A stretch of 6,967 nt of DNA, from positions 1 through 6,967 of the forward strand of contig JAICWX010000399.1 of the NCBI GenBank assembly GCA_025934635.1. The letters are read 5' to 3'. Under the pieces are notes generated by a model. It searched no databases. It was not told the origin of the DNA and saw only the letters and a list, made by a program, of their open reading frames with translations. This document shows, piece after piece, positions 1-6,967 of this stretch (position 1 is the first letter of the stretch; each line of letters starts with the position of its first letter). The translations under genes and the position numbers were made by a program. The stretch is from Streptosporangiaceae bacterium. GTDB lineage: Bacteria > Actinomycetota > Actinomycetes > Streptosporangiales > Streptosporangiaceae.

Positions 1-1
1 C

Positions 2-1066
2 GGCCGTGATACCGGTGACCGTCCCGGTCAGCGCCGGGATGGTGCTTGAGCTAAGCGCGGTGACGGCCCCGGCGACCGCGGGCAATGAGCCCGTCGTCAT
101 GCCGCTGATGGTCCCGGTGACGGCCGGGAGCGCGGTCGCCGTCAGGCCGGTGACGGCCGGGAGCGTGCTCGCCGCGGTTGCCGCGATGCTGCCGGTGGCC
201 GAAGCGGCCGCGCCGGCGACGGGACCAGCGATCGCGCTGACCGCGGCCTGCGCCGTGGCCGTGACGGGACTGGTGACCCCCGGGATCGCGCTGGCCGTAA
301 CGGCGCTGACGGTGCCGGGCAGGCTAGCGGCCACCTGGGTCGCGGCCTGCACGACGCCGCTGACCGCCGGAGTGACCTGAGCCGGACTGCCGGTGCTGGC
401 GGGGGCGGTCGGGGCGGCTGGCGTCGGCTGAGTTCCGTCGGCCACGGACTGCACGGTCTGAGTGGCGGTCTGCACCACGCCGCTAGCCGCAGAAACCGCC
501 GGGGCGCTCGCGGACGGAGCACTGGCCGCCGGAGTACTGGCCGCCGGAGCGCTGACGGCCGGAATACTGGCCGCCGGAGCGCTAGCCGGCGGAGCCGGAG
601 ACGCGGAAGCGCCAGCCAGGGGAGCGGGAGCGCTCGGCGCGGGGATGTCGGCCGCAGCCGCCGGCTGAGAGGACACCGGCTGAGAGGGCGCCGGCTGAGG
701 GGGCGCCGACGCGGTGGCGGTGACCGAAGGCGCCGGAGTGCTGACGGCCGTGGCCGCCGGCCCCGCTGAAGGCACGGCGGAGGTAGCCGAGGACACGACT
801 GAGGATGTCGCCTCGGACACCGCGCTGCCAGCTGTCTGCGCGACCCGGACCGGCGCGGAAGGTGTCCCCTGAGCAGTTCCGGGTGGTGCCCCGGGCAGCG
901 GGGGGAGCTGTGCGGCGGCCGCCGGGCGAGCGAAGATCACGGTGAGGATCAGGCCGAATACGAAGGTCGCAGCCAGGCCGCCGCAGGCGTAAACGCAAGC
1001 CCGCAGGGACCAGGGCCCTAGCTTCGACAGTCCCGTCCGAGGCCGGACGGGAGCATTCCCCTCCAC
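2..1066 (-). CDS. Ala/Pro/Ser/Thr-rich, probably exported repeat protein (3' end outside window)
   Basis: This is a 355-codon open frame that continues past the left edge with no stop. I chose the GTG at 1064-1066; no strong Shine-Dalgarno precedes it, and TTG codons at 1073-1075 and 1094-1096 are alternatives. Residues 1-22 are basic (VRPRTGLSKLGPWSLRA). Residues 23-46 form one hydrophobic segment (ACVYACGGLAATFVFGLILTV), followed by ARPAAAAQ. That is either a signal peptide with an AxA-type cleavage site or a signal anchor. The rest is almost only A, P, S, T, V and G: pentapeptide repeats of the type APAAS and PAPSQ, then Val/Thr-rich stretches (SGVVQAATQVAASLPGTV, LPAVTG repeated). No catalytic domain is visible. 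I do not recognise the family; a cell-wall-spanning stalk or a low-complexity surface protein is plausible. The competing frames over the same bases are Arg/Pro-rich and typical of GC-rich antisense shadows. Confidence 0.7.
   Translation of the reverse strand, partial: MEGNAPVRPRTGLSKLGPWSLRACVYACGGLAATFVFGLILTVIFARPAAAAQLPPLPGAPPGTAQGTPSAPVRVAQTAGSAVSEATSSVVSSATSAVPSAGPAATAVSTPAPSVTATASAPPQPAPSQPVSSQPAAAADIPAPSAPAPLAGASASPAPPASAPAASIPAVSAPAASTPAASAPSASAPAVSAASGVVQTATQTVQSVADGTQPTPAAPTAPASTGSPAQVTPAVSGVVQAATQVAASLPGTVSAVTASAIPGVTSPVTATAQAAVSAIAGPVAGAAASATGSIAATAASTLPAVTGLTATALPAVTGTISGMTTGSLPAVAGAVTALSSSTIPALTGTVTGITA
114..165 (-). repeat. Direct 19-bp repeat (LPAVTG-encoding), copies at 114-132 and 147-165
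   Basis: The 19-mer ccggtgacggccgggagcg occurs twice, 33 bp (11 codons) apart. It encodes TLPAVTG and ALPAVTG on the minus strand. A third, diverged copy (SLPAVAG) lies just downstream in the reading direction. This is internal duplication within the repeat protein. Confidence 0.6.
515..589 (-). repeat. Five tandem 15-bp repeats encoding AP(A/S)(A/V)S pentapeptides
   Basis: Read on the plus strand, five consecutive 15-mers begin CGGAGC, CGGAGT, CGGAGC, CGGAAT and CGGAGC and mostly end GGCCGC. On the coding (minus) strand they give APAAS, IPAVS, APAAS, TPAAS and APSAS-type units. More diverged units continue on the low-coordinate side to about 485. The units keep the reading frame, which supports the minus-strand frame as the coding one. 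Confidence 0.75.
662..706 (-). repeat. Three tandem 15-bp repeats encoding Q-P pentapeptides
   Basis: Three adjacent 15-mers on the plus strand all begin CGGCTGAG and differ at only a few bases (cggctgagaggacac, cggctgagagggcgc, cggctgagggggcgc). On the coding strand they encode PQPAPSQPVSSQP. They are a second, independent repeat block in the same low-complexity gene. Confidence 0.75.
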
Positions 1067-1111
1067 AGCGCGCAAGCCTAGGCAGACGCTCTGCAACCGG
1101 CAATAATCCTC

Positions 1112-1117
1112 ACTATA
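1112..1117 (-). promoter_or_regulatory. Candidate -10 box of the repeat-protein gene
   Basis: The minus strand reads TATAGT here, five of six matches to TATAAT, inside an AT-rich island. Transcription would start near 1105, about 40 bases before the GTG at 1066. No good TTGACA is seen at the right spacing; ATTAAG lies 17 bases upstream. The call rests on the -10 and on position only. Confidence 0.4.
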
Positions 1118-1173
1118 TGAGACTCGCCGGTAACTTAATCTCGCCCGCCACTTCGACCTGCGGCGACGCCGGA

Positions 1174-1250
1174 GAATCCGAGGTCAGGCGGACTCGATAA
1201 TATATCGCTGCGAATCCGAGATAACCGCGATTATCTAGGACCCTCCGGGA
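1174..1250. promoter_or_regulatory. AT-rich divergent control region with a palindrome and a direct repeat
   Basis: The interval between the divergent genes is far more AT-rich than its surroundings. It holds GAATCCGAG twice (1174-1182 and 1212-1220). It also holds a 16-bp near-palindrome at 1220-1235, GATAACCGCGATTATC, with arms GATAA/TTATC around CGCG and one mismatched pair. GATAAT at 1196-1201 and TATCTA at 1232-1237 are possible -10 elements for the plus-strand recombinase. If TATCTA is used, the palindrome covers it like a repressor operator. GGGA at 1247-1250 is the only weak ribosome site before the ATG at 1264. Confidence 0.4.
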
Positions 1251-1263
1251 CAGAGTCGTTGCC

Positions 1264-2301
1264 ATGGGCAGCCACGATGCCCCCGGCGCCGCGCTCGTCG
1301 CGGACGCGGCCGAAGCCGATCCGGTCACCCGGCTCGTGCTCGGCTGGCTCGCCGGGAAGCGTTCCGAGCACACCCGTACCGCTTACGCCCGCGACATCGG
1401 GATCATCCCGCGCCGCCGGGCCGGCCAGGCGCCCTCGTGGCTGGCCTGGTGCCGGACCACCGGAGTGCATCCGGTCACCGGCGTCACCGGGCTGCACGTG
1501 GCCGTGTACGCCCGGCAGCTATCCTCCGCCGAACTCTCCCCGTCCAGCGCCGCCCGCAAGCTCGCCGCCGTCGCGGGCTGGTACGCCTGGCTGGAGCGGC
1601 GCGGGCACATCCCGGCCAGCCCGGCCGCCGGCATCGCGCGGCCGCGCCGGCCCCTGGCCGGGCCCGCTACCCCCGGCCTGACCCCGGATCAGGCTTTAAG
1701 CCTCGTTCACGCGGCCGACACGGCGCCGGGCCCGCAGCGCGCTCGGACCGCGGCGCTGGTCGCGGTGCTGCTGTTCACCGGGGCCCGGGTCTCCGAGGTC
1801 CTCGGGGCCGACGTCGCGGACCTCGCGACCGAGCAGGGGCGCCGGGTCCTGCGGGTCACCCGCGGGGACGGGCAGCGCCGCAGCCTGACGCTGCCCGGCC
1901 CGGCCGCGGCCCGGATCGACGCCTACCTGGCCGAGCGGGACGGCGCGCACGCCAGCGGGGACCCGACGCGGCGGCGTCACGTCCCGGCCGGATCGCGGGC
2001 CCTGTTCGCCACCGCGTCCGGCCGCCGGCTGTTCGCCGCCGACGTGTGGCGGGTCGTGCGCCGCCTCGCCGCGCACGCCGACCTGCCGGCCGAACTGGCC
2101 TGCCACCTCGGCCCGGAGGCGATGCGCCACTCGTTCGCGACCCTGTACCTCGACGCCGGCGGCTCGCTCGGCGACCTGCAGAAGGTCATGGGCCACGCCG
2201 ACCTGCGCACCACCCGCCGCTACGACCGCGCCCGCCAGCTGGTCACCCGCACCCCCGGCGACGTCGTAGCCGCCTACCTAGCCGCCCGCCAGCGCCGCTA
2301 A
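1264..2301 (+). CDS. Tyrosine recombinase / phage-type integrase
   Basis: This 345-residue protein has the two-domain layout of tyrosine recombinases. Residues about 20-125 form the helical core-binding domain (KRSEHTRTAYARDI, then SPSSAARKLAAVAGWYAWLERRG). Residues about 138-345 form the catalytic domain. Visible catalytic positions are R175 (TGARVSEVLGADV), R288, H311 (MGHADLRTTRRYDRA) and the nucleophile Y320. Two positions are unusual. The HxxR motif reads E285-A-M-R288, with Glu for His. The beta-hairpin, normally containing GKG, reads RGDGQRR, with no Lys. The C-terminal RYDRARQLVTRTPGDVVAAYLA resembles integrases from actinobacterial mobile elements. No phage, plasmid or tRNA gene lies beside it. 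ATG 1264 fits the N-terminus although its ribosome site is weak. The gene is divergent from the repeat protein and convergent with the YbaK gene. The family call is firm; activity is uncertain. Confidence 0.9.
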   Translation: MGSHDAPGAALVADAAEADPVTRLVLGWLAGKRSEHTRTAYARDIGIIPRRRAGQAPSWLAWCRTTGVHPVTGVTGLHVAVYARQLSSAELSPSSAARKLAAVAGWYAWLERRGHIPASPAAGIARPRRPLAGPATPGLTPDQALSLVHAADTAPGPQRARTAALVAVLLFTGARVSEVLGADVADLATEQGRRVLRVTRGDGQRRSLTLPGPAAARIDAYLAERDGAHASGDPTRRRHVPAGSRALFATASGRRLFAADVWRVVRRLAAHADLPAELACHLGPEAMRHSFATLYLDAGGSLGDLQKVMGHADLRTTRRYDRARQLVTRTPGDVVAAYLAARQRR

Positions 2302-2319
2302 CCGGGCCGCATCAGTTGC

Positions 2320-2379
2320 TTCCATGATCACGTGTTGTTGTAGGTCGCCGGCGACCCCTAACAACACGTGATCATGGAA
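2320..2379. repeat. 60-bp near-perfect palindrome between convergent genes (REP/MITE-like, possible bidirectional terminator)
   Basis: The left arm TTCCATGATCACGTGTTGTT (2320-2339) and the right arm AACAACACGTGATCATGGAA (2360-2379) are exact 20-bp reverse complements. The 20 bp between them contain a second perfect palindrome, GGTCGCCGGCGACC (2343-2356), flanked by TAGG and CCTA. As RNA or single-stranded DNA it would fold into one almost continuous hairpin. It starts 18 bp after the recombinase stop and ends 18 bp before the YbaK-family stop. It may serve both genes as a terminator, but there is no T-tract. The arms are less GC-rich than the flanks and contain nested TGATCA and CACGTG, which suggests a dispersed repeat or protein-binding element. 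Confidence 0.85.
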
Positions 2380-2397
2380 TGACCCTCGCGGACGCCG

Positions 2398-2865
2398 CTA
2401 CTCGCCGACGTCGGCGGGGGCGCCGCCGGTGATGCGGAGGAGCTCGCCGTACGAGGTGGGGAACACGGCGTGCGGGTGCCCGGCCGCCGCCCAGACCTCG
2501 TCGTACTTGTCCAGCCAGACATCGACCAAGGTCCTGATCGGGCTGGGGTGGCCGACCGGGGCGACCCCGCCGATGGCCTGCCCCGTCCATTCCCGGACCG
2601 AACGGGCGTCAGCTCGTCCCACCGCCGCCACGCCGATGAGCCTCGCGACCCGGCCGGTATCCACGCGGTGCGCGCCGCTGGTCATGACCAGCAGCGGCGC
2701 TCCGTCCGCGCTGAACACGAGGCTGTTCGCGATCGCGCCGAGCTCGCAGCCCAGCTGGGCGGCCGCGGCCGCGGCCGTCGGCGCGCTCTCCGGCAGCTCG
2801 CGCGGCTGGCCCGGTACGCCCAGGTCGCGGAGCAGGGCCGTGAACCTGGTCAAGTCGACTGGCAT
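2398..2865 (-). CDS. YbaK/EbsC-family aminoacyl-tRNA deacylase
   Basis: This is a complete 155-residue single-domain protein, the usual size for YbaK/ProX-type editing deacylases. These are cytoplasmic enzymes that hydrolyse mischarged aminoacyl-tRNAs in trans (for example Cys-tRNA(Pro) for YbaK, Ala-tRNA(Pro) for ProXp-ala). Recognisable blocks are IANSLVF (45-51), LVMTSGAHRVD (59-69), TGQAIGGVAPVGHPSPI (94-110, with the GxxPVG loop) and VWAAAGHPHAVFPTSYGELLRITGG (124-148). At the position of the usual Lys (the VAKTLVF block of YbaK) this protein has Asn47, so its substrate and catalysis may differ from E. coli YbaK. The start is ATG 2863-2865; no strong ribosome site is seen. It lies 58 bp downstream of the SBP56 gene behind a GC-rich hairpin, so co-transcription is uncertain. 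Confidence 0.9.
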   Translation of the reverse strand: MPVDLTRFTALLRDLGVPGQPRELPESAPTAAAAAAQLGCELGAIANSLVFSADGAPLLVMTSGAHRVDTGRVARLIGVAAVGRADARSVREWTGQAIGGVAPVGHPSPIRTLVDVWLDKYDEVWAAAGHPHAVFPTSYGELLRITGGAPADVGE

Positions 2866-2877
2866 GGGTGCAGGCTA

Positions 2878-2899
2878 GCCGGGGCGCCAGCGCCCCGGC
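2878..2899 (-). terminator. GC-rich hairpin downstream of the SBP56 gene
   Basis: GCCGGGGCG (2878-2886) and CGCCCCGGC (2891-2899) form a perfect 9-bp stem with the 4-base loop CCAG. It lies 24 bp past the SBP56 stop and 12 bp before the start of the YbaK-family gene. There is no U-run. It could end or attenuate operon transcription, or limit translation of the next gene. Confidence 0.45.
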
Positions 2900-2923
2900 G
2901 AACCAATTACCCGGCCAGCCCGG

Positions 2924-4348
2924 CTACGACCGGTAGCAGTAGGAGTCCGAGGATGCGTCACCGCCCTGCAGCCGGACCTGGTGCACCCGCAGGCCGCGGA
3001 AGTCGTCGCCGCGCGGGAAGAACCGCTCGTCGACCGTCAGCCCGCCGCCCGCGGCCGGGTCCGTGTCGATCTTGGCGAACCAGCTGCCCACGCCGTCCGG
3101 GTAGAACTGGTCGTCCCACGCCCCGTACAGCGAGTTGGTCACGTAGATCCGCCGGCCGTCCCGGCTGACCTCCACCATCTGCGGGCCGCCCGCCAGCCGC
3201 TCGGACGGCGAGGCGGGGTGCGGCACCCGGCCCGTGATGCCGCCGAGCCGGGCCGAGCCCACCTCGCGCGGGTGCGCCGGGGCGCTCACGTCGAACTGCT
3301 TGAGCTCGCCGGTGCCCCAGCAGGAGACATACAGGAACTGGTCGTCGACGGACAGGTTGATGTCGGTGACCAGCGGCGGCACCGCGCCGAACGGCTTGAG
3401 CGCGGGCGGCAGGTCGTCGGCGTCCGCGGGCTCGGCCGGGATCGTGATCACCTTGTCCGCGCGCCAGCTCCCGTCCTGGCGGCTCCACCGCCACACCGAC
3501 GCGGACAGGTCCTCGGTGCTGACCACCACGCCGACGAATCCCCAGGTCGCCTCGGGGTCGTGCGACGGGCGCAGCTCCAGCGCCATCTGGTGCTGCGCGC
3601 CCAGGTCCACCGTCTGCTGCAGCTTGCCCGCGGCCAGGTCCCAGAAGTGCAGCCGGTGCCCGTACTGCTGGCCGAGGAGCAGCTCGGGGTTGACCCCGTC
3701 CTCGATCATCGACGGGGTACCCCACTCGCTGGTGATCAGCGTGTTCTGGTTCAGGTGCCACCAGGCGTCGTAGGCCAGGTACTGGTCGCCGCGGTCGGTC
3801 TCCCAGGCGCGGAGCACGTCGAAGGTGTCGTGGTCGAGCAGGGCGATGCCGCCCGGGCCCTCGGCCCCGTTCGCGCCGCCCAGGCAGGACAGGAAGATGC
3901 CGTCCGGGCCGCAGTGCAGCGTGTGCGGGCGGGAGTAGCCCGCCTTCGCCGCCAGCTCGGCCGCGGTGATGGTCTTGGCCAGCACCGGCTGCCGCGGGTC
4001 CGGGTGAGTGTCGTAGACGTGGATGTTGGACGAGCGCAGGCCGGGAAGCAGCAGGTAGCGGCGCTGCAGGCCGTCGGTGTCGTGCCCGGCGTGCGCGAAC
4101 GCGCTGCTGCACGCGTTCCACCCGAAGTGGTGCAGCTCGTCGCCGCGGGTGGGCAGGTCGGCCCAGCCGACCACGGTGCCGTACCCGGGCGAGGCCGGGT
4201 CGGTGTCGAGCACGGTCAGCGCGTCCGGCCGCTGCCCGGCCCGGTCGAACGCGACCACGTAGGCCAGCTGCTCGGGCGGCGCCCCGATCGCGGCGGCCGG
4301 GCTGCGGTAGAAGGTCGGGTCGATGTCGTGGCCCGCGGAATCACCCAT
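2924..4348 (-). CDS. SBP56-family selenium-binding protein / methanethiol oxidase
   Basis: This is a complete 474-residue protein, colinear with human SELENBP1 (472 residues) and bacterial MtoX. Family members oxidise methanethiol with O2 to formaldehyde, H2S and H2O2, using copper. Conserved blocks: ELHHFGWNACSS (71-82), SRPHTLHC (139-146), LITSEWGTPSMIEDGVNP (204-221), DINLSVDDQFLYVSCWGTGEL (329-349, only part conserved), AGGPQMVEVSRDGRRIYVTN (386-405), AWDDQFYPDG (410-419) and the C-terminal VHQVRLQGGDASSD (454-467). His73, His74, His142, His145 and His455 are candidate metal ligands. The human selenium-binding Cys57 aligns with Gly57 here. No signal peptide is present, so the protein is probably cytoplasmic. 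GAGGAG (4355-4360) sits 6 bases before ATG 4346-4348. The gene starts 24 bp after the stop of the decayed monooxygenase, as in an operon. It looks intact while the genes upstream are broken. Confidence 0.93.
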   Translation of the reverse strand: MGDSAGHDIDPTFYRSPAAAIGAPPEQLAYVVAFDRAGQRPDALTVLDTDPASPGYGTVVGWADLPTRGDELHHFGWNACSSAFAHAGHDTDGLQRRYLLLPGLRSSNIHVYDTHPDPRQPVLAKTITAAELAAKAGYSRPHTLHCGPDGIFLSCLGGANGAEGPGGIALLDHDTFDVLRAWETDRGDQYLAYDAWWHLNQNTLITSEWGTPSMIEDGVNPELLLGQQYGHRLHFWDLAAGKLQQTVDLGAQHQMALELRPSHDPEATWGFVGVVVSTEDLSASVWRWSRQDGSWRADKVITIPAEPADADDLPPALKPFGAVPPLVTDINLSVDDQFLYVSCWGTGELKQFDVSAPAHPREVGSARLGGITGRVPHPASPSERLAGGPQMVEVSRDGRRIYVTNSLYGAWDDQFYPDGVGSWFAKIDTDPAAGGGLTVDERFFPRGDDFRGLRVHQVRLQGGDASSDSYCYRS

Positions 4349-4372
4349 GGCTCTCTCCTCGTCGAGACCCCC

Positions 4373-5348
4373 CTAGCTACCAGCCATGCTAACCACGGGG
4401 GCCCGGGATTCCCCGAACACGTTCTCCGGCCGCGGGATCCCGTAGTGCTCGCGCAGCGTCCGCCCGGTGTACTCGGTGCGGAACACCCCGCGCCGCCGCA
4501 GGAGCGGGATCACGTGGTCGGTGAAGGCCTCGAGCCCGGACGGCAGGACCGGCGGCATCACGTTGAACCCGTCGGCCGCGCCCGCCTCGGCCCACTCCAC
4601 GATGGTGTCCGCCACCTGCTCGGGCGTCCCGGCGAAGGTGCGGTGGCCGCGGCCGCCGCCGAGCCGCCCGATGAGCTGGCGCACCGTGCGGCCGTCCCGC
4701 CGGGCCAGCTCGGTGATCAGCTGGAAGCGGCTCTGCGCGCCCTCGACCGGCGGCCGGGTGAACACCTCCTCCGGCCGCCCGCGGTCCAGCTCGAGCCGCT
4801 CGGCCGGCAGCTCGAGCACCTTGGCCAGCTGGGCGGTGAACACCGCCTCGGCGTACCGGGCCGCGAACTCCCGGCCGTCGGGGGATGAGCCCGCCTGGAC
4901 GAGCAGCGGGCGCCCCTGCGGTGACCTGGGTAGACGCCCGCCGCCTTGTCGCCGACCTCCGCGCCGTCCTCCCAGCTGTCCCACAGCCGGATCGACACAC
5001 CCGTCCTACGCTGAACCCAGCCTGGCAGCGGTTGTCGTCGAGCCCGAAGTTCTGCGCGGCCGCCTGGGTGGCCGTGGTGACGATGTTCCAGCCGGCCCGC
5101 CCGCCGCTGATGTGGTCCAGCGAGGCGAACCGGCGGGCCAGGTTGTACGGGTGGTTGTAGCTGGTCGCCCCGGCCAGCGCGGTGAGCAGGACCGTCGGCT
5201 CCAGCGCGCCGCCCGGACGGGACCTGGCGTTACCCCACAGCGCCGGGCCGTCGGCCAGGAAGATCGAGTCGAAGGTGCCGCGTTCGGCGGTCCGGGCCAG
5301 GTTCGTCCAGTACGACAGGTCCAGGCTGGCGGACGGGTCGCTTTCCGG
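4373..5348 (-). pseudogene. Decayed LLM-class flavin-dependent monooxygenase (NtaA/SnaA/DszA/DmoA type)
   Basis: The family uses reduced FMN and O2 to oxidise small substrates, often organosulfur or nitrogen compounds. Three blocks in three frames are homologous. Block 1 (about 5031-5348) has SDPSASLDLSYW, FDSIFLADGPALWG, GGALEPTVLLTALAG, RRFASLDHISGGRAGWN and NFGLDD. Block 2 (about 4930-4998) has SIRLWDSWEDGAEVGDKAAGVY (split by frame from its neighbours). Block 3 (4373-4930) has PRSPQGRPLLVQAGSSPDG, EAVFTAQ, VEGAQSRF, GHRTFAGTPEQVADTI, GAADGFNVMPP and FRTEYTGRTLREHYGI, ending at TAG 4373-4375. Losses visible against the family pattern: the N-terminus; an in-frame gap after ALAGAT (about 5163); a frame-changing loss at about 4999-5030; a frame-changing loss at about 4930; and an in-frame gap between FTAQ and LAKVLEL (about 4826-4834). 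About 313 codons remain of a usual length near 450, so the enzyme cannot be functional. Confidence 0.88.
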
Positions 5349-5640
5349 CAGCCGACAGCTCGCCGGTCACCTCGCGGTCGAGCCCCGCCAGCGCGCGGAG
5401 CAGCGTGGACTTGCCCGAGCCGCTGCGCCCGATCAGCGCGATGAACTCGCCGGGCGCGATGTCCAGGTCGAGCCCGTCCAGCACCGCGCGGTCGCCGAAC
5501 CGGCGGGTCAGCCCGCGTACCGAGGCCGCCGCGCCCGGGCTGACGTCGCCGGACGCGATCCCGCCGGGGCCGGCCCCGTTGCGCCTGGTGCCTTCCGCGG
5601 CCGGAGCGGAACCGTTCACTGTCCGAACTCGCGGCGCCAT
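5230..5640 (-). pseudogene. Truncated SsuB-like ABC transporter ATP-binding protein
   Basis: ATG 5638-5640 follows AAGGAGG (5649-5655) at 8 bases, and the start overlaps the permease 3' end by 25 bp, so translation was coupled. After a 40-residue Ala/Gly-rich leader come VRGLTRRFGDRAVLDGLDLDI (41-61, only part conserved), the Walker A motif GRSGSGKST (71-79) and LLRALAGLDREVTGELS (80-96). This matches aliphatic-sulfonate/taurine ATPases of the SsuB/TauB type. Homology stops near position 5350. The frame then reads through antisense-like monooxygenase sequence to a stop at 5230, giving 136 residues instead of about 240-270. The Q-loop, ABC signature, Walker B and H-loop are gone, so it cannot work as a transporter ATPase. 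One deletion evidently removed the rest of this gene and the start of the monooxygenase. Confidence 0.85.
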
Positions 5641-6347
5641 GCCAGTGCCCTCCTTTGCAGCAGGCGCACCGCGCCGTCGAGCAGCAGGCCGAGAATGGCG
5701 TAGACGATAAGGGCCACCATGATCACGCTGTTGTTCAGGAACTGCTGCGCCTGAGTGATCATGAAACCGAGGCCGCTGGTCGCGTTGATCTGCTCGCCCA
5801 CCACCAGGGCCAGGAGGGACGCGACCACGCTGAGCTGCAGCCCGGTGAGGGCCGAGGGCAGCGCGCCCGGCAGGACGATATGCCGGATTATCTCCCGCTT
5901 GCGCAGGCCGAGGACCTTGCCGAGTTCGTCCAGCTTGCTGTCCACGCCGCGGATGCCGGCGAAAGTGTTGAGGTACATCGGGAACAGCGCCGACAGCAGG
6001 ACGAACAGCACCTTGGGCAGCTGCCCGATGCCGAACCAGACGATGAACAGCGGGATCAGCCCGAGCAGCGGGACGCTGCGCAGCGCCTGCAGGATCGGGT
6101 CGGCGGCCAGTTCTCCCACCCGGCTGAGCCCGCTGACGATCGCCAGCAGCACCCCGATGGCGACGCCGAGCGCGAAGCCGATAGCCCAGCGCTCGGCGGA
6201 AGCCAGCAGCGAGGCCTGCAGTGTCCCGTAGGTCGGCGAACTGGTGGTGACCAGCGTGTACGCCTCGTGGGCGATGATGGCGGGCGAGGCCAGCTTGCTG
6301 GCCGGGAGCAGGCCGGTGCTGCTGGCCAGCTGCCACAGGGCGACCAC
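5616..6347 (-). CDS. SsuC-like ABC transporter permease (start uncertain, probably 5'-truncated)
   Basis: The 243 residues from GTG 6345-6347 form a binding-protein-dependent permease with about six membrane segments. Clear ones are 55-72 (AIGFALGVAIGVLLAIVS), 92-107 (VPLLGLIPLFIVWFGI), 113-126, 170-184 and 207-224. The cytoplasmic EAA-type loop is ELGKVLGLRKREIIRHIVLP (141-160). Its nearest relatives are sulfonate, taurine and organosulfur importers. The frame is open upstream to 6566 and encodes RRFAGRGWFRVISPIAVV, which looks like native SsuC N-terminus and first membrane segment. That extension has no ATG, GTG or TTG, and GTG 6347 has no ribosome site. The native start was probably lost in a deletion. 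No substrate-binding protein gene is present in the window. The protein ends ERRALAWRREFGQ-like (RRALAWRREFGQ) over the ATPase start. Confidence 0.85.
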   Translation of the reverse strand: MVALWQLASSTGLLPASKLASPAIIAHEAYTLVTTSSPTYGTLQASLLASAERWAIGFALGVAIGVLLAIVSGLSRVGELAADPILQALRSVPLLGLIPLFIVWFGIGQLPKVLFVLLSALFPMYLNTFAGIRGVDSKLDELGKVLGLRKREIIRHIVLPGALPSALTGLQLSVVASLLALVVGEQINATSGLGFMITQAQQFLNNSVIMVALIVYAILGLLLDGAVRLLQRRALAWRREFGQ

Positions 6348-6451
6348 GGCGATCGGGCTGATGACGCGGAACCAGCCCCGTCCGGCGAACCGCCGGGCCT
6401 GCCGCGCCTGCCGCGCCGCGGGCCGTTGCGGGCCCCCGGCTCGCGCGAAGG

Positions 6452-6480
6452 CGCCCAGCGCTTAGGCAGCGCGCTGGGCG
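6452..6480 (-). terminator. Hairpin over the leader-peptide stop codon, candidate attenuator
   Basis: CGCCCAGCGC (6452-6461) and GCGCTGGGCG (6471-6480) form a perfect 10-bp stem with a 9-base loop. On the minus strand the loop carries the leader's TAA stop (6462-6464). The upstream arm begins about 14 bases after the single Cys codon (6495-6497) of the leader, so ribosome position there would decide whether the stem can form. No U-tract follows. It fits a translation-controlled attenuator; the mechanism is inferred. Confidence 0.5.
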
Positions 6481-6563
6481 GCGCGGGCGGGTTGACAGAT
6501 GGCGCTGGCTTGCAGGCCGTGATCCGTGTAAAGGCGCGCTACGAGCGGCTCGGAATGACCCAT
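6462..6563 (-). CDS. 33-residue cysteine/sulfur-type leader peptide
   Basis: This is a short open frame, ATG 6561-6563 to TAA 6462-6464. Its core, VARLYTDHGLQASAIC followed by QPARAAQ, resembles the small leader peptides annotated upstream of sulfur-assimilation genes in actinobacteria (pattern roughly RLHVD...R.ASA.C, with the Cys near the C-terminus). Here Tyr stands where His is common. In mycobacteria such leaderless Cys-containing short ORFs act as cysteine-responsive attenuators. The promoter predicted just upstream places transcription start on the A of the ATG, so this one is probably leaderless too. It is followed by a hairpin over its stop codon and then by the sulfonate-type importer genes. 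The peptide itself is not expected to have another function. The family resemblance is from memory, but the promoter, position and Cys all agree. Confidence 0.72.
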   Translation of the reverse strand: MGHSEPLVARLYTDHGLQASAICQPARAAQRAA

Positions 6564-6569
6564 GGCACT

Positions 6570-6597
6570 ACCCTAGGCCGGTTACCTACTTTGTCAA
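6570..6597 (-). promoter_or_regulatory. SigA-type promoter of the sulfur operon (leaderless)
   Basis: On the minus strand a perfect TTGACA -35 (6592-6597) is followed after 16 bases by TAGGGT (6570-6575), a weak -10. Six bases separate the -10 from the leader ATG. The expected start of transcription is therefore 6563, the first base of the ATG. The perfect -35 in an AT-rich island is the strongest promoter signal in the window. Confidence 0.6.
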
Positions 6598-6613
6598 TAG
6601 ACAATATTGACAA
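6591..6613. promoter_or_regulatory. 23-bp operator-like inverted repeat overlapping the -35 box
   Basis: TTGTCAATA (6591-6599) and TATTGACAA (6605-6613) are exact 9-bp reverse complements around the spacer GACAA. The spacer itself pairs with the left TTGTC, so the element contains three TTGTC/GACAA half-sites 9 bases apart. The left arm contains the -35 hexamer, so a bound repressor would block RNA polymerase. The regulator is not identifiable from this window. Confidence 0.65.
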
Positions 6614-6626
6614 AGCCTGTATGGTG

Positions 6627-6653
6627 AACCGTCGGCCGTGCCGCGGGCCGGTT
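6627..6653 (-). terminator. Candidate terminator hairpin after the right-edge gene
   Basis: On the plus strand AACCG (6627-6631) and GGCC (6634-6637), separated by a 2-base bulge, pair with GGCCGGTT (6646-6653). The loop is 8 bases. It begins at the stop codon of the right-edge gene on the minus strand and lies before the next promoter. There is no U-run, so the call rests on position and stem. Confidence 0.35.
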
Positions 6654-6967
6654 TAAATGAAGCTGTTGTCGCCGGCCAGGGCCCCGACCCAGGCGAACGC
6701 GAGCAGGTTCGTCCCGTACCTGGGCGGATGCAGGGTGATCGCGGTGACGCGGCCGTGGTCGTACCTCTCGTAGGACCCGCAGAAGCTGACCACCCGCCCG
6801 CCGGACGGGCTGCTCCACAGCGCGACGCACACCATGCCAGGGAAGGCCGAGGTGACCGGGGGCGCCGCGTTCGCCAGGAACTGCCCGGTGCGAGCAGAGT
6901 ACTCGGCCACGCTGGTGGTATACCGGCTGCCCTGCCGAACGGACCGAGTGACCAGCACCTTGGACCC
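6653..6967 (-). CDS. C-terminal end of an unrecognised protein (5' end outside window)
   Basis: The frame is open from the right edge to TAA 6653-6655, giving 105 residues. Features visible are VAEYSARTGQFL, then VALWSSPSGGRVVSF, then VTAITLHPPRYGTNLLAFAWVGALAGDNSFI in part. Alternating hydrophobic and polar stretches with S/T-x-R-T-G turns suggest beta-propeller-like blades. VLWSSPSG-type endings occur in actinobacterial proteins with WD40-like or membrane-anchored propeller regions. This is a weak resemblance and no function is assigned. It is transcribed in the same direction as the sulfur operon but is separated from it by a possible hairpin and a strong promoter. Confidence 0.6.
   Translation of the reverse strand, partial: GSKVLVTRSVRQGSRYTTSVAEYSARTGQFLANAAPPVTSAFPGMVCVALWSSPSGGRVVSFCGSYERYDHGRVTAITLHPPRYGTNLLAFAWVGALAGDNSFI

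Follow-up and report, generated by a model that had tools for sequence, protein, structure and literature searches.

Does the 33-codon open reading frame (ORF) that lies ahead of SsuC/SsuB-type genes in a Streptosporangiaceae bacterium encode a genuine cysteine leader peptide, and if so, of what kind is it and how might it act? The DNA analysed, referred to here as the window, is a stretch of 6,967 nucleotides of contig JAICWX010000399.1 (assembly GCA_025934635.1), and its features are collected in Table 1. Read on the minus strand from 6563 to 6462, the ORF specifies MGHSEPLVARLYTDHGLQASAICQPARAAQRAA and ends in the stop codon TAA; residues 10-23 form the core RLYTDHGLQASAIC. A sequence-only reading had noted this Cys leader ORF between a promoter and SsuC/SsuB-type genes, an arrangement that is upheld by the ORF itself, by its first rank in a profile search and by three orthologues.

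Table 1. Location of the leader, its promoter and the genes behind it in the window.
Feature	Position	Strand	Basis
Leader ORF, 33 codons, divergent cysteine leader peptide	6462..6563	minus	ORF list, profile rank, dN/dS, orthologues
Cys23, sole Cys codon of the leader, TGT	6495..6497	minus	sequence and family comparison
-10 box TAGGGT, TANNNT type	6570..6575	minus	sequence; motif as in PMC8079986
-35 box TTGACA, begins 34 nt upstream of ATG	6592..6597	minus	family comparison
Perfect 11-bp inverted repeat covering the -35 box, candidate operator	6589..6615	no strand	repeat search
10-bp perfect hairpin around leader stop codon, without T run behind	6452..6480	minus	not aligned in L001
Deletion junction	6401..6417	minus	15 nt between blocks that lie 167 nt apart in L001
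ssuC-type permease core, 243 aa from GTG, start region missing	5616..6347	minus	family models, relatives
ssuB-type ATPase gene, 5' part, cut after about the first 100 residues, end approximate	5350..5640	minus	models, L002 comparison
NtaA/DmoA-type monooxygenase gene remains, pieces in three frames	4373..5363	minus	models, L002 comparison
SBP56-family gene, apparently intact	2924..4348	minus	PF05694, 616 bits

The profile was built from eight typical leaders of other genomes, of which four were scored against the family model NF042934 and pass it. It placed the window leader first, at 27.8 bits and an E-value of 6.4e-9, among 106 small ORFs that run from start to stop codon in the window, nested starts included; the next ORF scored 4.3 bits, and the best scores in 20 dinucleotide shuffles of the window ranged from 3.0 to 11.7 bits. 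This test is not wholly independent, since the searches that found the eight leaders included the window leader. A search of named genomes gave 486 relatives of the ssuC protein, and 80 loci were kept. Leader orthologues lie between a like promoter and ssuC in L001 (a MAG named Nocardiopsis sp., 88% identity; leader MGHPEPLVARLYTDYGLQSSATCPLARAARH) and in L002 (a Streptosporangiaceae MAG, 84% identity; leader MGRPQPLVARRYADFGMQSSGTC), and a third, in L083, stands ahead of an ssuC-ssuB pair that is itself broken. The orthologues of L001/L081, L002/L082 and L083 have a promoter of the window's kind. Over codons 1-23, dN/dS was 0.10-0.29 in five of the six orthologue pairs, the sixth being saturated at synonymous sites. 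Conservation across the four orthologous leaders is concentrated before the Cys, and the tail behind it varies from 0 to 10 residues. Judging from these substitution patterns, codons 1-23 are under purifying selection at the level of the peptide. Long unrelated frames (L122, L123 and L126) were left out of the leader alignment, the profile and selection set and the 33-leader set used below, and L087 and L113 were additionally left out of the leader alignment. Another reading would make the ORF a misread start of the ssuC gene, severed from the rest by a stop codon, as it shares the ssuC frame with one stop between them. However, the ssuC N-termini of relatives are unrelated to it, and leader and ssuC are separate ORFs in both L001 and L002, which contradicts this reading and leaves it with next to no probability.

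By these comparisons the 33-codon leader ORF is real, and its start is placed where the promoter predicts the start of the transcript. TTGACA, a 16-bp spacer and TAGGGT would set the first transcribed base at the A of the leader ATG, and the earlier prediction of a transcription start at this ATG fits that geometry. A consensus promoter scan of the window did not include the leader promoter among its listed sites, because TAGGGT matches just three of the six bases of TATAAT. In S. lividans, according to the available text of PMC8079986, TANNNT is the -10 motif of promoters, the -35 element is weak and leaderless transcripts make up 17%. When the ATG or GTG closest to the profile match is counted as the leader start, the first base of TTGAC lies 34-37 nt before it in 26 of 33 leaders from the window's branch and its neighbours. 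In the wider set drawn by NF042934, it stands 30-40 nt before an in-frame start in only three of 30 leaders, and therefore the -35 rule is one of the window's branch and its neighbours and does not extend to the whole family. TANNNT begins 11-15 nt before the in-frame start in 35 of 60 leaders of the wider set, compared with 14, 5, 1 and 0 of 60 when the position was shifted by 15, 20, 25 and 30 nt, respectively. A weak promoter-like site on the plus strand (6598-6625) overlaps the inverted repeat that covers the -35 box. The pattern CCTA-N7-11-TAGG was tried as a general operator and dropped, being present at only five of the 33 leader promoters.

We also examined the family to which the leader may belong. 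None of the NCBIfam and Pfam models recognised it, and the NCBIfam search, with NF042934 (cut-off 27 bits) among the models, returned no family at E<=10; the leaders of L081 and L083 did not match this model either. Two generic leaders served as controls and scored 42.0 and 41.2 bits. Four of ten leaders scanned passed (L120, 33.6 bits; L119, 32.8; L114, 30.2; L125, 27.4), L115 fell just under the cut-off with 25.7 bits, three were intermediate at 12.4-18.8 bits, and L083 and L084 gave no match. Since the window leader falls outside the cut-off, we file it as a variant of the kind and not as a member of NF042934. Comparison with leader-peptide families, as the sequence-only reading had suggested, is divided: the NF042934 model gives no match, and the profile of eight leaders does.

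The likeness to NF042934, a cis_reg_atten family described as 'putative leader peptide', lies in the core [RK]-x-[HY]-x-D-x8-C with one or few Cys near the end, in TGT at the core Cys and, in several cases, in sulfur genes downstream. An Asp nine residues before the final Cys (D-x8-C), which is our own description of the family core, is present in all 33 leaders, the window's included. Unlike that kind, the window leader escapes the model, reads Y-T-D-H-G-L-Q where typical neighbours have H-V-D-L-R-R-Q, and keeps a 10-residue tail. Close orthologues (E<1e-10) occur in three of 345 genomes of the order and in one of 394 drawn from the class, namely G002 itself, while in another sample of the class, with 296 genomes, NF042934 matched 215 at E<=0.01 and 177 with scores over the cut-off, and it matched none of 14 controls. 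Few close orthologues beside so wide a spread show the window leader to be a narrow and divergent offshoot of a widespread family. An alignment of three leaders gave 35 matches in 341 genomes of the family of the L002 genome (E<=0.01), and many of those examined carry ARLHVDLRRQASALC. As far as its residues can tell, the window leader is a variant of the known actinobacterial cysteine leader peptides of the NF042934 kind. The Tyr in place of His and the single Cys, earlier picked out as oddities, are both present, yet one Cys is the norm in the window's branch, and 10 of the 35 leaders aligned have Tyr at the His position. These 35 comprise leaders of the branch, its neighbours and the 394-genome class sample (L087, L137, L148, L152 and L154 were left out, and L164, L170 and L171 are without the core by the pattern used), and Tyr is enriched among them because the queries that drew them were largely Tyr-bearing.

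The core Cys of the window leader is encoded by TGT, yet three other window genes contain six TGC and no TGT. The same codon occupies this place in 30 of the 33 leaders of the branch and its neighbours, the exceptions with TGC being L083, with its broken operon, L112, and L113, where the frame that contains the core has 70 residues and is perhaps not a leader. In the overlapping set of 35, TGT is found in 32; third-position GC is 9% here and 49-100% at the other twelve core places. Leaders drawn by NF042934, the best 90 of the matches listed, have TGT at the core Cys throughout (30 of 30 and 60 of 60, the latter being 47 distinct peptides). Their other core Cys codons are TGC 38 vs. TGT 12 in the set of 30 and TGC 63 vs. 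TGT 2 in the set of 60, and the long genes at the first 30 loci hold 115 TGC and 24 TGT. Fisher tests on codon choice in the 35-leader and 30-leader sets ignore shared ancestry. In polycysteine leaders (n=11), the core codon is TGT in 11/11, TGC is found seven codons earlier in 11/11 and at the place just before in 9/10, and TGT recurs two codons before the core (7/7) and one, two and three codons after it (9/10, 9/11 and 5/7). Since TGT is usual at neighbouring places too, the rule is not confined to one codon in polycysteine leaders. None of the 30 bases behind the core codon is conserved above 82% in 60 leaders; therefore, a long RNA motif is unlikely.

In bacteria, a single tRNA-Cys with the anticodon GCA generally decodes UGC and UGU alike, the latter through wobble pairing. 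That TGT is nearly constant at the core Cys suggests that the sensor codon is fixed as UGU. We tentatively go further, with somewhat less than even confidence, and propose that one obligatory UGU, nine codons after an invariant Asp, is the sensor common to actinobacterial cysteine leaders and that UGC would blunt the response. The time taken to decode one wobble codon within a conserved nascent chain would then report the cysteine supply, which would explain how single-Cys leaders can work, and the window leader would be a divergent branch that kept the rule after losing the model consensus. The available portions of the literature searched on cysteine leaders do not mention the TGT rule, though Canestrari et al. 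2020 may do so. A different possibility is that of an arrest peptide, in which the conserved chain in the exit tunnel, and not slow decoding, halts the ribosome, the signal being cysteine or another sulfur metabolite. The fixed spacing of residues far from the Cys (D-x8-C in 33/33) would suit such a peptide, as would the conservation before the Cys in the four orthologues, but a fixed synonymous codon points to decoding, and a pure nascent-chain sensor would not need one. Arrest could also act together with codon decoding; as the explanation in its own right, it seems to us quite improbable.

The genes behind the leader were expected to form a sulfur importer operon. SsuC/SsuB-type genes do follow it, but this copy of the operon is damaged, and the start region of ssuC is gone. 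The names ssuC and ssuB are those of the best matches, with scores below the model cut-offs. The 167-nt interval of L001 holds the ribosome site, the start and the first codons of ssuC, and about 150 bp are missing in the window. Gene order is that of L002, whose operon is whole up to where the contig ends and consists of the leader, the ssuC permease, the ssuB ATPase, an ssuA-type binding protein (over the TIGR01728 cut-off), an NtaA/DmoA-type monooxygenase (over the TIGR03860 cut-off) and the start of an SBP56 gene, the last being 88% identical to the window SBP56. No ssuA was matched at its place in the window; the sole match was weak (24% identity) and lay in an Ala/Pro/Ser-rich frame at 11-658. 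Against the methanethiol oxidase model, the window SBP56 scored 108 of the 650 bits required, far below the cut-off. The window ssuC is the 243-aa core alone, whereas 114 of 120 listed relatives measure 292-313 aa, and many of the 120 have FSTSRLASAEG directly after the start residue. No ssuC relative was found in viral contigs. Without the ssuC start region, the usual action of the leader on this gene is impossible in this copy.

It is conceivable that the damage is an assembly fault and that the real operon is intact. The damage is nearly all deletions, the leftover pieces are 65-81% identical to L002, and a relative that is 99% identical over the 243-aa core (P0002) has the full N-terminus. 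However, a 3415-base contig yields an identical 243-aa protein, shortened alike (P0001), although the same reads may underlie both; P0004 and P0120, among the 120 listed relatives, are also 243 aa; and the separate locus L083 is broken too. We regard an assembly fault as rather unlikely. We think it similarly doubtful that the window leader is now functionless, a relict before a decayed operon. The missing ssuC start region, the cut ssuB and the broken monooxygenase would agree with this, but the leader retains its core residues and TGT, and the SBP56 gene is intact. Recent damage would give the same picture. Two further features lie on the far side of the SBP56 gene. Downstream of the operon and on the same strand, 2398-2865 encodes an aminoacyl-tRNA editing-domain protein, whose best NCBIfam match is the Cys-tRNA(Pro) deacylase YbaK, below the cut-off. 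Between this YbaK-like deacylase gene and an XerC/D-like recombinase gene is a 30-bp inverted repeat without spacer, 90% complementary (2320-2379), of which a 15-base piece, TGATCACGTGTTGTT, was found in 0 of 263 loci.

Of 113 ssuC places listed, 30 were examined, and six of these have a leader within 700 nt upstream. The six score 41-59 bits, two of them being known orthologues contained in the profile, against a maximum of 8.3 bits among 192 small ORFs of the antisense control. Related leaders stand ahead of ssuC-type, ssuA-type and SBP56 genes. A related leader whose core is RLHIDHGLAHSALC stands directly ahead of an SBP56 gene in L108 (1643-3055), a hint that SBP56 takes part in cysteine-controlled sulfur supply. 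The gene of a HEAT-repeat protein lies behind the L114 leader (L114 553-1443) and is a candidate for sulfur regulation; N-termini that resemble it by eye are found behind the leaders of L109, L117, L118 and L125.

We consider it likely that the window ORF encodes a divergent leader peptide with a single cysteine, of the same kind as the actinobacterial cysteine attenuators, and that it acts as follows. Transcription would begin at the leader ATG, as the promoter geometry implies, and the ribosome would load there. It would then translate the conserved 22-residue stretch and arrive at the single UGU Cys codon, a codon choice seen in the family comparison. By analogy with mycobacterial relatives, as far as the available accounts describe them, scarcity of charged tRNA-Cys would make the ribosome wait at UGU, and the waiting ribosome would lead to higher expression of the sulfur operon behind. 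In the window itself, the leader would either govern a crippled operon or be on its way to becoming a relict. In M. smegmatis, Cys ORFs of this type are attenuators that respond to cysteine, as PMC9031893 and PMC13236596 report with reference to Canestrari et al. 2020, and ribosomes are present on a mycobacterial cysteine leader, according to the accessible part of PMC4633059.

Several known systems bear comparison. The mycobacterial polycysteine attenuators (Ms5788A, NF042933; Ms4527A, NF042936) are likewise Cys leaders before sulfur genes and are leaderless, as promoter geometry would predict for the window leader. The window leader differs from them in having one Cys in 33 codons and no run, and it matches neither model; the L002 leader reaches 11.9 of 45 bits with NF042936. 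The likeness to mycobacterial leaderless Cys ORFs drawn earlier thus holds for kinship with actinobacterial cysteine leaders and for the leaderless geometry, but the nearest relatives are of the single-Cys NF042934 kind and not polycysteine. The actinobacterial cys leaders predicted in 2005 (PMC1262725, in the text available) are also ORFs before sulfur genes without an intrinsic terminator, but their Cys codons form runs close to the stop. The uORFC-8-2 motif before cysS of Rhodobacterales has likewise been proposed, from sequence comparison, as a ribosome-mediated cysteine attenuator, but according to the accessible text (PMC8632094) it has two tandem Cys codons, mostly UGC, and an intrinsic terminator.

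Behind the window leader, the search for an intrinsic terminator found 0 terminator-like sites in 4500-6967, unlike what a classical transcription attenuator would have. For cys leaders without terminators, the available part of PMC1262725 suggests Rho. The leader region shows no excess of RNA structure over shuffles (z -0.11), and an Rfam search of the window gave no match at the gathering score. Folding of L127, L128 and L083 revealed no release of the ribosome site that was consistent across the three, and therefore we do not claim a translational switch. The absence of an NF042934 match, of a terminator and of a folding signal, the damaged operon and the presence of a leader at only six of 30 ssuC loci were all counted against the attenuator explanation favoured here.

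Since the family model misses the window's branch, some cysteine-controlled operons of soil actinobacteria are left unannotated. The intact form of the operon, with a sulfonate-type importer, an NtaA/DmoA-type monooxygenase and SBP56, suggests by its family names that organic sulfur compounds, dimethyl sulfide and methanethiol perhaps among them, are used under the control of cysteine. The fixed TGT bears on how a single Cys codon can sense cysteine, and this tiny leader gene probably lets a soil actinobacterium do so.
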